From assembly GCA_029974635.1 (NCBI GenBank), contig JARKQY010000044.1:1-64000 (forward strand): DNA of 64,000 bases, written 5' to 3'. Below, one piece after another: positions 1 through 64,000 of the stretch (position 1 is its first letter; the number at the start of each line of letters is the position of its first letter). The DNA is from Bacillota bacterium. Its GTDB lineage: Bacteria; Bacillota; UBA4882; UBA8346. Made by a program: the position numbers and the translations under genes. The notes below the pieces were generated by a model. The model saw only the letters and a program-made list of their open reading frames with translations. It made no database searches and was not told where the DNA came from.

Positions 1-307
1 CGCGCCACTTGTCGCGATAAGACTTTGCCCCTTCTTCGCCGGCCAGCGCTGAACAGAAGACTTTGATATCATCACCCAAAACCTCTTGGACACTCTGACC
101 GTCAGCCGCCGTTTCTTCAAGCAGGCCAAGCACACCGTCAAGAATTGGCATGAGGTTGCGACCGGTGAAATCTGAGCGCGGCCAAAGATTGGCATTAATT
201 TTTTCCCATGCCGCTTGATAATCAGCCGGCAGCTTTTTGGCTCGCGATTCAAAAGTTTTCAATTCTTTAGTCATATCTCTGCCTGTAACTTTTTCCCAAA
301 AATTCAT
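1..307 (-). CDS. DUF1048 family protein (3' end cut by window edge)
   Basis: The reading frame opens at 307 and runs off the window at base 1, giving about 102 residues that start MNFWEKVTGRDMTKELKTFE. The sequence resembles the small helical DUF1048 proteins of Firmicutes, whose function is unknown. Its start codon overlaps the stop of the PadR gene (TAATG), so the two are translationally coupled. In many genomes a DUF1048 gene lies directly behind a PadR repressor, which is the arrangement here. The family call rests on recognition of the N-terminal pattern and this context; the C-terminus cannot be seen. Confidence 0.7.
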   Translation of the reverse strand, partial: MNFWEKVTGRDMTKELKTFESRAKKLPADYQAAWEKINANLWPRSDFTGRNLMPILDGVLGLLEETAADGQSVQEVLGDDIKVFCSALAGEEGAKSYRDKWR

Positions 308-630
308 TATATTTTCTCCTTTAACTCATTAATTTTTGATGATACGAACTCCCATTTTTCCCAGAACTTCCGTAGTTCCTTGCGCCCCGCATCGTTGAGC
401 GCGAAAAACTTTCGCGGCGGACCCATATCGGATGGCTTTTTCGTAATTTCCACCCACTTGTTTTTCTCAAGCCGCACCAAGATGGTATATACTGTCCCAT
501 CCACAACGTCCGAAAAACCGAGGGCGTTCAGCCGCCGCGTGATCTCGTACCCGTAGATTTCCTCGTGGCTGATGATTTCAAGAACACAGCCTTCCAACAC
601 GCCTTTGAGCATTTCCGTCAGGTTTTCCAT
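307..630 (-). CDS. PadR family transcriptional regulator
   Basis: A 107-residue winged-helix repressor of the short PadR class. The core pattern ILEIISHEEIYGYEI, the wing region GTVYTILVRLEKNKWV and the C-terminal YxL/ALNDAGRKEL segment are all typical. The start at 630 is preferred over an upstream in-frame ATG because AAGGGGTGA lies at the right distance and the longer N-terminus has no family counterpart. PadR proteins usually repress their own operon. A 14-base perfect palindrome overlaps the -10 box of the only visible promoter, which fits autorepression. The likely regulated partner is the overlapping DUF1048 gene; the inducer is unknown. Confidence 0.9.
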   Translation of the reverse strand: MENLTEMLKGVLEGCVLEIISHEEIYGYEITRRLNALGFSDVVDGTVYTILVRLEKNKWVEITKKPSDMGPPRKFFALNDAGRKELRKFWEKWEFVSSKINELKEKI

Positions 631-680
631 ACAATCACCCCTTGCTATTCTGTATGACTGATATTCTGTATTACTTACTA

Positions 681-716
681 CTACTATATAGTAGCACTTA
701 ATAGTTAGTGTGTCAA
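681..716 (-). promoter_or_regulatory. padR promoter with palindromic operator
   Basis: On the minus strand TTGACA (716-711) is followed by a 17-base spacer and TACTAT (693-688). The perfect palindrome CTACTATATAGTAG (681-694) covers the -10 box. This is a clear sigma-A promoter with a repressor site placed to block it, and PadR is the obvious candidate repressor. Confidence 0.8.
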
Positions 717-774
717 TAGCGCTTGTTCTGATAATGAATTCCATGGATGCGCCGTCAAACTTAAGGGTCTTCAT

Positions 775-807
775 AAAAAAAACCGGATTGATCCGGGTTT
801 TTTTTAT
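775..807. terminator. bidirectional rho-independent terminator
   Basis: The stem CCGGAT/ATCCGG is closed by a two-base loop and flanked by eight A's on the left and a T run on the right, so it can stop transcription in both directions. It separates the rhodanese region from the PadR promoter. Confidence 0.8.
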
Positions 808-908
808 TTTACTCCCATTCCAGTCTTAAACATATTTAATACCCACAGGTAATGATTGGCTTCTCTTAGGACATGGTCTCCCAACAACGGAACAATATAA
901 CCCGCCGG
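804..908 (-). pseudogene. possible C-terminal relic of a DUF2935-like protein
   Basis: An open frame without its own start reads PAGYIVPLLGDHVLREANHY and ends in VLNMFKTGMGVK followed by TAA. The DHVLREANHYL pattern is like the repeated helices of DUF2935 ferritin-like proteins. Only about 34 residues remain, directly behind the rhodanese stop, so this would be a decayed 3' end. It may be coincidental; the call rests on one motif. Confidence 0.3.
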
Positions 909-916
909 ATTTGGCG

Positions 917-1222
917 TTATTCTCCTGACTCCGTTGCATAAGGCCAGTTGATAATTCCACCCAAGTCACAAACGTCCGTATAGCCCAACTTGATTAAAGT
1001 CTCCACCGCAATGGCGCTCCGCCTGCCGCTTCTACAATATATAAAAATGGTTGCGTTTTTGTCGGGCAGCTTTACCATGGCTTCTTGCTCGACCTGATCG
1101 ACCGGCAACAACATACTACCCGTAATACGTTTTTTCCGGTGCTCTTCCAAAGTCCGTACATCCAACAGAATAATTCCTGTTTCAGTGTCCAACCGTTTTT
1201 TCGCTTCTTTGGGGTCAACCAT
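917..1222 (-). CDS. rhodanese-like domain protein
   Basis: A single 101-residue rhodanese domain. The active-site loop CRSGRRS carries the catalytic cysteine, preceded by the typical LLDVRTLEEH start of the fold and followed by a GYTDVCDLGGIINW end. Rhodaneses carry a persulfide on this cysteine and pass sulfur to acceptors. The start at 1222 (MVDPKEAKKRL) is chosen because GGAAAGGA lies upstream; an in-frame ATG at 1264 adds 14 residues that overlap another small frame. The upstream 32-codon membrane peptide overlaps this start by eight bases, suggesting coupling. The gene is cytoplasmic unless fused to that peptide. Confidence 0.88.
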   Translation of the reverse strand: MVDPKEAKKRLDTETGIILLDVRTLEEHRKKRITGSMLLPVDQVEQEAMVKLPDKNATIFIYCRSGRRSAIAVETLIKLGYTDVCDLGGIINWPYATESGE

Positions 1223-1313
1223 CTGATGTTTTCCTTTCCGGATACCGAATGCGTATTTCGACATTTACCAGGTATAAACCAACTCCCAGAGTTATACTGA
1301 TAATGATTACCAC
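1215..1313 (-). CDS. possible 32-residue membrane peptide upstream of rhodanese
   Basis: A GTG-initiated frame encodes VVIIISITLGVGLYLVNVEI followed by a short basic tail. It looks like one transmembrane helix with a cytoplasmic end. It begins inside the stop region of the kinase remnant and ends inside the start of the rhodanese gene, an arrangement that would couple all three. Many membrane rhodaneses have an N-terminal helix, so this may instead be the helix of a frameshifted membrane rhodanese. There is no conservation evidence available here. Confidence 0.4.
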   Translation of the reverse strand: MVIIISITLGVGLYLVNVEIRIRYPERKTSDG

Positions 1314-1833
1314 CCTTCCTTTTTATCACCGGGGAACACCTTTTGAAAATCCCTGGCGATTTGATCCACATCGGAATAAGCCGCCTCGATTTTTAATAAC
1401 TTTTTTAAAAACAGTTTTTGTTCGGAAGTAAGCTGAAGCTCCTCATACCATGGCCGGCTGTGAGGTTTAACTTTCTGGTATGTAGAATACAGCAGATATA
1501 ATAGAAAATCCCCTAAATAGGAGAAATCGATGTCTCTGGTATAACGTTTATTATCCATCCATCTGGCCAGGCCAAAATCGACCAGAGAAATCGTGTCTCT
1601 ACTGATAAGCACATTCGGAATCCGGATGTCCCGGTGAACAATTCCCTTTGCATGGAGGTATTTAATAATACCGATTAATTGATTGCCGACATTCAATACT
1701 TCTGGATTGGTAAATTTGTGTTGATACTTAAACAATAACTGTAGACCCCATACCTTCCTTCGCCAATCCGGCCGATAATCTGATAATCCCCGATTCGTCT
1801 GCCGCAATATCTCTTCTCTTGGCCGAATATCAT
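1307..1833 (-). pseudogene. serine/threonine protein kinase, N-lobe deleted and frameshifted
   Basis: The first 46 codons from ATG 1833 encode a glycine-rich loop (GRIGEGRYGVY) and then hit a stop near 1693. A second frame carries the C-lobe: IKYLHAKGIVHRDIRIPNVLI contains the HRD catalytic loop, and VDFGLARW contains the DFG motif. The beta-3 lysine and the alpha-C helix are missing, so an internal deletion combined with a frame change has removed the ATP-anchoring part. An intact relative would be about 250-270 residues. Start lies two bases after the zinc-ribbon gene stop, so the pair was once an operon. The product cannot be an active kinase as read. Confidence 0.8.
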
Positions 1834-1835
1834 AT

Positions 1836-2177
1836 TTAGCTGTTTATCTGGGCGCCGCATTTAGAACAGAATCTGGCGTCCGGCAAAGTTTTTTCACCAC
1901 AAGCCGTACAAAACAGCCCACCACTGATCTTCTCGCCACATTGAGGACAAAACTTGGAACCAGGCTGTATTTGCTGGTTGCACTTTGAACAAGCGATTGG
2001 ATTGGTTGATAGATTGGAATTTTGCTGATTTGGATGTTGGCCTGAGTAATCGTGGGAAGAGCCGGAACCAAAAACATTAAATATATTTCCGAGTATACCT
2101 TTCCGCTGGTAACGGTTACTGCCGTAATGGCCGTTACGATAAGACTTGTTTTTTGAAGATCGGGATACAAAACCCAT
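1836..2177 (-). CDS. double zinc-ribbon protein
   Basis: A 113-residue protein with a basic, Ser/Gly/Asn-rich N-terminal half and two C-terminal zinc ribbons. The first has CSKCNQQIQPGSKFCPQCG and the second CTACGEKTLPDARFCSKCG, giving eight cysteines in CxxC pairs. Such modules bind structural zinc and often sit next to Ser/Thr kinase genes. Here the downstream kinase gene has decayed, so the protein may have lost its partner. Function is otherwise unknown. The start is supported by AAAGGAAAGGAG upstream of ATG. Confidence 0.8.
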   Translation of the reverse strand: MGFVSRSSKNKSYRNGHYGSNRYQRKGILGNIFNVFGSGSSHDYSGQHPNQQNSNLSTNPIACSKCNQQIQPGSKFCPQCGEKISGGLFCTACGEKTLPDARFCSKCGAQINS

Positions 2178-2261
2178 TTGATTTGCTCCTTTCCTTTTTA
2201 AACATGGATCTTAAAATAGATAAACTGGATTTCCGCGAATTAGTTCCTGTGAATCCGTATT

Positions 2262-2953
2262 TTATATGGAAGCGGCTTCTTTCGAAAACTCTTCAACACC
2301 GGCAACCTTCTTTAGGGATCTGAAGAAAATTCCGGCCAATGCTCCTATCAGCAGTACCGCGATAACCCAAGCGTAAAACGGCAGTCCGATTCCGCCCTGA
2401 ATCATGCTGTACACTCCAAAACCGAGAAAGATGACTCCGGCGCCGATTTTAACCAGGCTCTCCGGCAGTTTCTTGCCCAGCAACTTGCCAACAAATATCG
2501 CCAAGCCGCAGAGACTACCATTCCCAGTGTCGAGCCAATCCATACCGGGATAAAAGCGCCGGTGGCCGCCAAAGTCACCGTACCCAGCATAGTTTTATCG
2601 CCAAGCTCAGCCAGGAAGAAAGTCACAAAAACCAGCCAAAAAGGTGAGGCAATGCGGCGGCATCTCCCATCTTCTCCTTCTTCGAGACAATCACCCCGTA
2701 AAGTCCAAAAACCGAAACCGATAAAGGCGACACCAGCGGCGAACTTGATCCAGTCAGTCGGCAATAACCCGCCCATCACGCCACCCAAGACCGCCGAAAC
2801 TATATGGACCGCCAATGTGGCAACGAATATTCCCGCCAAAACCAGGCTCGCCTTGTACCGGGTCGCCAGCGTCAATGCCACCAACTGGGTCTTGTCCCCC
2901 AACTCCGCCAAAAAAATCATGCCGAAGGATAACCAGAAATCCTGCACGTTCAT
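2262..2953 (-). pseudogene. GDT1/TMEM165-family cation (Mn2+) exporter, frameshifted
   Basis: The family signature appears twice as expected: [14 protein letters not shown] near the N-terminus and [14 protein letters not shown] in the middle, each in a three-helix repeat. After GSTLGMVVS near 2505 the frame shifts by one base, and the rest of the protein ([18 protein letters not shown]) continues in another frame. A single missing base would restore a full protein of about 230 residues. GDT1 proteins move Mn2+ or Ca2+ out of the cytoplasm. A GTG at 2947 has better spacing from GGGAGG than the ATG at 2953. It follows a riboswitch-like leader. Could be a sequencing error. Confidence 0.8.
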
Positions 2954-2978
2954 TCCTCCCTATTCGTAATTTGGCCAT

Positions 2979-3017
2979 AAAAAAAGACCGAATGCACCCT
3001 TTACGGCGCAAAGGTCT
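2979..3017 (-). terminator. attenuator hairpin in the GDT1 leader
   Basis: The outer stem GACC/GGTC and inner stem TGCGCC/GGTGCA are followed by seven T's on the minus strand. It lies between the aptamer-like segment and the coding region, as expected for a transcription attenuator controlled by a riboswitch. Confidence 0.75.
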
Positions 3018-3105
3018 CGTTTGGTCTTGGTTGGACCGGTAAGGCCAGGCGAAGAATCCAATGGTTCGCCAGTATGTTGACCTTACCTTGGACTGTCCTA
3101 AAAGA
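3018..3105 (-). ncRNA. yybP-ykoY-type manganese riboswitch (candidate)
   Basis: The minus-strand leader contains TCAACATACTGG after a GGTAAGG arm, a GGCGAA/TTCGCC hairpin, the matching CCTTACC arm, and CCAAGACC at the 3' side of the aptamer. The TCAACATAC and AAGACC blocks are hallmarks of the yybP-ykoY Mn2+ riboswitch, and GDT1-like exporters are among its known targets. The 5' loop reads AGGACAGTCC rather than the usual GGGGAGTAG, so it is a divergent member. High Mn2+ should favour expression. A covariance-model search would settle it. Confidence 0.7.
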
Positions 3106-3124
3106 TATTTTAAACGTTAAGGCT

Positions 3125-3171
3125 ATGCAATATATAGGTTTGCTATTATCCGTGGATGCTATATATTGTAT
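3125..3171. repeat. inverted repeat CAATATATAG-N21-CTATATATTG
   Basis: Two perfect 10-base arms (3128-3137 and 3159-3168), extendable to about 13 with one mismatch, enclose 21 bases upstream of the riboswitch leader. It may be a regulator site for the GDT1 promoter or a transcript-ending stem for the gene at 3325. There is no T run. Confidence 0.6.
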
Positions 3172-3324
3172 ATCATTTTCGAATTTTAATTACTTTTTAG
3201 GCAATCTCAGGAAACTACTCCCCTTCGCATGAAACAATCCTCATTATAATGGATACACAACCGTTTGGCAAGACTATTCCATGATCCGGCAAGTAACTTT
3301 CAAAATTACTTGTAATGCATACTA

Positions 3325-3774
3325 CTACGTCTTAATCATCGTTTTTTTCAAACACCAACTGGCTATAAGAGCATATAAAACTGAACCGAGCAGCAGCGAT
3401 AAATTAGCGCTAGGACTCCTTTCCAGCGGGGGATAGATATGAAGCGTCCGCTCCAGTAAACCGATCCCAACCACCCATAAAAATAACCCAAAACCGATAC
3501 TCTTGATTAGCCAGGCGTTATCCATCTTCAAATACGGATACATTATCGCGAAGATAATTCCCCAGATTGATCCGATCGTTAGATCGGCGAATAATCCTAC
3601 CAAAAATCCTGAAAATCCCTTGGCATCCTCGGCATGAAGAAACAAATCCCCGGCGAGTTGCAGATAGTGAATATTGGAAAGGTGCATTTGATGTAGCAAA
3701 TAGGTCACTATAGTTTGAACAATAGCGCCCATGATTCCGGCAATCAGGCCGGATAAAATTTTATCATTTTTCAT
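3325..3774 (-). CDS. small integral membrane protein, unknown function
   Basis: A 149-residue protein with four predicted membrane helices: around residues 8-28, 57-80, 88-108 and 125-143. The loops are short and there are no cofactor motifs. It resembles the general class of small Bacillota membrane proteins found near sporulation or envelope genes, but I do not recognise a specific family. The start is well supported by TTTGGAG spaced before ATG. Its nearest codirectional neighbour is the riboswitch-controlled transporter 370 bases downstream, so it is probably a separate transcript. Confidence 0.75.
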   Translation of the reverse strand: MKNDKILSGLIAGIMGAIVQTIVTYLLHQMHLSNIHYLQLAGDLFLHAEDAKGFSGFLVGLFADLTIGSIWGIIFAIMYPYLKMDNAWLIKSIGFGLFLWVVGIGLLERTLHIYPPLERSPSANLSLLLGSVLYALIASWCLKKTMIKT

Positions 3775-4086
3775 CGGACTCCAAAAAATGCGGCATATAC
3801 TTTATTTGATTATGATAATGAAAATTACGAATCACTAATAACCAATAAAGAATAACGTTTTTCATCATAGGCCGGCAATATTACCAACTATTGGCAGTTC
3901 ATCAAAATACTTAAAACCTTGCATTTTATCACCATAAATAGTCTAACCCTTAACTTTTCAATGTATTCATTGCGCGAACTTCGTTCTTGAATTTTCCCCG
4001 AAGCTTTGAATGTTCTTACCGGCAACTCCGGAAACAGGCTAAATGAAAATAACTGCCACGTAAGTTGACAGTCATTATTTCTTTGC
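3775..4086. other. intergenic region, no gene recognised
   Basis: About 310 AT-rich bases between the divergent membrane protein and rrf2 genes. No convincing coding frame is visible. A TTGACA at 4067-4072 is in the same sequence context (GTAAGTTGACAGTCATT) as the -35 box of the sulfhydrylase promoter at 23652, but no matching -10 box follows here. Confidence 0.5.
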
Positions 4087-4146
4087 TTGCAAACGGATGA
4101 TGAATATGTTATTATTTTTTAAATCCTATCAATTTGCTATGCTTTT
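4087..4146 (+). promoter_or_regulatory. rrf2-1 promoter with sulfur operator
   Basis: TTGCAA (4087-4092), a 17-base spacer and TATTAT (4110-4115) form the promoter. The operator CCTATCAATTTGCTATG (4125-4141) follows directly and would cover the transcription start. The same site type occurs before the second rrf2 gene and many sulfur genes, which suggests autorepression by this Rrf2 protein. Confidence 0.75.
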
Positions 4147-4162
4147 AGAAAGAAGGTGTTTT

Positions 4163-4600
4163 ATGCAAGTCTCCACCAAAGGACGTTATGGTCTCCGCGC
4201 AATGGTTGATATGTCATTACACATTACCGACGGTCCGGTTGCCTTACGGGTTATTGCCGAACGGCAAGGCATTTCCGAATCCTATTTGGAACAGGTTTTC
4301 ACCAGCTTACGGAAAAATGGCCTGGTCAAAGCATCACGCGGTTCTCAAGGCGGCTATGAATTAAGCAGGCCAGCCGACGCCATTACAGTCGGCGAGATTT
4401 TACGGGCACTGGAAGGGCCCTTTGTTCCAGTTCACTGTGTAGGTGATTCCCAGTGTGAACGGGAAAATTTTTGTATTACCCGCTCTTTTTGGGCGGAGTT
4501 TCGGGATAAGATCAATGAATTTCTCGATAGTATCTCGCTGCAAAATTTGACCGACCGGGCCAAAATGATCGTCCCCAAAGACCCTATGTATTTTATTTAG
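4163..4600 (+). CDS. Rrf2 family regulator with Fe-S type cysteines (paralog 1)
   Basis: A 145-residue Rrf2 protein. The winged helix covers residues 1-80 (GRYGLRAMVDM, ISESYLEQVFTSLRKNGLV, RGSQGGYELSRP), followed by the dimer helix. Three cysteines in C-x5-C-x5-C spacing (CVGDSQCERENFC) lie where IscR/NsrR-type members hold a 2Fe-2S or 4Fe-4S cluster; the B. subtilis sulfur repressor CymR lacks this triad. The start at 4163 follows AGAAGGTG and removes 22 non-homologous residues. It is about 79% identical by eye to the protein at 25330. It converges with the permease gene end eight bases away. Regulation of sulfur genes is inferred from the shared operator. Confidence 0.92.
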   Translation: MQVSTKGRYGLRAMVDMSLHITDGPVALRVIAERQGISESYLEQVFTSLRKNGLVKASRGSQGGYELSRPADAITVGEILRALEGPFVPVHCVGDSQCERENFCITRSFWAEFRDKINEFLDSISLQNLTDRAKMIVPKDPMYFI

Positions 4601-4607
4601 TTTGTAT

Positions 4608-5393
4608 TTAATTTACCTGAAAAGAGGCTTCCTTCCATACCAGGAAATGCTTCTCCAGTTTTGAAAACAAGACATTAATAATCACCGAAAGTACGGCGAT
4701 GAAAAGAATAATGCCATACATTAAAGGAACCTGGTAAGATTGGCTTGAGGAGAGATAATACCAGCCCAAGCCTTTGCTGGAACCAATCATCTCCGAAGCG
4801 ATAATCATGAAAAACGCTAATTGCGCGCTGATTTTGATCCCGGTAAATATATTGGGCAAGGCCCAAGGCAGAATTACCTTGAAGAATAATGTTTTCCGAT
4901 TCGCCCCCATGGAACGGGCTGATTTGATCATGTTCAGCTCAATCCCCTTGACCCCGGTAATGGTATTGAAAAGCAGCGGCCACTGGGCCACCCAAAAAAT
5001 CACCGCTGCTTTTTCAAGATCGCCAATCCCGAAAAAGATCATAAAAACCGGGAAGAGGGCAAAGGGATTCAATTTTTCCAGCATTCGTAAAAACGGTAAC
5101 AGCGCCGTCTCCGATGTCTTATAAAATGCACCGAGCAGAAATCCCGCGGGTATTGCAACAATCATCGCCAGTAAAAAACCGGACAACGCCCGGCGCAGGC
5201 TTATCAGCATATGCACGAAAAGCTCTCCGGAGGCCGCCGACATAAGTGTCATATCTAAAACCAATGTCGGCGGTGGAACAACGGCACTGATAACCAAGCC
5301 GGTTTGGGAGGCGACTTCCCAAAAAAGCAGGAACAAGATAATCGATAAACTACCGTATAAAATATTTTTCAACTTGGCGCCAAACTGCTTCAT
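4608..5393 (-). CDS. ABC transporter permease, SsuC/TauC type (copy 2 of operon)
   Basis: A 261-residue inner-membrane permease of the nitrate/sulfonate/taurine class, with six membrane helices. The EAA-type loop SARSMGANRKTLFFKVILPWALPNIFTG near residues 160-190 docks the ATPase. The start at 5393 is chosen because the preceding GTG codon lies within the AAGGTG ribosome site. It is the last gene of the nitrogenase-like operon and follows another SsuC paralog by 28 bases. The operon encodes no binding protein or ATPase, so those must come from elsewhere, for example the SsuB-like gene at 16333 and the binding protein at 49049. Confidence 0.88.
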   Translation of the reverse strand: MKQFGAKLKNILYGSLSIILFLLFWEVASQTGLVISAVVPPPTLVLDMTLMSAASGELFVHMLISLRRALSGFLLAMIVAIPAGFLLGAFYKTSETALLPFLRMLEKLNPFALFPVFMIFFGIGDLEKAAVIFWVAQWPLLFNTITGVKGIELNMIKSARSMGANRKTLFFKVILPWALPNIFTGIKISAQLAFFMIIASEMIGSSKGLGWYYLSSSQSYQVPLMYGIILFIAVLSVIINVLFSKLEKHFLVWKEASFQVN

Positions 5394-5421
5394 GATAAAT
5401 ATCACCTTTTTCCGTTGAACT

Positions 5422-6207
5422 TCAAATCAGCTTATCCGGAACCGCCTCTTTCCAGACAATTATCCTTGTTTCCAGCCATTCCAGCAGATAATTGACGGCG
5501 AGACCCAGTACGGCAATGAGAACCACCGCCAGATAAATCCGGGGTATAAAACCCATATTAGTGGAGTTATGAATGAGCCAACCCAGTCCGGCATTGGCTC
5601 CCATTGTTTCTGCTCCAATCAGCATCATAAAACTAATAGTCATACCGGTTCTCATTCCGGTTAGAATGGATGCCAAAGCGCCGGGAATTACCACCTTCCA
5701 AAAAATGGTTATGTTGTTGGCTCCCATAGACTTGGCGCTCCTGATCAAAAGCGGATCCACCTGTTTAACGCCGGCCATAGTCGTGAACATAATCGGCCAG
5801 AAAGCCGCCCACAATATCACCACAAAGATTCCCTTCTCCCCCACCCCAAAGACAACCACAAAAACAGGGAACAAGATAAAGGCGGGGATCTGAGCCAAAA
5901 AATTCAGCAGCGAATGCAAGAATTTGGCAAGCCGGGGAAATGCGCCTCCCAGGATGAACCCGACCGGCAAGGCTAAAAGACTGGCAAATGCAAAACCCAA
6001 AACAATCCTTCTCAAGCTCATTACCGTTTCAATTAGAAGTTGCCACAAAGTAATTTGCTTGGCGGCAGTAATGATTTGTGAAAATGGCGGTAGAAAATTG
6101 GGATTGGCCCAGCCGATCCGCGGACCAACCTCCCACAATCCAATAAAGGCAATGAGAAGATAGATGCTTAACAGTTTCTTATTAATCTTAGCCAAGGTTT
6201 TGAACAT
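5422..6207 (-). CDS. ABC transporter permease, SsuC/TauC type (copy 1 of operon)
   Basis: A 261-residue six-helix permease similar to its downstream neighbour. The coupling loop RSAKSMGANNITIFWKVVIPGA lies around residues 155-176. It begins six bases after the methyltransferase gene and has a GGAGGTGAG ribosome site. Two unlike permeases in tandem may form a heterodimer, or each may pair with a different partner. Their place behind a sulfur-controlled nitrogenase-like set suggests import of an organosulfur substrate such as an alkyl sulfide or sulfonate; this is inference, since family members transport several anions and pyrimidine-like compounds. Confidence 0.9.
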   Translation of the reverse strand: MFKTLAKINKKLLSIYLLIAFIGLWEVGPRIGWANPNFLPPFSQIITAAKQITLWQLLIETVMSLRRIVLGFAFASLLALPVGFILGGAFPRLAKFLHSLLNFLAQIPAFILFPVFVVVFGVGEKGIFVVILWAAFWPIMFTTMAGVKQVDPLLIRSAKSMGANNITIFWKVVIPGALASILTGMRTGMTISFMMLIGAETMGANAGLGWLIHNSTNMGFIPRIYLAVVLIAVLGLAVNYLLEWLETRIIVWKEAVPDKLI

Positions 6208-6213
6208 CTGAAC

Positions 6214-7293
6214 TCACCTCCAGTTTTCCGGGTTTAGCGGATATTGTCCGAATTTCCGGACTGCGTCCCGTAACGCATGAATATTTTCCGGCGGTGTTGG
6301 AACCGGCAGACCGCAACCCAAGGCCAGAATATATCCTTTGGGATTATCATAAGCCTTTCTCAGGCACTCCTTGGCATTGGCCTCCACATCCGCGGGCTTG
6401 CCGAGATACATGGTTTCAGTGGGCTTTACATTTCCGGTCAAAATCACCCGGTGGCCGACTGCAGCCTTAGCCTCCGCCAAATCCACCTGGTTATCGATGC
6501 TCAATATTCCGGCGCCCGTGTCGGCCATCTCTTCCCAGATACTCTTGGTATTTCCGCATATATGTAAGGACGGCACCGGCTTGCGGGCGGTCTTGATGGC
6601 ATCAACCAGCCTTTTTATATACGGTAAGGCAAATTCCTGAAACTGCTTTTTACTGATTAAGCTTCCGGAAGCCGTGGGTTCGGCGATGCTTATCACCACA
6701 TCCAGCTTTGCCGCTTCTTTTACAAAAGCAATGATGCTCTCCACCGCCAACTCCAGCAACCGGTGAGCAAACTCCGGGTTCTTATACAAATCGCGCATGA
6801 ACTTTTCCGTTCCCCGAGTATTCGCCGCAGTCGTAAATGGTCCCGGGACGCCTACCGACACCGGAACTTTATCCCCCAACTCCTCAACCAGTCTTTCACT
6901 TATTTCTAAAATCAGGGGAAGCCTGCCTGCTTTCAGCGGATCCGGTATCGCTAAACGATCCAAATCGGCTAACTCATTGACTGCAAATCTGGATACAAAC
7001 GGAGCGCCCCCTTCGGGAAATCCCAATTCACTGCCGATAGCTTCCGCAATACCACCCAATCCAGGCCCAACACCAGCTGTTTCGGATTGATATGTTTTGT
7101 GGGCGGCAATCTGGGCTGCAACCGCTTTATCAGCCGAGAGGTGCAGTTCTGATACCTTGGCACCGATTAATCCGGCGGCATGATCGCCGATAAATAGATT
7201 ACAGGGAATCCTGTCATATGGTTTTCCATCGAAAAATGCCTGCCATCTTTCTTTGGCTGTCATCTGATCGGCTTTCACATCCGTAATACTCAT
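6214..7293 (-). CDS. uroporphyrinogen decarboxylase-like methyltransferase (MtaA/CmuA type)
   Basis: A 359-residue TIM-barrel protein of the UroD superfamily. It is the MtaA-like branch: HIC near residue 243 and a cysteine in ALGCGLPVPTPPENI near residue 326 match the His-x-Cys...Cys zinc site that activates a thiol in methylcobamide:CoM methyltransferases. True UroD substrate arginines are not evident at the N-terminus. The ribosome site GGAGGTGTTGGG precedes ATG. It sits between yezD and two permeases in the sulfur-regulated nitrogenase-like operon, so a role in moving methyl groups from or to sulfur is plausible. The methyl donor and any corrinoid protein are not encoded nearby. Confidence 0.88.
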   Translation of the reverse strand: MSITDVKADQMTAKERWQAFFDGKPYDRIPCNLFIGDHAAGLIGAKVSELHLSADKAVAAQIAAHKTYQSETAGVGPGLGGIAEAIGSELGFPEGGAPFVSRFAVNELADLDRLAIPDPLKAGRLPLILEISERLVEELGDKVPVSVGVPGPFTTAANTRGTEKFMRDLYKNPEFAHRLLELAVESIIAFVKEAAKLDVVISIAEPTASGSLISKKQFQEFALPYIKRLVDAIKTARKPVPSLHICGNTKSIWEEMADTGAGILSIDNQVDLAEAKAAVGHRVILTGNVKPTETMYLGKPADVEANAKECLRKAYDNPKGYILALGCGLPVPTPPENIHALRDAVRKFGQYPLNPENWR

Positions 7294-7336
7294 CCCAACA
7301 CCTCCAAAATGCCGAGATCCTTCATATAACTTTTAA

Positions 7337-7504
7337 TTAGCGTAACCGCATCTTTTCATGCTTTTCGATTTGAATGGCTTTCCCATCCTGAATAAATAAG
7401 GTGATGGATCCAAACGAAACACCGTTGGCCAATTTCAATAATTTTTGAATATCATTATGGGTGAGAGAGTTTTTTGGAGCGGAATTAACTTTTATTTCAT
7501 TCAT
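7337..7504 (-). CDS. yezD: YezD family protein (DUF2292), copy 1
   Basis: A 55-residue protein with the DUF2292 core: helix DIQKLLKLANGVSFGSI followed by beta strands TLFIQDGKAIQIEKHEKMRLR. The start at 7504 follows GGGGGTAGATG. Function is unknown; the family is found with sulfur assimilation genes in Bacillota. It lies 122 bases behind the NifD-like gene in the same operon. A paralog at 17233 leads the SsuB-type ATPase gene, so both parts of a possible split transporter carry a YezD gene. Confidence 0.88.
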   Translation of the reverse strand: MNEIKVNSAPKNSLTHNDIQKLLKLANGVSFGSITLFIQDGKAIQIEKHEKMRLR

Positions 7505-7626
7505 GGCATCTACCCCCAATTATTAAAAAGTTCACGCTCAGACGAAAATAAAAGTTTTGGCGATTCCGATAACTCCCAGTTGCCTATGCCCGTTTAAAAA
7601 TTTTAGCGCTCGTGATCAATCCGGGT

Positions 7627-9144
7627 TCATCCGTTGGATTGAGCGGGGCTGTCATCAATATAGCTAAATGGGTCTTGCTTGTACCAGTCTTCAAAGTATG
7701 GCAAACGGGTATTGGCCGCCAAATTCCGGTTAAAAACCGGGTTTTTCAGGAGCCGTGTCAACCGCCGCGCCAGTTCGAAGACTCCGTTATACCCCATGTA
7801 ATTTACGGTCTGGCCGAAGATGGGATAAACCGGAAATCCTTGTTTGGCCGCCCAGACATTGCCTCCGGTATGCCCCACATAAATGTCGGGCTTCAGCCTT
7901 TCCAGCAAATTGGATTGTTCAAAAGGCTGCCCGGTGGCTACATTAAACAGTACTTCATCGCTGAGATCCAGATCGTTTAGAAAATCATCGCCAAACCCAT
8001 CATAATGGTAACCTTTCAGCCCCACCACTTCCAATCCCAACTCCACTAAAGCGGTGGCATTGGCCAGTACTCGGATCTCTCCCCCGGCTAAAAAAGCCCG
8101 TTTGCCGCGGAGCGCTTCCCGGTATGGAGCCAGTGCCTTTTCCAGTTCCCGGGTCTCAGCTTCAATCAGCCGTTCAACTCTATCTTCAATCGTAAAGAAC
8201 TTGCCGATATCCCGCAGCCATTTATTGGTATTCATGATCCCGATGGGGATAGCCCGCAGGACAAAAGGAATCCCGTATTGGGCTTGTAAATGCCCGACGA
8301 AATAATCATCATGGGTAGCGCAAATACTCACATTAAGCGCCGCTTCAGTGACGGTTTCAAAATCATCCGGATGGGCGTAACATGGCATGAAACGGGCATT
8401 TAGCTCCAGCGCCCTTAACAGCCGGGTCAATTCATCCTCGTCAAAACGGCTCATGGACGAGACGTTCAGGATGTTTACCGTTTTACTGCGCCGGTAGTTT
8501 TCAGCCAACTCTTCCAATTCATCGGGGATGACCCGCTCGTACTCCTCACGCACATCCACCAGGTTTCGTAAGATCCCGTGGTAAACGGCATCATAGGCGC
8601 TAGCCTGGATTTTGGTTTTAAATCCTTCACAATGAACCGGGACGATCTTGGCAGCGACTTCCGCTTGCAGTTGGGCCAATATCCCGTCCAGATCATCACC
8701 GATGAGCGCCGGTACGCAACTGTTAGCCACAATGATGGCACTAGGCCGGAATTCCCGGTCTGCATAAAGTACCGCTTCACGTAGTTTGCTCTCGCCGCCC
8801 TTGATCACATCAGATTCATCCAGATTGGTATTGAGCCAAATCAAGCCAGGCGCCTTGGCATCCCGGAGTTTTTGAAAGTTTTTGGTGAGGCCGGCCATGG
8901 CGGTACTGCCGCCGCCGCAGCCGATGGGCGCATGGATAATAATTACGGCATTCCGAAGGGTATTCAAAATGGCCATACTCAAATTCAATTGGCAGCCCTG
9001 GGTCTGGGCGAAAGTGCGCTTGATCCCGTTTAAGCAACCTTTTCTAGCGCCTTCAGCCAGTTGGCAACAGGAACCTCCGAAAGCATTACAAGCTTTTAAT
9101 CTATCTTCCCGCACCGGCGGGGCCTTTTCCTTGATAAAATCCAT
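7627..9144 (-). CDS. nitrogenase-like component, NifD-like subunit (set 1)
   Basis: A 505-residue member of the nitrogenase alpha family. The three cluster cysteines at the subunit interface are present: TQGCQLNLS, HAPIGCGGG and ANSCVPALIGDD, matching Cys62, Cys88 and Cys154 of Azotobacter NifD. A cysteine in SICATHDDYFVGHL aligns with the FeMo-cofactor ligand Cys275. The cofactor histidine (His442) is not conserved; the region reads GQTVNYMGYNG, with glutamine at the aligned place. It therefore probably binds a nitrogenase-type cofactor in altered form. It is the last structural gene after NifB-, NifH- and NifK-like genes. The best precedent is MarD/MarK of methylthio-alkane reductase; the substrate is not proven. 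Confidence 0.85.
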   Translation of the reverse strand: MDFIKEKAPPVREDRLKACNAFGGSCCQLAEGARKGCLNGIKRTFAQTQGCQLNLSMAILNTLRNAVIIIHAPIGCGGGSTAMAGLTKNFQKLRDAKAPGLIWLNTNLDESDVIKGGESKLREAVLYADREFRPSAIIVANSCVPALIGDDLDGILAQLQAEVAAKIVPVHCEGFKTKIQASAYDAVYHGILRNLVDVREEYERVIPDELEELAENYRRSKTVNILNVSSMSRFDEDELTRLLRALELNARFMPCYAHPDDFETVTEAALNVSICATHDDYFVGHLQAQYGIPFVLRAIPIGIMNTNKWLRDIGKFFTIEDRVERLIEAETRELEKALAPYREALRGKRAFLAGGEIRVLANATALVELGLEVVGLKGYHYDGFGDDFLNDLDLSDEVLFNVATGQPFEQSNLLERLKPDIYVGHTGGNVWAAKQGFPVYPIFGQTVNYMGYNGVFELARRLTRLLKNPVFNRNLAANTRLPYFEDWYKQDPFSYIDDSPAQSNG

Positions 9145-9178
9145 TGGAATGACCTCCTCGTATCTTTGAGTTTCACAA

Positions 9179-10519
9179 CTACCTGCTGCCCACCAAAGTA
9201 CTGAACAAGTCTTCAGCTAACCGTAAGGCGCCCGTATAACCGGCATAAGCCCGGTCCAATACCACCCGGTTGGAGATGGGATAGGTGACACTCAAGTGGG
9301 GCGCCCCCAAACTATCGGCCAGGTCTCTTTCAAAAGCGCTCCCGACGACAAAGGCCGGATTAAATCCATCATAATAACGCTGGTTGCGATTAATGGGCCA
9401 ATGATTGAACAGATGCTTTTTTACGCTGGAAGTATCGCTGTCAAAGACCAGTTTCGGCCGGATGGGAGAGAGGTAGTTGCCAAATCTGGCAGTTACCCGT
9501 TCTTGCTCATTTTCAGTCAGCAGATCCGTCACCACGACCAACTCCGGCAACCATCCCAGATCGTCTGCTAAGAAACGGGTCAAAGCTTGAGCGTAATTGG
9601 AATCTCCGACAACCACCGCATACCGTTGTAAATCCAAATCGTTGTATACATCGGCCAATCTCTCCAGATAGCTGTAAAAATGCTTTTTCTCTTCTTGAAT
9701 CAATCGATTGATAAAAGCCTCCTCAATACCGAGGGCTTTACCGACCGCATTTAGGAATTGCTCGGTTCCGTAAGTTCCAATGGGAAAAGGAACGGTAATA
9801 AAAGGAGTTCCATGTTCCTCCTCAAAGACCCGGGCCGGCTCCACTCCGGCAGTATCGGAGACCACGATATTGAATACCGCTGAAGCGGCATTTTTTAGAT
9901 TATCCAGGGTTTCACCCTCACCGAAGAAGGTATTGACCCGGTAACCCAGCTTTTCCAGCAGCGTCTTTAAAACCTCCAGATTCCCCTTCCAAAAGACATC
10001 CTGAATCGGGACAATTCCCCATAAATTCACCGTTTTTGGATCCTTGGACTGATTTTTGATAACCAATTCGCGAAACAAGAGTTCCAACACAATATCGTAC
10101 CCTTTAAAAGAATTCCCTTTAAAGCCGCCGGTATCGGCAGCCAGAACCGGCGCCCGGTTCCCGGCGAATTTTCTGGCCACCGATTTGGCGTCATCACCAA
10201 TCATCTCCACCATACATCCGGTAACTACCACATATAGATCGCCGTCGACGACTTTTAATGTATTCGCAATCTGTTCGGTAAGACGGCCTTCTCCCCCGAA
10301 AACAATCTCATTTTCATAGACATTGGAACTGGGAAGGGCTTGGCCGGAGCAGTATCCGCTCCCCAGATAACCGGCGGCCCCGTTCAGGGCATTGGCAATA
10401 TTGCCGCCACAACCGGCTGCGGCATGCAAGACGGGAATTACCCGGGGCAGATTAATCAAAGTGCCGATTGCTCCCCCCAAGGCGCAGGTATACCGGGGTC
10501 GATCAACAAATTTACTCAT
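9179..10519 (-). CDS. nitrogenase-like component, NifK-like subunit (set 1)
   Basis: A 446-residue nitrogenase beta-family protein. It opens with RPRYTCALGGAIGTL, followed by HAAAGCGGN and VVTGCMVEMIGDD, the three cysteines expected for the P-cluster side of the interface. It is shorter than NifK of Mo-nitrogenase (about 520) and lacks its N-terminal extension, as do Nfl/Mar and NifE/N proteins. The start at 10519 follows GGAGGAATTG; an upstream in-frame ATG at 10549 lacks a site. It lies 75 bases after the NifH-like gene and 34 before the NifD-like gene. It should form the heterotetramer with that subunit. Confidence 0.85.
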   Translation of the reverse strand: MSKFVDRPRYTCALGGAIGTLINLPRVIPVLHAAAGCGGNIANALNGAAGYLGSGYCSGQALPSSNVYENEIVFGGEGRLTEQIANTLKVVDGDLYVVVTGCMVEMIGDDAKSVARKFAGNRAPVLAADTGGFKGNSFKGYDIVLELLFRELVIKNQSKDPKTVNLWGIVPIQDVFWKGNLEVLKTLLEKLGYRVNTFFGEGETLDNLKNAASAVFNIVVSDTAGVEPARVFEEEHGTPFITVPFPIGTYGTEQFLNAVGKALGIEEAFINRLIQEEKKHFYSYLERLADVYNDLDLQRYAVVVGDSNYAQALTRFLADDLGWLPELVVVTDLLTENEQERVTARFGNYLSPIRPKLVFDSDTSSVKKHLFNHWPINRNQRYYDGFNPAFVVGSAFERDLADSLGAPHLSVTYPISNRVVLDRAYAGYTGALRLAEDLFSTLVGSR

Positions 10520-10594
10520 TTCAATTCCTCCACGACGAAGTTCATTCATTACATAGAAAATTTCACAATGACACCAAAGTCCAGATCAATATAC

Positions 10595-11470
10595 TTAAAT
10601 ACTCGCTGCCGCGCTCCGGACCTCCCCGGTTTCCATGGCCAGCAACTGATCCGCCCATTTGGCGGCCCATTCCCGCAACTCTTGAATATCGAGAGGAGTA
10701 GGGGTTTTGGAATCGGTATGGTTCGCAATCCGCTGGGCTAGATGTTGATAAACTTTGGCCTGCTCCGAGTTGGGCGCAGCCTCTATGGTGGTTTTGCCCT
10801 GCAGTTCGCTCTGGGTCACCGTTACCGAACGGGGTACGTAACCGACGACCTGGGTACTGGTTTGTTTGACAAAATCATCGATGATTTCTTTGGCATAAGG
10901 GGCATTGATGGAATTGGCAATCACACCGCCCAATAACGCGCCGCCGGAGTTTGAATATTTTTGAATTCCTTTAAATAGGTTGTTGGCGGCATAGATGGCC
11001 ATAAAATCAGCTGATGACACGGTAAAAACATGCTCGGCAATGCCTTCCCGGATGGGTACCGCAAATCCGCCGCAAACCACGTCGCCAAGAACGTCGTACA
11101 GTACAAAATCCAGATCCAGTTCATCAAAGACACGGAGTTGTTTCAAAAGCTGGACTGCAGTAATGATTCCCCGGCCCGCACAACCAACCCCCGGAGCCGG
11201 ACCGCCGGCTTCCACGCAATAAACTCCGCCGAAACCTTGAAAGAGCACTTCTTCAGCTTTCACAGTATTTTTTTCACGGAGCGTATCCAGAACGGTCGGT
11301 ATATACTTCCCACCTCGCAATGTATTGGTGGAATCGCTTTTGGGATCGCAGCCGAACTGCATCACTTTGTAGCCGGCCGCTGCTAATGCGGCACTAATAT
11401 TGGAGGTAGTAGTAGACTTTCCGATACCTCCCTTTCCATAAATGGCAATCTGTTTTGTTTTTTTCGACAC
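10595..11470 (-). CDS. NifH-like nitrogenase reductase (Fe protein)
   Basis: A 291-residue P-loop ATPase. The Walker A motif GKGGIGKSTT is near residues 12-21, a switch segment is QFGCDPKSDS, and the two cysteines that bridge one 4Fe-4S cluster in the dimer occur in GVGCAGRGI and DVVCGGFAVPIR. It transfers electrons to the NifD/K-like partner with ATP hydrolysis. The GTG start at 11470 is chosen because GGAGTGACCA precedes it; the longer frame opens with TTG inside the upstream stop. It is the only NifH-like gene in the window, so it may also serve the second NifD/K-like pair at 55-58 kb. Confidence 0.93.
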   Translation of the reverse strand: MSKKTKQIAIYGKGGIGKSTTTSNISAALAAAGYKVMQFGCDPKSDSTNTLRGGKYIPTVLDTLREKNTVKAEEVLFQGFGGVYCVEAGGPAPGVGCAGRGIITAVQLLKQLRVFDELDLDFVLYDVLGDVVCGGFAVPIREGIAEHVFTVSSADFMAIYAANNLFKGIQKYSNSGGALLGGVIANSINAPYAKEIIDDFVKQTSTQVVGYVPRSVTVTQSELQGKTTIEAAPNSEQAKVYQHLAQRIANHTDSKTPTPLDIQELREWAAKWADQLLAMETGEVRSAAASI

Positions 11471-11499
11471 ACTGGTCACTCCTTTTTGAAATTTAAAAC

Positions 11500-12387
11500 T
11501 CAACCATGCGAAAACGTATTGAGTGGTTGGTCATATAGCTTTTCGGCAAGATCTAAACCTTTACCGGGAATGCCACAAGCGTCCGCCCGACAATGCCGGC
11601 AATGACGAAATACGGTTAAATGTTTTTCCGCCGCCTCCCGGGCCAAATTCAGCTGGTGGCAGGTTGGCGCCGCATGTTCCTGCAATTCGTGCTGGGGTAT
11701 CAAGGGAATAATGTTAAACAAGGAAGCTCCCCTATCGGCGGTTGTTTGGGCGATATGACCCACGTGATGGTCATTGACGCCCGGAATCAATACGGTATTA
11801 ACCTTGACCACCGCTCCCAGGGAAACTATGCGGCGAATACCGTCCAGTTGAGCGGCGATGAGAATACGGGCGGCATTAATTCCGGTTAAATATTGATCAT
11901 GATAATGAATATAAGAACAAATATCCGGCAAAATATTTTCATCCACGGCGTTCACCGTCACCGTTACGGTTTTGACCCCAGCCGCGATGATTCGTTCCGC
12001 TTTTTCCGCCAAAAGCAAACCATTGGTACTCAAACAATTCGTTAAACTTGGAAACCGATGATGAATCGCTTCAAATGCTTCCAAGGCGTCATCGGTGGCT
12101 AAAGTATCCCCAGGGCCGGCGATGCCGGCCACAGTGATTTCCGGGCAAAGCTCCAGAGCCTGGGCAACCTTTTCAACGGCTTCCGTAGGAGTTAAGAGCC
12201 CCCGGCTCACCCCCGGCCGGTTCTCCCATTTATTAAAACCTCTTTTGCAGAAACGGCATTGAATATTACAAGCCGGACTGACTGGAAGATGAATTCTGCC
12301 GTATTTGAAATGAGCATCCCCATTGAAACAAGGATGTTGTTTGATGAGGTGATGAAACGTTTCTCTATTTTCCAACGGTTGAGACAT
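11500..12387 (-). CDS. NifB-like radical SAM cofactor synthase
   Basis: A 295-residue radical SAM protein. HPCFNGDAHFKYGRIHLPV and CNIQCRFCKRGFNKWENRPG carry the CxxxCxxC site for the SAM-binding cluster, and the C-terminal CRHCRADACGIPGKG supplies ligands of the additional clusters fused in NifB. There is no NifX-like tail. NifB makes the carbide-containing 8Fe-9S core of nitrogenase cofactors, so its presence implies the NifD/K-like enzyme carries such a core. ATG 12387 follows AGGCAGGTG. It is the first gene of the operon, behind a promoter with a sulfur-type operator. Radical SAM proteins of similar length could act elsewhere, but the NifB signature is distinct. Confidence 0.92.
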   Translation of the reverse strand: MSQPLENRETFHHLIKQHPCFNGDAHFKYGRIHLPVSPACNIQCRFCKRGFNKWENRPGVSRGLLTPTEAVEKVAQALELCPEITVAGIAGPGDTLATDDALEAFEAIHHRFPSLTNCLSTNGLLLAEKAERIIAAGVKTVTVTVNAVDENILPDICSYIHYHDQYLTGINAARILIAAQLDGIRRIVSLGAVVKVNTVLIPGVNDHHVGHIAQTTADRGASLFNIIPLIPQHELQEHAAPTCHQLNLAREAAEKHLTVFRHCRHCRADACGIPGKGLDLAEKLYDQPLNTFSHG

Positions 12388-12450
12388 AATTATCACCTGC
12401 CTAAGAATAAAAATTAATTAAACCACTCTGTTTACTGGGTTATTAGTCAT

Positions 12451-12478
12451 TTTTTAAGGGGGGTGCCCCCCTCAAAAA
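12451..12478. repeat. GC-rich stem-loop in the nifB-like leader
   Basis: Arms of AGGGGGG and CCCCCCT, extended by T/A runs and separated by a two-base loop, give a 12-base stem with one mismatch. It sits about 65 bases downstream of the expected transcription start of the NifB-like operon. No T run follows on either strand, so it is not a standard terminator. Confidence 0.7.
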
Positions 12479-12520
12479 GATACCATCCCTACAACAATTT
12501 GACCATTTTTAATTCCATAA

Positions 12521-12578
12521 ATTCCTATAAACTTAGTAGGTTATCTAATATAATACGCTTCCAACCACCATTTGTCAA
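12521..12578 (-). promoter_or_regulatory. promoter and sulfur operator of the nitrogenase-like operon
   Basis: Minus strand: TTGACA (12578-12573), 17-base spacer, TATTAT (12555-12550). The operator CCTATAAACTTAGTAGG (12524-12540, read on the plus strand) starts ten bases after the -10 box. Nearly the same 17-mer lies in the same place in the cysK promoter, so the two should share a repressor. Confidence 0.85.
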
Positions 12579-12652
12579 CCATTACAATGAATTTTTTACA
12601 ATTCGTTATTATTTTTCTTATAAAGGGAAAGCAAACCATATATCATCTTGTA

Positions 12653-13882
12653 TCATTTTGACATCGATCTGCGGCGGACAATATCGTCTACTACCGTGAT
12701 TTTACTTTTGATCATCCCCATCCAGCACGTATAGGGGATATCTCCGGTTTCCCGGGGGATAAATTCGACGCTATTTGCACCTGCAACCAATTTTTTGTCG
12801 ATTTTATACTTGGGAATGGTGATAGCATTATTACAACCGTTCAGGCTATCCGTATCGGCTTTGATAACCCACTTCACCGGTATTCCCTTTTGAACTACAA
12901 TGGGTGGATAACCGCCGGATTCGATGGCGGTAACCACGGTTTGTAATTTCCCGTCAATTTGGGCGACACCGGCTATGCCGGCATCAGCGGAGCTGTTATT
13001 TACCGACGCCCCGATCATCACTCCCGAAAGCGACAAGCCCCTGCCGATCATCACTAGTCCAAGTATTATTACAAATACGGCGCTTACCTTCAAAATTCCA
13101 GCGATGTACTTTTTGTGAACAATGGAGTTTAATAAACCAAAGAAAAACATGACCGGTACTGTTCCAAGAGAGAAAACAAACATGGAAACGGCTCCGAATA
13201 TTATACTTCTCGTACTTAAAGCGTATAATTGAACTATCTGTAAAGGTCCGCAGGGCATCAGCCCGCTCAACAACCCGATATAAAATGGACCGTAATTGTT
13301 TTGGCCTTGGATCTTTTTGGCGGCAAAGTATGGCATTCGCAGGTTCAACCGCCGTAATGCCGGAAAAATTCCCAGGAGGTTTATGCCCATAATAACCATA
13401 AATAGGCCTCCGAAGATGGGAACAACACCTTTCCAAATGCCGGCAAAACTCATGACCTGGCCCAGTCCTCCGACAATTCCGCCCACAATGGTGTAGGCAA
13501 TCACTCTGCCGGAATTATAAAGCAGGGAAGGAAAAAACCATACCGGTATCTTACCGGGTTTCGTGACAGTCTGGTTCCGGATCGTCTGGGAGACTACCAG
13601 GCCACCGCACATCCCGAGGCAGTGAAAAGAGGTTAAAATGCCGAATCCGAACAGTAAACCCAGGCCCGCATCATTGCCAAGCCGGGGAAGATATTTGAGC
13701 GTCGCCAAATCTTTTAAAAATGGCAAGGCATCAATGCCGAACAGGCTTTTTAATATGAAATAAAATCCTAGTATAATGCCGATGCCGGCAATTATCTTAG
13801 TCACATTTTCCCAATTGCCATTAGGTTTTGGTTGAAAATTATCGCTCCCGGCTTCGACGGAGTTCTTTACAAAATCTGGCAT
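12653..13882 (-). CDS. TauE/SafE-like membrane protein with C-terminal cupredoxin-like domain
   Basis: A 409-residue protein. After one N-terminal helix, residues about 70-300 form a six-to-seven-helix sulfite-exporter/cytochrome-biogenesis type transporter domain with HCLGMCGGL and GLMPCGPLQ, paired cysteines typical of this DsbD-like group. The C-terminal 100 residues look like a cupredoxin, ending with IPYTCWMGMIKS, where Cys and Met are likely copper ligands. The start at 13882 follows AAGGAGGACTTA. It is next to a CopA-type ATPase, which supports a role in copper or metal-thiol handling rather than sulfite export. Confidence 0.82.
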   Translation of the reverse strand: MPDFVKNSVEAGSDNFQPKPNGNWENVTKIIAGIGIILGFYFILKSLFGIDALPFLKDLATLKYLPRLGNDAGLGLLFGFGILTSFHCLGMCGGLVVSQTIRNQTVTKPGKIPVWFFPSLLYNSGRVIAYTIVGGIVGGLGQVMSFAGIWKGVVPIFGGLFMVIMGINLLGIFPALRRLNLRMPYFAAKKIQGQNNYGPFYIGLLSGLMPCGPLQIVQLYALSTRSIIFGAVSMFVFSLGTVPVMFFFGLLNSIVHKKYIAGILKVSAVFVIILGLVMIGRGLSLSGVMIGASVNNSSADAGIAGVAQIDGKLQTVVTAIESGGYPPIVVQKGIPVKWVIKADTDSLNGCNNAITIPKYKIDKKLVAGANSVEFIPRETGDIPYTCWMGMIKSKITVVDDIVRRRSMSK

Positions 13883-13979
13883 TAAGTCCTCCTTACCTCC
13901 ACAGATAAAGGTCAAAAATTAAAGCTGTTCCCTAAACCAGTACTTTACCATAATTTTACAGTTCAGCTTTTAATTCCGC

Positions 13980-16274
13980 TTACGTCGTTGTTCCTTTGAA
14001 CCGTTTCAGGCTCAGGGAATTCAGCAAAACGGATATGGAACTAAATGCCATTGCGGCCGCCGCAATAACCGGGCTTAAATTCCCCGTCGCCGCAAAGGGT
14101 ATGCCGATGACATTGTAAATAAAAGCCCAGAATAAATTCTGTTTGACTTTGCGCATGGTTTTACGGGATAACTTAAGTGCGGTTGGAATTGTGAACAGGT
14201 TATCTTTTAACAGCACGATGCCTCCTGTTTCGATTGCCACATCCGAACCGGTTCCAATGGCAAACCCGGTATCCGCCTTGGCTAATGCCGGCGCATCATT
14301 GATACCATCGCCAACCATGGCCACAATTTTACCCGCAGCCTTCATTTTTTCAATTTCAGCCGCCTTATTTTCAGGTAATACTTCCGCCAGTATATTTTTG
14401 ATCCCCGCCCTTTCCGCAACCGCCTGGGCGGTTTTACGGTTATCCCCGGTTATCATATAAATCTCGGTGCCCATTTTTTTAAGAGCAGCGACGACTGCAG
14501 GGGCATCCGGTTTTAGTTTATCGGCAAGAGCTATTATCCCTGTAAGTATACCGTTGATTGCCATTAATACCGCCGTTTTGCCCTCGGAATGAAGCGCAAA
14601 CAGTTTCTCCTCCGCTTTTTGCAAATCAATATGATACTCCGCTATCATTTTGGGCGTTCCAATAATTACGCTCTTTCCCTGAATCTCAGCATGAACGCCC
14701 TTTCCGGGAACGGCTTCAAATTTTTCCGCATCAGCCAACTCCGCAGCCAATCTCTCTTTCCCCTTCTGATAGATGGCGGTTCCTAATGGATGCTCCGATT
14801 TTTTCTCAGCGATGGCGGCTAATTTCAATACTTCATTTTCATCATATCCGTTGGCCGGATCCAGTAGAATAATATCGGTTACTTCCGGTTTCCCGGTGGT
14901 GATGGTACCCGTCTTATCAAAAACTATGGTATTAACTTTGCAGGCAGTTTCCAGTTCCGCGCCATTTTTAATCAAGATGCCGTTTTGGGCTCCTTTGCCC
15001 ATCCCCACCATAAGCGCTGTCGGCGTTGCCAAACCCAAAGCACAGGGGCACGAAACCACTAAAACCGCTACCGCATATAAGATCGGTCTGTCGATGACGA
15101 AAAAGGTCCCGTTATAAATCACAAAATACCAGATACAAAAGGTGCCGATAGCGGCTAATACAACCAACGGAACAAAATATCCGCATACCGTATCGGCGAT
15201 TTTTTGGATCGGCGCTTTACTGTTTTGGGCTTCTTCCACCATTTTGATAATGTGTGCCAGTACAGTTTCATTACCGACTTTCGTGGCTCGAAACTTAAAT
15301 GAACCGAATTTGTTTAATGACGCTCCGGTAACAAAATCGGTTTCTTTTTTATCGATAGGAATACTTTCACCGGTGAGCATCGATTCATCGACTACCGAAT
15401 AGCCTTCAGTGATGACGCCGTCCACCGGCACCTGTTCGCCGGGTTTTACGATGATGATCTCCCCGATTTGAACCTCCTCCACCGGTATATCGACTTCGGC
15501 GCCGTCCCGCAGAACTCTGGCCGTCTTAGGTTTAAGTTCAATCAGCGCTTGGATGGCTTTGGAGGTCCTGCCTTTAGCTACGGATTCCAAATACTTGCCC
15601 AGCAACACCAGGGTGATAATCACCGAAGACGCCTCGAAATAGATATCTTTCATCCCCCAATAGATCGTAAAAGTTTCAAAAAGGGAGATATATAAGCTAT
15701 AAAAGTACGCAGCCGTTGTGCCGATGACTACCAGCAAATCCATGGTCGCTTTTTTGGCCCGTAATGCATAAAAAGAATGTTTATAAAACCGGAATCCGAT
15801 GATGAATTGAACCGGCGTAGCCACTGCAAGCTGTAAACGCCAATCATGCAGAATGCTGGTTCGATATCTTATGTATTCGATAAAGGCCCCCCATTTTGTC
15901 TGGGTGTTTGGGTCAAAATAATCATGGCAAAACCCTAACCCCCCCAAAATCATCGCCAGCATTAAAGGTGAACTAAAAACCGCTGCGATGATAAATAATC
16001 TGCGCATTTTGTTTCTTTCAATTTCGCCGCGATCCAGTTGCGAATTTACATCCTTGCCTTCATGTTCCGCGGCCGCAAATCCTAGATGTTCGATTTTTTT
16101 GATAATATCCGGTAACTGGACCTTGGTATTGTCATACTCCAAAAGCGCTTTTTCCGTTGCATAATTAACTTTGATCCGGGTGACCCCATCGAGCCGTTCC
16201 AGGCTTGATTCGATAGTAGCCGAGCATAAAGCGCAAGTCATACCGAATACTTTCAGGGAAACACTTTCAACCAT
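13980..16274 (-). CDS. copA: copper-translocating P1B-type ATPase
   Basis: A 764-residue ATPase. The N-terminal metal-binding domain has GMTCALCSATIES (CxxC), the membrane CPC motif is in VSCPCALGLATPT, phosphorylation occurs at DKTGTIT, and the hinge is GDGINDAPAL. These mark a Cu+ exporting P1B-1 ATPase of the cytoplasmic membrane. The ribosome site TAAGGAGGTGAGATA is near ideal. It follows the SsuB-like gene by 58 bases and precedes the TauE-cupredoxin gene by about 100, so the two copper genes may be read with the yezD-ssuB transcript. No copper regulator or CopZ is seen nearby. Confidence 0.95.
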   Translation of the reverse strand: MVESVSLKVFGMTCALCSATIESSLERLDGVTRIKVNYATEKALLEYDNTKVQLPDIIKKIEHLGFAAAEHEGKDVNSQLDRGEIERNKMRRLFIIAAVFSSPLMLAMILGGLGFCHDYFDPNTQTKWGAFIEYIRYRTSILHDWRLQLAVATPVQFIIGFRFYKHSFYALRAKKATMDLLVVIGTTAAYFYSLYISLFETFTIYWGMKDIYFEASSVIITLVLLGKYLESVAKGRTSKAIQALIELKPKTARVLRDGAEVDIPVEEVQIGEIIIVKPGEQVPVDGVITEGYSVVDESMLTGESIPIDKKETDFVTGASLNKFGSFKFRATKVGNETVLAHIIKMVEEAQNSKAPIQKIADTVCGYFVPLVVLAAIGTFCIWYFVIYNGTFFVIDRPILYAVAVLVVSCPCALGLATPTALMVGMGKGAQNGILIKNGAELETACKVNTIVFDKTGTITTGKPEVTDIILLDPANGYDENEVLKLAAIAEKKSEHPLGTAIYQKGKERLAAELADAEKFEAVPGKGVHAEIQGKSVIIGTPKMIAEYHIDLQKAEEKLFALHSEGKTAVLMAINGILTGIIALADKLKPDAPAVVAALKKMGTEIYMITGDNRKTAQAVAERAGIKNILAEVLPENKAAEIEKMKAAGKIVAMVGDGINDAPALAKADTGFAIGTGSDVAIETGGIVLLKDNLFTIPTALKLSRKTMRKVKQNLFWAFIYNVIGIPFAATGNLSPVIAAAAMAFSSISVLLNSLSLKRFKGTTT

Positions 16275-16332
16275 TATCTCACCTCCTTACAGCTCGTCAC
16301 TCATATTCTGCGTCATCAGGAAATATTCCGGG

Positions 16333-17214
16333 CTATAATGCAACCGTCGGTGAAATTTCGGCCGCTAAGTTTTGACCGCCGGCAATCTTTTTTTCCGGTT
16401 CGCCATGGCCGTTTTGCAACAACTCCCATACTTTATGGCGGATCCAGCTAAAGTCCGAAGATGAACGGATATCACCGACTCTTCTCGGCCTGGGCAGTTT
16501 AATATTGACTATCTCTTTAATTGTACCGGGATTGGTTGTCATTACCGCAACCCGATCCGACAAAAAAACGGCTTCATCAATACTGTGAGTAACAAATACT
16601 ATGGTTTTATGAGTTTCTTCCCAGATCCGCAGCAATTCGTCCTGCAAGACTTCCCGGGTTTGGGCGTCAACTGCCGCAAAGGGTTCATCCATTAATAATA
16701 CTTCCGGATCGTAAGCCAATGCCCTGGCAATGGCCACCCGTTGTTTCATACCGCCGGATAATTCATAAGGATAACGATCCTCAAATCCCTGTAACCCCAC
16801 CAGGTTAATGAAATCCTGGCTGATACTACGGCGTTGTTCTTTGCCTATCCCTTTAATCTCTAAACCGAATGAAACATTTTCCCGCACCGTCCGCCATGGA
16901 AATAGTGCATATCCTTGTAATACAATGCCACGATCCAATGCCGGCCCGGTGATCAACTTGTCGTCGATCCGGATCTCGCCTGACGTAGGATGGTTAAGTC
17001 CAGCCAGCATATCTAAGAAAGTCGACTTGCCACAACCGCTTGGCCCAACCAAAGATATAAACTCTCCCTGGTATACTTCCAGGTTAAAATCTTTAACAGC
17101 GAGAAACTCATTAGTGCCTTTGCCTTCGGTCCGCCGGACATGGAATCTTTTATCGATATTACGGGCAACAATTTTAACTACTTCATTTGACAATTTGAGC
17201 CATCCTTTCTTCAT
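16333..17214 (-). CDS. ABC transporter ATPase, SsuB/TauB type
   Basis: A 293-residue ATP-binding subunit for nitrate/sulfonate/taurine-class importers. Walker A is GPSGCGKST near residue 60, the signature ELSGGMKQRVAIARA is near 150, Walker B is LLMDEPFAAVD and the switch histidine is VTHSIDEA. The ATG at 17214 has a poor ribosome site; a TTG at 17193 after AAAGGATGG may be the true start. It follows a YezD gene by about 20 bases. No permease is adjacent, so it probably powers the SsuC-like permeases at 4.6-6.2 kb and 48.2 kb. Confidence 0.9.
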   Translation of the reverse strand: MKKGWLKLSNEVVKIVARNIDKRFHVRRTEGKGTNEFLAVKDFNLEVYQGEFISLVGPSGCGKSTFLDMLAGLNHPTSGEIRIDDKLITGPALDRGIVLQGYALFPWRTVRENVSFGLEIKGIGKEQRRSISQDFINLVGLQGFEDRYPYELSGGMKQRVAIARALAYDPEVLLMDEPFAAVDAQTREVLQDELLRIWEETHKTIVFVTHSIDEAVFLSDRVAVMTTNPGTIKEIVNIKLPRPRRVGDIRSSSDFSWIRHKVWELLQNGHGEPEKKIAGGQNLAAEISPTVAL

Positions 17215-17232
17215 TCCTGGGTAAGGTAGTTA

Positions 17233-17403
17233 TTATTTTAAACGGACTTTTTCATTTTTTTCGATTTGGACTACTTTGCAATCCTGGATCAGTAAGGTGA
17301 TGGAGCCGTAACGGATACTATTCACCATCTCCAAGAGCCGTTTTAAATCTTCTGGGGAGATTGGGGTGTTTTTCGGTTGATAGTCATTATTTACTGAACT
17401 CAT
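17233..17403 (-). CDS. yezD: YezD family protein (DUF2292), copy 2
   Basis: A 56-residue protein: helix EDLKRLLEMVNSIRYGSI and strands TLLIQDCKVVQIEKNEKVRLK, closely matching the copy at 7337. A GTGGAGGTTATCC site precedes ATG at 17403. One cysteine replaces glycine in the turn of copy 1. It leads the SsuB-like ATPase gene. A partial sulfur operator (TTAGTAGGAATTG) lies about 150 bases upstream. Function of the family is not known. Confidence 0.88.
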   Translation of the reverse strand: MSSVNNDYQPKNTPISPEDLKRLLEMVNSIRYGSITLLIQDCKVVQIEKNEKVRLK

Positions 17404-17548
17404 ATCAGGATAACCTCCACTTTTTTTAAATCAGACCCCTTAAAATCCCAGATGCTTCATCAATACTATATCAAGTGCATTATCGTTGCCGGGTCAATCC
17501 GATCAACCTTTATTGACTTAAGTCAACATTCGGATAATTATTAGTTTA

Positions 17549-17565
17549 TTTATTGGTTTAGTAGG
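17549..17565 (-). promoter_or_regulatory. partial sulfur operator upstream of yezD-2/ssuB
   Basis: The plus-strand sequence TTTATTGGTTTAGTAGG keeps the right half of the CCTA-N9-TAGG operator (compare CTTAGTAGG at cysK) while the left half is weak. TATAAA (minus strand, just upstream) could be a -10 box, with no good -35 box. The rest of 17404-17720 holds only this site and the cysK terminator. Confidence 0.45.
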
Positions 17566-17581
17566 AATTGATTTTATAAAA

Positions 17582-17640
17582 GCGACCAAGTTATCGTTTC
17601 CAAGGAAAGATAACTCGGTCTCCAGTTGTTCCGGTCAACC
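17582..17640 (-). terminator. cysK terminator hairpin with conserved GTTGACC leader
   Basis: Minus strand: a 12-base stem GACCGAGTTATC/GATAACTTGGTC (one G-T pair) followed by GCTTTTA. It is preceded by GTTGACCGG-N5-CTGGA, a small hairpin also found before the stems at 40612-40677 and 53627-53676. It lies about 80 bases after the cysK stop. Confidence 0.7.
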
Positions 17641-17720
17641 AAGAAAACTTACGGATACTTAAACCATTTTTGATGCATTATATGCTCTTAATTATAATTT
17701 TAGTATCATATCACTAATTC

Positions 17721-18656
17721 TTACGATTCCTGGAATAACACCGTCGACAAGTACCTTTCACCGGTATCCGGCAATAGGACCACAATTGTCTTTCCTTTGT
17801 TTTCGGGACGTTTGGCAATCTCAGTTGCGGCAAAGGCGGCGGCGCCGGATGAAATTCCCACCAATAATCCTTCGTGTTTCGCCAGTTTGCGAGCAGCATC
17901 AAAAGCTTCTTCATTTTTCACCTTAAAGATTTCATCGACCACATTTTTATTAAAGATCTCCGGTACAAACCCGGCCCCGATGCCTTGAATTTTATGCGGT
18001 CCGGGAGAGCCGCCGGAAAGAACCGGTGAATCATTGGGTTCAACCGCAATAATCTTCACTTGCGGATTTTTCTTCTTTAATACTTCACCGACCCCGGTAA
18101 TAGTGCCACCGGTGCCCACTCCTCCAATAAAGATATCCACCTTGCCGTCTGTATCCCGCCAGACCTCTTCCGCAGTAGTTTGACGGTGGATCTCCGGATT
18201 AGCCAAATTTTTAAATTGATTGGGTATAAATGAATTCGGAGTGGACGCAGCTAATTCTTCCGCTTGCCGAATCGCACCTTTCATGCCGTCGGCGCCGGGA
18301 GTCAATACTAATTCCGCTCCCAGAGCTTTTAAAAGATTGCGCCGTTCGACGCTCATCGTCTCGGGCATGGTCAAAATCAATTTGTAACCCCGGGCCGCCG
18401 CAACAAACGCCAACGCAATTCCGGTATTACCACTGGTCGGCTCGATAATCACCGCATCTTTTTTGAGAATTCCCTTTTCTTCGGCATCTTTGATCATGGC
18501 ATACCCAATCCGGTCTTTCACGCTGCCGGCCGGGTTAAAATATTCCAGCTTGGCAATAACCCTGGCTTCCAAGCCATTTGCTTTATTGTAATTGGAAAGT
18601 TCCAGCAACGGGGTATTACCGATTAAATCCGTTAAATTCTTAGCAATCTTTGACAT
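17721..18656 (-). CDS. cysK: cysteine synthase (O-acetylserine sulfhydrylase A)
   Basis: A 311-residue PLP enzyme joining sulfide and O-acetylserine to make cysteine. The PLP lysine is in [15 protein letters not shown] near residue 43, the substrate loop is [12 protein letters not shown], and the phosphate-binding loop is [10 protein letters not shown]. Length and motifs are those of CysK; cystathionine beta-synthase would have a longer form. Its promoter carries an almost identical copy of the operator found before the NifB-like operon. The transcript probably ends at the hairpin at 17582-17640. Confidence 0.96.
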
Positions 18657-18695
18657 TGAATTCCCTCGCTTTCGTGAGTTATTTAAATTCCATGA

Positions 18696-18756
18696 AATCC
18701 TATAAACTTAGTAGGTTATTAATCATTATATTACCCTGCTAACCCGGTTTTGTCAA
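18696..18756 (-). promoter_or_regulatory. cysK promoter and sulfur operator
   Basis: Minus strand: TTGACA (18756-18751), 17-base spacer, TAATAT (18733-18728), then operator CCTATAAACTTAGTAGG at 18699-18715 (plus-strand reading). The layout matches the nitrogenase-like operon promoter base for base in spacing. Confidence 0.85.
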
Positions 18757-18803
18757 TAGCTTCTTTGCAAAATTATTCTAAACTTTGAGCATAGAGTTGT
18801 CTC

Positions 18804-19940
18804 TTAGCCAAAAAGCGACAACAAGATGCCCGCCGCGACGGCGGATCCGATTACACCGGCCACATTCGGCCCCATGGCGTGCATAAGCAGGAAGTTGGAA
18901 GGATTGGCCTTTTGTCCTTCCACCTGAGATACCCGCGCTGCCATCGGGACTGCGGATACTCCCGCGGAACCGATCAAGGGATTGATTTTTCCACCGGAGA
19001 TCCAGCACATGAGTTTTCCGAAAAACAATCCGCCGATGGTGCTGAATATGAAAGCCAGCAATCCCAGCCCGATAATTTTGAGCGTCTCCGGTCGTAAAAA
19101 ATTTTCGGCGACAGCGGTGGCGCCAACCGTAATTCCCAGAAAAATGGTGACGATGTTAATCAAAGCGTTTTGGACGGTATTTGACAAACGCTCCACCACA
19201 CCGGATTCTTTGAATAAATTGCCCAGCATCAGCATGCCGATGAGAGGAGCGACCGACGGCAACAGCAATATGCAAAAAATGGAAACCACCACTGGAAAGC
19301 ATACTTTCTCCAACTTGGATACTTCACGCAACTGGGTCATCTTGATTGCACGCTCTTTTTTGGTGGTGAGCGCCCGCATCAACGGAGGCTGAATCAACGG
19401 GATCAACGCCATATAAGAATAAGCGGCGATAGCGATAGCCGGAAGCAAGTGAGGAGACAGCTTTGAAGTCAGGTAAATTGCAGTGGGACCGTCCGCGCCG
19501 CCGATAATACCGATAGATGCCGCTTCCTGAGGGGAAAATCCCAGCGCTACCGCAATCACAAAGGCGATGCAGATTCCCAACTGCGCGCTGGCACCTAAGA
19601 ATAAGCTTGACGGCCGGGCAATTAAAGGTCCGAAATCGGTCATGGCCCCGATGCCCAAAAAGATAAGGGATGGATAAATTCCTTTTTTTACACCTAAATA
19701 TAAATAATAAAGCAGACCGCCTGAATCGGAAGAGTTTAACGGCTCAGCCATCAATCCGGTTAACGGCAGATTCGCCAGCAGCACTCCAAAGGCTATCGGC
19801 AGCAGCAGTAGCGGCTCGAATTTTTTTACGATGGCGAGATAAATCAGAGCACATGCTACTGCAATCATCACGAAATGTTGCCATGTTAATAAGGCAAAAC
19901 CTGAAGTCTCCCAGATTGTTTGTATAGCATCGATAAACAT
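18804..19940 (-). CDS. oadB: Na+-translocating decarboxylase beta subunit
   Basis: A 378-residue membrane protein of the OadB/GcdB/MmdB family with about nine helices. GFSPQEAASIGIIGGADGPTAIY carries the conserved Asp of the sodium site, and NFLLMHAMGPNVAGVIGSAVAAGI is the family's C-terminal signature. It removes CO2 from carboxybiotin while exporting Na+. It lies 12 bases behind the gamma/biotin gene and forms a three-gene operon with the alpha subunit. AAAGGAGCG precedes ATG. Confidence 0.93.
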   Translation of the reverse strand: MFIDAIQTIWETSGFALLTWQHFVMIAVACALIYLAIVKKFEPLLLLPIAFGVLLANLPLTGLMAEPLNSSDSGGLLYYLYLGVKKGIYPSLIFLGIGAMTDFGPLIARPSSLFLGASAQLGICIAFVIAVALGFSPQEAASIGIIGGADGPTAIYLTSKLSPHLLPAIAIAAYSYMALIPLIQPPLMRALTTKKERAIKMTQLREVSKLEKVCFPVVVSIFCILLLPSVAPLIGMLMLGNLFKESGVVERLSNTVQNALINIVTIFLGITVGATAVAENFLRPETLKIIGLGLLAFIFSTIGGLFFGKLMCWISGGKINPLIGSAGVSAVPMAARVSQVEGQKANPSNFLLMHAMGPNVAGVIGSAVAAGILLSLFG

Positions 19941-19952
19941 ACTATCGCTCCT

Positions 19953-20693
19953 TTACTTTATAGTTATCAGCACATCACCAGTGGCCACGGATGATCCTTT
20001 GGCGACCAGCACCTGGGCGATAACGCCATTGACTGGCGCAGCCACCTCGTTTTCCATTTTCATCGCTTCCAAAATGAGAAGCACCTCCCCTTGATTCACG
20101 CTTTTTCCGGGTTGGACCTTAATATCGGTAATAGTTCCCGGCATGGGAGACTTGACGCTGTGGCTACCTGAAACGGAAACAGAAGCAGTATTGGCAGTAA
20201 CGGCCGGAGATGGCGAAGGGGGAACAGCGGCCGGGAAAGGAGCGGCCTTTTCCGTAGTTTTGATGATATTCGCCTGGCCTTTTTCCACTTCTACCTCATA
20301 CTCTGTGGCGTTGATCTTGACAAGATATATCATGACATTCTCTCCTATCGGTGTTAATTTTTCTCCTGCCCCGGGCTTGAGTCGAATGGATTTAAAGCAT
20401 AACTCCGATATCGGGATACCCGATTCATCGCTGACAATGGCCATGATGATCGCGGCCGTGGGCTCGTCAACATCTTTCAATGTGAGCATTCCCGCTGAGA
20501 AATCCCCAAGATTCGCTTCAACGACGGTTGCCCCATCCCGCTGGACGGGAACCGCCGCTGATTTCCGATCTTTACCGCCCAATACGCCAATCCCCAGAGA
20601 CAATAGCTTGATGAGGCCACAAACACAGGCAAGCAAGATAAATACCATTGCTATGCAAAAAAACGCAATTGGAAGGCTTTCAAGCACCGTCAT
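19953..20693 (-). CDS. decarboxylase gamma subunit fused to biotin carrier domain
   Basis: A 246-residue protein. The N-terminus has one membrane helix (LESLPIAFFCIAMVFILLAC) as in OadG. A middle segment of about 60 residues is unlike the usual linker. The C-terminus is a biotinyl domain with LILEAMKMENEVAAP, where the lysine is biotinylated. The fusion replaces the biotin domain usually at the end of OadA, and tethers the carrier to the membrane between the transferase (alpha) and pump (beta). Its start overlaps the alpha stop by four bases (ATGA). Confidence 0.9.
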   Translation of the reverse strand: MTVLESLPIAFFCIAMVFILLACVCGLIKLLSLGIGVLGGKDRKSAAVPVQRDGATVVEANLGDFSAGMLTLKDVDEPTAAIIMAIVSDESGIPISELCFKSIRLKPGAGEKLTPIGENVMIYLVKINATEYEVEVEKGQANIIKTTEKAAPFPAAVPPSPSPAVTANTASVSVSGSHSVKSPMPGTITDIKVQPGKSVNQGEVLLILEAMKMENEVAAPVNGVIAQVLVAKGSSVATGDVLITIK

Positions 20694-22081
20694 CCGATCT
20701 CCTCCCGCTTCTTCATAATGGTATAAGTCACAGTTCTCCGCTCCCTTTCCTCCCTGTCCTTGAAAAATTTCTCGGCAATCTGAGGAAAAGCGATGTAGGA
20801 GAGAACGTCTTCATCATTTCGCGCCAGGCTGCCGATTCGCTGTTTGTTCTCCTCAAAGGCAGGCGCCAGTGTATCCGCAAAACGCATGTTCATCGGCTTT
20901 TCATCTCCCAGCACTTTCCGGATCAGTTCTTCATCCACCGCTCCGGGCGCCTGGCCGTATTCACCTTTTAAATATGATTTTACCTCTTTGGATACATTAC
21001 GGTAGCGCTCACCAGCCAGCACATTGGCTGCGGCCTGAACGCCAACCATCTGGCTCATAGGGGTAACCAGCGGCGGATAACCCAAATCCTTCCTGACGTG
21101 GGGAATTTCAGCCAGCACTTCCTCCAGTTTATCGATGGCGTTTTGCGCCTTAAGCTGGGCTAAAAGGTTCGACAGCATGCCGCCCGGAACCTGATAGACC
21201 AAGGCATCGGTTTCCGTCCCCATCACGAAAGCATCCATCAATCCCGCAGCAATATATTTCGCTTTTAACGGCTTAAAGAAATCATTAATCTCTTTCAGAA
21301 CTTTTTCATCCAATCCGGTTGTATGGCCCATTTGCCGCAAGGCATAATGAAGCGTCTCCGTAGCAGGCTGGGAGGTGCCGCCGGAAAAAGAGGATATGGC
21401 AGTATCGATCCCGTCACATCCGGCTTCGATGGCTTTCATATAGGTAATGGGCGCTAGCCCCGTGGTAGAATGGGTATGCAGGAATACGGAGAGCTTCACG
21501 CTTTTCTTTAACGCCACTACCAGATCATACGCCTCCCGGGGCCCCATGATCCCGGCCATATCCTTGATACATATGGAATTGACTCCCATACCTTCAAGAT
21601 GTTTGCCCATGGCGGCATATTTCTCCAGATTATGGATGGGACTGGTGGTGTAACAGATGCATCCCTGGGCGTGAGCACCTTGCTTCAATGTTTCATCTAC
21701 GGCAACTTCAATGTTCCGAAAATCATTAAGGGCGTCAAAGATACGGAAGATATCCATCCCGTTCCGGGCGGCGTGGGCCACGAATTTTCGGACGACATCA
21801 TCGGGATAATGCTTATAACCGAGGATATTTTGCCCTCGCAATAACATTTGCAGCTTGGTATTTTTCACTTTGGCCTTGATTTTCCGCAGCCTTTCCCAGG
21901 GGTCTTCACTGAGATAACGCAGACAGGAATCGAAAGTAGCGCCTCCCCAGCACTCCAGAGAGTAATAACCGGCTCCGTCCAACTTTTCCAGTATTTCTGC
22001 AAAATCGGCGAAAGGCATCCGGGTGGCAATAAGCGATTGATTCGCATCGCGCAATACCGTTTCCGTAAAATTCAATTTCAT
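20690..22081 (-). CDS. oadA: oxaloacetate decarboxylase alpha subunit (carboxyltransferase)
   Basis: A 463-residue biotin-dependent carboxyltransferase. TVLRDANQSLIATRM opens the TIM barrel, SICIKDMAGIMGP holds the carboxybiotin-reacting lysine, and HTHSTTGLAP supplies the metal-binding histidines. The PYC/OADA conserved domain follows. It stops before any biotin domain, which is encoded in the next gene. The start at 22081 follows GAAAGGAGC. Together with the gamma and beta genes it would decarboxylate oxaloacetate and pump Na+. Pyruvate carboxylase subunit B is related, but the OadB partner favours the decarboxylase. Confidence 0.92.
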   Translation of the reverse strand: MKLNFTETVLRDANQSLIATRMPFADFAEILEKLDGAGYYSLECWGGATFDSCLRYLSEDPWERLRKIKAKVKNTKLQMLLRGQNILGYKHYPDDVVRKFVAHAARNGMDIFRIFDALNDFRNIEVAVDETLKQGAHAQGCICYTTSPIHNLEKYAAMGKHLEGMGVNSICIKDMAGIMGPREAYDLVVALKKSVKLSVFLHTHSTTGLAPITYMKAIEAGCDGIDTAISSFSGGTSQPATETLHYALRQMGHTTGLDEKVLKEINDFFKPLKAKYIAAGLMDAFVMGTETDALVYQVPGGMLSNLLAQLKAQNAIDKLEEVLAEIPHVRKDLGYPPLVTPMSQMVGVQAAANVLAGERYRNVSKEVKSYLKGEYGQAPGAVDEELIRKVLGDEKPMNMRFADTLAPAFEENKQRIGSLARNDEDVLSYIAFPQIAEKFFKDREERERRTVTYTIMKKREEIG

Positions 22082-22105
22082 GTCTATACCAGCTCCTTTC
22101 ATTAA

Positions 22106-22264
22106 GTTTGCTTTGGAACCAAAATAAGAAGGGCGGAGCTCTTCTCATGAAGCTCTCCACCCTTAAGCTCGATACTTGAAAGCAGTTACCTGCCCAACCG
22201 GATAAGAAATTATGATATTCAATTAAATCAAAGACATTATATCATCATCGCAAGCAGAAATCAA
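22106..22264 (-). promoter_or_regulatory. oadA promoter and hairpin leader
   Basis: Minus strand: TTGATT (22264-22259), 17-base spacer, TATAAT (22241-22236). The untranslated leader then holds CCGGTTGGGCAGGTAACTGC and a strong stem AAGGGTGGAG/CTCCGCCCTT followed by CTTATTTT just before the ribosome site. This looks like an attenuator. No known riboswitch class was recognised in the part upstream of the stem. Confidence 0.65.
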
Positions 22265-22293
22265 TTCCTATGCATTGAATGACGATACTAAGA

Positions 22294-22335
22294 TTTTAAT
22301 CGCCCAACCGGGATGGGCGTCCCGCCTCGATTAAA
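22294..22335 (-). terminator. stem-loop after the phosphodiesterase gene
   Basis: CGCCCA/TGGGCG stem with flanking AATCG/CGATT pairing, ending in TTAAAA on the minus strand. It lies 26-67 bases downstream of the gene at 22361 and probably ends that transcript, though the T run is poor. Confidence 0.5.
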
Positions 22336-22360
22336 CTACTAATTTATCACAATAAATAAA

Positions 22361-23365
22361 TCAATTAGCCGTTGAATGGTGAACCAGGCCTTCTTTTAAT
22401 AAAGGTCCGATCCTGTCGATCCGGTTGGTCCAAATACCGCCTTGATAGTTTGACGGTAATTGGCGCAAAGACTCCGCCGTATCAAAGCCTTCGGACCATT
22501 CACCTTCGCCCTGTACCACGACAAAATACGAATCAGCTTCTTTGATTCGCTTTATGAAACGGTGCGGCCAGCCCCAGAGGAAGCGGGCGTATCTTAGCGG
22601 TAAATAGAAAAAAGCATTTTTCATTGAAGCCGGCATATAGCCCGTCCAGCCCACGGCCATATACGCAAGCAAAGCTTGCTTCGTGGTGGCCTTGGACATC
22701 ACCCGGAGCTTGGGAAGTTCTTGTTTTAGAGCGGCAATCGGTTGATCCCCGCCATAAACCATGAGCCGGGGTAGCCGGCCGGCTGGCAATTTCTGCAGAT
22801 ATTGGGCCAAAAGTATTCCTTCTTGGGGATCATCGCTTTTAACATGAATTAATAGTGAATGGTTGGGGAAACCTTCCAGTACTTCGTCCAGGGAAGGCAT
22901 CAGCCCGATGCCCCGGCCGCGGAAGGGAAAAGTTTTGCCGTCATCAGCCGTATAACCATAGCCGATATCCAGTTTTTTTAATTCGGCCATAGTATGTTCC
23001 CGGATGGTACCGGTTCCATTGGTGCGATAATCAAGGGTCCAATCATGGAAAACAGCGAATTGCCCGTCTTTGATCGGGTGGATATCCAGCTCAACCATGT
23101 CGGCTCCGGCCCGAAAAGCCGCTTCCATAGACGGAATGGTATTTTCCAGGTAAGGATGCTCCGGCTCATAGATCCGCCGGGCGGTATTGGTTTCACCGGT
23201 GATCCCTTCCATCGAAAAAGTCTGCGCCAACCCCCGGTGAGCCAGCAAAAAAGGTCGGCCGTCACGGGGTTTGGCCAAAAAAGAACTGTTATTTAGATAA
23301 ACAAGTACCATCAGAAGAACAATACTCCCGACTATTTTTTGATTCATTCTTTTCAATTTAGCCAT
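22361..23365 (-). CDS. glycerophosphodiester phosphodiesterase family protein, membrane-anchored
   Basis: A 334-residue protein. An N-terminal helix (IVGSIVLLMVLVYLN) is followed by the GDPD barrel: LLAHRGLAQTF has the catalytic HR pair, ENTIPSMEAAFRAGADMVELDI holds the metal-binding Glu and Asp, and FAVFHDWTLDYRTNGTG has the second histidine. It would release glycerol phosphate or act on a related phosphodiester at the outer membrane face. A C-terminal stretch with aromatic residues is longer than in minimal family members. The start at 23365 follows TAAGGAGCGG. Confidence 0.9.
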   Translation of the reverse strand: MAKLKRMNQKIVGSIVLLMVLVYLNNSSFLAKPRDGRPFLLAHRGLAQTFSMEGITGETNTARRIYEPEHPYLENTIPSMEAAFRAGADMVELDIHPIKDGQFAVFHDWTLDYRTNGTGTIREHTMAELKKLDIGYGYTADDGKTFPFRGRGIGLMPSLDEVLEGFPNHSLLIHVKSDDPQEGILLAQYLQKLPAGRLPRLMVYGGDQPIAALKQELPKLRVMSKATTKQALLAYMAVGWTGYMPASMKNAFFYLPLRYARFLWGWPHRFIKRIKEADSYFVVVQGEGEWSEGFDTAESLRQLPSNYQGGIWTNRIDRIGPLLKEGLVHHSTAN

Positions 23366-23510
23366 GTTGTAACCGCTCCTTAATATTGAAATTATTATAC
23401 CATTAACAAGATAACATATCCTCGTAAAAATGGTTAAGACAATCAAAAATTAACTTGTTTTGTGCAATATTTGGTGTAACCAATTCTTGAAAACCCAATT
23501 TTTATTATAT

Positions 23511-23590
23511 AATTGCCCTTAAAAAGTTGTCAAAAAACAAACTCTGGGGATAATTTTGAATTGTAGCTACGGTACAATATGATATAATTC
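23511..23590 (+). repeat. interspersed hairpin-promoter repeat, copy 1
   Basis: Contains GGGGATAATTTTGAATTGTAGC, then TACGGTACAATATGA and TATAAT (23583-23588). Two other copies are at 41996-42060 and 53528-53610. ATTGTA and TACAAT form an inverted repeat inside it. The open region 23366-23651 holds nothing else recognisable. Confidence 0.65.
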
Positions 23591-23651
23591 TAATGGATTC
23601 TCCAGGGCAGCAACGTTTTAAAAACAAAAATAATTAAAATAATCGTGTAAG

Positions 23652-23706
23652 TTGACAGTCATTTTTTTCTATAGTATAATTATTTAAATCTTATTAATCC
23701 GATAGG
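23652..23706 (+). promoter_or_regulatory. promoter and operator of sulfhydrylase 1
   Basis: TTGACA (23652-23657), exact 17-base spacer and TATAAT (23675-23680). The operator CTTATTAATCCGATAGG (23690-23706) follows at +10, with a strong right half and weak left half. Transcription should begin near 23687, leaving a leader of about 220 bases. Confidence 0.85.
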
Positions 23707-23773
23707 ATTTATATAATTACTTTCACACCCTAAGTTAGCATCCACAGTGAGAATTATTGGCAAAATGTAAGCT

Positions 23774-23882
23774 AGGAGTCTGTGCGGATAATAGGTTTTC
23801 GAATCATAGTGTATCGCAACATGAACTAGCACAAAATATTGTAGTTTCATGCTATAAGAAAGTGATACTCGCACAGAATCCT
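23774..23882 (+). ncRNA. structured 5' leader of sulfhydrylase 1 (candidate cis-regulatory RNA)
   Basis: Closing stem: 23774-23786 pairs with 23870-23882, 12 Watson-Crick pairs and one mismatch (TCTGTGCG/CGCACAGA core). Inside, GGTT-TTCG-AATC (23794-23805) is a UUCG tetraloop hairpin. GTATC (23811-23815) pairs with GATAC (23864-23868), and CATGAACTA (23820-23828) pairs with TAGTTTCATG (23842-23851). The 3' strand of the closing stem ends eight bases before AAGGAGGG. It does not match the SAM-I, SAM-II or T-box patterns I know. Confidence 0.65.
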
Positions 23883-23907
23883 GGAATCAAAAAAGGAGGG
23901 CTTTACA

Positions 23908-25206
23908 ATGTCAAAAAAAGAATATCGGTTTGAAACACTTTCTCTCCATGCCGGACAAGTTCCGGATCCTGTTACTTTATCACGTGGCGTGCCGGTATAT
24001 CGCACCAGTTCATATGTGTTTAAAAATACCGAGCACGCAGCCAATCTCTTTGCTTTAAAAGAACTTGGCAATATTTATTCCCGTCTGATGAATCCCACTC
24101 ACGCCATACTTGAAGATCGGGTAACCGCTCTGGAAGGTGGCGCCGCTTCAGTAGCCATTGCATCCGGAACCAGTGCCATTCATTATACCATCATCAATAT
24201 TGCGAAAAACGGCGATGAAATCGTTTCGGCCAACAATCTCTACGGCGGTACATATACGATGTTCGATGCCATCCTGCCGCAATTCGGCATTACCACCAAA
24301 TTTGTCGATCCGAAAGATGCCCAGAATTTCGAGAAAGCCATTACCCCGAAGACAAAATTGATCTTCATTGAAACTATCGGTAATCCCGTCCTTGATCTCA
24401 CCGATGTAGAGGAGGTGGCAAAGATTGCCCACGCCCATAAAATACCGCTGGTTGTCGATGCGACTTTTACCACCCCCTATCTCCTGAAAACCATCGATTA
24501 TGGCGCGGATATTGTAGTTAATTCGCTTACCAAATGGCTTGGCGGGCACGGTTCGGCCATCGGCGGCATCGTTACCGATTCCGGCCGGTTCGATTGGAAA
24601 AATGATAAATTTCCTTTGTTCACTGAACCCGATCCCAACTATCATGGCCTAAAATGGGCCTATGATCTGCCGGCTCCCCTGGCTCCCATAGCCTTTGCGC
24701 TTCGTTTGCGGACCGTACCCCTTCGTAATCTCGGTGCAGCCATCTCTCCGGATAACGCCTGGATCTTTATTCAAGGCATCGAAACTCTTCCGTTGCGTAT
24801 GCAAAAACATTCGGAGAACGCCCAAAAAGTAGCGGAATTTCTGAAAAAGGATCAACGGGTTGCCTGGGTCCGCTATCCGGGTCTGGCGGACGATCCATCC
24901 TATGAGGTCGCCAAGAAGTACCTCAAAAACGGATTTGGAGGCATGGTGGTTTTCGGTATCAAGGGCGGTTATGATGCGGCAGTGAAACTTATTGACAATA
25001 TCTCACTATTTTCACATCTTGCCAATGTAGGCGACGCCAAGAGCTTAATCCTTCACCCCGCTTCAACTTCCCACTCACAGTTAAGTGAAGAACAACAGCG
25101 TGAAAGCGGGCTTACTCCCGATCTGGTACGCTTGTCAATCGGGTTGGAACACCCGGATGATATTATTGAGGCGCTTGAGGAAGGACTTGCAGCTTCGCAG
25201 AAATAA
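23908..25206 (+). CDS. O-acetylhomoserine sulfhydrylase (Cys/Met metabolism PLP enzyme) 1
   Basis: A 432-residue fold-type I PLP enzyme. The PLP lysine is in VVNSLTKWLGGHGSAIGG, with the ring-stacking region SGTSAIHYTIINIAKNGDEIV and phosphate loop NIYSRLMNPTHAILEDR. The length, near 430 rather than 380, favours O-acetylhomoserine sulfhydrylase over cystathionine gamma-synthase. It makes homocysteine from O-acetylhomoserine and sulfide or a sulfur carrier. AAAGGAGGGC precedes ATG. Two paralogs are at 32021 and 44664. Its own promoter, sulfur operator and structured leader make it the most heavily controlled of the three. Confidence 0.9.
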   Translation: MSKKEYRFETLSLHAGQVPDPVTLSRGVPVYRTSSYVFKNTEHAANLFALKELGNIYSRLMNPTHAILEDRVTALEGGAASVAIASGTSAIHYTIINIAKNGDEIVSANNLYGGTYTMFDAILPQFGITTKFVDPKDAQNFEKAITPKTKLIFIETIGNPVLDLTDVEEVAKIAHAHKIPLVVDATFTTPYLLKTIDYGADIVVNSLTKWLGGHGSAIGGIVTDSGRFDWKNDKFPLFTEPDPNYHGLKWAYDLPAPLAPIAFALRLRTVPLRNLGAAISPDNAWIFIQGIETLPLRMQKHSENAQKVAEFLKKDQRVAWVRYPGLADDPSYEVAKKYLKNGFGGMVVFGIKGGYDAAVKLIDNISLFSHLANVGDAKSLILHPASTSHSQLSEEQQRESGLTPDLVRLSIGLEHPDDIIEALEEGLAASQK

Positions 25207-25250
25207 GTATCCGGATTTGAGAAAATAAAATTCCGGCTTGCAGCCAATTC

Positions 25251-25306
25251 TTGAAAATAGTAAATATTTATGTTAGAATTTATTTAAATCCTATCAATTT
25301 ACTATG
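25251..25306 (+). promoter_or_regulatory. rrf2-2 promoter and sulfur operator
   Basis: TTGAAA (25251-25256), 17-base spacer, TAGAAT (25274-25279), then operator CCTATCAATTTACTATG (25290-25306). It differs from the rrf2-1 operator by one base, so both regulators are probably under the same control. Confidence 0.8.
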
Positions 25307-25329
25307 CATTATCGAAAAGGAGTATTGGT

Positions 25330-25770
25330 ATGCACATTTCTACCCGGGGGCGTTATGGATTGAGAGCGATGGTCGATATGGCGTTGCACGCCACCGAAGG
25401 GCCGCTGGCTTTACGGATTATTGCCGAACGGCAAGACATCTCCGAATCTTATCTGGAACAAGTATTTACCAGTCTGCGTAAATCCGGCTTGGTCAGAGCA
25501 TCACGAGGTTCTCAAGGCGGCTATGAACTAAGCAGGCCAGCCGGCGAGATTAAGGTGGGCGAAATCTTACGGGCCCTTGAAGGTCCCATCGCTCCGGTTC
25601 ATTGTGTGGGCGACGACTCCCAATGCGAACGCGAAAAAACTTGTATTACCCGATCATTTTGGGAAGAGTTGCGGGATAAAATCAATGAATTTCTTGATAG
25701 CACCTCACTGCAGGATTTAGGAGACCGGGCCCGGCTGCTGGTCCCCGAAGAGCCAATGTATTTCATTTAA
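25330..25770 (+). CDS. Rrf2 family regulator with Fe-S type cysteines (paralog 2)
   Basis: A 146-residue paralog of the protein at 4163. The DNA-binding residues are nearly the same (SYLEQVFTSLRK, RGSQGGYELSRP), which suggests both read the same operator. The cysteine triad is CVGDDSQCEREKTC, C-x6-C-x5-C, one residue longer than in paralog 1, so the cluster or ligand response may differ. AAAAGGAGTATTGG precedes ATG. It faces the end of cysN and is followed by a strong terminator. Regulation of sulfur genes is inferred, not shown. Confidence 0.92.
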   Translation: MHISTRGRYGLRAMVDMALHATEGPLALRIIAERQDISESYLEQVFTSLRKSGLVRASRGSQGGYELSRPAGEIKVGEILRALEGPIAPVHCVGDDSQCEREKTCITRSFWEELRDKINEFLDSTSLQDLGDRARLLVPEEPMYFI

Positions 25771-25819
25771 AAATCACCACCGCACCTAAAAGTGTTGATG
25801 CTGTTTTCTGCCTTGAGTG

Positions 25820-25852
25820 CCGGACAATCCTTGGGATTGTCCGGTTCTTTTT
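25820..25852 (+). terminator. rho-independent terminator of rrf2-2
   Basis: A perfect 11-base stem CCGGACAATCC/GGATTGTCCGG with a three-base loop, followed by TTCTTTTT. It lies about 50 bases after the rrf2-2 stop. Confidence 0.92.
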
Positions 25853-25954
25853 ACCCCGGAAATGCCGCTTGCCACATTTTATTTCAGGTGATAAGTCCGC
25901 TTTGCAATCCTACCGCATAGCAGTAATTATTGAGCTTTAATTCTTTAATTTTAA

Positions 25955-27814
25955 TTATATGTAATATTCAGGCAAGACATCTTTTTGAATCAATATCTGT
26001 TTGATTGCTTGCAGTAAATCGCTTCGATCATTATTTAAACGATTATTTAAGGTGAAGATCTCCTGCCTTGATTCATCAATATCAAGGCTAATCACTAAAA
26101 CCTCATTCGGCGCGTTTAATGCTTTTAGCATTTCCAGTTCAAAGTCGTCCAGGGCCGGGATATCGGTAATAAAGATCTGCCCCGCGTCCGTAAAGATCCG
26201 GGCCAGCTCGCCGATGCGCCGGATACTCTCTTCCCGGTCGTCTTCGGTATTGATGACATCAGCACTCAAACCGCCGGCCAGATTGGCGATGCTCAGATAA
26301 TAAACACTATGGCCGCTTTGGAATAAATCCTCTTCCAACGCTTTGCCGAGTTGAGTCGGGTTCAGCGCCGACTGTTCCCGTTCATTTTCCGTACCGGTAA
26401 TCACGATAAACTTGGGCCGTTGGTTGAAACGGGCCGCCCGGGTTAAAGCCGGGATATTGCTTTTTTCCCAGGCGATCTCCCGCCGGTTCACATGTTCGGC
26501 AATAAATGAGGCGTTACTTTCAACACTGTCGGTAATAATCCCCCCACCCACGATCTCATAGTTGTCAATGATCACCAATCTGCCGGTGGCCGCAATCTCG
26601 CGTGACAAATCGAAGGCGATGGGTTTCAAGGTCTGTAAAATACATTCCGCCACATCATGCCGGTCAATCTGGCCCTTCTGAGTTTCACTGGCTAAGTCGG
26701 AGGCGTCCAAAACCCGTTCGATCTTTTGCAAGTAGACCGTGGCCCGGTTGGTAACGAGCTTAATTTTATACTTCTTCCCGGTAATCATCGGATGTTTGCC
26801 CATCCAAAAGATATTCGCTTTAAACGAAGTGCCAATCTTGGGCAATGGTTCCGAGACCCGGCACATGATCTCCCCTGGCTTAACATATATTTGCGTCTTG
26901 AGGGTAAAACCGGTAGCGTAACCGGCTTGAATCTCCGACTTTTGGGGTTCGTTGAAGCCTTCAATGCTGTCAATCACCGCTCGTTTCTGGGAAGGCAAAA
27001 AGATGACTTCATCCCCTGCCCTGATCTTTCCGGTTTCAACCGTACCGGCGAAGATGCGCCGGTCGTCGTTATCTTCGGTAAATTTGTAAATATCCTGTAC
27101 TGGAAAGCGAAAGGGTTGCTCTTCCTTTTGCTTCTCTTTTTTCAATTCGTCAATGAATTCCAAAACAAAGGGACCTTGATACCACTTCATCTTGTCGGAG
27201 GGAAACGCCAGATTGTCTCCCTCACGGGCGGATATGGGAATGAACTCCAATGGTTCCACTTTGATCTGTTGCAAAAACTGATGATATTCTTCTTTGATCC
27301 GTTCAAAGACGGTTTGATCGTAATCAACCAGATCCATTTTATTGATTAACACCACGATCTGGCTAATTCCCAATAGGGACAACATAAAACCATGCCGTCG
27401 CGAATTCTCCCGGACCCCCTCCTTGGCGTCGATGACCAGTAAAGCCGCTTCCGCCCTGGCCGCCCCGGTGATCATGTTCTTTAAAAATTCGATATGCCCG
27501 GGAGCGTCAATGATGATGTAATGGCGCTTGGCGGTTTTAAAAAAACAGCGGGCCGTGTCAATGGTAATTCCCTGGGCTTGCTCATCCTTTAAAGCGTCCA
27601 ATAAAAAAGCGTATTCAAAGGGCTTGGCGTTCCGTTTACAGTTGGCCCGGACTTGCTCCAGCTTACCCTGGGGAAGCGAGCCGGTATCCGCCAGCAAACG
27701 CCCAATCACCGTGCTTTTTCCATGATCAACATGGCCGACAATGACGATATTCATGTCTTCGACAGTTGACAGTTGAGAGTTGGCATTATCATTTGACAGT
27801 TTTTGTTTATGCAT
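25955..27814 (-). CDS. cysN: sulfate adenylyltransferase GTPase subunit with degenerate APS-kinase-like domain
   Basis: A 619-residue protein. Residues 21-440 are the CysN GTPase: GHVDHGKS P-loop (27-34), DAPGHIEF and NKMDL, then the beta barrels. GTP hydrolysis drives APS synthesis by CysD. The C-terminal 160 residues resemble APS kinase ([23 protein letters not shown]), but the expected GLSGAGKS P-loop reads [12 protein letters not shown] and the substrate DGDN segment is missing, so it cannot bind ATP normally. The first 20 residues come from a repeat-like sequence; [12 protein letters not shown] at 27754 may be the older start. ATG 27814 lies one base after the cysD stop. Confidence 0.92.
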
Positions 27815-27815
27815 A

Positions 27816-28697
27816 TTACATATACCCGTCCCGTCTCAAAGTTTCCAAGGTTCCGCCGTCTTCCTTGTCTTGATCCCGGCCGGAGCGTTCGGCGATATTG
27901 GCAAATTTCCCGCTGCGCAGCTCCAAAATGATCTCGGCCACGTTTTGAGCAGTCGATTCCACCGGTTTGGTGCAAGGATAGCAGCCCAGCGAACGATAGC
28001 GTTTACCGTTGCCCTGATCGAAATAGAGCGAGGTAACCGGGATCCTTTCCGCCTCAATATATTCCCAGATATTCAGCTCAGTCCAATCCAGTAACGGATG
28101 AATCCGGAGATGAGTGCCGGGCGCGAAGTCGGTCTTAAACTGATTCCACAATTCCGGCGGCTGATCGCCGACATCCCATTCGCTTTGGCGATCCCGCGGC
28201 GAGAAATAGCGTTCCTTGGAACGGCTCCCTTCCTCGTCGGCCCGGACTCCGACAATGACCCCGGTATAGGGTTCCTGATTCGTATCCGGAATATATTCCC
28301 TTTTTTGATGATCAAAGCGATAACGGGGCCATTCGCCCGCCAGAGTATGTTTTAAGGCCTCACTCTTTAAATTTTTACAACAAAGAATCCGGTCTGTTCG
28401 TCCATCGGGAAAGGTTTCCTTGGAGGCCAACGCCGTTTCATTTTTGCCGACAATCATTTGCAGTTTCCACTCAGCGGCCAGCTGGTCGCGATAGGCGATC
28501 ATCTCCGGTATTTTGAAAGAAGTATCGATATGGACCAACGGAAAAGGGACGTGCCCGAAAAAAGCCTTCCGGGACAACCATAATAGGACGGTGCTGTCCT
28601 TGCCGATGGACCATAACATGCAAAGCTGTTTGAATTCCCGGTAGGCCTCGCGCAAGATAAAAACGCTCTGGCTCTCCAGTTTCTCCAGTTGATTCAT
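27816..28697 (-). CDS. cysD: sulfate adenylyltransferase subunit 2
   Basis: A 293-residue ATP-pyrophosphatase-fold protein that adenylates sulfate to APS together with CysN. The PP-loop variant [19 protein letters not shown] is near residue 30. [18 protein letters not shown] and [17 protein letters not shown] are the CysD signatures. The start at 28697 follows AAAGGAGCGCG and shares ATGA with the cysH stop. This fits the operon order cysH-cysD-cysN. Confidence 0.96.
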
Positions 28698-29425
28698 GTC
28701 GCGCTCCTTTGGACTATCTTGCCGTCCCGGTAATGTAAACCGCACTCCTTATGTTCCGGAGCCTCCCACCACCAGCGCCCGGCCCGGAGATCCTCTCCTG
28801 GGGCCACCTCTCTGGTACAGGGAGCGCAACCGATACTGGGATAGTTTTGGTCATGCAGCCGGTTATAGGGGACCTGGTTGGCCCGGATATAGCGCCAGAC
28901 CTCTGCGACGCTCCAGTCGGCCAACGGGTTGAGCTTGAGCAAGTTATTGCTCTCATCCCACTCGATCGGTTGGATTCCGGTCCGGGTAACGGCTTGTTCC
29001 CGGCGGAGTCCGGTGATCCAGACATCCACCGTTTTTAAAACCCGTTGCAAAGGCTCAATCTTCCGGACCTTGCAACATTGCTTCCGGTTTGCAACGCTTT
29101 CATAAAAAAGATCCGGCCCTTTTTGGCTGATTAAAGACTCCAGAGCGGCCGTATCCGGCAGATAAATCTCAAAACACCTTTGATAATGTTTCATATTTTC
29201 GGTAATCACGGCATAGGTCTCTTGCGGCAACCGGCCCGTGTCCAGAATAAAAATCCGGGCCTGGGGAGCCATCTTGAGGATGATATCCGTCAAAACTTGA
29301 TCCTCGGCCCCCAAGCTGGAAGCCAAGGCAATCCGGTTTCCAAACCGCTCTAAAAATGAGCGGAGCAATTCCTCGCTGGACCTATTTGTAAACTCTTCTT
29401 GCAACTTTGTTACTTGTTCTTTCAT
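28694..29425 (-). CDS. cysH: adenylylsulfate (APS) reductase, Fe-S type
   Basis: A 243-residue reductase. [12 protein letters not shown] and [10 protein letters not shown] give the CC...CxxC ligands of the 4Fe-4S cluster that marks APS-using rather than PAPS-using enzymes. The catalytic cysteine is in the C-terminal ECGLH. It converts APS to sulfite with thioredoxin-type reductant. ATG 29425 follows GGAGGTAAG; the upstream in-frame start adds 14 unrelated residues. This matches the loss of function of the APS-kinase domain of the CysN protein downstream. Confidence 0.95.
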
Positions 29426-29502
29426 TTTCTTACCTCCGGCCGAAAAGAAACCTCTTCGCTGTGTCATCGCCCTTAAAGAGTATTAGCCTACAAAAATAGG
29501 CC

Positions 29503-29739
29503 TTAGACCCCTTTTTCAATCAATACTTTAAATGTCTCCCCTTCCGGAGTCACCTTGACGATCTTATGTCCTTCTTCCTTGACGCTGCGCGGCACGTTGA
29601 GCATAGCGTCCCCTTCATCCAGGATGACCTCCAATAACTCACCCGCCGCTAATTCTTCCAACGCCAGCTTGGTTTTGACAAAATTGAGCGGACAGGCCAC
29701 TCCATGGAGATTAAGGCTCTTCTTGAATGCTTCAGCCAT
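29503..29739 (-). CDS. tusA: TusA-like sulfur carrier
   Basis: A 78-residue TusA/SirA/YedF-family protein. The sulfur-binding cysteine lies in GVACPLNFVKTKLALEEL near residue 16. TusA proteins carry a persulfide between sulfurtransferases. The start overlaps the sulfite reductase stop by eight bases. Placed between sulfite reductase and APS reductase, it may deliver sulfide-derived sulfur to the ThiS-like carrier encoded upstream; this is inference. Confidence 0.92.
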   Translation of the reverse strand: MAEAFKKSLNLHGVACPLNFVKTKLALEELAAGELLEVILDEGDAMLNVPRSVKEEGHKIVKVTPEGETFKVLIEKGV

Positions 29740-30595
29740 TTAAGAGTTCCTCCTTTACCACGGCTTCTCCGAGCCGGTCGATCATATGCCCGAAACGTTC
29801 TCTTTTCCGGCCGTTTTTCCGGTAATACTCAACCACTTTTTCAACCATCCGATATAGTTCGGCTTCGGTTTCGATTAGGTTCCGAAGCCTGGTGGCCAGT
29901 CGCGGCAGCTTACCCATGGTTCCGCCAATCCACAGGATATAGCCTTGCTGGGCGATAACCCACGAATCGTTGGGACAATTGGAGGTACAGATGCTGCAAT
30001 AAATACACTTGGTTTCATCCAGGCGATATTCCCCGTCCCGTTTGTCAATCGCACCGGTGGGACAAGTATTGATACAGAGATCGCAGTGGGTGCAGCTTTC
30101 TTGCCGCCAGGCCGGCAAAATCCCGCCCATGATTCCCAGGTCGTTCTCGGTGGCTTTGGCGCAATTATGAGGACATCCGGTCACCGCTATTTTAAATTTA
30201 TGCGGCGTATCCTGGCGGAAATATTTTTGATCCAATTCATGAGAAATTTTCTTGGTATCAATAGTCCCCCAGCGGCAGGTGGACCCTCCCGGGCAGGCCA
30301 CCACGATCCGGATCCGCGGACCGCAGGCCCCCATGGCAATACCGGCCTTTTCCAGCGCCTGCCTTGCTTCTTCAAGTTTGGTATAATGCACGTAATGAAT
30401 TTCAATCCCTTGCCGGGTCGAGAGATGGACTTGCCCCTGGCCATACTTCCGGGCCACTTCGGCCACTTTTTGCAGCTGTTCGGCGCTGAAATCCCCGCCT
30501 ACCGCATGAAGCCGCATCGCAAAATATTCTTTCTGCTTTTGTTGGATCATCCCGACTTTTTTATAAGCGGCCAAATCAAATTGCGGTGTACTCAT
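29732..30595 (-). CDS. siroheme/Fe-S sulfite reductase, small anaerobic type
   Basis: A 287-residue reductase. Residues 1-120 form the ferredoxin-like half and substrate pocket (HLSTRQGIEIHYV). Cysteines in ACPGGSTCRWG and TGCPHNCAKATEN are the siroheme-4Fe-4S ligands. A two-cluster ferredoxin insert follows (CTHCDLCINTCPTGAI, CIYCSICTSNCP). This is the layout of AsrC-like and small assimilatory sulfite reductases. It reduces sulfite to sulfide. Nitrite reductase of this size is an alternative, but the position between JAMM/TusA and APS reductase genes supports sulfite. Confidence 0.9.
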   Translation of the reverse strand: MSTPQFDLAAYKKVGMIQQKQKEYFAMRLHAVGGDFSAEQLQKVAEVARKYGQGQVHLSTRQGIEIHYVHYTKLEEARQALEKAGIAMGACGPRIRIVVACPGGSTCRWGTIDTKKISHELDQKYFRQDTPHKFKIAVTGCPHNCAKATENDLGIMGGILPAWRQESCTHCDLCINTCPTGAIDKRDGEYRLDETKCIYCSICTSNCPNDSWVIAQQGYILWIGGTMGKLPRLATRLRNLIETEAELYRMVEKVVEYYRKNGRKRERFGHMIDRLGEAVVKEELLNG

Positions 30596-30599
30596 GGTC

Positions 30600-31004
30600 T
30601 TATCCTTCCGTTATCAGAATAGGTACTTCGGTAACTTCTTTTGATATCACCCGAAATGCTTTAATCACAGGTTTCTCCGGGTTTAGCAATGAAATGATTA
30701 GATAATATAAACGCGGATCATTAGCCAGCCGCAAGTCTTCCTGGGATAATCTGGCCGGGGAGGCCGGATGGCTGTGATAAACCCCGATCAATTGATAACC
30801 TTTAGCCCGCGCTTCTTTGACCGCTGTGAACTGTTCTCCGGGATCAAATGAGAAATGCTCCGGACTGTGGTCGATATTGGTTAACGGAATAACTTCTTTG
30901 ATCTCATCCTCAATCCCGCTAATATAGCCGCAAGTTTCAATGGGACTATCCCGTAGGGCCAACGCAATAAGTTCTTTTTGTAACTCCAATGATAGTTTTA
31001 ACAT
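30600..31004 (-). CDS. JAMM/MPN+ metalloprotease
   Basis: A 134-residue JAMM protease. The zinc site is E near residue 23 (IETCGYISG) and GVYHSHPASPARLSQEDLRLA (HxHx-S-D). Proteins of this size, such as Mec+ and HcyD, remove residues from the C-terminus of ThiS/MoaD-like sulfur carriers. The carrier encoded 2.3 kb upstream ends in GGG plus six more residues, which is a suitable substrate. AGGAGAACTTA precedes ATG, and the gene ends five bases before the sulfite reductase start. Confidence 0.92.
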   Translation of the reverse strand: MLKLSLELQKELIALALRDSPIETCGYISGIEDEIKEVIPLTNIDHSPEHFSFDPGEQFTAVKEARAKGYQLIGVYHSHPASPARLSQEDLRLANDPRLYYLIISLLNPEKPVIKAFRVISKEVTEVPILITEG

Positions 31005-31081
31005 TAAGTTCTCCTATCCCGGACGAACCGGAACCAAGTTATCGCTTATCTTCAACTCACCCCTGAGTTCTTTAGCTTTTC

Positions 31082-31180
31082 AATCCTGTAAATCCTGTTA
31101 ATCCCGTCTAAAATTATGCTTGTGAATTCAGTTATGCCTAAAACAAGGCTACTGGACAGGATTCACCGGATTAAAGGGAT
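31082..31180. repeat. imperfect inverted repeat between E1 and JAMM genes
   Basis: Left part AATCCTGTAAATCCTGTTAA and right part GGACAGGATTCACCGGATTA are complementary over most of their length. Repeats of the AATCCTGTTAATCC type are common in bacterial intergenic DNA. It occupies most of the 200-base gap inside the sulfur operon. Confidence 0.6.
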
Positions 31181-31212
31181 AGCTGGGATTTAAATATTTT
31201 AATTCTGTAAAT

Positions 31213-32016
31213 CTATCTTTTTAAATCGCAAGCGGGTGGTTCATAATCAACCAACTCCGTGATGGAGGGATTTGCGCCGCAGATTGCGCAATTGGGATTT
31301 TTTCTGATATTAATGGTCCGAAAATCCATATCTAAAGCATTAAATGTAAGCAATCTATCGGTTAGCAACTTGCCTTTCCCGATAATACATCGCAAGGCCT
31401 CGGCAGCCTGAATTGTTCCGAGCATTCCGGCGACCGCGCCTAAAATTCCGGCTTGACTACACGTGGGAACAGCCCCTTTAGGGGGTGGTTCCGGGAAAAT
31501 ACAACGGTAACAAGCATGACCGGGGGAATATGTCAAAGTCTGGCCGTTAAATCTCAGGATTCCCCCATGAGAGAAGGGTTTACCCGCCAACACACAGGCA
31601 TCATTAATCAGAAACTTGGTTGGAAAATTATCGGTCCCGTCGATGATAAAATCATAATCTTTAATCATTTCACTGATATTTTCCGAATAAACCCTCGTCT
31701 GATAAGTAATTACCTTGACGTCCGGGTTAAGTTCCGCCATTTTTTGGCGGGCCGATTCCACTTTCGGCTGATTCACATCCGGCGTAAAGTGAATAATCTG
31801 GCGCTGCAAATTACTCAAGTCAACATTATCGGCATCGACAATCCCGATGGTACCCACACCGGCAGCCGCCAAATATAAGGCGGCGGGAGCGCCCAGTCCT
31901 CCGGCCCCGATTATCAAAACTTTGGAATCCAAAATCTTTTGCTGACCGGCGCCTCCCACATCTTTTAAGATAATATGCCGGCTGTAACGTTCGATTTGAC
32001 TTTCCGTCAAACTCAT
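31213..32016 (-). CDS. E1-like sulfur-carrier adenylyltransferase (ThiF/MoeB/HcyF type)
   Basis: A 267-residue ThiF-family enzyme. GAGGLGAPAALYLAAAGVGTIGIVD is the nucleotide loop, LQRQIIH the arginine finger region, and zinc cysteines appear as CYRCIFP and CAICG. A cysteine in AVPTCSQAGIL is near the usual catalytic position. It adenylates the C-terminal glycine of a ThiS-like carrier so that sulfur can be attached. It lies four bases downstream of the sulfhydrylase gene. The neighbours indicate homocysteine synthesis rather than thiamin or molybdopterin. Confidence 0.9.
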   Translation of the reverse strand: MSLTESQIERYSRHIILKDVGGAGQQKILDSKVLIIGAGGLGAPAALYLAAAGVGTIGIVDADNVDLSNLQRQIIHFTPDVNQPKVESARQKMAELNPDVKVITYQTRVYSENISEMIKDYDFIIDGTDNFPTKFLINDACVLAGKPFSHGGILRFNGQTLTYSPGHACYRCIFPEPPPKGAVPTCSQAGILGAVAGMLGTIQAAEALRCIIGKGKLLTDRLLTFNALDMDFRTINIRKNPNCAICGANPSITELVDYEPPACDLKR

Positions 32017-32020
32017 GGTA

Positions 32021-33268
32021 TTAGACCTCCGCTAATGCTTGATCAAAATCCTTAATAATATCATGAATACTTTCAATCCCCACCGAAACCCGGATTAAAT
32101 CCGGATAAACACCGGCAGCCGCTTGTTCAGCCTCACTGCAATTATAGTAAATGGTTGAGGCCGGATGGATCAATAAAGTCTTGGCATCACCCAGGTTAGC
32201 CAAATTCTTGGCAATCTTAACGCGGCGAATGAATTGGAAACAACGTTCCAAGGTTTGGAGACGAATCGTGAGTAAACCACCAAATTTCCCGTTAAATTGA
32301 CTTTCAGCTACCGCAAAATCCGAATGTTCCGGTAATCCGGGATAAATCACCTGATCAACCCGGGGATGGCCGGCTAAAAATTGAGCTAATGTCAGTGCGT
32401 TGCTGCAATGTTTTTCCATTCGCAACGCCAAAGTTTCCAAACCCAGATGTTGTAAATAGGCATTAAATGGCGAAAGGCAACTACCGGTATTTTGTAAAAT
32501 CTGTCGCCTGGCTCTCGCTAAAAAGGCAAAGTCTCCGGCTTTGGCGGTTACTTCTTTGATCAGCTTGGAACGGCAGTTAAACCAATCATAATTGCCGAGA
32601 TCCACCAGAACTCCGCCGATTGTGTGACCACTCCCGGAAATGTACTTGGAGGTTGAGTGGATAACCACATTTACCCCGAACTTTTTGGCCTCAAAAAGAT
32701 ATGGGGTGGTCAATGAACTGTCAACGACTAAAGGGATATTATGCAGTTTTGCAAGTTCCGCTATCTTAGATACATTGGGAACATCCAACTTCGGGTTGCC
32801 GATAGTCTCTAGAAATAGCAAACTGGTCCTTGGTGAGATAGCTCTTTCAAAGGCCAGGATATCAGTAGGATCTACATAATTCACTTTAATTCCAAAGGTT
32901 TGAAAAATCTCCTGGAATAATTGAAATGTTCCGCCGAACAGGCTCATGCTGGATACAATCTCATCACCCGGGGTAGCCAAGGCATAAATAATCGTTGCAA
33001 TTGCAGCCATACCGGAGGCGGTGGCCACGGCTCCACGTCCGTTTTCCAAGGCATTGATGCGCTGTTCAAATGCGGTTACCGTCGGATTGGCGATTCTTGA
33101 GTAAAGATAACCGAATTTACGGCCTTGAAAGGCGTCAGCTAAATCTTCAGCCGTATCATAAGCGAAGGATGCCGTTTCATAAATCGGTAAAACAGTAGCC
33201 CCGGTTTTTTCATCCTGATTAAAACCGCTATGTATTGATCGGGTTTCAAAATCCCATTGATTACTCAT
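32021..33268 (-). CDS. O-acetylhomoserine sulfhydrylase 2 (thiocarboxylate-linked, Met17-like)
   Basis: A 415-residue PLP enzyme. The PLP lysine is in VVIHSTSKYISGSGHTIGGVL and the substrate loop is KFGYLYSRIANPTVTAFE. Its start overlaps the ThiS-like carrier gene by eight bases, and the E1 gene follows, so it probably uses the carrier's thiocarboxylate as sulfur donor, as described for Wolinella Met17. The C-terminal region (LIHPASTIYYNCSEAEQAAAGV) is typical. Sequence differs clearly from the other two paralogs. Confidence 0.9.
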   Translation of the reverse strand: MSNQWDFETRSIHSGFNQDEKTGATVLPIYETASFAYDTAEDLADAFQGRKFGYLYSRIANPTVTAFEQRINALENGRGAVATASGMAAIATIIYALATPGDEIVSSMSLFGGTFQLFQEIFQTFGIKVNYVDPTDILAFERAISPRTSLLFLETIGNPKLDVPNVSKIAELAKLHNIPLVVDSSLTTPYLFEAKKFGVNVVIHSTSKYISGSGHTIGGVLVDLGNYDWFNCRSKLIKEVTAKAGDFAFLARARRQILQNTGSCLSPFNAYLQHLGLETLALRMEKHCSNALTLAQFLAGHPRVDQVIYPGLPEHSDFAVAESQFNGKFGGLLTIRLQTLERCFQFIRRVKIAKNLANLGDAKTLLIHPASTIYYNCSEAEQAAAGVYPDLIRVSVGIESIHDIIKDFDQALAEV

Positions 33269-33485
33269 AGCAATTTAAACTTCCCCCGCCCATAAAATAT
33301 AAGAATTCGATCTGGTCCCCCTCTTTAACCGTCGTGGCAGCGTACTCATGTTGCCTTAGAATGTTTCCGTTCAGCTCCACCGAGACCATCTCCGGCATCT
33401 CTACTTTTTTGACTTTCAATAGTTCCAAGACGGTTCCTTCATTTAAACTGACTTCTTCACTCTTGCCGCTGATAATTAAGTTCAT
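33261..33485 (-). CDS. ThiS/HcyS-like sulfur carrier with C-terminal extension
   Basis: A 74-residue ubiquitin-fold carrier. NEGTVLELLKVKKV and VSVELNGNILRQHEYAATTV match ThiS-like proteins. The diglycine is internal: the protein ends FLYFMGGGSLNCYE, so five to six residues follow it. The carrier cannot be activated until a protease exposes the glycine, and a JAMM protease gene lies in the same operon. This is the arrangement of the HcyS-HcyD-HcyF-Met17 pathway for homocysteine. TCCTCC complement (GGAGGAAAAA) precedes ATG. Confidence 0.88.
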   Translation of the reverse strand: MNLIISGKSEEVSLNEGTVLELLKVKKVEMPEMVSVELNGNILRQHEYAATTVKEGDQIEFLYFMGGGSLNCYE

Positions 33486-33573
33486 TTTTTCCTCCTGGTA
33501 ATCGATTAAGCTATGTACTTAAAAATCGTTGTTGAGATATTTGTTTGATAAAATATAAATGCCAAAACAACAT

Positions 33574-33656
33574 CTCCCGCAGAGACGCCAAGACGCAGAG
33601 TTTAAAACCAAAAATAATATTTATGCTTAACGTTTTTCTCTGCGCCACTGCGGGAG
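33574..33656. repeat. inverted repeat of the CTCTGCG type
   Basis: CTCCCGCAGAGACGCCAAGA starts the left arm (33574-33600) and CTCTGCGCCACTGCGGGAG forms the right arm (33638-33656). Elements of this kind with CGCAGAG units are widespread intergenic repeats. It separates cysA from the carrier gene and may end or protect the transport transcript. Confidence 0.7.
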
Positions 33657-33711
33657 AAGAAAAATGGATATAAAAAATTAAACTCCATGGCCAAATGGTT
33701 ATATTTCTTCA

Positions 33712-34779
33712 TCAGATGATATAATCCTCAACGAATAACCGGGGATTACACAATCCGATATAAACCGTCTCGCCTACCTTGAAAGATCTTTCCCGGAATT
33801 TCTCTTTCGTCAGCTCGACATCGATCAGATCACTATTGTCGGAACGCCGTAATTCCAAACGGACTACCGGACCGATGGCCCGCAGATACAAAACCTTGGC
33901 CTGAATATTGGTGATCTCGTTAGGTTGACGCTCAATCTCCAGTTCATAAGGCCGGGCATAAGCCACCGCTTTGGCATGGTCATCGCCGCCGGCGGGGATC
34001 TTAAAAACGTTGGTCCCGATCTGGATCTGGCCGTCACTGATTCTGCCCCGGAACAGATTAACGTTACCGAGGAATTTATAGACAAAAAGATTGGCTGGCT
34101 GATCGTATACTTCTTCCGGCGCGCCGATCTGTTCGATTTTGCCCTCGTTCATGATTACGATCCGATCCGCCACTTCCAATGCTTCATCCTGGTCATGGGT
34201 TACAAAAATGCTGGTTAGATGAATCTCATCATGCAGACGCCGGATCCAACGGCGCAACTCTTTCCGAACCTTGGCATCCAGCGCCCCGAAGGGTTCATCC
34301 AGGAGCATTACTTTCGGTTCAACCGCGAGAGCCCTGGCCAAAGCGATCCGCTGGCGCTGACCCCCGGATAATTGGCTCGGATAGCGATCAGCCAAAGGCT
34401 CCATCTGCACCAATTTCAGTAATTCCCGAACTTTAGCTTTGATCTCTTTTTCCGGCAAACGCTTGGCGCGGGACCGAATCCGCAAACCAAAGGCGATATT
34501 CTCATAAACGGTCATTTGTTTAAAGAGCGCATAATGCTGAAAGACAAAACCGACCTTCCGTTCCTGGACTTTCTGATCGGTTTTATCCTCGCCGTGGAAA
34601 TAAATCCTTCCTGTGTCCGGGACTTCCAGACCAGCGATAATCCGGAGCAAAGTGGTTTTTCCCGAGCCCGAGGGACCCAGCAAAGCTACCAACTCGCCAG
34701 TCGGCACCTCCAGATCGACATTTTGCAAAGCCTGAAATTTGCCAAAATTTTTACTTACATTCTGAATTACAATTCCCAT
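33712..34779 (-). CDS. cysA: sulfate/thiosulfate ABC transporter ATPase
   Basis: A 355-residue ATPase. Walker [10 protein letters not shown] near residue 36, signature [15 protein letters not shown], Walker [11 protein letters not shown] and switch FVTHDQDEA are followed by a C-terminal TOBE-type domain of about 110 residues, as in CysA. It starts inside the last 29 bases of cysW, with GGGGAGATC as ribosome site. It drives sulfate uptake with CysT, CysW and Sbp. Confidence 0.95.
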
Positions 34780-35659
34780 TCTTGATCTCCCCAGTCTCCT
34801 GCTTTAAATGAACCGATTTCCATTCCACTGCACTTTTGACCGCCAGAGTCACCAGGGCCAATAAGGCTAGCAAGGACGCTACGGCAAACGCGGCGGTGAA
34901 ATTATATTCATTATACAAAATCTCTACCTGTAACGGGATGGTATTGGTCAGCCCCCGGATGTGACCGGAAACCACCGAAACGGCGCCGAATTCACCCATG
35001 GCCCGCGCATTGCAAAGAATAACGCCGTATAGTAAACCCCATTTGATATTGGGAAGGGTAACCCGCCAAAAAGTCTGCCGGCCGTTCGCCCCCAGCACCA
35101 GAGCCGCTTCTTCCTCCTCGCTCCCCTGAGCTTGCATCAAAGGGATTAACTCCCGGGCGATAAAAGGGAAGGTTACTAAAACGGTGGCTAAAACAATCCC
35201 GGGCACCGCAAAAATAATCTTCAGATCAACACTCGCCAGCCAAGGTCCCAGCCAGCTCTGTCTGCCAAAAAGCAATACGTACATTAACCCGGAGACTACC
35301 GGCGAAATGGCGAAGGGGATATCGATTAAGGTGATTAAAAAGTTTTTGCCCCTGAAATCAAACCGGGCGACGGCCCAAGCTGCCGCCAGCCCGAAGACCA
35401 TATTCAACGGGACGGCGATGAAGGCGGTTAACAAAGTCAGACGAATCGCCGCCAGGGTATCAGGCTGGCTAATCGCCGCCATGTAAAAAGCGGTTCCTTT
35501 CGCGAACGCCTGGCCGAAGATGGCCACCAGAGGCAGGATCAAAAAGACTCCCACAAAGAGCAAGGCGATTCCGGTAAGCAGCCATTGGATTCCCACCGGT
35601 TCACCTACCGGGGTGTACCCGGGACTGTTCTCCCGTTTGCTAATAACGTTAACTGACAT
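34751..35659 (-). CDS. cysW: sulfate ABC transporter permease CysW
   Basis: A 302-residue permease with six helices. The ATPase-docking loop [25 protein letters not shown] is near residues 175-200, and [22 protein letters not shown] matches CysW. It begins inside the cysT end and overlaps cysA at the other side, so the three genes are translationally coupled. Confidence 0.94.
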
Positions 35660-36506
35660 TCCGTTCGGCTCCCTTTACTACAAAATAGCGTTTTCTGCTC
35701 CACCACTGGCCTAAATTGATTACAAACAACAATGTGAACGATATCACCAGCATTACCGCGGCTACCGCGGTGGCTCCGGCGTAATCAAACTGTTCCAGTT
35801 TAGTAATAATGATTAACGGCACAATCTCCGTCCGTAACGGCATATTCCCGGCGATAAAAACTACCGAGCCATATTCTCCCAACGACCGGGCGAAAGCCAG
35901 GGCAAACCCCGTCAGCCAACTGGGCGTCAGGGCCGGTAAGACAACCCGCCGGAAAGTCTGCCAACGGTTAGCCCCCAAGCTGGCGGCAGCTTCCTCGATC
36001 TCCTTTTCAAAATCCTGCAATACCGGTTGGACGGTCCGCACCACAAAGGGCAGGCCGATAAAGGCTAAAGCGATAATTACTCCCAGCGGAGTAAAGGCGA
36101 TTTTGAGTCCCAACGGTTGAAAGAGGCTGCCGATCCAGCCTTTCTCGGCGTAAATGGAAGTGAGAGCGATGCCCGCTACCGCAGTCGGCATGGCGAACGG
36201 TAAATCCACCAGGGAGTCGATGATCTTTTTACCCGGGAAACTATAACGGACTAATACCCAGGCGATGAGCAGTCCGAAAACGGCGTTAATCAAAGCGCCC
36301 GCCAGTGAAGCGCCGATGCTCAACCGGAATGACGCCAAAACCCGCGGGGCGGTTATGATATTCCAAAGTTGCTCCCAACTTAAAGTAGCCGCTTTTAAAA
36401 ATACAACCGCCAGAGGGGCCAGCAGCACTAAACTGATATAAAACACCGCATACCCCAGCGTCAGACCGAATCCCGGCAAAATACTGTACTGTTTTTTTAA
36501 AATCAT
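35649..36506 (-). CDS. cysT: sulfate ABC transporter permease CysT
   Basis: A 285-residue six-helix permease. Motifs EIEEAAASLGANRWQTFRRVVLPAL and ARSLGEYGSVVFIAGNMP are typical of CysT. ATG 36506 is preferred over an upstream GTG at 36515. Although sbp lies just upstream, cysT has its own strong promoter with an operator at 36573-36589, so transport subunits can be made separately from the binding protein. Confidence 0.94.
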   Translation of the reverse strand: MILKKQYSILPGFGLTLGYAVFYISLVLLAPLAVVFLKAATLSWEQLWNIITAPRVLASFRLSIGASLAGALINAVFGLLIAWVLVRYSFPGKKIIDSLVDLPFAMPTAVAGIALTSIYAEKGWIGSLFQPLGLKIAFTPLGVIIALAFIGLPFVVRTVQPVLQDFEKEIEEAAASLGANRWQTFRRVVLPALTPSWLTGFALAFARSLGEYGSVVFIAGNMPLRTEIVPLIIITKLEQFDYAGATAVAAVMLVISFTLLFVINLGQWWSRKRYFVVKGAERNVS

Positions 36507-36572
36507 CTCAATCACATTCCGTCTAAATTTTATAAATTAAATAATCCGATAAAATATTTTGAAAGTTAAATT

Positions 36573-36631
36573 CCCAGTAAACAGGTGGGAATAATTATCC
36601 TTATAATACGCTTTCACGAAAAAAATGTCAA
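36573..36631 (-). promoter_or_regulatory. cysT promoter and sulfur operator variant
   Basis: Minus strand: TTGACA (36631-36626), 17-base spacer, TATTAT (36608-36603). The palindrome CCCAGTAAACAGGTGGG (36573-36589) has the same CCNA-N9-TNGG geometry as the other operators but a different centre. Confidence 0.75.
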
Positions 36632-36649
36632 TATTTTTATCTGCCATAG

Positions 36650-36688
36650 AAACAATTTTGCCGGAAGAGACCTCCGGCAAATTGTCCT
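36650..36688. terminator. long stem-loop between sbp and cysT
   Basis: ACAATTTTGCCGGA pairs with TCCGGCAAATTGT around a loop of about nine bases. No clear T run follows, so it is either a weak terminator that reduces read-through from sbp or an mRNA end stabiliser, as is common after binding-protein genes. Confidence 0.7.
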
Positions 36689-36696
36689 GCATCGCT

Positions 36697-37710
36697 TTAT
36701 TGCGGCTGGTAAATTTGATCGAAGGTTCCGCCGTCGGAGAAATGGGTTTGTTGCGCTTTTTGCCAGCCTCCGAAGACTTCGTCGATGGTAATCAAGTTAA
36801 CCTTGGGGAATTGTTTGGCATACTTGGCGGCCACCGCTTTCAACCGCGGCCGGTAATAATGCTTGGCTGCAATCTCCTGGCCTTCGGCGGTGTATAAGTA
36901 TTGCAGATAAGCTTCGGCAATCTTGCGGGTGCCTCTTTTTTCCACCACTTTATCCACAATGGTCACTGGAGGCTCAGCCAAGATGCTTAATGAGGGAATT
37001 ACAATTTCAAATTTATCTTTACCCAGCTCATTAATGGCTAAAAAGGCTTCGTTTTCCCAAGCCAGCAAGACGTCGCCGAGGCCGCGCTCCACAAAAGTCA
37101 CCGTCGAACCCCGGGCGCCGGAGTCGAGGACCGGTACATTTTTAAATAGCTTGGTGACAAACTCTTTCGCTTTGGCCTGACTGTTGCCATTATGTTTCAG
37201 GGCGTAGCCCCAGGCGGCCAGGTAATTCCAGCGGGCGCCACCGGAAGTTTTGGGATTGGGGGTGATGACTGAGATACCGGGTTTAACCAAGTCGTTCCAA
37301 TCCTTGATCTTTTTTGGATTCCCTTTGCGCACCAGAAAAACAATAGTGGAAGTATAGGGAGAACTATTATTCGCTAAACGTTTTTGCCAATCCGCCGGCA
37401 ATAATTTGTAGGTAGCGATTTCGTCAATATCATAAGCCAGCGCCAGAGTCACCACATCAGCCTCCAGGCCGTCGATGACCGCTCTGGCCTGTTTGGCGGC
37501 GCCGCCGTGGGATTGTTGAATGGTGACGGCTTGACCGGTTTTCCCTTTCCAATATTTGATAAAGGCCGCATTGAACTCCTGATACAATTCGCGGGTGGGA
37601 TCGTAAGAAACGTTAAGTAAGGTGATCGCTTGTTCGGCTGAGACCAGCGGCAGGATCACCACTACTGATAAAACGACTAACAGTACCCCAAAAATTATTT
37701 TTTTTGACAT
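36697..37710 (-). CDS. sbp: sulfate-binding protein
   Basis: A 337-residue secreted binding protein with a signal peptide (about 25 residues, cleaved after VSA). [31 protein letters not shown] and the C-terminal [22 protein letters not shown] are hallmarks of the Sbp/CysP family. It presents sulfate or thiosulfate to CysTWA. A TAGGAGGAAG site precedes ATG. Confidence 0.95.
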
Positions 37711-37746
37711 TTGATCTTCCTCCTAATTTTTGTTATTCCAAGTATT

Positions 37747-37799
37747 CCTATCAATTTACTAGCATTTATAATGCTACTACTTGGGTTATTTTTTGTCAA
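37747..37799 (-). promoter_or_regulatory. sbp promoter and sulfur operator
   Basis: Minus strand: TTGACA (37799-37794), 17-base spacer, TAGCAT (37776-37771). Operator CCTATCAATTTACTAGC (37747-37763) follows, fused to a second palindrome AGCATTTATAATGCT (37761-37775). Confidence 0.75.
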
Positions 37800-38189
37800 T
37801 ATTTTCTTTGATAAAGTAACTAATTTGTTACAATTACGAATGATATTGCTAATATTTATCCCTTCCAATCGGCCAAAGAGCCAAATCTGACGCCGGCGGA
37901 TCGAATGCCGAAAAAAAACAGCTGATTCTTTATCCGATCCACAAACTTTCGATGCGAACCTGTAATCCATCGGAAGTCCGGTTCAACATAATTCACCAAA
38001 CCACGATGGCGCCAAGGCAATCCCCTAGGGACGTCAATGAGCACATCTCCTTTTTTATCTCCATCTCTTGGGTCAGCATGGGATTAGCGGAGTACTACAA
38101 GCTGAAACTATTTTATTCGTTGTGCAAAAAGAATGTGAAAAAATCCATCGGGATACGAGTGTTAAAATTCCGAGCCGATCTTTTTAAAC
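37800..38189. other. intergenic region, no gene recognised
   Basis: About 390 bases between the sbp promoter and the metQ terminator. A 62-codon minus-strand open frame (37856-38044) has no recognisable domain, no ribosome site and unusual composition; I treat it as noncoding. Confidence 0.5.
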
Positions 38190-38232
38190 AAAAATGACCT
38201 GTTCTTTTTGATTAAGAGCAGGTCATCTTTGT
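38190..38232 (-). terminator. metNIQ terminator
   Basis: Stem GATGACCTGCTCTT/AAGAACAGGTCAT with loop AATCAAA, followed by TTTTTGTTT on the minus strand, about 35 bases after the metQ stop. Confidence 0.9.
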
Positions 38233-38264
38233 TGATACAGCTACAGCCATCCATCAGTTTTCAC

Positions 38265-39056
38265 CTAAAAAGCCGGAACCACGGAACCCTTATATTTCTC
38301 CTGGAGAAATTGCTTAACTGCCGGGGTTTGTAAAGCAGCGACCAATTCTTTGATCTCCGGGCGGGCTTCATCCCCTTTACGAACTACGATAATATTGGCA
38401 TAAGGAGACTTGGCATTTTCCCTAAAAAGAGCGGTATTGGGGTCGATTTTGGCATCCAACACGAAGTTGGTGTTAATTATCGCACCGTCTACATCCGGTA
38501 AGCTCCTGGTCAATTGGGCCGCATCAATCTCAATAAACTGCAGTTTCTTGGGATTGGAGACGATATCCTTGGGGGTAGCCTGATAATTGGCCAAACCTTT
38601 TTTCAGTTTGATTAGGCCGTTGACCTCCAATAACACCAGGGCGCGGTATTCGTTGGAAGGATTATTGGGGATGGCTATTTTGGCCCCTCTTTTCAACGCG
38701 GCTTTTGATTTGATCTTTTGCGAATAAAATCCGATGGGCTCCACATGAATATTGCCGGCTACGGTAAACTGGTAGCCCTTTTCTTTCGATACCGAATCCA
38801 GGTAAGGGACATGCTGAAAATAATTGGCATCAATCTGCTTATCGGCCAGGGCCGGATTGAGCTGTCCTTCGTCGTCCAGTACGATGACCTGCAAATCAAT
38901 ACCTTCCTTTTTTAACTCGGGCTTTACGAATTCAAGTATTTCGGCGTGGGGAACCACTGCGGCGCCCACTTTAAGGGTAACGGTGTCAGCGGCAAATCCC
39001 GGGCCGGAAACTGCGAAAATAAGTACGGCTAATAAAAAGGCTAGTCTACGAATCAT
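38265..39056 (-). CDS. metQ: methionine ABC transporter substrate-binding protein
   Basis: A 263-residue NlpA/MetQ-family protein. It has a signal peptide (LAFLLAVLIFAVSGPGFAA) but no lipobox cysteine, unlike most Gram-positive MetQ proteins, so how it is anchored is unclear. GAAVVPHAEILEFVKPEL, NYFQHVPYLDSV and AKIAIPNNPSNEYRAL are family motifs. The start at 39056 follows AAAGGATG. It is the last gene of metN-metI-metQ. Confidence 0.93.
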   Translation of the reverse strand: MIRRLAFLLAVLIFAVSGPGFAADTVTLKVGAAVVPHAEILEFVKPELKKEGIDLQVIVLDDEGQLNPALADKQIDANYFQHVPYLDSVSKEKGYQFTVAGNIHVEPIGFYSQKIKSKAALKRGAKIAIPNNPSNEYRALVLLEVNGLIKLKKGLANYQATPKDIVSNPKKLQFIEIDAAQLTRSLPDVDGAIINTNFVLDAKIDPNTALFRENAKSPYANIIVVRKGDEARPEIKELVAALQTPAVKQFLQEKYKGSVVPAF

Positions 39057-39083
39057 ATCAATCATCCTTTACTATTTTTCTTT

Positions 39084-39752
39084 TTACATACCAATGTGAT
39101 GCTTGCTTTCAAGCCGGTGCGCGATGAAATTCCCTCCCCACTGAACCAACTGAACCATTATCACCAACACGATTACGGTGGCGAACAGCACATCGTCCCG
39201 GTAGCGCATATAGCCGAAACGGATGGCTAAACTGCCAAGTCCTCCGGCCCCTATAGCTCCCGCAGTTGCGGTAAACCCGGTAATTGTAATAACTGCCAAA
39301 GTAATACCGCGGACCAGCGAAGGCAGAGCTTCCGGGATAAGTACTTTCCAGATAGTCGTGATGGATTTGGCTCCCATGGCAAGGGCGGCCTCGATTTTTC
39401 CTTTATCCACCTCCTTTAAACTGTTTTCAATAATCCGGGCCAAAAAAGGCGCCGAACCGATTGCCAAAGGCACAACCGCCGCGGTTGACCCCAGAGTTGT
39501 TCCAACCAAGAAACGCGATAAGGGCAGTAACACCACGATTAAAATGATAAAAGGAAAGGAACGGAAAATATTGACCACCGTACCTAGAACATTATTCAGT
39601 CCGGAAAATTCGGAAATATGCCCTTTGGAGGTAACGACCAGGGTGATGCCCAATGGCAAACCCAGGGCTAAAGCCATGATGGTCGATAATAAAACCATAT
39701 AAACGGTTTCACTGAGTGCTACAATGAGTAATGGTAATAGATCGTCAGCCAT
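39084..39752 (-). CDS. metI: methionine ABC transporter permease
   Basis: A 222-residue five-helix permease. The coupling loop KIEAALAMGAKSITTIWKVLIPEALP and GFTATAGAIGAGGLGSLAIRFGY are MetI signatures. ATG 39752 follows GAGGTTGAAG. It lies 11 bases from the end of metN. Confidence 0.95.
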   Translation of the reverse strand: MADDLLPLLIVALSETVYMVLLSTIMALALGLPLGITLVVTSKGHISEFSGLNNVLGTVVNIFRSFPFIILIVVLLPLSRFLVGTTLGSTAAVVPLAIGSAPFLARIIENSLKEVDKGKIEAALAMGAKSITTIWKVLIPEALPSLVRGITLAVITITGFTATAGAIGAGGLGSLAIRFGYMRYRDDVLFATVIVLVIMVQLVQWGGNFIAHRLESKHHIGM

Positions 39753-39763
39753 ATTCTTCAACC

Positions 39764-40528
39764 TCATATCGAATAATTGTTTAATTGCAGATCCTGATCA
39801 CTTTGGACAAATAAACGGGTGGTATCGGTCCGCGGATTGAGAAACAGCTCCTGGACCGGACCCATTTCAGTGATCTCCCCATCCTCGATTACGGCAACAT
39901 TGTTACAAATCCGCCGCAAAACGTCCATCTCATGAGTGATTAACACGATGGTTAAATTCAATTTCCGGTTGATATTCCGTAACAGTTCCAGGATGGCGTA
40001 TGTTGTTTTGGGATCCAATGCTGAAGTTGCTTCGTCGCTTAATAATACTTCCGGATTGTTGGCCAACGCCCGGGCAATCCCAACCCGCTGCTTTTGTCCA
40101 CCGCTTAACTGAGCGGGATAGGCATTGGTTTTATCGGTGAGCTCCACCAGCTCCAATAATTGCTCAACCCGGTTTTTGATCTGTCTTTTGGATAATCCGG
40201 CCACTTCTAACGGAAAGGCAACATTGCCGAAGACTGTTTTGGAGTCAAACAGGTTAAAATGCTGAAAGATCATCCCGATTCGTTTCCGGACTTCCCGTAA
40301 TTGCGATTTATTTAAACTGGTGATCTCATGTTCTCCAATTCGGATGATGCCGCTATCCGGTTCTTCCAACCGGTTCAGGCAACGGATCAAGGTTGATTTT
40401 CCGGCGCCGCTGAAACCAATTACGCCAAAGATATCCCCTTGTTTGATCTCCAGGTTGATATTTTTTAACGCATCAACTTTGCCGTAGGGAGTTTGAAAGC
40501 TTTTACTTAAGCCGGTAATGGTAATCAT
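39764..40528 (-). CDS. metN: methionine ABC transporter ATPase
   Basis: A 254-residue ATPase. Walker A GFSGAGKST, signature QLSGGQKQRVGIARAL, Walker B LLSDEATSALDP and VLITHEMDV are typical of MetN. It lacks the C-terminal ACT-like NIL domain (about 90 residues) that in many MetN proteins senses methionine and inhibits transport, so feedback control may be absent. Start at 40528 follows GGAAGGATACG. Confidence 0.94.
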   Translation of the reverse strand: MITITGLSKSFQTPYGKVDALKNINLEIKQGDIFGVIGFSGAGKSTLIRCLNRLEEPDSGIIRIGEHEITSLNKSQLREVRKRIGMIFQHFNLFDSKTVFGNVAFPLEVAGLSKRQIKNRVEQLLELVELTDKTNAYPAQLSGGQKQRVGIARALANNPEVLLSDEATSALDPKTTYAILELLRNINRKLNLTIVLITHEMDVLRRICNNVAVIEDGEITEMGPVQELFLNPRTDTTRLFVQSDQDLQLNNYSI

Positions 40529-40611
40529 TTCGTATCCTTCCATCTACTCATTTCATTGGTACTGTTCAGTACCAACCGGGGCACAGACTTTAAATTTCTT
40601 CAAATACAGAT

Positions 40612-40677
40612 AAAGACTAAGTTTTGCATCTCCATTCCAAGAAGCAAAATTTAGTCTCCAGTGTTTCTGGTCAACTT
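40612..40677 (-). promoter_or_regulatory. metN leader hairpin (possible attenuator), conserved GTTGACC type
   Basis: Minus strand: GTTGACCAG-N5-CTGGA, then a 13-base stem GACTAAATTTTGC/GCAAAACTTAGTC with one mismatch, followed by TTTATC. It lies between the metN promoter and the metN start. Stems of the same design are at 17582-17640 and 53627-53676. Confidence 0.6.
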
Positions 40678-40707
40678 TCAGCTATTTTTCAGTAAATTCT
40701 TAGTTAT

Positions 40708-40753
40708 CCTATCGAATTAATTATATTTTAAAATATCCGCCGCCCTTTGTCAA
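40708..40753 (-). promoter_or_regulatory. metNIQ promoter and sulfur operator
   Basis: Minus strand: TTGACA (40753-40748), 17-base spacer, TAAAAT (40730-40725). Operator CCTATCGAATTAATTAT (40708-40724) adjoins the -10 box. The CCTATC half is strong, the other half weak, as at 23690. Confidence 0.75.
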
Positions 40754-40833
40754 TATTTTGAATCCAAAAAACAATTTTGATTAAGTATACTTCACAATAT
40801 GACCAGCGCCATACTATCAATAGCAACCGGTAT

Positions 40834-41781
40834 TTAAGCCTGTTTTCGCAGCAACTCCAAACCGGATTCGTCCGCCAAAAAATTCATGAGTCGCGAATTA
40901 ACTAACTCCAAATATTCATATTGCGGAACATGGCCGGCTGGTCCAATCCATAAAAAGTCATGATATAGAATTTTAAGCATTTCTCCAGCTCCTTGGGTTC
41001 CTAAGGTACGATCCTGGCCTCCCCAGATCAATAAAGTCGACTTTCCGTCTTGCGCGATCTTCTCATAATCCGGAGTTGGATCTTTGCTTAAAAAATTGCG
41101 TAAAGTGGAGAGCAACGCCCGGCCAAAACCTTTATACCGCATTTGTTCCTGGAATAATTCCGGCCATTCCGGAAAGTCTTCCGGATGGACGAAATCCTGC
41201 AACTGCCTCCGAGGTAACGCCGGCACTAAAAAACAAGCGGCCAGATATTCTCCGATAACCGGTATTTTAAAGAGGCCGGTTCGCCATATTTCAAAAAAAG
41301 GAGCAATGAGAACCACTTTCCCGGCCCGTTCCGGAAACTCAGCTGCAAATGCGGCGGCAATAGCGCCACCCATCGAGTTTCCTACTAAATGAACCGGTTT
41401 GTTGATCCTTAATGCATCCAGCAGTTCGGAGAGTTGGTCCACAAAGAACCGGCGATGGTAAATCGCCTTGGGCCTGTCCGATAATCCTCTGCCATAAAGA
41501 TCGAAACGGATCACCCGGAAACCGGCCGCGGCCAGCGCTTTAAAATTCCGGTCCCACATGTAATACGGCACGGAAAATCCATGAATGAAGACAATTACCG
41601 TTCCATCTTCCGGTCCGGCGATATCATAATGAGTATAACCCAGTGAAAGATGTGCAAATTTTCCGGAGGAGTTATCCCGGATACCAGGACTAATCTCAGT
41701 GCGTTCCGCAGACCGGAACCAGGGTAGCACGATGCCGGTTATCAATAAAAATGCTAAAATTAAATAAATGATGGTATTCAT
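40834..41781 (-). CDS. alpha/beta hydrolase, membrane-anchored
   Basis: A 315-residue hydrolase with an N-terminal membrane helix (IIYLILAFLLITGIVLPWF). VIVFIHGFSVPYYMWDRN holds the oxyanion region, VGNSMGGAIAAAFAAEFPE the catalytic serine, and WIGPAGHVPQYE the histidine. The substrate is unknown. Its promoter carries a sulfur operator, so it belongs to the sulfur regulon, perhaps freeing a sulfur compound from an ester or thioester. GGGAGGGAG precedes ATG. Confidence 0.9.
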   Translation of the reverse strand: MNTIIYLILAFLLITGIVLPWFRSAERTEISPGIRDNSSGKFAHLSLGYTHYDIAGPEDGTVIVFIHGFSVPYYMWDRNFKALAAAGFRVIRFDLYGRGLSDRPKAIYHRRFFVDQLSELLDALRINKPVHLVGNSMGGAIAAAFAAEFPERAGKVVLIAPFFEIWRTGLFKIPVIGEYLAACFLVPALPRRQLQDFVHPEDFPEWPELFQEQMRYKGFGRALLSTLRNFLSKDPTPDYEKIAQDGKSTLLIWGGQDRTLGTQGAGEMLKILYHDFLWIGPAGHVPQYEYLELVNSRLMNFLADESGLELLRKQA

Positions 41782-41844
41782 CCAATCTCCCTCCGCCCTT
41801 AAAAAGATGCCGTATGATTTATATTTAGGATAAATAATAGTATT

Positions 41845-41890
41845 CCAATCAATTTACTGAGATTTTAACACAAATCGCTCCGACTGTCAA
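41845..41890 (-). promoter_or_regulatory. hydrolase promoter and sulfur operator
   Basis: Minus strand: TTGACA (41890-41885), 17-base spacer, TAAAAT (41867-41862), operator CCAATCAATTTACTGAG (41845-41861). It differs from the sbp operator at two conserved positions. Confidence 0.75.
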
Positions 41891-41995
41891 TAAATCTCAT
41901 CTATAAATGATTCGCTGAACCACAAGATTTCAGCCGATTGTAATTGAGTTTTCCAAAACCAAACCAAAAAAATCCGGATTCAGCCAAGCATCATT

Positions 41996-42060
41996 AAATT
42001 ATCCTCAAACTTTTACGGATAACTTTTGAATTATAGCTACGCTATACTATGTTATAATGA
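41996..42060 (+). repeat. interspersed hairpin-promoter repeat, copy 2
   Basis: Has CGGATAACTTTTGAATTATAG, CTACGCTATACTATGT and TATAAT (42053-42058). AATTATCC and GGATAA flank a short loop. Here the repeat is placed to serve as promoter of the DUF2284 gene, whose start is 33 bases after the -10 box. Confidence 0.65.
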
Positions 42061-42090
42061 AGATAAAAAATATAATAAGAAGGTATCGCG

Positions 42091-42597
42091 ATGCAACCAA
42101 AGGACTATCTTGACTTAGCTTTACAGCTCGGAGCCGATCACGCCGTGCTTTTTAATATTGCTGATATTGCATTCGATCCCCGGACCATTTTAAAGTGTAT
42201 GTACGGATGCAGCGATTGGGGCAAGGGACATACCTGCCCGTCCCGCCCGGGATCATTGCTGCCGTGGGAGTACCGCCAAGTCTTTTCGAAATACACCTGG
42301 GGAATCATTATTCACTCGACAGTTAAAAAAACCGCCCAGGAAGTCTCCTTTGCCCTTGAAAGCAAAGCCTTTGTGGACGGCTATTATTTCGCTTTTTCCT
42401 TAAGTGATTGCGCACTATGTTCCGAATGCTCCGGGTCCAAAAGCGGGCCTTGCGTGAATCCGAAAAAAGCCCGGCCCGCTTTTCATAGTGTCGGGATTGA
42501 TGTTTTTAAAACCGTCCGCAAGTTTAATCTCCCCATTGAAACGCTTACAAGTCAGGATCAAGTCCAAAATTGGTATTCGGCTGTATTTATTGAATGA
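42091..42597 (+). CDS. DUF2284 cysteine-rich protein
   Basis: A 168-residue protein with eight or more cysteines: CMYGCSDWGKGHTCPS, CALCSECSGSKSGPCVNP. The pattern of DUF2284 suggests binding of a metal or Fe-S cluster; function is unknown. The frame starts after AGAAGGTATCGCG. It stands alone between the sulfur island and a NUDIX gene, with a repeat element as apparent promoter. Confidence 0.88.
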   Translation: MQPKDYLDLALQLGADHAVLFNIADIAFDPRTILKCMYGCSDWGKGHTCPSRPGSLLPWEYRQVFSKYTWGIIIHSTVKKTAQEVSFALESKAFVDGYYFAFSLSDCALCSECSGSKSGPCVNPKKARPAFHSVGIDVFKTVRKFNLPIETLTSQDQVQNWYSAVFIE

Positions 42598-42637
42598 TGA
42601 TTCCGGAAGAATATTTTCAGAAATTATAGAGGCTTAG

Positions 42638-43225
42638 ATGAAGATTAAACAGGTATTTACAACCTATGATTTTTGTGATAATGGCGGCTGCAAAGCGATC
42701 AAGTATTGCCCGAGCTGCGGCAGTCCATTCAGCTATTGCAATGATCATCACAGAATTCGTCCCCAATGTTTGCAATGCGGATTTATATATTATAAAAATC
42801 CCGCGCCCGCCGTATCGGTTCTAATCATCGAGAATCAGCATGTTTTATTGGGAAAACGCGGACCGGATAGTTTTGCCGCGGGAAAGTGGTGTTTACCCTG
42901 CGGTTATATCGAATACAACGAAGCTTTTCTGACCGCCGCCCTTCGTGAGGTTAAGGAAGAAACGGGCCTCACCATTGCCATTCAATCCATCATCAATGTA
43001 AACTCGAACTTCTTATCCGAAAATTTACATGCGATAGTTGTGGTATTACTGGCGAAAGTTGCCGCTGGAATTCCTGCTGCCGGGGATGATCTAGTGGAGG
43101 TAGCCTGGTTCGATCCGGCGGGTCCCTTGCCTGAAATGGCCTTCGCCGCCGATGAAGACATCCTCAAACGCTACTGTGCTCAAAAAATCGCCGGTTTACC
43201 TATTGATGATGATTTTAGGAGATAA
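42638..43225 (+). CDS. NUDIX hydrolase with N-terminal zinc ribbon
   Basis: A 195-residue protein. The zinc ribbon (YCPSCGSPF, QCLQCGF) covers residues 20-50. The Nudix box G-x5-E-x7-REVKEETGL is near residues 87-110 (GYIEYNEAFLTAALREVKEE). Proteins of this type, like NudC-related enzymes, hydrolyse NADH or other nucleotide diphosphates. There is no strong ribosome site (weak GAGG). It lies 40 bases after the DUF2284 gene. Confidence 0.92.
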   Translation: MKIKQVFTTYDFCDNGGCKAIKYCPSCGSPFSYCNDHHRIRPQCLQCGFIYYKNPAPAVSVLIIENQHVLLGKRGPDSFAAGKWCLPCGYIEYNEAFLTAALREVKEETGLTIAIQSIINVNSNFLSENLHAIVVVLLAKVAAGIPAAGDDLVEVAWFDPAGPLPEMAFAADEDILKRYCAQKIAGLPIDDDFRR

Positions 43226-43399
43226 TGTTGAAAACAATTCCTCTTACTCCCTTTTTGTTCCCATTATCTTCCGAAAACGAAAGAGAATGAAAGAAAGACC
43301 GGTCGGAAAAAAGTTTAACATGCTGAGCATCCTCGCCTTCTCTTGCGGAGAACACGCGGATGAGTTCGATTGAATAGATGATTGGTCGCTCTGAATTAT

Positions 43400-43428
43400 T
43401 TGATTTTATATCGATATTTTGATAAAAT
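43400..43428 (+). promoter_or_regulatory. promoter of the toxin-antitoxin pair
   Basis: TTGATT (43400-43405), 17-base spacer, TAAAAT (43423-43428), 29 bases before the antitoxin start. The region 43226-43399 holds nothing else recognised. Confidence 0.7.
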
Positions 43429-43457
43429 ATGAATATAATAATCCGGGAGGGATCAAG

Positions 43458-43718
43458 ATGCCATCCATTCGGCCAAGTTCGGATCTGCGTAATAAATACA
43501 ATGAAGTTTCGGAGTTTTGCCACAAATATGCCGAGCCGGTTTACATTACCAAAAACGGTCAGGGCGATTTGGCGGTCATGAGTATCGAAACCTTTGAAAG
43601 ACTGGTGGGCAAGTTTGAGCTTTATAAATTGCTAGGCGAGGGTTTGGCTGATCTGAAAGCGGGCCGGATTATCCCGGCGGAGGAGACGTTCAGGCAAATC
43701 GAGGATAGTTTAAAATAA
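43458..43718 (+). CDS. Phd/YefM-type antitoxin
   Basis: An 86-residue antitoxin. IRPSSDLRNKYNEVSEFCHKYAEPVYITKNGQGDLAVMSIETFE is the Phd/YefM DNA-binding fold, and the C-terminal helix (residues 55-86) would wrap the toxin. ATG 43458 follows GGGAGGGATC. Its stop overlaps the toxin start (TAATG). It should repress its own promoter together with the toxin. Confidence 0.92.
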   Translation: MPSIRPSSDLRNKYNEVSEFCHKYAEPVYITKNGQGDLAVMSIETFERLVGKFELYKLLGEGLADLKAGRIIPAEETFRQIEDSLK

Positions 43719-44032
43719 TGGGAGATTATCGGGTTTTTATGACCAGGAACGCCGATGATGATTTAAAGAGTATATCCTTATATATCCGTGATGAACTTAA
43801 AGAACCAGGCGTCGCCGTTAAGCTGGCGGAAAAGATTAAAGTTGCGGTAATGAGCCTGGCGACCTTTCCTTTGCGTCACAACTTAGTCGCGGATGAATAC
43901 CTTGCCGCTCAAGGGTTTAGAAAGATTGTTATCGATAATTATATCGCCTTCTATATCGTTTCGGAAAAAGAACAAACCGTTACCGTGGTGAGAGTTCTAT
44001 ACGGCAAGCGAGATTGGCTGTATTTGTTTTAA
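43718..44032 (+). CDS. RelE/ParE-type toxin
   Basis: A 104-residue toxin. RNADDDLKSISLYIRDELKEPGVA is the two-helix start of the RelE/ParE fold, and VIDNYIAFYIVSEKEQTVTVVRVLYGKRDW is the C-terminal strand set. RelE members cut mRNA on ribosomes and ParE members block gyrase; the sequence alone does not decide. Coupled to the antitoxin gene. Confidence 0.92.
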   Translation: MGDYRVFMTRNADDDLKSISLYIRDELKEPGVAVKLAEKIKVAVMSLATFPLRHNLVADEYLAAQGFRKIVIDNYIAFYIVSEKEQTVTVVRVLYGKRDWLYLF

Positions 44033-44035
44033 ATA

Positions 44036-44064
44036 TTTGGAGCCAAGACCTTCTTGACTCCAAA
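44036..44064 (+). terminator. stem-loop after toxin gene
   Basis: TTTGGAGCCAAGA pairs with TCTTGACTCCAAA (12 of 13), starting four bases after the toxin stop. The T run is short, so termination may be partial. Confidence 0.55.
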
Positions 44065-44157
44065 CTTCCATTAAAAATCCATCCGGCTGACTTCTAAATT
44101 CCATGGGTCTTAAAAATGTATCCTTTAGTATAATATAACGAACCACGATTCACTTTC

Positions 44158-44697
44158 TTAGATAAACCGGTGATTCCGTTTAGCCGAGATGATCTCGGTA
44201 TTCATCCCCGCCTCGTGTAATCCACCGCAGTAGCGGCCATGCTCCATTTTGACACAACAGTCCATCACGGTAAGCAATCCGGCTTTTCGGGCCAATTCAG
44301 CCGCTTCTTCATGAACAATTTTAAGCTGCAGCCATACGGCTTTTACTTTACAGGCAATAGCCTCTTGAACGATATCCAAACACTCGTAAGCAGGCCGGAA
44401 TATATCCACCAGATCCACCGGTTCAGGAATGCTCGCCAGATTGGGATAGCAAGGTTCATCCAATATCTGAGCGGCTTTGGGATTGACGGGGATAATCCGG
44501 TATCCGGCGGAGCGCAGGTAGGAAGCCACAAAAAAGCTGGCTTTTTGCCGGTCGGTGGATAATCCTACAATAGCGATGGTCTTGCATTCATTCAATATCT
44601 TTTGGATTACCGCCGGATTTTGATACAATGCCTGTTGTTCTTTGGTTAAAGATGAGTTGAGGGTTATAGGGCATGAAATGCCTGATCCAGATCCCAT
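44158..44697 (-). CDS. CoA-binding (YccU-like) protein
   Basis: A 179-residue protein with a Rossmann-type CoA-binding domain: AIVGLSTDRQKASFFVASYLRSAGYRIIPVNPKA and the C-terminal VWLQLKIVHEEAAELARKAGLLTVMDCCVKMEHGR. The start at 44697 lies within the end of the sulfhydrylase gene and follows GGAGGACC. In many genomes this family follows an O-acetylhomoserine sulfhydrylase gene, as here. Its role is unknown; a CoA-linked regulatory function is likely. Confidence 0.9.
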   Translation of the reverse strand: MGSGSGISCPITLNSSLTKEQQALYQNPAVIQKILNECKTIAIVGLSTDRQKASFFVASYLRSAGYRIIPVNPKAAQILDEPCYPNLASIPEPVDLVDIFRPAYECLDIVQEAIACKVKAVWLQLKIVHEEAAELARKAGLLTVMDCCVKMEHGRYCGGLHEAGMNTEIISAKRNHRFI

Positions 44698-45956
44698 AGC
44701 AGGTCCTCCACGGTTTCGATTCCGATTGACAAACGAATAAGCTCCGGCCCCACGCCGCACTCCCTTAGCTCCTCATCGGTCAACTGTTGATGGGTAGTGG
44801 AGGCAGGATGAATCACCAAGCTCCTGACATCGCCGATATTAGCCAGATGGCTGAAAAGCTTCAAATTTTCAATAAAATGTTTCCCGGTCAACCGGAGATC
44901 CTCGCCCGATTTTGCTTTAATCCCGAAAGAAAGTACCGCTCCCGGCCCCCGGGGCAGATATTTTTGGGCCAATGCATGCTGGGGATGGCTCGGCAACCCC
45001 GCATAGGAAACCCAGGCCACCTGGGGATGGCCTTCCAGGAACTTGGCCACTTGTAAGGCGTTGTCTACATGCCGATCCATCCGGAGCGACAAGGTTTCGA
45101 CTCCTTGAATCAACAGGAAAGCGTTCATCGGCGAAAGACAACAACCGGTATCCCGGACCGTTTCCACTCTCACTTTCATTAAAAACCCATAATGGCCGAA
45201 AGTATCAAAGAAACGCAGATTATGATATTTCGGCGAAGGCTCGGCAATGGCCGGATAACGGGAATAATCAAACTTCCCCGAGTCCAGTACCAGCCCTCCC
45301 AAGGAGTTACCGTGACCGCCGATGAATTTAGTGGCCGAATAGACCACGATGGTAGCGCCGAACTCCATGGGACGGCACAGGTAAGGCGTGGCCATGGTAT
45401 TATCAATGATTAACGGGATGCGGTGAGTAGCCGCCAGAGCGGAGACTTTCTCCAGATCGAGAATACTGCCCCGGGGATTCCCTATTAATTCACCGTAAAG
45501 CGCTTTGGTGCGCGGGGTAATGGCCGCTTCCCACGCGCCGATATCGGTAGGGTCAACATAGCTCACGGCAATCCCCATTTTTTTTAAAGTATGGGTGAGT
45601 TGGGTTACGGTCCCACCGTAAAGATGGGCCGATGAAACCACTTCATCGCCAGGTTCCAGCAAGGTCATAAACACCGCCAGTTGGGCCGCCATGCCGCTTG
45701 AAACGGCCACAGCACCGGTAGCGCCTTCCAACGCCGCCAAACGTTCCTCAAATACCGCCACCGTCGGATTACTGATCCGGGAATAGATATGGCCGTATTG
45801 TTTGAGATCAAAAAGCTCGGCCGCATGATCGGCATCATAGAACACGAATGAAGAAGTTTGATAAATCGGCACTGCCCGGGCGCCCGTCTGGGTATCCGGA
45901 ATATGGCCCGCATGGATCATGCGGGTATCAAAACCAAAATTGCGCTCTGCTTCCAA
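44664..45956 (-). CDS. O-acetylhomoserine sulfhydrylase 3
   Basis: A 430-residue PLP enzyme. The PLP lysine is in VVYSATKFIGGHGNSLGGLV, and QYGHIYSRISNPTVAVFEER and the C-terminal HLANIGDVRSLVIHPASTTHQQL match classical MetY enzymes. It is the most typical of the three paralogs. The start codon appears to be TTG (45956) after AAGGAGCTG. No sulfur operator was seen before it. It overlaps the CoA-binding gene. Confidence 0.92.
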   Translation of the reverse strand: MEAERNFGFDTRMIHAGHIPDTQTGARAVPIYQTSSFVFYDADHAAELFDLKQYGHIYSRISNPTVAVFEERLAALEGATGAVAVSSGMAAQLAVFMTLLEPGDEVVSSAHLYGGTVTQLTHTLKKMGIAVSYVDPTDIGAWEAAITPRTKALYGELIGNPRGSILDLEKVSALAATHRIPLIIDNTMATPYLCRPMEFGATIVVYSATKFIGGHGNSLGGLVLDSGKFDYSRYPAIAEPSPKYHNLRFFDTFGHYGFLMKVRVETVRDTGCCLSPMNAFLLIQGVETLSLRMDRHVDNALQVAKFLEGHPQVAWVSYAGLPSHPQHALAQKYLPRGPGAVLSFGIKAKSGEDLRLTGKHFIENLKLFSHLANIGDVRSLVIHPASTTHQQLTDEELRECGVGPELIRLSIGIETVEDLLWDLDQAFHAL

Positions 45957-45962
45957 ATGGGT

Positions 45963-46400
45963 TCAGCTCCTTATAAATGATGCTACCTCGGGGTTCTGGC
46001 GCAATAATTCCAGATCAGCCTCACTGGGGCGGGTTGGCCGGTCGCGTTCGGTGTTCACAATACACAGAAAACCCAAAGGATAGTCCGCGGTTGCCCGGAA
46101 TTGATGCCAGGTTTGCGGCGGAATAACCAGTACATCGTTTTCGCGGGCATGATAGATCTCGTCCCCGATGAGCACATCACCGTCGCCTCGCAGAATAACC
46201 ACCAAGTGGACATGGTGATGGTGCTCCAAGGTTGAATGGCCTCCGGGTAAAATTTCAAAATATCGTAACTGGCAAGACAGATCCGCCAATCCTTCGCATA
46301 GAACCTGGCGGGAAATATTCTTGAAATGGCTCCCCTCTTCTTTATAAGCCAGCAGCGGCACATTCTCCCAACGAAAGTCTCCGGTATGTCGAACCAGCAT
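45963..46400 (-). CDS. cupin domain protein
   Basis: A 145-residue single cupin. The metal-binding histidines are in GGHSTLEHHHHVHLVVILRGDG and PPQTWHQFRAT. Such proteins bind Mn, Fe or Zn and act as dioxygenases, isomerases or sensors. The gene is six bases upstream of sulfhydrylase 3, so it is probably in the same transcript. Function unknown. Confidence 0.9.
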   Translation of the reverse strand: MLVRHTGDFRWENVPLLAYKEEGSHFKNISRQVLCEGLADLSCQLRYFEILPGGHSTLEHHHHVHLVVILRGDGDVLIGDEIYHARENDVLVIPPQTWHQFRATADYPLGFLCIVNTERDRPTRPSEADLELLRQNPEVASFIRS

Positions 46401-46453
46401 GAAGCAGGACTCCTTTTACTTAAAAACAGAATTAAAGAATACGGGAGGAAATT

Positions 46454-46527
46454 CAGAAGACAGAATACGGAAGGCAGACATCTGAACCTAAAATTTCCAA
46501 TCTCTATCTTCCGACTCCTGTCTTCTG
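46454..46527. repeat. inverted repeat of the CAGAAGACAG type
   Basis: Left arm CAGAAGACAGAATACGGAAG (46454-46473) matches the complement of the right arm (46508-46527) at 17 of 20 positions. Short repeats of this type are widespread in intergenic DNA; it separates the IMPase and cupin genes. Confidence 0.65.
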
Positions 46528-46538
46528 TATTCTACAGC

Positions 46539-47285
46539 TTACAAATAGCTCAACAGTTCCTCGTGAATCAAGCCATTGGTTGCAACGATGCTGCCCGGAG
46601 ATAATATTGAAGGCTGTTTTCCGTCCCAGGCGGTCACTTGGCCCCCCGCTTCTTCCACAATAATCCTGCCGGCGGCATAGTCCCAAGGCATTAAATTCAT
46701 TTCAAAAAAGCCGTCGGTTTTTCCGCAGGCCACATATGCAAGATCTAGAGCGGCGGAACCTGTCCTTCGTATGTCATGGCAATTCATAAAGACCTTTTGG
46801 GCAATGGCGAAGGTCCGATCAGCTTTACTCCGGTCATAGGGCGTAGTCCCAAATCCGATCAGACTGTCTTTTAAAAAACGGTTGCCGCTGACATTGATTC
46901 TTTGCTGATTTAAATAGGCTCCCTTGCCCGGCTCGGCGGTAAATATCTCGCCACGGTAAGGATTATAAATAATGGCCAATACTGGCTTTTGTTCGCTGAA
47001 CAAAGCCAGTGAAATGGCCGAATGATTGTAATCATGGATTAGGTTGGTTGTCCCGTCTACCGGGTCCAAGATCCAGGTATATTCTTTTAGTTGCAACAAG
47101 TTCCGTTCGGATTCTTCGGTAATAATATTGCAACCGGGCAATAGCTTGTCTAACTCGGCAACTAAATAATCTTGGACCTGACAGTCAATTTGAGTTACAA
47201 AATTCGCGGCACTTTTTGTCTGGTAATTGTTTTTCAAAGATGTATTTAAAAAAATCCTGCCGGATTCCCGGACGGCATCTGCCAC
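46539..47285 (-). CDS. inositol monophosphatase family protein
   Basis: A 248-residue Mg-dependent phosphatase. IITEESER, WILDPVDGTTNLIHD and MPWDYAAGRIIVEEAGG are the three metal-binding motifs of the IMPase/CysQ superfamily. CysQ-type members clear the PAP made when PAPS is used, but the pathway here uses APS, so an IMPase or sugar phosphatase role is more likely. The start seems to be GTG at 47285 without a clear ribosome site. Confidence 0.9.
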   Translation of the reverse strand: MADAVRESGRIFLNTSLKNNYQTKSAANFVTQIDCQVQDYLVAELDKLLPGCNIITEESERNLLQLKEYTWILDPVDGTTNLIHDYNHSAISLALFSEQKPVLAIIYNPYRGEIFTAEPGKGAYLNQQRINVSGNRFLKDSLIGFGTTPYDRSKADRTFAIAQKVFMNCHDIRRTGSAALDLAYVACGKTDGFFEMNLMPWDYAAGRIIVEEAGGQVTAWDGKQPSILSPGSIVATNGLIHEELLSYL

Positions 47286-47325
47286 CTTCGATTTAAAACC
47301 GCAAACGATGTCGGATCATCTCATT

Positions 47326-48204
47326 TCAGGGTTTCTTAGATACGTTATCGGCCTTAGGGGAACCTTCTTGAGCATTCAACTCTTTGGAGCCGAAATTCCG
47401 GCAGTGAATCCAGCCTGCATATTCCGAGGTATCGGTTCCCTCCATAATATGTTTCGCTTCATTTAGATATTTTTCCTCTTTTTGGCCATATATTTCCCGA
47501 TCTTCCCCGATTGGGCATACTTTTATACAGATGCCGCAAGGATAACGGTAAAGTCCTCTTAATTTTGCATGTTGCTCGGCGCATTTCTTTTTGTCCATGT
47601 CGGCTATCAGATTGCCGGTAGTGGTAAAAGCCGATGTCGGACAACATTTTTTACATATTTCACATTTGATGCAGAGCTCGGTTTTCAACACCGGATCCGG
47701 CGGGAGGGCAATATCGGTTATAACTGAAACCAATCTTACTCTCGGTCCGTATTCTTTGGTCAGCAAAGTGTGATTGTAGCCGATGGTCCCCAGGCCGGCA
47801 TATCTGCCGGCCAGTACATGGGAGAAGGCTGCTTCAGGCTTCTCCACTAAAATTGAAATATTGCCATAACCGTCGCGGGGAAAGAAAAAACCTTGGCGGC
47901 CCAAATGATTCAGATAGTTTGCCAACTTATATCCGATATCATCCAACAACCGGTTGGCTGTATTATATAATTCGCTATAAACAATGGAGGGAGTCGTCTC
48001 CAGCATTGGTAAAAATATTTGGACCCCCATAACAATCACTGTTTGCGCTCCGGGCCAAATATTTTGAGGGAAAAAGCCGGGACTGGTTTGCTGGTATTCA
48101 GGCCAGCGCGATACGGGAGCAAATCCGATGATATCGGCTCCCATTTCTTTCGCTTTTTGAATCAGGTCATTTTTTAATTGGTAAGCACTCTGGCTAAATT
48201 CCAT
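47326..48204 (-). CDS. epoxyqueuosine reductase-like 4Fe-4S protein
   Basis: A 292-residue protein. The N-terminal domain resembles QueG (AGRYAGLGTIGYNHTLLTKEYGPRVRLVSVITD) and the ferredoxin part has CIKCEICKKCCPTSA and CGICIKVCPIG. It lacks the C-terminal HEAT repeats of QueG, so it is one of the many QueG-like reductases of anaerobes with unknown substrate, possibly corrinoid-dependent. It lies 28 bases upstream of an SsuC-type permease's end in the same direction. Confidence 0.85.
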   Translation of the reverse strand: MEFSQSAYQLKNDLIQKAKEMGADIIGFAPVSRWPEYQQTSPGFFPQNIWPGAQTVIVMGVQIFLPMLETTPSIVYSELYNTANRLLDDIGYKLANYLNHLGRQGFFFPRDGYGNISILVEKPEAAFSHVLAGRYAGLGTIGYNHTLLTKEYGPRVRLVSVITDIALPPDPVLKTELCIKCEICKKCCPTSAFTTTGNLIADMDKKKCAEQHAKLRGLYRYPCGICIKVCPIGEDREIYGQKEEKYLNEAKHIMEGTDTSEYAGWIHCRNFGSKELNAQEGSPKADNVSKKP

Positions 48205-48232
48205 TGTTCTTAAACTCCTCGGGATAGAATCT

Positions 48233-49012
48233 TCACGCTAATTCACGCCAACCCGTCAGACTTTTTTCAATTCGGGTGATGATGAAATTTAGGATGATGC
48301 CTAACAAGGCCAATAAAACTATCGCCCCATACATTTGAGGTATCTTAAAAGTCTCTTGGGAATTGGTAACTAAGAATCCCAAACCGGAATTGGCACCGAT
48401 CATTTCCGCCGCCACCAGCACCATTACCCCATAAGCACATCCCACCCGGATTCCGGTTAAAATGGAAGGCATGGCGGCAGGCAGGATCACCTTGGTAAAA
48501 ATCATTTTCCGGGCGGCTCCCATAGATCGCGCCGCTTTTAGATATAACGGCTCAACATTCTTCGCCCCACTAACTGTATTGAGCAATATCGGCCATAGGC
48601 TTGCCCAGAAAATGATAGCCATCTTCGAAGTTTCACCGATCCCTAAAAATAGGATGAAGACCGGAAATAGCGCCAATGCCGATATTTGTCTGGATAATTG
48701 TAAGATGGAATCAAACAACCGTTCAAACCATCTAATTCTTCCAATAAACATGCCGAAAGGAATCCCGATAATCAGGGCAATCCCCAATCCCGAAAGGACT
48801 CTTTGCAGGCTTATCAAAAGATGAGTCCAGAGTTGGCCGTTTTTCACCAGAGCGACGATGGAACCGGCGACTTCGCTGGGAGCACTGATATATACCTTAT
48901 TTAATACTCCAATCCCGGGTAATACTTCCCACAAGGCCAGCAAAATAAATATTAGCAAATGCGAGGAGACAAAAGCAATCAGCTTTTTCCTCAGCTTAAT
49001 CCTTGATTTCAT
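48233..49012 (-). CDS. ABC transporter permease, SsuC/TauC type (third)
   Basis: A 259-residue six-helix permease. The docking loop KAARSMGAARKMIFTKVILPAAMPSILTG lies around residues 155-185. It follows a binding-protein gene by 36 bases. It is clearly related to the two permeases at 4.6-6.2 kb. No ATPase is adjacent; the SsuB-like protein at 16333 is the only one of its class in the window. Confidence 0.9.
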   Translation of the reverse strand: MKSRIKLRKKLIAFVSSHLLIFILLALWEVLPGIGVLNKVYISAPSEVAGSIVALVKNGQLWTHLLISLQRVLSGLGIALIIGIPFGMFIGRIRWFERLFDSILQLSRQISALALFPVFILFLGIGETSKMAIIFWASLWPILLNTVSGAKNVEPLYLKAARSMGAARKMIFTKVILPAAMPSILTGIRVGCAYGVMVLVAAEMIGANSGLGFLVTNSQETFKIPQMYGAIVLLALLGIILNFIITRIEKSLTGWRELA

Positions 49013-49048
49013 TCGTCCTATGCCTTTCTACCGCTCTTGATGTGATGG

Positions 49049-50020
49049 TCACTTAGTTTTCTTCGGGGCATATATATTAAATTCATTAGTATAGAGAGCC
49101 TCTACTTTTACCCGGCCTTTCTTGATTATATCTGCCTTTTCAAGATAATCAATCCACCATTTGACGGCTTCAGGTTGAACCAACTGATGTTCATAATAAT
49201 TCCAGGCTTCCACATCAGCCACTTTAATATCGAGCCTGCCGGCAATGATCTGCTCAGCTTCCGCCACATGGGTTTTGGCCCAGTCTGAAGCTTTAGCCAC
49301 TGCAGTCACAAAACCTTTTACAGCCTTGGGATTTTTCTTGATGAAATCTCCATGGGTGAAATAGGGGCACATCCCACTCATACCTTTGTCCATGGCATAG
49401 TCATTGGCCAATTCCTTCAAAGCCGGATTTCTGACCGCTTTTTTGGAAAAAGGCGCATGCACGATGGCCACGTCGATGAGTCCTTGTTCTAAAGATTGTT
49501 CCTGCTGGGCATCGGGTAATACCGTAAAATTGATATCATCCTTAAGATTAGCCCGTTTCAGAAATTCTCGGCTTACATACTCCGAGCAGGCGCCAAATGA
49601 ATTAATAGCGACCTTTTTACCGGCAATGTCCGTGATCTCCTTGATGGCACTATCTTTTCGAATTATGTACCGCATATGAGGATATTCTTGTATGGTTTCC
49701 GTACCGCCGGCTACGATTTTCAACGGGACTCCCTGGGCTACAGCCACCGCTACCAGAGGTGTATGCCTCAATCCAAAATCAATACTTTTACTGGCTACCG
49801 CCGTAACAATCTGTGAAGCCGGAAGCTGTCCGACATATTGAATTTCGATGCCTTGTTCCTTAAAAAACCCTTTGGCTTCCGCAATATAGACCGCATCATA
49901 CCATTGGGTGTTAGGATAACGGATGACGATTTTTTGCGTTCCAGTCTTATTTTGTTTGGCAAACGATACACCAGTTAAAATAAGTAATAAGGCTAACCCG
50001 ATGACAAAAATCTTTTTCAT
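49049..50020 (-). CDS. ABC transporter substrate-binding protein, SsuA/NMT1 type
   Basis: A 323-residue secreted protein. The signal peptide is IFVIGLALLLILTGVSFA. IRYPNTQWYDAVYIAEAKGFFKEQGI and SKSIDFGLRHTPLVAVAVAQGVPLKIVAGG match the sulfonate/taurine/aliphatic binding family. It is the only binding protein of this class in the window and may serve all three SsuC-like permeases. GGGAGGTTATTG precedes ATG. Confidence 0.9.
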   Translation of the reverse strand: MKKIFVIGLALLLILTGVSFAKQNKTGTQKIVIRYPNTQWYDAVYIAEAKGFFKEQGIEIQYVGQLPASQIVTAVASKSIDFGLRHTPLVAVAVAQGVPLKIVAGGTETIQEYPHMRYIIRKDSAIKEITDIAGKKVAINSFGACSEYVSREFLKRANLKDDINFTVLPDAQQEQSLEQGLIDVAIVHAPFSKKAVRNPALKELANDYAMDKGMSGMCPYFTHGDFIKKNPKAVKGFVTAVAKASDWAKTHVAEAEQIIAGRLDIKVADVEAWNYYEHQLVQPEAVKWWIDYLEKADIIKKGRVKVEALYTNEFNIYAPKKTK

Positions 50021-50069
50021 TGCAATAACCTCCCGATCTGACCATCTAATTTATTCTTACTAAATATAT

Positions 50070-50113
50070 CTGTTTACTTGGAATATCATATAATAAATCG
50101 GATCATTGGTCAA
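50070..50113 (-). promoter_or_regulatory. binding-protein promoter with operator-like half site
   Basis: Minus strand: TTGACC (50113-50108), 17-base spacer, TATGAT (50090-50085). CCAAGTAAACAG (50070-50081, minus-strand reading) resembles the left part of the cysT operator. The palindrome is incomplete. Confidence 0.55.
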
Positions 50114-50224
50114 TATCATTTTTAAAATGAGCCGGACCGTTTCAGGACGATTACGGCAATATCGAATAGCAAATATATACAAATAATAGTTTTCAAAGCA
50201 GGATTCTTGGGTTTAATATATAAT

Positions 50225-50390
50225 ATTTTAATGGGCATTGGCTGCGGTTATGGTACGTTTTTATTACCGGCCAGCAATCGATATTGATAATGAAATGATT
50301 GCGGCATACTGTGAAAAGTCAGCGCCGCTGAAATCAAAAATATTGATTTCCTCAATGGCGATATCTGTTCCGAAAACAAATTAAGCTGCC
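50225..50390 (+). pseudogene. decayed SAM-dependent methyltransferase fragment
   Basis: One frame reads ILMGIGCGYGTFLLPAS then a stop; another reads IDIDNEMIAAYCEKSA; a third reads AEIKNIDFLNGDICSEN. In order these are motif I, motif II and the motif III approach of a class I methyltransferase, with small deletions between. No intact start or end remains. The rest of 50120-50440 shows nothing else. Confidence 0.55.
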
Positions 50391-50440
50391 CCCCTATCAT
50401 TTTGGTTTAGTCTTTTTTAAAGCCGGGAATGGAGCCGTCC

Positions 50441-51088
50441 ATGAACCTTAAAGGTATCATATTTGATTTGGATGGAACATTATTAAACACATTGCCCGTT
50501 TGTTATATTGGATTCCGGAAAACCTTATTCAAGTATCTGGGGCAAGAATATACCGACCAAGAGATCGCCGCCCTGTTCGGGCCATCGGAAGAAGGCATTT
50601 TTAAAAAGCTGCTCCCAAATTCCTGGCAAAATGCGCTAGAATATTATCTGAACGAATACGAACTGGTGCATCAGGAATCAAATCCCTTTCCGGGAATCGA
50701 TACGGCATTGAAATTATTGAAAGAAAAAAGGATCCGCTCAGCCATTGTATCCGGCAAAGGCCCCGGCAGCATGAATATATCGTTAGAGCTTTCCGGATTG
50801 AGGGATTTTTTTGAGATCATCATCGCCGGCTCGGAAAATGGCGCCAGCAAACCGTCCCATATAAAACAGGTACTACAGGCATGGAACTTTACGCCTGAAG
50901 GAGTTATCTATGTCGGCGATACGGCTTATGACATCATGGCCGCTAAAGAAGTGGGCGTTCATTCAATTGGTGCGGTATGGGCCGAAACGGCGGATACGCA
51001 AAAGGTGACGGCCGCAAATCCTGATATAATCTTCGCAGATGTTGCCTCATTTATCCTTTGGATCCATAGGCTCAATTGTTCACAATAA
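50441..51088 (+). CDS. HAD-superfamily phosphatase (phosphoglycolate phosphatase-like)
   Basis: A 215-residue HAD hydrolase. IIFDLDGTLLNT holds the nucleophile Asp and general acid Asp, IRSAIVSGKG gives motif II, and GVIYVGDTAYDIMAAKEVG gives the acidic motif. The helical cap is of class C1. The start at 50441 follows GGAGCCG; the track start at 50429 lacks a site. The substrate is unknown; PGP/beta-phosphoglucomutase-like. Confidence 0.9.
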   Translation: MNLKGIIFDLDGTLLNTLPVCYIGFRKTLFKYLGQEYTDQEIAALFGPSEEGIFKKLLPNSWQNALEYYLNEYELVHQESNPFPGIDTALKLLKEKRIRSAIVSGKGPGSMNISLELSGLRDFFEIIIAGSENGASKPSHIKQVLQAWNFTPEGVIYVGDTAYDIMAAKEVGVHSIGAVWAETADTQKVTAANPDIIFADVASFILWIHRLNCSQ

Positions 51089-51586
51089 ATTCACCCCAAT
51101 GAATCGGTAATCTGCTTTACCGGCCATGAAACCGATATTTATGAACCGTTTAGCCGGGATTATACCATGGTCTCCTCCGATATCGGCCCGACTCCTTCCG
51201 GAGACACCAGCGAAGGCCACCCGCAAAATACCGGAACCTTTCCCCGGTTTTTCCGAAAGCTGGTCCGGGAAAGGGATAATCTGCCGCTAATCCAGGCCGT
51301 GGCCAAATGCACGTTATTACCAGCCGAAACCTTCGGATTGACCGGCAAAGGCCGGTTAATGGAAGGAGCCGACGCGGATCTGGTCATCTGGGACCTGGAC
51401 CGGATCACCGACCGGGCCGATTTTCCCGGTATTGGCAGACCGGACGCTCCGCCGGAGGGAATCGGATATGTGATTGTTAATGGCAGGATTGTGGTACAAA
51501 ACAACCGGATCCTAAAGGGTGTATTGCCCGGAAAGACCATCCAGGTTAAATCCACTGGCAACCGGAATTTATCGCAAGCAGGATAA
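51089..51586 (+). pseudogene. D-aminoacylase-type amidohydrolase, 5'-truncated
   Basis: The frame continues from the HAD stop and encodes the C-terminal third of an N-acyl-D-amino-acid deacylase: MVSSDIGPTPSGDTSEGHPQ, the GTFPRFFRKLVRE segment, LPAETFGLTGKGRLMEGADADLVIWD and the VIVNGRIVV end. The metal-binding N-terminal 350-plus residues are absent, so it is a relic. The next gene is an M20 amidohydrolase. Confidence 0.8.
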
Positions 51587-51729
51587 TTGGGTAGGATTGT
51601 TGAAAAGAGACTTCGAAGCATCAACCCAGCCCCATTCATGAGGCTTGAGAAAAATTTTTTTGCCCTAGCCGGATCCTTTAGGGTCTGGCGGAGATAAAGA
51701 CATCCATTAGACCAAAAGGATGAAGCCAA

Positions 51730-52890
51730 ATGAAAGAGTTGACAAATTTTAAGGCCATTAACGATTATTGTAGTTCGGTGCGGCGGTATTTGCATCAACA
51801 CCCCGAGCTTAGTTTCCACGAAGACCAAACAGCCGCGTTCATCTGCGGCGAATTAAAGAAACTGGGTATTGACGGAACTTCCGTGGCGGATACCGGAGTT
51901 TACGCGGTTTTTGATTCCGGGATACCGGGACCGACGGTGGTGATCCGGGCGGATATTGATGCGCTCCCGCTGCAGGAGGAAGCAGACTTGCCCTATGCTT
52001 CAAAAGTTCCCGGAGTGATGCATGCTTGCGGGCATGATGGCCATGTAGCGATTTTGCTGGGTTTAGGAAAAATCCTGGCCGAAAATCCCCCGCAAAAACT
52101 TAAGGGAAAGGTCGGCTTACTTTTTCAGCCCGCCGAAGAGTGCCCGCCGGGCGGCGCTGTAAAGGTTATCGCCAGCGGCATTCTTGATGGCGCCGATTAT
52201 ATTTTGGGATCGCATCTCACCAACCGGTTGCCGCTGGGACAGGTCGGTATCCGCCCGGGCAGTCTCATGGCAGCGGTGGATTGTTTTAAGATCGAGATTA
52301 CCGGTAAAGGGGGGCATGGTTCTTCACCCCACCTTTGCATTGATCCCATCATTACCGGAGCCCATCTGGTAAACGCCTGGCAAACCATTGTCAGCCGGAG
52401 AATCGATCCGCTGCAACCGGTGGTGCTATCCACCGGCACTTTTCATGCCGGCACCAATTTTAACATCATACCGGCCGGCGCCACCATTACCGGAAGTGTC
52501 CGCTGTTTATCCGAAACAATCAGGGCGGAGGTCGAGAGCGAATTTCGGCAAATCACCGAGACTGTATGCCGGGCGGATAAAACTTCGGCCCGGATTGATT
52601 ATACCCCCGGCTATCCGGTATTACATTGCGAACCGGATCTGGTCCAAAAGATCCGGAAAGCAGTGGACGCTTCCCTTGGCGCCAATACCGTCATCCAAAT
52701 GCCTCCCGTAATGCTCAGTGAAGACTTTGCGTACTACGGACAAGCTGCGCCTTCCGCTTTCTTCTTCATTGGCGCCCGGAATGAGGCCAAGGGGTTCATC
52801 CAGGAGAACCACCATCCCCGGTTTGACTTTGATGAAGAGGCCCTGGTGGTCGGCGTTAAAGCATATCTGGCGATTTTGCAGGCGGAATAA
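51730..52890 (+). CDS. M20 family amidohydrolase (hippurate/IAA-amino acid hydrolase type)
   Basis: A 386-residue metallo-amidohydrolase. RRYLHQHPELSFHEDQTA opens the domain; GVMHACGHDGHVAILLG holds a metal-binding Cys/His set; FQPAEECPPGGA has the catalytic Glu pair; and NHHPRFDFDEEALVVGV closes it. Members cleave N-acyl amino acids such as N-acetylcysteine or hippurate. AAAGGATGAAG precedes ATG. Next to a D-aminoacylase relic, it may be part of a former acyl-amino-acid use locus. Confidence 0.92.
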   Translation: MKELTNFKAINDYCSSVRRYLHQHPELSFHEDQTAAFICGELKKLGIDGTSVADTGVYAVFDSGIPGPTVVIRADIDALPLQEEADLPYASKVPGVMHACGHDGHVAILLGLGKILAENPPQKLKGKVGLLFQPAEECPPGGAVKVIASGILDGADYILGSHLTNRLPLGQVGIRPGSLMAAVDCFKIEITGKGGHGSSPHLCIDPIITGAHLVNAWQTIVSRRIDPLQPVVLSTGTFHAGTNFNIIPAGATITGSVRCLSETIRAEVESEFRQITETVCRADKTSARIDYTPGYPVLHCEPDLVQKIRKAVDASLGANTVIQMPPVMLSEDFAYYGQAAPSAFFFIGARNEAKGFIQENHHPRFDFDEEALVVGVKAYLAILQAE

Positions 52891-52897
52891 TGTAGTA

Positions 52898-53416
52898 TCA
52901 GTGGCGTTTGGACACATTGCAGCAAAAGTGACTTAATTCGTCGGAAGCTTCCGCCAAAGCCGCGGCCGACTCCTTTGAATCATAAAAAACCGGCTTATAT
53001 CCTTTGCCATTGTCATTTTTGACTTGCGCATAAGTTTGGCCCGCTTGATCGCCGGTGAAGTTCTTCCAGCGCACCACGGTATATTTATTTTTGGTCGCAT
53101 GCGGATAAGTAATTTGAATGACAATTAATCCGTTAGGTTGGGTCAAGTCCGGGCTATTGACGATATTTCCGGCAAAAGTAACCTTTTTCGCTTCCACATC
53201 ATCATATTCAATCAGTTGATTATCTTTGATTTCAAAACCCATATTGCACATTTCCTGCCAAACACCTACAAGCGACGCCGTCGAAGCCGGCGTTGACGCC
53301 AAAGACGAATGGTCCTTGGTTGAGTTGTCCTTAGCTGGATGGGCGCTGCCAATGGTTGATATCAAAATAAGGGCTAAAAAAATACCGAGCATCAATAAGT
53401 AACTCTTGGATTTCAT
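52898..53416 (-). CDS. secreted hypothetical protein
   Basis: A 172-residue protein with a clear signal peptide (YLLMLGIFLALILISTIGSA) followed by a Ser/Thr-rich linker. The mature part, from VGVWQEMCNMGFEI to YAQVKNDNGKGYKPVFYDS, is not recognised. It contains CC near its C-terminus. It may be a small extracellular or periplasm-like domain. No partner is evident; it converges with the M20 gene. Confidence 0.75.
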   Translation of the reverse strand: MKSKSYLLMLGIFLALILISTIGSAHPAKDNSTKDHSSLASTPASTASLVGVWQEMCNMGFEIKDNQLIEYDDVEAKKVTFAGNIVNSPDLTQPNGLIVIQITYPHATKNKYTVVRWKNFTGDQAGQTYAQVKNDNGKGYKPVFYDSKESAAALAEASDELSHFCCNVSKRH

Positions 53417-53527
53417 GGTTTTTCAATCCTTTCCATATTAGAATTTCTTATATTACTGAATTGCTCCCGTCTGTTTGAATCCAAATTGGCATGAAGATAC
53501 CCGTTCTGTCACCACCTGCCGAATATA

Positions 53528-53610
53528 TAATTATCCTCAAAAAGTTGCTTTTTGGCAAACTTTTGCGGATAATTTTTAAATTGCAGCTACCGCTACAATA
53601 TGGTTTTGAT
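53528..53610 (+). repeat. interspersed hairpin-promoter repeat, copy 3
   Basis: AATTATCCTCAAAAAGTT pairs with AAACTTTTGCGGATAATT, followed by TTTTTAAATTGCAGCTACCG and CTACAATATGG. The TATAAT seen in the other two copies is replaced by TTTTGAT. No plus-strand gene follows, so this copy is probably inactive as a promoter. Confidence 0.65.
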
Positions 53611-53626
53611 AAACTCTCCTGTAGAA

Positions 53627-53676
53627 TAAAAAAAGAAACCGAACAGTTTGTTAAGCCTCCAGTTTCTCTGGTCAAC
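53627..53676 (-). terminator. terminator with conserved GTTGACC leader
   Basis: Minus strand: GTTGACCAGAGAAACTGGAG then a stem AGAAAC/GTTTCT and seven T's. It lies about 220 bases after the GNAT gene. The remaining gap (53417-53896) holds only this and the repeat copy. Confidence 0.7.
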
Positions 53677-53896
53677 TTGATTACAGCGTAAACTATTATT
53701 TATATAAATACACGTTTATATTATAGAAAAAACAATTCACCCTAATCACAAATTTATCTTTGAATCCTTCAAGTATTGACCACCCAATGACAGTACTTGA
53801 TTCATTTGCTAATCAAATCATTAGTATTCCGATATGAATTGTCATATTTAATTTTAGCTCCAAAATTTGTTTGTGTCAAGACTATATTGAAAATAT

Positions 53897-54367
53897 TTAT
53901 GCTCCTGTATCTATTTTTAGGATCATATCAGTTCCTGAATCAACAAAGCCAAGTTTTCGATATAATGGTCTCCCCGCCTCCGAAGCATGCAACCGCATTA
54001 CGGTGTAGCCCTTTTCCCGGGCGATCTCAATCATTTTGCGGACCAGTATCGCCGCCAATCCTCTGCGGCGATACGCGGGCATGGTATACATGCTGGTCAG
54101 ATAAGCCACTTTTCCGGTGAGATTGATGAATGACGGGGGTAAATCATAGAAACATAACCCGCTGATGGCCACTATCGTTTCCGCTTCCACAGCCACCCAG
54201 GAAATATAACGCTCAGTCCGGATATTCTCTCTGAAATACCGGGTCATTTCCCGGGCAATGTTTTCAAGTCCATATTTTTGCGGTGTGTATCCTTCATCAT
54301 ACAGCTGCTTGATTCTTAATTGCACCAGGATTTCGATATCCGCTTCCGTAGCTTTACGAATTGTCAT
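53897..54367 (-). CDS. GNAT family N-acetyltransferase
   Basis: A 156-residue acetyltransferase. MTIRKATEADIEILVQLR starts the fold, and YTMPAYRRRGLAAILVRKMIEIAREKGYTVMRLHAS is the acetyl-CoA-binding RxxGxA segment, ending with PLYRKLGFVDSGTDMILKI. The acceptor is unknown. No operon partner. Confidence 0.93.
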   Translation of the reverse strand: MTIRKATEADIEILVQLRIKQLYDEGYTPQKYGLENIAREMTRYFRENIRTERYISWVAVEAETIVAISGLCFYDLPPSFINLTGKVAYLTSMYTMPAYRRRGLAAILVRKMIEIAREKGYTVMRLHASEAGRPLYRKLGFVDSGTDMILKIDTGA

Positions 54368-54455
54368 TATTTCCCCGCCCCACTCCGTTCATGAAACCTC
54401 GATTCGGCAAATTCAGTACCAAATCCGGTCCTATCGGTTTTAAAATAATAAAAGG

Positions 54456-55052
54456 TTATTTATCCTTTATATTGCGTTTCCCGCCTGCAATTTGATCCGC
54501 AGTATCTTTGATGAATTGCACCAGGGTTTCCTTGGTCCGGATATCATCGCCGGGTCCCACGCCCAGGGCGCGGATGGGATATATTTCAGTAAAGCCGAGG
54601 CGGCCGAAGATCCGGGTATACTTGATAATAATATCTTCGAACGCTTTTCCGTCCGGATTTCCTTGCGGCAGAATAAATACTAGTTTTTTCCCCGACGCCA
54701 AACGGCTCGGGTTGGGATTGGTTTTGTAATCCGGGCTATAATACGAATAGAACCGGTCGATCAATCCTTTGGTTTGGGCGGTGATGTCTCCGAAATAAAC
54801 CGGTGAAGCGATGAGCACCAGATCCGCCAGCTGGATCTCTTCCAGCACCTGGCTCAAGTCGTCCTTGACAATGCATTTATCGGACGTTGTCTTACAGGCC
54901 ATGCATCCCTGACAGCCGCGATAGTTAAGTTTGTTCAATCCAAATGTCTTGACTTGGGTCTCCGTTTTTCCTAAACTTTCAAGTAACACCTGGGTGATGG
55001 TAGCGCTATTCCCTCCAGAACGCGGGCTACCAATTACGTTGACAATTTTCAT
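54456..55052 (-). CDS. NADPH-dependent FMN reductase / flavodoxin-like protein
   Basis: A 198-residue flavoprotein. VIGSPRSGGNSATITQVLL binds FMN phosphate, and YRGCQGCMACKTTSDKCIVKDDL is a CxxCxxC insert typical of iron-sulfur flavoproteins. LVLIASPVYFGDITAQTKGLIDRFY continues the flavodoxin fold. The start at 55052 follows AGGAGGAG. It lies 130 bases downstream of the second NifK-like gene and could be an electron donor to that enzyme. Confidence 0.9.
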   Translation of the reverse strand: MKIVNVIGSPRSGGNSATITQVLLESLGKTETQVKTFGLNKLNYRGCQGCMACKTTSDKCIVKDDLSQVLEEIQLADLVLIASPVYFGDITAQTKGLIDRFYSYYSPDYKTNPNPSRLASGKKLVFILPQGNPDGKAFEDIIIKYTRIFGRLGFTEIYPIRALGVGPGDDIRTKETLVQFIKDTADQIAGGKRNIKDK

Positions 55053-55181
55053 TAAAATCTCCTCCTGGTATTGTTTTTTAGTTATAAGCTTTCGGCTGCT
55101 GATGGGGCACCGATCTTCAAAACCAATCCGGCGGCAATAGCGCAAAATATCTTCCGGAAATAAAAGACCATTGATAACATC

Positions 55182-56480
55182 TCAATTAAATCGCGTCAAT
55201 ACGACGGAATAGATATCTTCCAGTAGTTTAAGACCGCCATGATACCCCACATACGATCCGTTGATGACCAACCGTTCAATGATGGGCCATGAAATCGTCA
55301 GATAGTGGGCTTTCAAATCCCTGACCAGCTTTTTCTCCCAGGAACTGCCGAGAATTAAAGGATAGCCATGAAAATCGGTATTGCGGATTTCCTCTTGGAG
55401 CTGCTGCCCGTCACTGGAAAATCCCACTTCGGCTTGGATACCGTGATTTAATTCTTTAAAATATTCCCGTACCGCTTCCTGATGCTCCACCGGAGTATCA
55501 TCGGTCACATATTGTTTGGCTGGGAACAAGCCTAGATCATTCACCAGGAATTTGGTGAAAGCCAGCGCGTATTGGGCATCCGAAACCACTACGAACCGTT
55601 TGGCCATCACCCGGGTTTCCAGAAAGATATCGGCAAAGCGTTCGATATAGTAATAGTATTCGGCTTCATGTCTGGCAACAACCGCTTCCGTGACCCCGGG
55701 ATCGACACCGGCAAAGGCGCCCGCCGCCCGTAAAAACTTGCTGGTCTCAGATGCGCCCACCGGCATGGTGGGATAGTGGAGATACGGTGTGCCGAACTGT
55801 TCCTGTAAAAGCCGGACACTGCTCAAGCCGACCCAGGGGGATACCAGCAGGTTAAATTCAGCCGCCGTTATTTTGGCGATATTGGCTATCCCCCGGTCAT
55901 GCCCAAAGATAGTATTGGGAGTTAAACCAAGTTCCGCAACCAACCTTTCCAATTCCCGCAAATTGCCTAACCAGAACGGATCATGCATAGGAAGCCCCGC
56001 CCAGATATTTACCAGCCCTTTGATTTTATCAGGAACGGGTTTGAGATATTGTTCAATGAGCGCTTGCAGTACCCATTCATGACCTAAATAGTTGTTCCCT
56101 TTAAACCCCGGGATTGAGGCAAAGATTACCGGCTTGGCGGCATTTTGAAAGGTCCTAATAATCTCCGCTGAGTCATCTCCCACAATTTCCGGGGTACATC
56201 CGGTCAATACCACATATAAATCAGCGTCCACCACTTTAAGGGCATTTGCCACGGTCTCTTGCAAACGGCTTTCGCCGCCAAAAATGACTTCTTTTTCGCT
56301 AATATTGGTACAAGGAAAGATATGCGGCGAAAAATAACCGGAACTCCCGATGCTGCCACCGAGCTTTTCCGCGCAACCCGGACCGGCATGTAAAATCGGT
56401 AATGCCCGGGTAATCGCCTGTACTGTTTGCATTGCCGCCATTGCGCATTTATAGCGGGGTTGATCTAATATTTTTGCCAT
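55182..56480 (-). CDS. nitrogenase-like component, NifK-like subunit (set 2)
   Basis: A 432-residue nitrogenase beta-family protein. RYKCAMAAMQTV, HAGPGCAEKLGG and LTGCTPEIVGDDSAEII carry the three interface cysteines. It is similar in plan to the set 1 NifK-like protein but clearly diverged. Its ATG is one base after the NifD-like stop. No sulfur operator was found before this set. The likely electron source is the NifH-like protein of set 1 or one encoded outside the window. Confidence 0.82.
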   Translation of the reverse strand: MAKILDQPRYKCAMAAMQTVQAITRALPILHAGPGCAEKLGGSIGSSGYFSPHIFPCTNISEKEVIFGGESRLQETVANALKVVDADLYVVLTGCTPEIVGDDSAEIIRTFQNAAKPVIFASIPGFKGNNYLGHEWVLQALIEQYLKPVPDKIKGLVNIWAGLPMHDPFWLGNLRELERLVAELGLTPNTIFGHDRGIANIAKITAAEFNLLVSPWVGLSSVRLLQEQFGTPYLHYPTMPVGASETSKFLRAAGAFAGVDPGVTEAVVARHEAEYYYYIERFADIFLETRVMAKRFVVVSDAQYALAFTKFLVNDLGLFPAKQYVTDDTPVEHQEAVREYFKELNHGIQAEVGFSSDGQQLQEEIRNTDFHGYPLILGSSWEKKLVRDLKAHYLTISWPIIERLVINGSYVGYHGGLKLLEDIYSVVLTRFN

Positions 56481-56481
56481 T

Positions 56482-57948
56482 TTATCGGGTCGGCTCCTTC
56501 AAGAAAGTTGCATTTGCCTGTTGATACCACCACTTGGTATAGGGAAGCTTTACCCGGGCGGCCAGGTTCGTTTCAAAACTGCGGTTTTTGAGCTTATCCA
56601 GCACCGCATAGGCAAAGTTCAAAGTCCCTTTATAACCAAAGATCATATATTCATCAGCCACATATACGGATGGAATTCCTTGTTTGATGGCCCAGACCGT
56701 CGTTCCTGGATGACGCGAAAAGTAAAGGTCCGGCTGATAATGGTTTAAAATGTTTAATATTTCAAAATTCTGCTGATCAGCCACACTCAGTTTAAAATTA
56801 GCGGGGGAGTTTTTTACTAAGTAATTCAGTGCAGGCGGAGTTTGATCATTATCATATTTCCGGTCGTAATGCCAGGCCGCTCCCCAAACCACTTCCATCC
56901 CCAGCTCTTGCAGCACCCGGGAAACTTCAAAGGTATAGCCCGGACCCATTCCAATCACGGCCCGCAGTCCGGTTAATTCTTTTTTGACCGCTTCAATTTG
57001 CGGCAGATAAATAGCCCTTTCTTTGGCCAGATAAGCCTCCACTTCCGCCTGTTTATGGATAACCCGGCCAATCTCCCGCAACCAGGTTTCAAATCCGGTG
57101 ACCCCCAAGGGGTTGATGGTGCGGACGTAAGGAACGCCATATTGTTCTTCCAGGGCGTTTCCCAAATAAGTACCTAAAGTCCCGCAGATGCAGACCGTGG
57201 CCAGGGATTCCGATATATGAGCCAGTTCCTCCACGGTTGAATTTTGATATAAAAATTGGGTTTTTACTCCGAAATTGGCAAAGAGTTCGGTAATCTCCAC
57301 CCGGGCGCTTTCGAAGAAGTTCTTGAAATTAAGCACCGGTTTCTTCTGTTGCGGCGGCTTAACGATGCTGGTCATGACCGCATGGTCCGCCGCATCAAAG
57401 CCGGAGGCCCAGATCCGCGATTTAAAACCTTCACAGTGAACGGCAGCAATGGGAACGGGTAATTCGGCCTCGAGTTCCGCGACGATACTGTCCACATCTT
57501 CACCGATGATCCCGGTTACACAGGAGGTGCCGATGAAAATGGCTTGGGGATGATAGCGCCGGTAGGTTTCCCGGATGATCTCCTTGAGGCTGCCGGTGGC
57601 GCCAAAAACCGTATCCTGTTCGTTCATATCGGTCCCCACAAATACCGTATTATTCGCAACACCAATTTTCGCGGCCAGTTGGGAATTTAAAACATCCACC
57701 CCGGGGGCCATTGCCGTGCACCCGGAAGGAGCATGATTGATAACCGCCACATCCCTGATACCGCTTACCTGGCCCAGGGCGCAACCCGAAAGACAAGTGC
57801 TCGACTGACTGAAACAACGCTCCCGATCCTGTAAGCTCCCGCAGCGGGACTGATGGACCAGGTCCTGCAGGTCTCCATTGTATCCTGTAATGGAACCCAA
57901 ACGGGTTTCCCGAGTACCGGCTGTGGTCTCGGTTAAATTAATTGGCAT
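56482..57948 (-). CDS. nitrogenase-like component, NifD-like subunit (set 2)
   Basis: A 488-residue alpha-family protein. CLSGCALGQVSGI, HAPSGCTAMAPG and GTSCVTGIIGED carry the interface cysteines, and CICGTLGTYLGNALEEQYG aligns its second cysteine with the cofactor ligand Cys275 of NifD. The cofactor histidine is again missing (ADEYMIFGYKG). An N-terminal extension with CGSLQDRERC is present. AGGAGGAATC precedes the start. It lies 30 bases after the remnant of an MFS transporter. The set has no own NifB or NifH. Confidence 0.82.
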   Translation of the reverse strand: MPINLTETTAGTRETRLGSITGYNGDLQDLVHQSRCGSLQDRERCFSQSSTCLSGCALGQVSGIRDVAVINHAPSGCTAMAPGVDVLNSQLAAKIGVANNTVFVGTDMNEQDTVFGATGSLKEIIRETYRRYHPQAIFIGTSCVTGIIGEDVDSIVAELEAELPVPIAAVHCEGFKSRIWASGFDAADHAVMTSIVKPPQQKKPVLNFKNFFESARVEITELFANFGVKTQFLYQNSTVEELAHISESLATVCICGTLGTYLGNALEEQYGVPYVRTINPLGVTGFETWLREIGRVIHKQAEVEAYLAKERAIYLPQIEAVKKELTGLRAVIGMGPGYTFEVSRVLQELGMEVVWGAAWHYDRKYDNDQTPPALNYLVKNSPANFKLSVADQQNFEILNILNHYQPDLYFSRHPGTTVWAIKQGIPSVYVADEYMIFGYKGTLNFAYAVLDKLKNRSFETNLAARVKLPYTKWWYQQANATFLKEPTR

Positions 57949-57979
57949 CCATGATTCCTCCTAATTTATTGATCTCTTT

Positions 57980-58864
57980 TTAGCATATTTTTGTTTCGGG
58001 CAATCTTTGTTCAATACTTAAATGGCCACTTGTTAACAAATCAACCTTTATTGACGGTACCGCTGTCATTTGATCATCCAAAATAAACGGCTTGGATTCA
58101 ATTACTTTCTTTTGTCCGGAGATTTTAACCGCCAGCCCCGCGGCTACAAAACAGATGAATCCCGTAGCCAAAAACGTTATTTGATAACTACCGAAAACAC
58201 CATGCAAGGCGCCGCCTCCATAGGCCGTCAATTCCGATATCACCAGGCTGGTTCCGCATAAAGATCAAAACCGGCGCAATAAATGCCATGATGGTAATGG
58301 ATATTGCCCGGACCGCGATTTGCCAATCATAGATATGCAGCAACCATGAGAATATCGGCAAAATAACCAGTTGCCCCATAGACCCGGCGGTGCACATGAT
58401 CCCGATTACCATCCCCCGGTGTTTCACAAACCAGCATTCGGTCACCACTGTTCCAAATACGGTGGATAAAAGGCCGCTTCCTATCCCGACAATAATACCC
58501 CAGTATAAATCCATTTCCCAGGGCGCGTTCATCCAGGTTGACAGGCCGGTGCCGGCGGCCAGTAATAATAACGCCAAGGTCGTGATCCGCCGTATTCCGT
58601 ATGATTGCATCAACACTGCGGCGAAAGGAGCGTAAAACCCATATAGAAAAAGATTGATGGCGAGGGCAAATGAGATCGCCGCCCGGTTCCAGCCAAAAAA
58701 ACCCTCCCAGGATGTAATCAACGCTCCAGGCAATGGAACGAACCCCCGCCGCCGACAGCAAAGCGAAAAATGAACGCCAATACCACCCAACTATAATGGA
58801 TGGGAACCTTAGGGACCTTATAACGCAAAAATTTTACGGGCGCTGAATTCTTCAGGCAGTTCAT
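57980..58864 (-). pseudogene. MFS transporter, frameshifted and internally deleted
   Basis: ATG 58864 opens IHYSWVVLAFIF, then the frame shifts to SAAGVRSI and again to GALITSWEGFFGWNRAAISF. Helices 2-6 follow up to VLIFMRNQPGDIG. The text then jumps in another frame to HGVFGSYQITFLATGFICF, the last helix region, so about 150-200 residues are missing. It resembles oxalate/formate-antiporter-like MFS proteins. It cannot work as read. It lies between DUF1638 and the second nitrogenase-like set. Confidence 0.8.
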
Positions 58865-59613
58865 TATGAAACTCCTTTTGATACGCCGCTTGAGTCTAAA
58901 GACAAAAACAGCATCTCATCCACGGCTCCTCCCGGAGCAATGTTGATAAAATCCGGTTCAATATAAGGCCCTTTGACAATCTTCTGAACATAATCCCTGC
59001 CGCCCATGATTTCCTGATGACTTAATTTCAGCAGTTCCGCTATTTCCATTGATCGGGCTAAAGATTCACTTTCCTTGGGATTGCCGGTATGAATAAACAA
59101 AACTCTTCGATAGCCGTCATACATTCTGGTTAAAATGCCGGCGGCTTTTGCTGCGCCATACTTGTTACAGATCCGTTGATAATCGGATAGAATTGAGCGG
59201 TCGGGCGCGCACTCGCGAATGATTTTCATCCCCTCGATCCAGCCGTGGGTATGATACAAAGTGCCTTTTTCTTCCCGCCGAATTTCCGCAAACCGCTCTT
59301 GTGATCCCAGCAGAATCGGTATACAATCATGAACCCGGGGAATGGTCAGGGTAAAACCAGCCGCTTTTAAATTGCGGGCCGCGCCGCCGCACAACCCGAA
59401 GGCTAGAACCACCCGTTCACTTCCCCGTGATTCATCCAGCAATTTTTGTAACTCATTACCCAGTTTCTCCGGATAAGTATGCAATCCCATGGAAACAAAC
59501 TGAAACTCTACCGCGTCGGCGGGAGCAACCGCCAGCAACTCTTCCTTCATGACCTCGCAAGCAATGATTCTGACCGTCATTTTTTCCGCTTTGGCCGCAT
59601 TCTCTTCCGTCAA
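58864..59613 (-). CDS. DUF1638 protein
   Basis: A 249-residue protein. IIACEVMKEELLAVAP, VLAFGLCGGAARNL, RVHDCIPILLGSQERF and YHTHGWIEGMKII fit DUF1638, whose function is unknown; it is often near corrinoid methyltransferase genes in anaerobes. The likely start is TTG 59613, which shares TTGA with the methyltransferase stop; ATG 59580 is an alternative. Its stop overlaps the start of the broken MFS gene. Confidence 0.85.
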   Translation of the reverse strand: MTEENAAKAEKMTVRIIACEVMKEELLAVAPADAVEFQFVSMGLHTYPEKLGNELQKLLDESRGSERVVLAFGLCGGAARNLKAAGFTLTIPRVHDCIPILLGSQERFAEIRREEKGTLYHTHGWIEGMKIIRECAPDRSILSDYQRICNKYGAAKAAGILTRMYDGYRRVLFIHTGNPKESESLARSMEIAELLKLSHQEIMGGRDYVQKIVKGPYIEPDFINIAPGGAVDEMLFLSLDSSGVSKGVS

Positions 59614-60437
59614 CCGTGTTCGCTCCGTTTTTGGGCGATGGCGAATATGGTATGGCGGTCGAACTGGATTCCATCTTTCGTCCGGCCTTTGTTGATCTCG
59701 GACTCGATATCCGCCTTGGCTTGCTCGCGCAATGACTCGGGAACATGGCTCAAATAATTCCCGAATGAACTGGCCTCATGGTGTTTGATGAGATCTTCGG
59801 CCGTCGCGTGAGATCCGGTGATCTTTTTTACCTGGATGTTTTCTACGGTAAATCCGGCCTGCGTCAATAATTGAATCAGTTCGGTGGCAGTTAATCCATG
59901 CTTTTTCAAAGTCGCATCTTCGGTTTTTACGACCGCCGCGTATGGCTCCCGTTTCAGCACGCTATCCGTAATCTGCTGGATTTCGGAAAAACTATTCAGT
60001 TCCTTGGCGCCGGTGGTGATCCCCACCCGGCCGCCCGGCTTGAGTACCCTGAATATCTCCCGTAAAGCGGTTACCTTATCAGTCACCCAATGGAAAACCG
60101 CGCTCAAATATGCTACATCGATGCTGTTATCCGCTATGGAACCAAGGTCTTCAGCGGATCCGATTTTATATACCGCATTTGAATGCTCATTCTTCTCATT
60201 GGCGATCCGGATTCGCTCCGCCAAAGGGTCAATGCCGATCAAACTGCCGGATGTCCCGATGATTTCCACTACATACCGCCCCAGCCTGCCAGTACCGCAC
60301 CCGATATCCAATACCGTAGCGCCGGACTTTACTTCCAATTCTCCAACCAAGGTAGAGCCGTTATGGAATTGGGAGTCGCTAATTTCATCATAAGTTTTAG
60401 CCAAAACCTCATTATCGAGGGTAAGATGAACCGTCAT
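59610..60437 (-). CDS. class I SAM-dependent methyltransferase
   Basis: A 275-residue methyltransferase. VLDIGCGTGRLGRYVVE is motif I, LIGIDPLAERI motif II, and REIFRVLKPGGRVGITTG motif IV/post-motif. The region after residue 180 (LTQAGFTVENIQVKK) is typical of the arsenite/UbiE-like group. The acceptor is unknown. AAAAGGAGC precedes ATG, and it is coupled to the DUF1638 gene. Confidence 0.92.
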   Translation of the reverse strand: MTVHLTLDNEVLAKTYDEISDSQFHNGSTLVGELEVKSGATVLDIGCGTGRLGRYVVEIIGTSGSLIGIDPLAERIRIANEKNEHSNAVYKIGSAEDLGSIADNSIDVAYLSAVFHWVTDKVTALREIFRVLKPGGRVGITTGAKELNSFSEIQQITDSVLKREPYAAVVKTEDATLKKHGLTATELIQLLTQAGFTVENIQVKKITGSHATAEDLIKHHEASSFGNYLSHVPESLREQAKADIESEINKGRTKDGIQFDRHTIFAIAQKRSEHG

Positions 60438-60504
60438 GGTTAATGCTCCTTTTCTTTATTTTTGAGTCCAAGGTTTTTTCACAAACTATATAAAGTAGCG
60501 ATGA

Positions 60505-60966
60505 TTACAGTTTAAACTTCTGCACTGAACCGAACCCCTTGGAATAGTCCAAGTATTCAACCTCCCGGGTGGCGATTTTGAAGATCGCCGTATTCGGCAA
60601 ATCCCCGCCTGCAATTCTCTCCTTGAAGCGGGGACTGCGGCTGCCCAATCGTTCGATGGCCTTGTTCAACTCGGCTTCATCTTTCACTTGCTCCGCCCGG
60701 CCGATGAGCAATACATTCCTCCAGCTCTCCAGGCTCTGGTTATCATGTTCGAAAAAAAACGACACCTGTTCATTGGCTTCAATTTCTCCCACTTTCGCAG
60801 CGGCTTGGCGGGATGAAAAATATAGGTCGAATCCATTGCCTGCCAGCGCAAAACTCCCCATGGAACGGAGAAGTGGAGCCTTATCTCCTCTGACGTAGGC
60901 TAAAACCGCAAATTTGGTTCTATTAATATAATCAGTGACTTCTGCTTCCCAGTGTTGATTGCTCAT
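60505..60966 (-). CDS. pyridoxamine 5'-phosphate oxidase-like flavin protein
   Basis: A 153-residue split-barrel protein. FAVLAYVRGDKAPLLRSMGSFAL and LYFSSRQAAAKVGEIEANEQVSFFFEH fit the PNPOx-like FMN-binding family. The substrate is unknown; such proteins include heme- or F420-linked reductases. GAGGAGGAG precedes ATG. It is 67 bases upstream of the methyltransferase. The gap 60967-61146 holds only AT-rich sequence. Confidence 0.88.
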   Translation of the reverse strand: MSNQHWEAEVTDYINRTKFAVLAYVRGDKAPLLRSMGSFALAGNGFDLYFSSRQAAAKVGEIEANEQVSFFFEHDNQSLESWRNVLLIGRAEQVKDEAELNKAIERLGSRSPRFKERIAGGDLPNTAIFKIATREVEYLDYSKGFGSVQKFKL

Positions 60967-61146
60967 AAATTTCTCCTCCTCGTTTTTACCCGGTCAATTT
61001 CTTTGCTGCCGATCAGCCTTTCGATGAAATCATAAATTATTGATTCAACAACTCATTTTTCTTTTGTGACAGCTTGTAAAAATTATAAGTAAATATATTG
61101 TTTTACTAAGATTTATATCTAAAATTTTTTGCCCTCAATCTAAGGG

Positions 61147-61661
61147 TTATTTCCAGGTATTCCAGTGAATGAATTCTTTGCCTGGTTTCCGTCCCCTAGC
61201 CGGCGGCGCTTCATCCGGATAACCCAAGGGCGTGAGCAAGATGGGTTCGATCTCCTCAGGTATGCCGAGAGTCTCTTTCAATGGTCCCTGCTCAAAAGCC
61301 CCGATCCAGCAGGTGCCCAATCCTTCGGCGGTGGCTGCCAGCACCAAATGGTCAAAGGCAGCCAGATCCACATCCTGATAATTCCGGCCGTCTTTCCGCT
61401 TCCAGCTCACGGCAGGTTCAGCGCAGGCGCAAATGATAACCGGCGCGCTATAAAACCATTCCTGTCATAAACACTCTGCAGCCCATTTTTAATCTTTTCA
61501 TCCCGGATTACAATAAAATGCCAGGGCTGATAGTTACGGGCCGAAGGAGCTAGCCGGGCCATCTCTAAAATCCGCTGCAGCTTTTCTTCCTCCACCGGAG
61601 AGGATTTATACTTACGAATACTGCGCCGCGTGGTGATCACCTGATAAAAATCCAAGGCCAT
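61147..61661 (-). pseudogene. nitroreductase family protein, single frameshift
   Basis: The N-terminal part (FYQVITTRRSIRKYKSSPV, LAPSARNYQPWHFIV) binds FMN. At GFIARR near 61445 the frame is lost; one more T in a T4 run would give GFYSAPVIICACAEPAVSW and join the C-terminal part (LAATAEGLGTCWIGAFEQ). The repaired protein would be about 171 residues. The break may be a sequencing error or a recent mutation. The start at 61661 follows GAAAGGAATG. Confidence 0.85.
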
Positions 61662-62775
61662 TTTTATACTCATTCCTTTCGCTATGCTCATTTAGTTTGA
61701 CTTCGCCCAGCCGGTTCGCTTGAGCAACCGCTTGATCTATCCGTTGAACGGTCACTGCGAATTTAAGCTGATGCACCGCTTCGGCTTTAATCTTGATCCC
61801 GCTGGCAATGGCGGTGATTCTTTGCTCCAAGTCATTTGTAATACCTAATTGCGCTAGCGTAATGGGAAGATCCAATGCCTTCACGCAAGCTATCAGCTCA
61901 TCGATCTCCGGCTGCGGTTTCCCTTCCAGGATGAATTGCGCAATTACTCCGAATATTACCTTCTCGCCGTGAAGGCTGTCATGGGCCTCCGAAATCCAGG
62001 TAAGGCTGTCATTGATGGCATGAGCCAGGCCAGCCCGGTAAGATCCTCCGGATATGCTCCCTACCAAACCGGCCAATACGATAATCGCATCGACAACTTC
62101 CCTAAAAATTGCAGTCACCGCTTTTTTTTCAGCATCCTTTATTGCCTGGATACCATGATTATTCAATATTTCTAAAGCGAGTCCAGCGTTTCGCAAACCG
62201 ATCTTCAGGGCAAAATCATTCTCAGCGGTTGCGGCATAAGGGAGCGTTTCATACCATTTAGCCAGCGTATCTCCGATCCCGGCCTTCAAATAGCGAACCG
62301 GAGCTGCGGCGATGATTTGGGTATCAACCAAAACTAGCTTAGGCGACGTATCCAACTGAATTCCACCCGTAAACCGGCCCGCTTCGTCATAAGTGATGGA
62401 AAGCGCCGACCAGGCAGCACAGGTTGCAGCAATGGTCGGGACCGTAATCACCGGTATTCGCTGTTTAACCCCAACCGCTTTGGCCAGATCCAGCACTCGG
62501 CCGCCGCCTACGCCGATGACCAAATCCGCTTTTTCCCGGCTGGCAATAACGGCATACTTATCAATCCCGTCTATCGTGCAATAACCTTGAAATTCCTCAA
62601 TTGTATATTGCACCGCCGCAGCTTCCAGACTGTTGAAAAAATCTTTTCCCACAACCGTTAACGCCGTTTTACCCCCAATCACCAGCGCATTCCCGCCGAA
62701 CTTGGCGATGAGCTTTCCGGACGATTTGAGAATATCCGGCTGATTGATATAATGATCCGGTGTCTTGATAATCAT
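61612..62775 (-). CDS. glycerol dehydrogenase-like iron-type dehydrogenase
   Basis: A 387-residue member of the GldA group. DLVIGVGGGRVLDLAKAVG binds NAD, VPTIAATCAAWSALSI and AHAINDSLTW-H-SLHGEKVIFGV supply the metal-binding Asp and His residues. It oxidises a secondary alcohol or reduces a ketone. ATG 62775 follows AAAGGAGAAATTG. The last 20 residues overlap the nitroreductase start and look like read-through past a lost stop. Confidence 0.9.
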   Translation of the reverse strand: MIIKTPDHYINQPDILKSSGKLIAKFGGNALVIGGKTALTVVGKDFFNSLEAAAVQYTIEEFQGYCTIDGIDKYAVIASREKADLVIGVGGGRVLDLAKAVGVKQRIPVITVPTIAATCAAWSALSITYDEAGRFTGGIQLDTSPKLVLVDTQIIAAAPVRYLKAGIGDTLAKWYETLPYAATAENDFALKIGLRNAGLALEILNNHGIQAIKDAEKKAVTAIFREVVDAIIVLAGLVGSISGGSYRAGLAHAINDSLTWISEAHDSLHGEKVIFGVIAQFILEGKPQPEIDELIACVKALDLPITLAQLGITNDLEQRITAIASGIKIKAEAVHQLKFAVTVQRIDQAVAQANRLGEVKLNEHSERNEYKNGLGFLSGDHHAAQYS

Positions 62776-62803
62776 TGCAATTTCTCCTTTCGTATCATCT
62801 AAA

Positions 62804-63895
62804 TTACGAAATAATTTCTTTAAATGCTTTGGCAAACGCCCGGTTATCTTCCATGGTACCGATGCTGATCCTAAGCCAGGTAGGCATCTGAAAATGATCA
62901 CCGGGCCGGATGATAACTCCTTTTTCGAGCAATCGCTGATATACCTCAGTGCTGTTCAGACCGGTATTGACCATCACAAAGTTGCCTTCTGTGGGAATAT
63001 ACTCCAGATTTAACTCTTCAAATACTTGATAGAGATAGCACTTGCCCTTAATATTATTCTGCTGCCCCGCTTTTCTGAAATCCGGGTCCTGCAAACTGGC
63101 AAGGGCAGCCACCTGGGCGATGGCGTTGACATTGAAAATCTGGCGCACTTTATTCAGATGGCGGATATTTTCCGCATTGGATATGGCATAAGCAATTCGG
63201 AACGACGCCAACCCGTAAATTTTGGAAAAAGTCCGCAAAATAATGACATTGGGGTATTCAGCGCTGAGTCCGGCTGACTCCGGATAGCCGGCATCCGTTA
63301 CGTAATCATAATACGCCTCATCCAATACAACTACGATATGAGGGGGAATCTCCCTTAAAAATCCCACCAGTTCTTCACCGGTGATGATAGTCCCGGTAGG
63401 ATTATTCGGATTGCAGATCCAGATGATTTTAACCCTGGCGCCGATGCTTGATTTGATTCGGGCTAAATCGATTTTATGTTTTATTAACGGAATGTCGATG
63501 ACTGTACCATCCATCAATTGGGTTGCCGTCCGGTACCATCCGAAGGAAGGAACCGGCATGACGGCTTCATCCCCCGGAGCGATAAAGGTCTCCGTCACCA
63601 ATGAAATCAGTTCAAAAGAACCGGCCCCAAAAGCAAGCTGCTCGGGATCTAACCCCAAGTGTTCCGCCAAAGCCGCTTTTAATTCCCGGCAATGGCCATC
63701 CGGATACAAAGCCGCTTTATCCATAAAATCCCGGACAGCTTCCGGCACCTTTGCCGAACAGCCAAGCGGATTCTCATTGGATGCCAGCTTGACGATGTTT
63801 TCGAGGCCAAATTCCTGTTTGACCTCGGCAATGGGTTTTCCCGGAATATAGGAAGGAATACTCTCCAAAACTTTCCTGTACTGAAGCCGCGGCAT
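62804..63895 (-). CDS. hisC: histidinol-phosphate aminotransferase
   Basis: A 363-residue fold-type I aminotransferase. KLASNENPLGCSAKV and YPDGHCRELKAALAEHLG bind the substrate; the PLP lysine is in TFSKIYGLASFRIAYA; WLRISIGTMEDNRAF holds the carboxylate-binding Arg. The enzyme works in histidine synthesis and sometimes on aromatic amino acids. No other his gene is near, so a role in another pathway cannot be excluded. Confidence 0.92.
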   Translation of the reverse strand: MPRLQYRKVLESIPSYIPGKPIAEVKQEFGLENIVKLASNENPLGCSAKVPEAVRDFMDKAALYPDGHCRELKAALAEHLGLDPEQLAFGAGSFELISLVTETFIAPGDEAVMPVPSFGWYRTATQLMDGTVIDIPLIKHKIDLARIKSSIGARVKIIWICNPNNPTGTIITGEELVGFLREIPPHIVVVLDEAYYDYVTDAGYPESAGLSAEYPNVIILRTFSKIYGLASFRIAYAISNAENIRHLNKVRQIFNVNAIAQVAALASLQDPDFRKAGQQNNIKGKCYLYQVFEELNLEYIPTEGNFVMVNTGLNSTEVYQRLLEKGVIIRPGDHFQMPTWLRISIGTMEDNRAFAKAFKEIIS

Positions 63896-64000
63896 ATATC
63901 AAACCTCACTATCATGAATAGAATACGAAAGCCAGAATTCAGAGGCCGGAGTAATTATGAATATTTTTGATAACTAACAATCTCCGCTAATGGTTTTCTT

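Follow-up and report, generated by a model that had tools for sequence, protein, structure and literature searches.

A nitrogenase-like DK pair from a clade sister to Mar as the probable catalytic part of a C–S bond reductase on a sulfur island

A pair of NifD/NifK-like genes, here called pair B, probably encodes the catalytic DK part of a nitrogenase-like C–S bond reductase that serves sulfur salvage with the help of the MarH-like Fe protein (H) and the NifB-like enzyme (B) of another gene set, set 1, located 43 kb away; we put the probability of this reading at about two in three. Mar stands for methylthio-alkane reductase, which converts methylthio-alkanes into methanethiol and hydrocarbon. 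Pair B lies in the window, the 64-kb stretch of DNA analysed here, which runs from the start of a 136-kb contig in a Bacillota genome that is 88% complete. The reading draws on the fold, ligands, tree position and gene linkage of the pair and on the shortage of H and B genes, all of which were observed directly. Pair B and its neighbours are arranged as follows.

53897..54367, minus strand: acetyltransferase-like ORF (GNAT by eye), 156 aa, downstream of the flavodoxin-like gene
54456..55052, minus strand: flavodoxin-like or NADPH-FMN reductase-like protein with a CxxC motif, 198 aa (PF02525/PF03358), ATG at 55052 with its own Shine-Dalgarno sequence
55182..56480, minus strand: K subunit (NflK, MarK-related), 432 aa, PF00148, best PDB match MarK, three P-cluster cysteines
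56482..57948, minus strand: D subunit (NflD, MarD-related), putative cluster-binding catalytic subunit, 488 aa, PF00148, best PDB match MarD
57980..58790, minus strand: broken MFS transporter remnant, frame interrupted (ORFs 57980-58243 and 58188-58790)
58864..59613, minus strand: DUF1638 protein upstream of pair B (PF07796, 131 bits)
59610..60437, minus strand: SAM-dependent methyltransferase upstream of pair B (PF08241)

The D and K genes are separated by a single base (TAA-A-ATG), and GGAGG precedes D. PF00148 covers both proteins end to end, with 246.5 bits for D and 232.7 bits for K against a cut-off of 28.6. When aligned with MarD and MarK, the D subunit keeps the P-cluster cysteines as C52, C77 and C143 (MarD C66, C91 and C158) and the cofactor cysteine as C255 (MarD C270), and the K subunit keeps its three as C12, C36 and C95 (MarK C32, C56 and C121). 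A first-pass annotation of this DNA had described a probably functional NifD/NifK-like pair that retains all interface and cofactor cysteines, has no NifH or NifB alongside, and sits beside a CxxC flavodoxin-like gene, DUF1638, a methyltransferase and a dead MFS transporter. The ORFs, Pfam matches and alignments agree with this description, and the intact frames and ligands, together with the purifying selection described below, support a probably working enzyme. Its count stands only in part: pair B is the second pair on the contig, but the contig holds five, three of them beyond the window.

Compared with an ortholog 83% identical in protein sequence, the D gene is changed at 16% of first, 7% of second and 53% of third codon positions. 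This third-position bias indicates that D is under purifying selection, despite the broken gene upstream. If pair B were decaying along with that MFS gene, whose remnant is 52% identical over 172 aa to a longer ORF of Sporomusa silvacetica, the absence here of the usual partner genes and operator would fit, but both frames and the full set of ligands are intact, the ribosome sites are good and comparison with orthologs shows a strong third-position bias, which makes decay highly improbable.

The flavodoxin-like gene is probably co-transcribed with pair B and its product might be an electron donor; a homolog occurs at just one of the related loci. The acetyltransferase-like ORF gave no NCBIfam match and has a homolog in one related locus, homologs of the DUF1638 gene are absent from the other loci of related pairs, and the methyltransferase gene is likewise not conserved with the pair. 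Because the flavodoxin-like, DUF1638 and methyltransferase genes do not travel with the pair, they were left out of the assignment of function.

Both subunits find their closest structural relatives in Mar. The best PDB match of D is MarD (9fmg, E 2e-102; next best 1e-32) and that of K is MarK (9d9u_C, E 1e-113; next best 4e-18), with identities of 37–40%, and a predicted AlphaFold structure of D (mean pLDDT 79) also returned MarD first (9fmg_A, TM 0.83, 37% identity). Nitrogenase lies far behind. We then placed the pair in trees; the CfbD and Bch families were judged by profile score only. In a tree of 130 D proteins, pair B D falls in a clade of 56 rows (SH-aLRT 99) from Clostridium, Sporomusa, Pelosinus, Lachnospiraceae, Ruminococcus-type bacteria and Treponema. 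Adjoining this clade are pair C of the same contig and proteins from Bacteroidota, Geobacter and Myxococcales. All belong to a Mar-like group of 100 rows (support 100), with R. rubrum MarD and pair E on its other side. Of the two pairs in the window, pair B lies inside this group and pair A outside it, as does pair D. The K tree agrees on the placement of the pair B clade, and MarD and MarK are excluded from the grouping that contains pair B in both trees (D, 78 rows, SH-aLRT 99; K, 69 rows, 99). The pair B clade is thus a sister of Mar and lies outside it. It is apparently undescribed in the literature covered, which did not extend to preprints and subscription papers.

Known families were also compared by profile. 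Pair B stays far below cut-off with every curated model for nif, vnf, anf, bch and cfbD. For CfbD, the one known family that had been named as a possible home for the pair, K reached 39.0 bits and D 43.7 against 268.4, and pair B consists of two different subunits rather than a single-subunit homodimer. DPOR and COR were ruled out by model scores and ligands, and NifEN by TIGR01283/TIGR01285, with 148 of 505 bits for D (nifE) and 34 of 327 for K (nifN). NifEN, NifDK and VnfDK resemble pair B in overall fold, P-cluster cysteines and cofactor cysteine, but they sit on a far-off branch; pair B lacks NifD H442 and the homocitrate-site residues, and its NCBIfam scores are far below the cut-offs (163 of 486, 148 of 505). 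The isethionate reductase IsrBHDK of R. capsulatus, with its own radical SAM enzyme and an Ssu-type transporter, offers a precedent for nitrogenase-like C–S cleavage in sulfur assimilation, the role proposed here for pair B; IsrD, however, has one of the three P-cluster cysteines and no cofactor Cys/His (PMC11423573), whereas pair B keeps all three P-cluster cysteines and the cofactor cysteine, and Isr was rejected as its identity.

In MarD the [Fe8S9C] cluster is held by C270 and H429, and the R428-H429 pair has been proposed as a hallmark of Mar (Lago-Maciel et al., PMC12552129). In MarD numbering, C66, C91, C158, C270, R428, H429, F199 and H375 are kept in 56/56 D proteins of the pair B clade and W195 in 55/56; Gln74 is also kept, and the three P-cluster cysteines are present in 126/126 K proteins. 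The loop residues of pair B itself are Arg412-His413. Pair B thus resembles R. rubrum MarDK (North 2020, Lago-Maciel 2025; PDB 9fmg, 9d9u) in fold, P-cluster cysteines, Cys270, the Arg428-His429 loop, Trp195, Phe199 and His375, as well as in having a MarH-like H and a NifB-like B in the genome and a sulfur-gene setting. It differs in that MarDK has its own MarB and MarH in the operon and pair B has neither beside it. The pocket differs too: of the residues near the cluster of Mar, C73 is replaced by G, S or N and H194 by I or V throughout the clade, and N430 is replaced by P. Retained ligands combined with changed pocket residues point to a Mar-type cluster site with an altered pocket, and because C73, H194 and N430 are replaced, the Mar reaction is not simply transferable to the clade.

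These residues also bear on nitrogen fixation. Pair B belongs to the nitrogenase superfamily, and for Endomicrobium and Heliophilum a group IV pair has been put forward as the nitrogenase (PMC9147875). Nonetheless, V70, Q191, H195 and H442 of nitrogenase are not kept (PMC12552129), their positions in pair B being occupied by Gly/Gln, Trp, Phe and the loop His, Mar does not reduce N2 (PMC12552129), and nifHDKENB and a Vnf/Anf-type set are already present in the genome; that pair B is an alternative nitrogenase is extremely unlikely.

We looked at which H and B proteins are available to pair B. The genome contains 16 PF00148 genes. Contig C6 carries nifDKEN, contig C44 a Vnf/Anf-type DK, and the contig of the window five pairs, namely A (7627-10549), B, C and D (70.4–76.7 kb) and E (95.6–98.5 kb). 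There are three NifH and three NifB-like genes, one of each on C6, on C44 and in set 1. Four of the five contig pairs, among them B, thus lack both an H and a B gene of their own, and a genome-wide search of the 88% complete genome found no dedicated H or B for pair B. The sole H on the contig belongs to set 1, which is laid out as follows.

7627..9144, minus strand: pair A (set 1) D subunit, of a different clade, without the Arg before the loop His
9179..10549, minus strand: pair A (set 1) K subunit, of a different clade
10595..11503, minus strand: MarH-like Fe protein (H) of set 1, sole H of the contig and proposed shared electron donor
11500..12396, minus strand: NifB-like radical SAM enzyme of set 1 (TIGR01290, 270 bits), proposed shared source of the [Fe8S9C] cluster
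12516..12545, minus strand: operator-like palindrome upstream of set 1, ATAACCTACTAAGTTTATAGGA

The H of set 1 scores 505 bits to MarH of 9fmg as opposed to about 295 to NifH, and is 80% identical to R. rubrum MarH. The first-pass annotation had held that H and B must be borrowed, from set 1 or elsewhere; with three NifH genes genome-wide, none of them pair-specific, and a MarH-like H in set 1, this idea is supported. Given the absence of its own H in an 88% complete genome, pair B most likely shares the MarH-like H of set 1 and, equally, most likely its NifB-like enzyme. A single H for several pairs is not without precedent: in Heliophilum fasciatum, five NflDK go with one NflH (PMC9147875), and nine pairs are reported for Syntrophobotulus (PMC3464626). 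Like the contig of the window, H. fasciatum carries five group IV DK pairs (NflDK1-5) on a single H and B (PMC9147875); unlike the genome of pair B, which has nif and an alternative set, it has no canonical nitrogenase.

The relatives of pair B use more than one kind of Fe protein. In Clostridium aminobutyricum, the closest relative with a complete operon (D 80% identical to pair B D), the operon H is MarH-like and 80% identical to the H of the window. In contrast to MarDK, however, other relatives are paired with a NifH-like protein: clade members from gut and rumen have a linked H that is 72% identical to the NifH of the pair B genome and 51% to the H of the window. Among isolates, C. aminobutyricum has a MarH-type H only, and in each of three Treponema the one H present is of the NifH type; these types come from scores and, for an H within a fetched locus, from a tree. 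The clade therefore works with two Fe-protein lineages. No single dedicated nifH always accompanies the pair; about half of the related loci have a linked H, drawn from the two lineages. The nitrogenase NifH on C6, rather than the H of set 1, could accordingly donate electrons to a C–S reductase, as the linked NifH-like proteins of the gut and rumen relatives would allow, but the MarH-like H in the C. aminobutyricum operon and the one on the same contig as pair B make this improbable. In this genome, the most probable partner is the MarH-like H encoded in set 1, with the NifH of C6 as the alternative.

The contig of the window is a sulfur island. It carries several MetY, CysK, sulfate activation and PAPS-reductase-type genes as well as sulfate, methionine and Ssu-type ABC transporters (the unprofiled ones in both groups were read by eye). 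The same contig has a SAM riboswitch (L024:4140-4266, minus strand, 79 bits) preceding a MetA-like gene (L024:3139-4101). Elsewhere in the window, a match to the sodium riboswitch RF03071 at 22151-22199 (minus strand, 41.3 bits, gathering 40.5) lies just upstream of 20690-22102, which heads an apparent sodium-pumping decarboxylase operon (18804-22102). Two genes for URO-D/MtaA-like methyltransferases flank pairs A and D (window 6214-7293 and L023:16803-17831); taken together with genes for a corrinoid protein and a RamA-like activator that follow at some distance, they are similar to the type 1 mlp clusters described by Kountz and Balskus (PMC10418091).

Part of this island shares a palindrome, ATAACCTACTAAGTTTATAGGATTT, found upstream of set 1 and of both cysK genes and, in weaker form, near cysP, metY, metN, two Rrf2 regulator genes and pair E (window 12516, 18691, 37739, 25282, 23682 and 40703; L024:2681 and 18725). 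The motif was built from those same sites, so the scores there are not independent evidence. More informative is the negative result near pair B, where the best site scored 10.1, no better than a shuffled window (best 14.8), in keeping with the earlier remark that the pair has no visible sulfur operator. Rrf2-family regulator genes at 4097 and 25330, near palindrome sites, suggest a CymR-like sulfur regulon.

To see what accompanies the clade elsewhere, we scanned 84,980 genomes and obtained 80 loci; the counts that follow cover 55 loci of the pair B clade and are raw and uncorrected for relatedness. K lies directly downstream of D in 48/55. Within 8 kb are cysK (33 loci), nifX (31), nifH (31) and nifB (27), and cysK is directly upstream of D in 23. 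A polar amino-acid ABC permease occurs within 8 kb in 26/55 clade loci versus 0/37 of the C, E, Bacteroidota/Geobacter, Mar and A/D types; the best NCBIfam match of its binding protein is cystine-binding (95 bits, below cut-off). LysR and PatB C-S lyase genes are also found near clade members, and metY is present in 14/55. Two Clostridium operons are preceded by a SAM riboswitch, at a distance of 135 bases in C. acidisoli and 119 in C. akagii; their continuous same-strand run reads transporter-M20-transporter-D2-K-D-K-nifB. Around pair B in the window, the usual cysK and ABC neighbours are missing.

Dos Santos et al. (PMC3464626) had already reported a cysteine synthase or MetY next to nitrogenase-like genes in which Cys275 is retained, and group IV nifDK with cysteine synthase has been reported in a termite spirochete (PMC13067680). 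Against a link to sulfur salvage, cysK beside the pair could instead provide cysteine for Fe-S clusters; in a tree, the copies beside D showed no clean split as a new subfamily. In five genomes, a divergent tRNA-Cys(GCA)-like gene lies between cysK and the nifB-like gene of the clade's gene cassette (L077:2462-2533, L079:6511-6582, L082:5428-5500, L133:1502-1571, L134:1502-1574); an ordinary tRNA-Cys is encoded separately in four of the five. At L078:8978-9047, a degenerate copy with an altered anticodon precedes nifH. One clade D (64.5% identity) is on a 382-kb plasmid of Treponema saccharophilum (NZ_AP025290.1:339100-340551).

The neighbourhoods help to decide whether pair B is just another Mar, a spare copy with the R. 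rubrum Mar substrates dimethyl sulfide and 2-methylthioethanol. Its ligands are the same, its identity to MarD/MarK is 37–40%, and metY is found in those 14 clade loci. Yet pair B belongs to a separate, well-supported clade with pocket differences at C73 and H194, and, unlike MarDK, this clade is linked to cysK and amino-acid ABC transporters, which dominate its neighbourhood where metY does not. Pair E, next to metY and with C73 kept, is a better Mar candidate in the same genome. A spare Mar is thus unlikely.

They also bear on whether pair B could be a NifEN-like scaffold on which the cofactor of set 1 or of other pairs is matured, a role the first-pass annotation had raised for set 1. Several Clostridium operons hold two DK pairs with nifB and nifX (and nifH in one), and Dos Santos 2012 proposed a scaffold role for linked pairs (PMC3464626). 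Against this, the clade pair is the sole PF00148 pair in 13/39 further genomes, where it usually sits in a self-contained nifB-nifX-nifH-(cysK)-D-K cassette (incompleteness of MAGs weakens single genomes of this kind, not the 13/39 pattern), the Mar-type Arg-His loop (R428-H429), present in 56/56, is absent in NifE, and Mar itself works with the [Fe8S9C] cluster as such and needs no EN step (PMC12552129). We therefore regard a scaffold as very unlikely, and the suggestion for set 1 is not supported. Of the roles suggested at first pass, that of a second reductase acting on another substrate fits best. In Clostridium and relatives (L051, L054, L055, L058, L061, L065), a second, different pair (D2-K) lies directly upstream of the clade pair in one operon; its D2 lacks R428, H375 and the Mar-type loop His (H429), and D2-K is possibly a partner enzyme.

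Taking pair B as the catalytic part of a C–S reductase, we propose the following scheme for sulfur salvage under anoxic conditions. The NifB-like enzyme of the contig would make the [Fe8S9C] cluster, which D would bind through C255 and the Arg412-His413 loop. The single MarH-like Fe protein of the contig, common to the other pairs, would deliver electrons with ATP via the D/K P-cluster, a thioether or thiol substrate would be cut reductively, and the released thiol or sulfide would be captured by CysK or MetY, both encoded on the same contig. From the transporter and cysK links, our guess, at clearly less than even odds, is that the substrate is an S-substituted amino acid rather than a volatile thioether. 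There is a hint of an S-alkylcysteine route (N-acetylation, M20 deacetylation) in the M20 and acetyltransferase-like genes of the window and in two Clostridium operons, but it remains just a lead because M20 is within 8 kb in only 3/55 loci. The S-alkylcysteine salvage of B. subtilis (scm/ytn/yha, PMC12757645) shares an amino-acid transporter, an M20 deacetylase and a GNAT-like protein with some clade members; unlike the clade, it employs an O2-dependent monooxygenase or lyase.

Several pairs per H and the cysK link are already published; the definition of the clade and its pairing with two Fe-protein lineages are new. A broader and doubtful, though possible, reading is that the clade is a new nitrogenase-family reductase of S-substituted cysteine-like amino acids that feeds cysteine synthesis in anaerobes, its catalytic part having been re-paired in evolution with MarH-like and NifH-like Fe proteins. 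Group IV nitrogenase-like enzymes are abundant in anaerobes, and the reaction is known for just a few. The Fe proteins of these sulfur systems, that of the window included, exceed NCBI's nifH cut-off, so that nifH surveys can miscount such bacteria as nitrogen fixers. The pair B clade has many members in Clostridium, Sporomusa, Treponema and rumen bacteria, and its intact complex-cluster ligands and consistent cysteine/methionine gene setting make its substrate directly testable.
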